Source: an uncultured Clostridia bacterium
GTDB taxonomy: Bacteria > Bacillota_A > Clostridia > Peptostreptococcales > Anaerovoracaceae
Reading direction: 5' to 3'
Length of the DNA stretch: 9,466 bases
NCBI GenBank assembly: GCA_946645735.1
Contig: CAMPCK010000019.1
Location: forward strand, 1 to 9,466
How positions within the stretch are numbered: the first letter of the stretch is position 1; every line of letters begins with the position of its first letter. Of the stretch, positions 1 to 9,466 are shown one piece after another. Made by a program: the position numbers and the translations under genes. Below the pieces are notes generated by a model, which saw only the letters and a program-made list of their open reading frames with translations, was not told where the DNA came from and made no database searches.

Positions 1-168
1 ATGAAGGGAAGGACGGTTTTCGTCATAGCTCACAGGCTCTCAACGGTACAGAACGCAGATGTCATCATGGTCATGGAAAACGGCCGCATCATCGAGCGCG
101 GAAACCACGAGCGCCTCATGGAGAAGAAGGGCAAATACTACAGACTCTACACAGGAGCTTCAGAATAA
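1..168 (+). CDS. ABC transporter ATP-binding/permease protein, C-terminal end (5' partial)
   Basis: This is the last 55 codons of an ABC exporter subunit whose start lies outside the window; the ATG at position 1 is an internal Met. The visible part contains the H-loop (switch histidine) in [13 protein letters not shown] at residues 8-20. It is followed by the typical tail in which the strand [14 protein letters not shown] leads into NHERLM and a short aromatic C-terminus. The AHRLST form with this ending is characteristic of exporter-type half-transporters, in which a membrane domain is fused to the ATPase (MsbA/LmrA/BmrA-like). The substrate cannot be inferred from this fragment. The gene ends at TAA 166-168 and is followed at once by an intrinsic terminator, so it closes the preceding transcription unit. 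Confidence 0.9.
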
Positions 169-174
169 AAGCAG

Positions 175-221
175 GCCGCTTCCGGGATCAGAACACTCTG
201 ATCCCGGGGCGGTTTTTGTTT
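175..221 (+). terminator. Intrinsic (rho-independent) terminator of the ABC transporter gene
   Basis: A perfect 10-bp stem, CCGGGATCAG (182-191) with CTGATCCCGG (198-207), encloses the loop AACACT. The outer bases CCGC and GCGG can extend it across small bulges. A T-tract begins at 213 (TTTTTGTTT). The stem starts 13 nt after the stop codon of the ABC gene, the normal place for a terminator. Confidence 0.93.
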
Positions 222-247
222 GCTTTAAAGAGTATTTGTGATATAAT
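220..247 (+). promoter_or_regulatory. Sigma-A type promoter of the rodA-to-recD2 operon (extended -10)
   Basis: A consensus TATAAT at 242-247 is preceded by TG at 239-240 in the extended -10 arrangement (TGaTATAAT). A -35-like TTGCTT lies at 220-225, with a 16-nt spacer. The -35 overlaps the T-tract of the upstream terminator, so the two transcription units are packed with no spare DNA. A second TATAAT at 257-262 has a possible TTGTGA at 236-241 with a short 15-nt spacer, and may be an alternative or tandem start. Confidence 0.75.
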
Positions 248-281
248 GATATTTAGTATAATTATGACTAGTTTTATTAAT

Positions 282-286
282 AGGAG
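282..286 (+). promoter_or_regulatory. Ribosome binding site that leaves the rodA start ambiguous
   Basis: AGGAG at 282-286 is only 3 nt from the ATG at 290 but 9 nt from an in-frame TTG at 296. The ATG at 305 (codon 6) is 18 nt away, which is too far. The ATG at 290 is annotated as the more common codon. The TTG would remove only two residues and change nothing functional. Confidence 0.55.
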
Positions 287-289
287 ATC

Positions 290-2197
290 ATGGATTTGAG
301 TGAAATGCTGCAAAACATTACAGGCACATTACAGGATATCCTTCAAGGGGGAGGGATTCTCAATGCTGTACTGCGCCCTATTTTTGTGATACTGGCAGTG
401 TACATTCTGATAAGATGTATACTGTCTCTTGTGAGATCCAAGAATCCCGCCGAAGTGTGGGCATATCTCAAGGTCACAAGATACAGAGAGGAGCCTGACG
501 GAAGCGTCGTAAAGGTATCGGAGACCAATGAACCACTGACTCATTGGGAAAACGTCATAGGAAGAGCCAGATCCTGCGATATAACCGTCAATGACAAGAA
601 CCTCTCGAGAAACCACGGCCTTCTCATAAGGGATGAAGACGGCACCTGGACCTTCAGGGATCTGGGATCCGTAAACGGCACCTGGCTGAATTCAAGCGAA
701 GAAAACGACGCAGGCTACAAGGAATTCAGGTCCAGGGGAAGAAGCGACAGAAACGCTTATCTGGATTATGCCATGTCCCTGGAAAAGCCTGATGAACACA
801 GAAACGAGTTTGTAAAGATATCCAAGGGAAAGGGAGTCGAAGCTCCGGCCATAGAACTGGAGTATGGAGATATAATCAGAGCAGGGTATACGGAATTCGT
901 ACTTCTGCCCATTTCTCTTGAAGAAAAGAACAATAACGAGAAACTGAGAAAGGCAGACACCGAAGTAATGTCTGCAGGGCCTGCCATGGCAGCCCTTACG
1001 CTTTTTCAGCTCATGACCTTCCTCCAGCTCTGGATGAGCAAGGGAGAGGAGCACGTCATAAGCATATTCACGGCCTTCGCCGGACTGATCGCCATAGAAT
1101 GGGTATATTACCTGATCCTCCGGGTTACGAGAAGAGCAGCCTTCGAGATGGAGATCATAGCCTTCTTCCTTTCGACTTTGAGCCTGGCTGTGGTTGCGTC
1201 GAAGTCGCCGGATGCCTTGGTCAAGCAGATGACATGTATAGGCATAGGCGTTGCCTGCATGTTCATCATGTGCATATATTTAAGGGATCTCGAGAGATCC
1301 AAGCTTATCCGAATGGTACTGGTAGTGGGTTCAGTGATTCTTTTCATTCTGAATCTTGCTTTGGCTGCAACCACCTTCGGAGCCAGAAACTGGCTCAGTA
1401 TCGGAGGTTTCTCCTTCCAGCCCTCAGAACTTGTGAAGGTGGCATTTATATGGGTAGGAGCAGCGACTCTGGATGAGCTTTTCAGAAAAAAGAATCTTTA
1501 CCTGTTCATGCTTTTCTCCCTGTTCTGCTTCGGATGTCTGGGGCTTATGGGAGACTTCGGAACAGCTATCATATTCTTTGTTACATACCTTGTAATTTCC
1601 TTCCTGAGATCGGGCGATCTGTCAAAGCTGATCCTCCTGGTAGGAGCAGCGGCAGCAGGCGGATTCCTTATCCTCAAGTTCAAGCCATACATAGCTGCCA
1701 GGTTCGCCACCTGGATGCACGTGTGGGATCCGGAGCTTGTGGATGCAGCAGGATTCCAGCAGTCGAGGACACTGTCGGCATCAGCTTCCGGCGGACTTCT
1801 GGGAGTAGGCGCGGGCAGAGGCTGGCTGTCAGAGGTCTTTGCAGCTGACATGGACCTGGTCTTCGGAATGCTCATAGAAGAGTGGGGGCTTATAATCGCA
1901 TGCCTTGCGGTGCTCTCAATCGTCACCCTTGCGTTTTTTGCAGTAAGGTCCATAACATCCGGCAGGTCGACCTTCTACACCATCGGCGCCTGCGGAGCCA
2001 CATCCATGCTGGTATTCCAGACCATGCTGAACGTCTTCGGATGCACGGATATACTTCCCTTCACGGGAGTGACTTTCCCCTTCGTTTCCCACGGAGGAAC
2101 TTCCATGATCGTATCCTGGGCGCTCCTGGCCTTCCTCAAATCATCTGATACGAGACTGCATGCCAGTCTTGCGGTGAAAGGAGGGAGCAGGAAATGA
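290..2197 (+). CDS. rodA: FHA domain-RodA (SEDS family) fusion, peptidoglycan polymerase
   Basis: SEDS proteins polymerise lipid II into glycan strands in the membrane and work with a class B PBP. Residues 24-48 are a membrane anchor. An FHA domain follows at about 56-208, with its phosphothreonine-binding signatures GR (91-92), SRNH (106-109) and NGT (129-131), and a closing strand LEYGDIIRAG (190-199). Between NGT and that strand sits an extra charged stretch of about 55 residues (134-188). From about 228 a polytopic SEDS domain begins, with GARNWL...FQPSE (364-380), FQQSRTLSASASGGLLGVG (489-507), MDLVFGMLIEEWG (521-533, with D522 at the position of the catalytic Asp of RodA) and FTGVTFPFVSHGGTS (591-605). 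Five hydrophobic segments precede GARNW instead of the usual three, as in mycobacterial RodA. Parity puts the FHA domain in the cytoplasm. I infer that it is equivalent to FhaB fused to RodA, controlled by a Ser/Thr kinase outside this window. FtsW or SpoVE is less likely, given the PbpA-like neighbour. Confidence 0.9.
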   Translation: MDLSEMLQNITGTLQDILQGGGILNAVLRPIFVILAVYILIRCILSLVRSKNPAEVWAYLKVTRYREEPDGSVVKVSETNEPLTHWENVIGRARSCDITVNDKNLSRNHGLLIRDEDGTWTFRDLGSVNGTWLNSSEENDAGYKEFRSRGRSDRNAYLDYAMSLEKPDEHRNEFVKISKGKGVEAPAIELEYGDIIRAGYTEFVLLPISLEEKNNNEKLRKADTEVMSAGPAMAALTLFQLMTFLQLWMSKGEEHVISIFTAFAGLIAIEWVYYLILRVTRRAAFEMEIIAFFLSTLSLAVVASKSPDALVKQMTCIGIGVACMFIMCIYLRDLERSKLIRMVLVVGSVILFILNLALAATTFGARNWLSIGGFSFQPSELVKVAFIWVGAATLDELFRKKNLYLFMLFSLFCFGCLGLMGDFGTAIIFFVTYLVISFLRSGDLSKLILLVGAAAAGGFLILKFKPYIAARFATWMHVWDPELVDAAGFQQSRTLSASASGGLLGVGAGRGWLSEVFAADMDLVFGMLIEEWGLIIACLAVLSIVTLAFFAVRSITSGRSTFYTIGACGATSMLVFQTMLNVFGCTDILPFTGVTFPFVSHGGTSMIVSWALLAFLKSSDTRLHASLAVKGGSRK

Positions 2198-3504
2198 AGA
2201 AACTTGAAGGAAGATCTCTCATCTGTCTTCTTCTGATAATCGCCATGATGGCAGGCCTTGTATATTTCGTGGTAAGGCTTGAAATGAAGGGCTCAGAATG
2301 GGCGGGATTCTATGCCAACAAGCATATATTCTCAAACGGTGTTCTCAAAGCAGGAGAACTCAGAGACCGTGACGGAGATACACTTCTCGAGTACGATTCC
2401 GAGGGAGCTCACTACACCGGTGAGGAGTATCAGAGAAGGGCAGTGTCCCACGTAACGGGAGATATAGGAAATAACATATCGACAGGTGCAAACGTAGTCT
2501 TCAGAGCCCGCCTTGTGGGGTACAATCCCATAACAGGTACGGAAGGATTCCTGGGTCTTAAGGGCGGAAAAGTAGACCTAAGCATTGACAGGGACATAAA
2601 TGAAACCGCATATGAAGCCATAGGAAACAGAAATGGTTTTGTATGTGTATATGACTACACCACGGGAGACATCATAACCCTTGTAAGCACCCCCACGGTG
2701 GATCCCCAGGATCCCAATGCATCATCCTATGCGTCATCCGGCGCCTACAGCAACAAGGTCTTCAGCCAGACCTTCGCTCCCGGATCCACTTTCAAGATGC
2801 TGACGACAGCTGCGGCCCTTGAGAATATAGATGATCTCAGAAGCCGCACCTTCACCTGCACGGGATCCGTGGATATCGGTACCGGCAGGGTGAACTGCCC
2901 GGAAGTCCACGGCACCATGACCTTTGATGAAGCTCTTGCACACTCCTGCAACTGCGTCTTCGGACAGCTTGCAGTTGAACTTGGGCCTTCAACCATGAAG
3001 GAATACACCGAGAAGATGGGCTTCACCTCGAGCTATGATATAAACGGCATCAAGACAAAAGAGGGATCATTTAACTACGATCTTGATGAGATAGACCTGG
3101 CCTGGGCTGGCATAGGTCAGTCAGAGGATGAGGTAAATCCTGTATCCCTTATGGTATATATGGGAGCCATTGCAGGAGGAGGTTCAGCCAAAGAACCTTC
3201 GATCCTTAAGGGTAAATCCTCCGGAAATGTTCATCTTCTGGACAGCGACACAGCATCAGACCTTAAGGAACTCATGAGAAACAACGTAATCACCAATTAC
3301 GGAGATGACAACTTCCCGGGACTTTCCATGGGAGCCAAGACCGGAACTGCCGAAACGGCCTCAGGCGGAGACAACTGCTGGATGGCAGGCTTTAGCGGCA
3401 ATTATGCCTTCGTGGTAATGATAGAAAAGGGCGTATCCGGAATCAGAACAGCCGGACCCGTTGCCAATACAGTACTTCAAAAAATCTTAGAGGAGAGTAA
3501 CTGA
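2194..3504 (+). CDS. pbpA: PbpA-like class B penicillin-binding protein (transpeptidase)
   Basis: This is a peptidoglycan DD-transpeptidase that cross-links the strands made by its SEDS partner; the catalytic domain lies outside the membrane. An N-terminal anchor helix (about 8-28) is followed by a short linker with ELRDRDGDTLLE (55-66), the reduced form of the RGxIxDRNG motif. The transpeptidase domain carries all three catalytic motifs: SxxK as S198-T-F-K201 in FAPGSTFK, SxN as S251-C-N253, and KTG at 382-384 in GAKTGTAE. At 436 residues it is compact and lacks the large N-terminal pedestal of PBP2/FtsI, as in actinobacterial PbpA. Its ATG overlaps the rodA stop by 4 nt (ATGA), and AAAGGAGG at 2177-2184 lies 9 nt upstream, so translational coupling is likely. 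This fits a 1:1 polymerase/transpeptidase complex. Assignment to the PbpA group rests on architecture and gene order. Confidence 0.92.
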   Translation: MKKLEGRSLICLLLIIAMMAGLVYFVVRLEMKGSEWAGFYANKHIFSNGVLKAGELRDRDGDTLLEYDSEGAHYTGEEYQRRAVSHVTGDIGNNISTGANVVFRARLVGYNPITGTEGFLGLKGGKVDLSIDRDINETAYEAIGNRNGFVCVYDYTTGDIITLVSTPTVDPQDPNASSYASSGAYSNKVFSQTFAPGSTFKMLTTAAALENIDDLRSRTFTCTGSVDIGTGRVNCPEVHGTMTFDEALAHSCNCVFGQLAVELGPSTMKEYTEKMGFTSSYDINGIKTKEGSFNYDLDEIDLAWAGIGQSEDEVNPVSLMVYMGAIAGGGSAKEPSILKGKSSGNVHLLDSDTASDLKELMRNNVITNYGDDNFPGLSMGAKTGTAETASGGDNCWMAGFSGNYAFVVMIEKGVSGIRTAGPVANTVLQKILEESN

Positions 3505-3505
3505 A

Positions 3506-4252
3506 ATGTTTAACACAGAAAAAGTAACAAAGGATATCGTTCAGTGGATAAGAGACTGGTTTGAAGAAAACGGTCCCGGATGCAATGCAGTGGTTGCCGT
3601 GTCAGGAGGAAAAGATTCCTCTGTGGTAGCAGCTCTTCTTGTTGAAGCTCTCGGAAAGGACAGGGTAATCGGAGTAATGCTCCCCAGAGGAGTGCAGCCC
3701 GATATCGACATGTCATATCTTCTTGTAAACCATCTCGGCATCAAACACTATGAGATAAACGTAGGAGAGACCATAGATGCCCTTGAAAAGGAAATGAAGG
3801 CTGTCATGGGTGCGGATGCCGTATCTGCTCAGGCCATAGTAAACCTTCCTCCGAGGGTAAGAATGGCAGCGACCTATGCAGTATCACAGTCCGTAAACGG
3901 AAGAGTTGCCAATACCTGCAACCTTTCAGAAGACTGGGTGGGATATGCCACAAGATACGGCGATAACGCCGGAGACTTCAGCCCCATCTCAAGACTGACT
4001 GTCCAGGAGGTAAAGGCTGTGGGAAGATATCTGGGACTCCCCGATGTACTGGTTGACAAGGTGCCTTCAGACGGACTTCAGGCAAAGACAGACGAGGACA
4101 ATCTGGGATTCACCTATGCAGTTCTTGACAGATACATCAGAGAGGGCGTCATCGAAGATGAGGCAACCAAGAAGAGAATCGACCATCTTCACAAGATAAA
4201 TGCCTTCAAACTTAAATATATGGACTGCTTCGAATATGTACCCGAAGCATAA
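3506..4252 (+). CDS. nadE: NH3-dependent NAD(+) synthetase
   Basis: NadE makes NAD from nicotinic acid adenine dinucleotide, ATP and ammonia in the cytoplasm, the last step of NAD synthesis. The 248-residue protein has only the adenylating domain, with no N-terminal glutaminase, so ammonia is the expected nitrogen source. The PP-loop is SGGKDSS (33-39). The family signatures follow: NLPPRVRMAATYAVSQ (113-128), the NLSE...GYATRYGDNAGDFSPISRLT block (139-165), and PSDGLQAKTDEDNLGFTY (187-204), the form seen in clostridial NadE. The PP-loop has Lys where many NadE proteins have Ile (SGGIDS). The start ATG lies 1 nt after the pbpA stop, with AGGAGAG at 3491-3497 spaced 8 nt, inside the end of pbpA. 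Co-transcription with wall genes is clear, but the functional reason is not visible. Confidence 0.93.
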   Translation: MFNTEKVTKDIVQWIRDWFEENGPGCNAVVAVSGGKDSSVVAALLVEALGKDRVIGVMLPRGVQPDIDMSYLLVNHLGIKHYEINVGETIDALEKEMKAVMGADAVSAQAIVNLPPRVRMAATYAVSQSVNGRVANTCNLSEDWVGYATRYGDNAGDFSPISRLTVQEVKAVGRYLGLPDVLVDKVPSDGLQAKTDEDNLGFTYAVLDRYIREGVIEDEATKKRIDHLHKINAFKLKYMDCFEYVPEA

Positions 4253-4275
4253 TTGAAGCACGCGAAAGGAAATAA

Positions 4276-5235
4276 ATGAAAGAGATATTTGTAAAAGATC
4301 TGAAAAAGGACATGGAGATAATCGACTTCTTCATGGTCAAATCCATTGCTGTCAAAACAGGTTCCACCGGTAAGCCCTATCTGGACGTTACCCTGGGGGA
4401 TATGACCGGCGAGATCAACGGCAAAAAATGGGACGTGGGATCATCCGATCATCTCCTTAAGGAAAAGGATATCGTTAAGATCATCGCTCATGTAACGGAG
4501 TTCAATTCACAGCTCCAGCTTAAGATCCAGAGAATCAGGAAGGCAGTTCCCGAAAGCAATCCCGACGATGTCATGAATATGAAGGACTTCGTCAAAGCCG
4601 CTCCTGAACCGCCCCTTGTAATGTACGGCTACATTATGGAAGTGGCCCTCAACATGAAGGATGAGGATCTTAAGAGACTCTGCGTAAGGGTACTTGAGGA
4701 CAACAGGGATAAGCTCATGTATTATCCCGCTGCATCCAAAAACCACCATGCTGAGCTGGGAGGACTGCTCTATCACATGAAGCGCATGCTCATGAACGGA
4801 GAGAGGGTATGCGAGGTATATACCAACCTCAACCGCGATCTGGTCCTTGCAGGAGTCATCATGCATGACATGCAGAAAATATTTGAGATAGACGCAGACA
4901 CCGACGGCATGGCATCGGGCTATTCCTTTGAAGGACAGATGCTGGGCCATCTCGTCATGGGCGTAAAATATATGGACAGCCTTGCACTGGAACTGGGATT
5001 CTCTGCTGAAAAGCGCATAATGATGGAGCACATGATACTTTCCCATCACTATGAACCCGAATACGGCAGCCCCAAGAAACCGCTGTTCCCTGAGGCTGAG
5101 GTACTGCATTATCTGGACATTCTTGATGCCAGAATGTATGACATGGAAGAAGCACTTAAAGTAACGGAGCCCGGCGGCTTCAGCGACCGCATCTGGACCC
5201 TGGACAATAGAAGGATATACAATCCCGAGAAATAA
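4276..5235 (+). CDS. OB-fold/HD domain protein, YhaM-like 3'-5' exoribonuclease family
   Basis: The 319 residues match the length and layout of YhaM, a Firmicute 3'-5' exoribonuclease. An N-terminal OB-fold for nucleic acid binding spans about 12-90 (from IIDFFMVKSIAVKTG through IVKIIAHVTEFNSQLQLKIQRI). An HD metal-dependent phosphohydrolase domain spans about 150-290. Candidate metal ligands are H157/H158 in NHHAELGGLLYH, H167, the HD pair H197-D198 in VIMHDMQKI, H225 in GQMLGHLVMG, H257/H258 in ILSHHYEPEYG, and D281/D284 in LHYLDILDARM. The usual HDIGK reads HDMQK here, but the HD pair is intact. The gene follows nadE by 23 nt with AAAGGA at 4265-4270 and a 5-nt spacing. A role in trimming RNA 3' ends is inferred from the family. 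A nucleotidase or other HD hydrolase cannot be excluded. Confidence 0.82.
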   Translation: MKEIFVKDLKKDMEIIDFFMVKSIAVKTGSTGKPYLDVTLGDMTGEINGKKWDVGSSDHLLKEKDIVKIIAHVTEFNSQLQLKIQRIRKAVPESNPDDVMNMKDFVKAAPEPPLVMYGYIMEVALNMKDEDLKRLCVRVLEDNRDKLMYYPAASKNHHAELGGLLYHMKRMLMNGERVCEVYTNLNRDLVLAGVIMHDMQKIFEIDADTDGMASGYSFEGQMLGHLVMGVKYMDSLALELGFSAEKRIMMEHMILSHHYEPEYGSPKKPLFPEAEVLHYLDILDARMYDMEEALKVTEPGGFSDRIWTLDNRRIYNPEK

Positions 5236-5249
5236 AGGAGTAAAGAGAA

Positions 5250-6521
5250 ATGATCAAGTTACCCAAACTTGTAAAGGAAACCATCAAGGCACTGAAGGAC
5301 AAAGGGTATGACGCATACGCAGTAGGACCTGCTGTAAGAAACAGCTTATGCGGTCAGAAACCTGAGGAGTGGGATATAGGAACCTCCGCAGGATTTGACG
5401 TTATCACTGAACTCTTTCCCGAGGCTGATGTTCTGAGCGACAAGCTTTCTGTGGTAAGAGTATACGGAGGAGACGGAGAAGAGGAACTCCTGGCGGATAT
5501 CTGCACCTTCAGAAAGAAGGGTGAGGGCATAGTATTCACAGAAGACGTAAAAGAAGACCTGGCAAGGAGAGATTTCACGGTTAACGCTCTTGCCGATAAC
5601 GGCCTGGAATTCGTGGACGAATTCGGCGGAAGAAGTGACATTCAGGCAAAACTTGTCAGAACCATCGGACCTGCTGATGAACTCTTCAGAGAAGAACCCC
5701 TCAAGATGCTCAAGGCCTTAAGGATCACATCAGAACTTGGCTTTGACCTTACACAGGACGTTTACGAGGCGATCATCAAGAACCACGGACTTCTTAACAA
5801 TATCGCACCCGAGAAATTCAGAAGAGATTTTCTCGCCATTGTAGGCGGTCCCTCAGGGGGAAAGGCCATGAATATGATCGTGGACATGGGACTCCTGAGC
5901 GACATACTCGGAAGCACCGGCAGTTCTCTTTCCTCCAGAGAAAAAAGCGACCTCATGACTTTCTGCCAGAATGCAGACAAGTCAAAGCCTGTTCCTGAGA
6001 GAAGAATGGGCGCTCTGCTTTCAATCCTTTCAGAGAAAAAGGCCTTATCGGTTATCGACAGGCTCGGATTCACGGGAGAACTCAGAGATCATCTCGTGGA
6101 CGTTGCAAAGGATCTTCCCAGCTTCCACTTCGCCCAGCAGCCTCAGGCCTTCAAGAAATTCATCTATGAACATGGAACCATGGAGAGAACAGAATATCTC
6201 CTTAACCTTCAGAAGGCTTTAAGACTGATCTTTGACTACAGCATTGAGACCAAGATCAAGTCCAAGATGTTCCTTCTCGATGAATTTGCAAGAAACGGAG
6301 ATCCCATATTTGTGGAGGATCTCGCAATCGATGCAAACGATCTTATGGAAGCCGGAATCGTGGATGATCCCGAAGACTGCGAGAAACTGCTCAGGATGCT
6401 TGTTGAGCGTCTGCATATAGAGCCTAAGAAAAACACCCGCAAAGAGCTTCTGAAACTGGCAGAGACCTATAAGAAGAACAAAGTCAAAGCATATCTCAGA
6501 GGAGTTTCATGGATACGTTAG
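5250..6521 (+). CDS. Divergent class II CCA tRNA nucleotidyltransferase-like protein (cca family)
   Basis: Class II nucleotidyltransferases add CCA to tRNA 3' ends. The fold is recognisable from GYDAYAVGPAVRNSLCG (19-35), WDIGTSA (41-47), ADICTFRKKGEGI (82-94), DLARRDFTVNALA (103-115, intact), EFGGRSDI (124-131), PLKMLKALRITSELGF (150-165) and NIAPEKFRRDF (184-194). Several diagnostic residues differ. GGxVRD reads GPAVRN (26-31). The DxD metal motif reads E40-W-D42. The EDxxR motif, which in the family supplies Asp and Arg to recognise ATP and CTP, reads E148-E149-P-L-K152. The poorly conserved C-terminal half is of ordinary length, and I see no HD signature in it. AAGGAG at 5235-5240 lies 9 nt before the ATG. 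It may be the cell's CCA enzyme in diverged form, or a paralogue with changed nucleotide choice. Family membership is secure; the CCA-adding activity is not. Confidence 0.8.
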   Translation: MIKLPKLVKETIKALKDKGYDAYAVGPAVRNSLCGQKPEEWDIGTSAGFDVITELFPEADVLSDKLSVVRVYGGDGEEELLADICTFRKKGEGIVFTEDVKEDLARRDFTVNALADNGLEFVDEFGGRSDIQAKLVRTIGPADELFREEPLKMLKALRITSELGFDLTQDVYEAIIKNHGLLNNIAPEKFRRDFLAIVGGPSGGKAMNMIVDMGLLSDILGSTGSSLSSREKSDLMTFCQNADKSKPVPERRMGALLSILSEKKALSVIDRLGFTGELRDHLVDVAKDLPSFHFAQQPQAFKKFIYEHGTMERTEYLLNLQKALRLIFDYSIETKIKSKMFLLDEFARNGDPIFVEDLAIDANDLMEAGIVDDPEDCEKLLRMLVERLHIEPKKNTRKELLKLAETYKKNKVKAYLRGVSWIR

Positions 6522-8389
6522 GAAATGCCAAAATCACAAAGATAAGTCAGGTCACCCCGGAGGTGACCTTACTTTTACGTGGAATGGGATTTTCTGACTA
6601 CTACATCCTTAAACTCTATGAGGCCTATGGAAATGCAGCTCCTGAGATGATAAAGGCCGATCCTTATTTTCTTCTGGAGGATTTCAGCCGCCTGGGATTC
6701 AAACGGGTGGATGAGATCGCTTCATCCATAGGCATAAAATCCGATGATCCGAGAAGACTCAAGGCCGTAATAAGGTTTGTCCTCGGAGTTTATGTGGGAG
6801 AGGGGAATACCTATGCTCCGAGAAAGGAGCTTGTTGAGAAGTGCTCGGCTCTGCTTGAGGTTTCCCGTGAGATCCTTGAGGACTGCCTTGAGACCATGAT
6901 CTTTGAAGGAATCCTTCACTGTGTCACCGTCGATGGGGAAGACGCCATATATTTCTACGGATACTACAGAGCAGAGAACCGCGTGGCTTCATCCATAGCC
7001 CACATGGCGGACCAGGAAGCAAGAGAACTCAAGAGTATCGTGGCTTCACCCAAGAGCTTCATAAAGAAATTCGAAGAGGCCAGGGGAATAGAGCTGTCTG
7101 AGGATCAGAAGCGTGCCGTTATAAGCTGCCTTGCCAGCGGAGCCACCATTATAACGGGAGGCCCCGGTACCGGTAAAACTACGATTCTTAACGCCATCAT
7201 ATACATACTTGAAGCATCGGGTCAGAAGGTTGCAGTCTCTGCTCCCACTGGAAGAGCTGCCAAGAGAATAATGGAGACCGGAGGGCACTTCGCCCAGACC
7301 GTTCACAGGCTTCTGGAATATTACTATGATGAGACAAGAAAGGCCATGTGCTTTGCAAAAAACGAGGAAGACCCTCTGGACTACGACTGCGTGATCGTGG
7401 ATGAGTCTTCCATGATGGATATAATGCTCATTAACGCACTTCTTGCTGCAATGAAGCCAGGAAGCCGCCTTGTCCTTGTGGGAGACAGCAGCCAGCTTCC
7501 TTCCGTGGGACCCGGAAATGTTCTCAGCGACCTCATCGGAAGTGAGTATATAAATACCATCACCCTGAACAAGATCTACCGTCAGGAGAGCGAGAGCAGC
7601 ATAGTTCTCAACGCTCACAGGATCAATCACGGGGATTATCCTGTTTTTAATGCTGATGACAGTGACATGACGCTCTACAGACTTGACAGCCAGAGAGACA
7701 TCAGGGACAAGATATGTGAAATAGTAAAGAATTATGATCCGGAGACCGTTCAGGTGCTGACTCCCACTAAGAAGGGCATCCTGGGGGCTCTTGAGATGAA
7801 CACAAGTCTTCAGGAAGTTTTCAATCCGCCTGAAGATGACAAGGTGGAGCTCAAATTCGGAAAGAAGGTCTTCAGGGAAGGGGACCGGGTCATGCAGATA
7901 AAAAACGATTATCAGCTGGGCTTCAAGAGAGAGCGCCATGATATCTACGGAGGAGACGGTAAGGATCCCGGATATGAAAGAGAAGACGGCAAAGGAATAT
8001 TTAACGGTGAGATCGGCACGGTATTCGGAATAGACAAGGAAGCCAAGACCATGACCGTGGTCTTCGATGATGACCGCTTCGGAAAGACCTATGGCAGGAG
8101 ATTCGCCCTCTACGAATACACTAAGCTGGATGAGCTTGAACAGGCTTTCTGCGTTACAGTCCATAAGAGCCAGGGAAGCGAGTATCCTGTAGTTATAATT
8201 CCGGTATCCTGGTTCCCGCCGGTCCTTGCCACCAGGTCTCTCATATACACGGCAATAACCAGGGGGAAGAACAAGGTCATTCTGGTGGGAAATCCGGACT
8301 ATCTCAACGCCATGGTGGATAACGACCGCTCAAGCGAAAGGCTCTCCGGCCTTAAGGACAGACTTATGAGCCTGTATAACCGGGTATAG
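6509..8389 (+). CDS. recD2: RecD2-type ATP-dependent DNA helicase (superfamily 1), short form
   Basis: RecD2 is a 5'-3' DNA helicase that acts without RecBC in repair and replication-fork maintenance. The helix-hairpin-helix-like N-terminal region (about 10-80, with the RLGFKRVDEIASSIGI segment) is followed by a helicase core with all motifs: Walker A TGGPGTGKTT (216-225), Ia SAPTGRAAKRI (244-254), Walker B VIVDESSM (295-302), III VLVGDSSQLPSVGPGNVL (322-339), YRQ (357-359), V VTVHKSQGSEYPVVIIP (549-565) and VI LIYTAITRGK (578-587). At 626 residues it is shorter than the 700-800 usual for RecD2, because it begins near the HhH region and lacks the N-terminal OB-like domain. About 25 charged, Gly-rich residues (471-496) are inserted between NDYQL and GIFNGEIG. 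The ATG overlaps the preceding gene by 13 nt, with AGGAG at 6500-6504. Confidence 0.92.
   Translation: MDTLGNAKITKISQVTPEVTLLLRGMGFSDYYILKLYEAYGNAAPEMIKADPYFLLEDFSRLGFKRVDEIASSIGIKSDDPRRLKAVIRFVLGVYVGEGNTYAPRKELVEKCSALLEVSREILEDCLETMIFEGILHCVTVDGEDAIYFYGYYRAENRVASSIAHMADQEARELKSIVASPKSFIKKFEEARGIELSEDQKRAVISCLASGATIITGGPGTGKTTILNAIIYILEASGQKVAVSAPTGRAAKRIMETGGHFAQTVHRLLEYYYDETRKAMCFAKNEEDPLDYDCVIVDESSMMDIMLINALLAAMKPGSRLVLVGDSSQLPSVGPGNVLSDLIGSEYINTITLNKIYRQESESSIVLNAHRINHGDYPVFNADDSDMTLYRLDSQRDIRDKICEIVKNYDPETVQVLTPTKKGILGALEMNTSLQEVFNPPEDDKVELKFGKKVFREGDRVMQIKNDYQLGFKRERHDIYGGDGKDPGYEREDGKGIFNGEIGTVFGIDKEAKTMTVVFDDDRFGKTYGRRFALYEYTKLDELEQAFCVTVHKSQGSEYPVVIIPVSWFPPVLATRSLIYTAITRGKNKVILVGNPDYLNAMVDNDRSSERLSGLKDRLMSLYNRV
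6544..6574 (+). other. Strong RNA hairpin in the first codons of recD2
   Basis: AGGTCACC (6549-6556) and GGTGACCT (6562-6569) form a perfect 8-bp stem with the loop CCGGA. After a single C/T mismatch, AAGT (6544-6547) pairs with ACTT (6571-6574), adding 4 bp. The stem begins 35 nt after the first base of the recD2 start codon and leaves the ribosome binding site free. Part of the symmetry comes from the encoded Val-Thr-Pro-Glu-Val-Thr repeat, so a regulatory role is only a possibility. A short T-rich run follows (ACTTTTAC), which is weak for a terminator. Confidence 0.45.
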
Positions 8390-8393
8390 ATCG

Positions 8394-9203
8394 TCAGAGA
8401 TCCTTGAGAAACTCTTCGTCGTCGCGGCTTCTGAAGGAACCTCTGAGATAATAGTTTCCCGTGGCAAGGCAGATGAAATGGACTTCTTTTGCGCCTGCCT
8501 CCTTGAGAAGCCTTGCGCATCTGTCGGCGGTGGCTCCTGTTGTCAGGATATCGTCAACGATGAGAACGGAGGCATCCCTTATGCGGGAGGCATATGCGGG
8601 ATCAAGAAGAAAGGCTCCCTCGAGGTTGGAGAAGCGCTCCTCACCGGACACACTTCTCTGGGCGTGGGTCGGTATCTTTCTTCTGAGACAGCCGGGGAGG
8701 TGCCTTATCTTAAGCCCATGACGGGCATTTAAGCGAAGAGTCAGCTCCTGAGATATGAGTGCGGCCTGATTGAAGCCGCGCTTTTTTCTTTTGCTTGAAT
8801 GTATGGGAACGGGGACGATGAAATCAATGGAAGACAGTATTTTCATGGCTTCCTCATCAGATGTGAGCCTGTCCTCCATAATCATGGAAATAGGTCTCGC
8901 CATGAAAGTTTTTTTGTTGTATTTGAGATCGAAAATAAGTCTTTTGGAATGGAGGCCGTAGACCATGCAGCTCATGACTGAGTCAAGATATCCGGTCCTT
9001 CCGCTGTGCCTGCGTTCTTCTTCGAGATCTATGGTGATGTGACCCCAGTTTATGGCTGCCATGCACTGGTCGCACAGACAGTAGGGCCTGGTAAGATCGA
9101 TGTATTTTCCGCAGCAGATGCAGTAGGTCCCCATGGGGAAGAGTAGCTGGAGGATCTTTTCCAAAAAAATATGGATGCGTGAGGTTCCTGAAAGGTAATA
9201 CAT
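8394..9203 (-). CDS. comF: ComF family phosphoribosyltransferase-like protein
   Basis: ComF/ComFC (GntX-type) proteins join a small zinc-binding module to a type I phosphoribosyltransferase domain and are linked to DNA uptake in competent bacteria. The zinc module has C28-x2-C31 and C44-x2-C47, with additional C30 and C42. Family signatures follow: VPVPIHSSKRKKRGFNQA (130-147), AQRSVSGEERFSNLEGAF (181-198) and the PRPP-binding loop VLIVDDILTTGAT (213-225) with D217-D218. Its length of 269 residues is slightly above the usual 220-245, because of the first 20-25 residues and a charged tail. The start at 9203 is supported by AAAGG read on the minus strand, 7 nt upstream. A minus-strand promoter lies at 9239-9267. 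The stop is 4 nt from the recD2 stop, tail to tail. No comFA or other competence gene is in the window, so a role in transformation is not shown. Confidence 0.92.
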   Translation of the reverse strand: MYYLSGTSRIHIFLEKILQLLFPMGTYCICCGKYIDLTRPYCLCDQCMAAINWGHITIDLEEERRHSGRTGYLDSVMSCMVYGLHSKRLIFDLKYNKKTFMARPISMIMEDRLTSDEEAMKILSSIDFIVPVPIHSSKRKKRGFNQAALISQELTLRLNARHGLKIRHLPGCLRRKIPTHAQRSVSGEERFSNLEGAFLLDPAYASRIRDASVLIVDDILTTGATADRCARLLKEAGAKEVHFICLATGNYYLRGSFRSRDDEEFLKDL

Positions 9204-9238
9204 AAGGGTTCCTTTCTATCCCGTACATCCTTAAGTGA

Positions 9239-9267
9239 AGTATAACTCAGGAAAATATTTCATACAA
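9239..9267 (-). promoter_or_regulatory. Predicted sigma-A promoter of comF
   Basis: On the minus strand, TTGTAT (complement of 9262-9267) and TATACT (complement of 9239-9244) are separated by exactly 17 nt. Transcription would start near 9232, giving a leader of roughly 28 nt that contains the comF ribosome binding site. Confidence 0.65.
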
Positions 9268-9274
9268 TATTTAG

Positions 9275-9295
9275 TGTGAAAAGATTATGTGAAAA
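9275..9295 (+). repeat. Direct repeat TGTGAAAA upstream of the ncRNA promoter
   Basis: TGTGAAAA occurs at 9275-9282 and again at 9288-9295, with start points 13 nt apart, between the divergent comF and ncRNA promoters. The second copy ends 20 nt before the -35 of the ncRNA promoter. It could be an operator, an A-rich UP element or chance in A/T-rich DNA. Confidence 0.35.
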
Positions 9296-9315
9296 TTGTT
9301 TTATACAACTGTCAC

Positions 9316-9344
9316 TTGATAGTTTACTGCGCAGGTGATATAAT
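9316..9344 (+). promoter_or_regulatory. Near-consensus sigma-A promoter of the candidate ncRNA
   Basis: TTGATA (9316-9321) and TATAAT (9339-9344) are separated by 17 nt, with TG at 9336-9337 forming an extended -10. This is the strongest promoter in the window. The expected start is around 9350-9352, in the run of A residues just before GCGATCC. Such strength with no coding gene downstream fits an abundant stable RNA. Confidence 0.85.
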
Positions 9345-9350
9345 AAAGAA

Positions 9351-9466
9351 AAAGCGATCCGGGTCTGTGGTTGCAAATCCAGGCCAGGCACGGGCAAAGG
9401 GATCCACGTAAGCAGCTGAAGAAGAGTAGGCTGTGAGCATGGCGTGCTTTAGAAGTAAGTCCTCCG
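9351..9466 (+). ncRNA. Candidate structured ncRNA, 5' part; possible raiA-motif RNA (3' end outside window)
   Basis: About 116 nt downstream of a very strong promoter contain no convincing reading frame with a ribosome binding site, and are more G/C-rich than the intergenic DNA before them. Helices visible by eye are GGTCTGTG (9362-9369) with CCAGGCC (9379-9385, one bulge, one G-U), GATCC (9356-9360) with GGATC (9400-9404), AGGCACG (9386-9392) with CGTGCTT (9443-9449, one G-U), and CAGCT (9413-9417) with GGCTG (9429-9433). The second and third together would make a pseudoknot. The raiA-motif RNA, an abundant structured RNA of Firmicutes and Actinobacteria found near raiA/hpf and comF genes, is the leading candidate from context. 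I cannot match its consensus from memory. It does not resemble tmRNA, RNase P RNA or a tRNA. A leader of a downstream gene is also possible. Confidence 0.55.

Follow-up and report, generated by a model that had tools for sequence, protein, structure and literature searches.

The raiA RNA is an abundant, structured bacterial RNA that has been reported in more than 2,500 species and whose molecular function is unsolved; its high abundance and its effects on growth phase and sporulation are known from other species. Under the name ModT, it is described as a trans-acting RNA whose abundance is said to rival that of rRNA, and complementation in trans in C. difficile and C. acetobutylicum is taken there to rule out a cis-acting riboswitch (PMC11706538). 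According to the same report, its commonest neighbours are comFC (74%) and raiA genes (66%), with varying orientation and distance; the C. difficile RNA is followed by a gene for a PTS antiterminator and has two isoforms, both ending at terminators, and a terminator near the 3' end of the RNA was predicted for three clostridia, C. acetobutylicum not being one of them (PMC11706538). Other accounts describe raiA RNA as often lying hundreds of nucleotides from the downstream ORF (PMC11477304), and set it apart from riboswitches as being often far from genes and having no downstream expression platform (PMC11477304, PMC11751092).

The window, i.e., the whole stretch of 9,466 nucleotides analysed here, ends in the middle of such an RNA. 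When its last 267 bases were searched with an E-value threshold, the raiA covariance model (RF03072, model positions 1–109 of 209) matched positions 9354–9466 of the forward strand with 81.7 bits (E 1.7e-20), and the match was flagged as cut at its 3' end. At Rfam gathering thresholds nothing was reported in the window, where the score lies below the 101.3 bits set for RF03072. The reason is that the end of the window truncates the RNA: relative L088, when shortened to the same base, scored 78.0 bits, compared with 123.2 bits for the same RNA intact in L001, and the intact copies in the five closest loci (see below) scored 123–135 bits. We regard it as virtually certain that this is a raiA (ModT) RNA gene, of which the window contains the 5' half; the RNA is an ordinary member of the family, and its identity is already known. 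The original prediction, which had proposed a raiA-motif RNA and suggested running the raiA, 6S, SRP and RNase P models, is thus borne out by the covariance-model match together with the L088 control, as well as by the hpf gene that comes next in the closest relatives and by a covarying pseudoknot. That the feature is a different RNA, such as 6S, SRP or RNase P RNA, or an unassigned one, has a negligible probability, because among the 4,227 Rfam families scanned the other three matches listed had E-values of at least 2.5. 6S, SRP and RNase P RNA gave no Rfam matches in the window and were ruled out.

Divergent from the RNA, on the reverse strand, is a gene for a phosphoribosyltransferase of the ComF family (8394–9203; Pfam Pribosyltran PF00156, E 2e-10), which we take to be comF. 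Its protein was used as a query against one genome per species, and 80 loci were returned. The five closest (L001–L005, 57–72% identity) are from Clostridiales/Bacillota MAGs, L002 and L004 being from the abomasum of water buffalo and goat, and RUG isolates among the closest relatives are presumably rumen genomes. raiA RNA was found above the Rfam cut-off in 12 of the 20 ComF loci scanned, including the five closest, in all seven genomes of the relatives' genus (hereafter the L001 genus), and as a match in 267 of 296 family genomes. Genomes G263, G220 and G235 have two raiA RNA matches each instead of one. In total, 118 raiA RNA loci were compared: 29 from the family search, 80 more (less one duplicate) that were taken from the best-scoring matches among those listed and lay mostly away from contig ends, and two further sets of 8 and 2 loci, with a downstream flank of about 1.5–2.5 kb at most per locus. 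At the level of the order, where 230 of 297 genomes matched above the cut-off, the 30 best-scoring loci, corresponding to 26 distinct ones, were used. In a plasmid search, the one match was to a 2.6-Mb Acetoanaerobium noterae record and covered 49% of the query.

Elsewhere in the window, the forward strand encodes an FtsW/RodA/SpoVE-type protein with an N-terminal FHA domain (290–2197), adjoined by a penicillin-binding transpeptidase gene (2194–3504), and a protein with an OB-fold, whose match is just under its cut-off, and an HD domain (4276–5235, forward strand). The latter presumably resembles YhaM-type exoribonucleases.

The raiA RNA gene has its own promoter, which is of the sigma-A type. 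The near-perfect promoter of the original prediction was found as described, with a -35 box TTGATA (9316–9321), a 17-nt spacer and an extended -10 element TGATATAAT (9336–9344, with TG at 9336–9337 and TATAAT at 9339–9344), all on the forward strand; it has 11 of 12 consensus matches and is the top of four sites listed in 8300–9466, where 1.5 sites are expected with the looser cut-off of the scan. In all seven L001-genus genomes TATAAT is identical, TTGA is kept, and so is the 17-nt spacing between them; therefore, the promoter is not a chance occurrence. The A-rich stretch AAAGAAAAA that follows (9345–9353, forward strand), also identical in the seven genomes, is at the likely transcript start: the Rfam model begins at 9354, and transcription probably begins a few nucleotides before this position. 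Consistent with the claim that the downstream stretch is noncoding, no ORF of at least 60 amino acids overlaps 9351–9466, and the seven short ORFs of at least 20 amino acids that overlap 9300–9466 on both strands reach 54 amino acids, the longest being open-ended.

The transcript had also been predicted to be highly folded, with helices implying a pseudoknot. By energy the first part fails, since the folding energy of the 116 nt is no better than that of shuffled sequences (z −0.04), and folding energy was rejected as a sign of structure; structure is instead supported through homology and covariation. The P3 hairpin (9383–9395, forward strand; GCC at 9383–9385, loop AGGCACG, GGC at 9393–9395) has its GCC/GGC stem at the same place in 108 of 110 RNAs, and the position of its loop agrees with the published structure, as far as its numbering of the first P3-loop base as A33 goes (PMC11751092). 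The loop (9386–9392) is one strand of the pseudoknot pk-1, the other being CGTGCTT (9443–9449, same strand). Both strands could be located in 110 of 119 RNAs, the other nine being dropped because of a mismatch in the flanking motif, and they covary across raiA RNAs: over 28 distinct pairs of strands, 95.4% of cells pair, whereas shuffling gives 80.4% on average and 86.2% at most, and all seven base pairs form in 23 of the 28. All seven also form in the window, so the implied pseudoknot is present. Further, the predicted fold contains a variable hairpin (9412–9434, forward strand; arms 9412–9417 and 9429–9434) whose arms change together within the genus, being GCAGCU/GGCUGU in the window, L085 and L086, GCGGUU/GACCGU in L087, and GUCCGG/CCGGAU in L083, L198 and L199; in L088 a single position is mismatched.

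The gene order in L001 is nucleotidyltransferase, recD2, reversed comF, RNA, hpf, cdaA and cdaR, with which the window agrees as far as it is visible; HPF, CdaA and CdaR (YbbR) were confirmed by Pfam in L001, and HPF also in L005. The RNA is divergent from comF in the five closest loci, as in the window. Among the 118 loci, comF precedes the RNA in the same orientation in 98, diverges from it in seven and was not found in 13, so that the divergent arrangement occurs in all seven L001-genus loci vs. none of the 111 others (13 of them without comF found). Within the flanks covered, hpf is downstream in 89 of the 118 loci. Again within these flanks, 70 of the 118 have cdaA past the RNA in the same orientation. 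Thus, both usual neighbours of raiA RNA are present, comF in the window and hpf as the next gene in the genus relatives, beyond the window, where the original prediction had suggested looking for it. An ORF with a ribosome-binding site soon after the RNA had been named there as a sign against raiA; such an ORF does follow in the closest relatives, but the identity stands, because the ORF is hpf, a usual neighbour of raiA RNA.

The distance to hpf is short in this genus. In the six L001-genus loci with enough sequence, the ATG of hpf is 23–27 nt past the RNA, and in the seventh (L085/L003), whose contig ends just after the ATG, the ribosome-binding site and start codon are the same; the gap contains a U-tract and the ribosome-binding site, and nothing else. 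By comparison, with starts placed by phmmer in 89 of the 118 loci, the gap is 61–1667 nt in the 83 non-genus family loci with a placed hpf start, and hpf this close to raiA RNA was found only in the L001 genus (seven genomes) among those examined. The RNA therefore occupies a 5'-UTR position near the hpf start codon in all seven genomes, as seen in the relatives, and it is plausible that the window species continues in the same manner. Of the 59 non-genus gaps no longer than 260 nt, 36 contain an exact TATAAT, compared with 7.3 on average and 14 at most after shuffling, and 33 contain TGnTATAAT; therefore, hpf often has its own promoter in these loci. None of the six gaps measured in the L001 genus contains a -10 element of 5/6 or better. 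Since a gap of 23–27 nt has no room for a promoter, the RNA promoter very probably also drives hpf, and with it cdaA and cdaR, in this genus.

Close ORFs are not confined to hpf. Of the 117 loci with enough downstream sequence, 16 have an ORF of at least 60 amino acids that lies no more than 60 nt past the RNA and has a motif resembling a ribosome-binding site; six of these ORFs are the hpf genes of the genus and ten, among the 111 non-genus loci, are other ORFs of varied kinds, not hpf. Unrelated ORFs of this sort were seen in L131, L081, L196, L172, L190 and others. Based on their first residues, the ORF 22 nt past the RNA in L131 presumably encodes pyruvate kinase, and those 40 and 32 nt past it in L118 and L192 presumably correspond to cdaA. 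With unrelated ORFs so close in 10 of 111 other loci, chance placement is as arguable as control, and the RNA could simply be a known raiA RNA next to which hpf came to lie by neutral rearrangement, with constitutive read-through expressing hpf. Its restriction to one genus would agree with this reading, as would the variation in neighbour order and distance described across bacteria (PMC11706538). However, free read-through from a strong promoter would supply a high level of a hibernation factor during growth, when control would be expected. We consider such neutrality unlikely, and the close ORFs elsewhere do not touch the geometry at the 3' end of the RNA, to which we now turn.

The 5' strand of the closing helix P1 is at 9354–9362 (forward strand, RF03072 alignment), and its 3' strand is seen in the relatives, where pairing of the 5' and 3' ends is predicted in all seven L001-genus genomes. 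The first 8 nt past the RNA contain at least five T in all seven genus loci vs. 15 of 111 others, and in all seven AAAGAAAAA is predicted to pair with this 3' U-tract, extending P1, with predicted energies of −16.6 to −17.9 kcal/mol for P1 including the A/U-tract. In the family as a whole, 64 of the 105 distinct loci have a P1 extension beyond the Rfam model that scores at least 8, compared with an average of 2.1 and a top value of 8 for swapped partners; it is 6–18 pairs long, and 12–16 pairs in 49 of the 64. The extensions of the L001 genus score 2–5.5, below this cut-off. Extensions past the RF03072 boundaries were seen in L185, L127, L110, L111 and others, and the RF03072 model may stop short in the family with extended P1. 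T residues are enriched where the extension ends: at least six T in 8 nt around its outer end occur in 24 of the 64 loci (shuffled mean 5.7, maximum 13), compared with 6 of 64 for the same window 19 nt further on, although this wider window spanning the extension end is post hoc, having been set after T-runs were seen to begin inside the extension. The stricter count, at least five T in the 8 nt just past the extension, gives 28 of 64 vs. 21.8 expected (maximum 35) and is not significant. We also tried a rule that the transcript starts at the end of P1 and found no support for it, as a -10 element is near the extension start in 27 of 64 loci with scattered spacing. In L164, the RNA is followed within a few bases by a second copy of its last bases, CAGCCGGACAGC, as if the P1 3' strand had been partly duplicated.

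The P1 extension, often with a U-tract, suggests that the RNA's own ends may form a terminator. We found a separate hairpin terminator within 70 nt in nine of the 92 short-form loci outside the genus, where shuffling gives 1.3 on average and 4 at most, in none of the seven long-form loci of the family set, five of which have the extension, and in none of six L001-genus loci. Taken together, 59 of the 92 short-form loci have an extended P1 and nine a hairpin, including five with both, and 29 have neither. Among the 26 distinct long-form loci of the order-level set, 21 have a separate hairpin terminator and none has an extension that reaches the cut-off. There seem, therefore, to be two ways to end raiA RNA, either by a separate hairpin or by the RNA's own ends, and C. 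acetobutylicum, where no terminator was predicted, would fit an RNA that ends through P1.

Taken together, we hypothesize that in the L001 genus the raiA RNA is a promoter-driven leader of hpf, in which P1 with its U-tract terminates transcription, and read-through leads into hpf-cdaA-cdaR; as a whole, we consider this explanation moderately probable. In this model, once the RNA has folded to completion, P1 with the A-tract at its start and the U-tract just after it would act as an intrinsic terminator, with the whole raiA RNA as its loop. Termination would release raiA RNA, which, by analogy with other species, might accumulate in compact form and act in trans on growth transitions, whereas read-through past P1 would yield an hpf-cdaA-cdaR mRNA. 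From the sequences, we infer that P1 and the U-tract decide between the two outcomes. The wider proposal, that in one Clostridia family raiA RNA ends its own transcription via the extended P1, and that in this genus its folding sets the balance between a trans-acting RNA and the expression of hpf and the c-di-AMP synthase, thus giving it dual cis and trans roles, is tentative, and we would not put it at even chances. Several points argue against the terminator model. The window lacks the 3' half of the RNA and hpf, both of which are drawn from relatives; the genus U-tract is short (4–6 U), and the arms of the stem are about 150 nt apart, both of which are unusual for an intrinsic terminator; the genus extension is weak, the order-level copies lack one, and the stricter T count is not significant, as mentioned above; close ORFs are not tied to hpf; and the complementation in trans of the ModT mutants was taken to speak against a cis riboswitch (PMC11706538).

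Alternatively, an RNase might cut one long transcript just past P1, leaving a stable raiA RNA and an hpf-cdaA-cdaR mRNA with no terminator involved. The short A/U-rich spacer between a strong stem and the ribosome-binding site would be suitable for such cleavage, and the lack of a separate hairpin in the six genus loci agrees with it, but a U-tract that directly adjoins P1 in all seven and the T enrichment at P1 ends in the family are terminator-like features for which cleavage has no need, and we regard this alternative as rather unlikely. Control of translation is a further alternative, in which the RNA would be a cis-acting riboswitch that hides the hpf ribosome-binding site, e.g., via CCUCC. 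The Rfam family is indeed typed as cis-reg/riboswitch, CCUCC is present in all seven L001-genus RNAs, and in some members, L198 for example, the site is hidden when the RNA is folded without constraints. However, 39 of the 111 other RNAs contain CCUCC as well, although none of their placed hpf starts is closer than 61 nt, and because it is this common masking by CCUCC was rated low; further, accessibility of the site varies among the seven folds, and the published mutants were complemented in trans, as reported for ModT (PMC11706538). A riboswitch of this kind is improbable in our judgement. In the folds of the seven genus RNAs, in which pseudoknots were ignored, no consistent antiterminator or site-hiding pairing was found, and P1 with the U-tract resembles a terminator. 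Our confidence in the terminator reading overlaps with that in its rivals, because all except the one invoking a different RNA share the raiA identity.

If P1 does act as a terminator, it would provide an easy readout of whether the RNA has folded or bound a ligand. With raiA RNA physically leading hpf, and c-di-AMP synthesis following, this genus amounts to a natural experiment, and makes a link between raiA RNA and ribosome hibernation directly testable.

Like raiA RNA, OLE, ROOL and GOLLD are large, conserved, structured bacterial RNAs, but they form homo-oligomers, whereas raiA RNA is a monomer in the comparison made by the same study (PMC12286853). A literature search, with Soares et al. 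2024 outside its scope, met no description of the hpf-leader arrangement or of the P1 extension, and as far as checked, the L001-genus arrangement and the self-terminating reading of P1 are undescribed variants. With the raiA/ModT RNA (RF03072) of C. difficile and C. acetobutylicum, the RNA studied here shares the sequence and structure model, the sigma-A promoter, the P3/pk-1 core and comF as a neighbour, and the hpf/raiA neighbour known from many species is shared with the L001-genus loci. The L001-genus relatives have a short form of 163–165 nt, compared with about 205–210 nt for the C. difficile and C. acetobutylicum RNA, and unlike the latter, they have a divergent comF, hpf only 23–27 nt away and no separate hairpin terminator found. 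Transcription attenuators and terminator-controlled leaders are likewise structured RNAs between a promoter and a ribosome-binding site, with a U-tract before the gene. The L001-genus leader resembles them in having a structured RNA and a U-tract ahead of the gene; by contrast, an alternative antiterminator pairing is only hypothetical here, and the stem closes a large RNA whose counterparts in other species act in trans.
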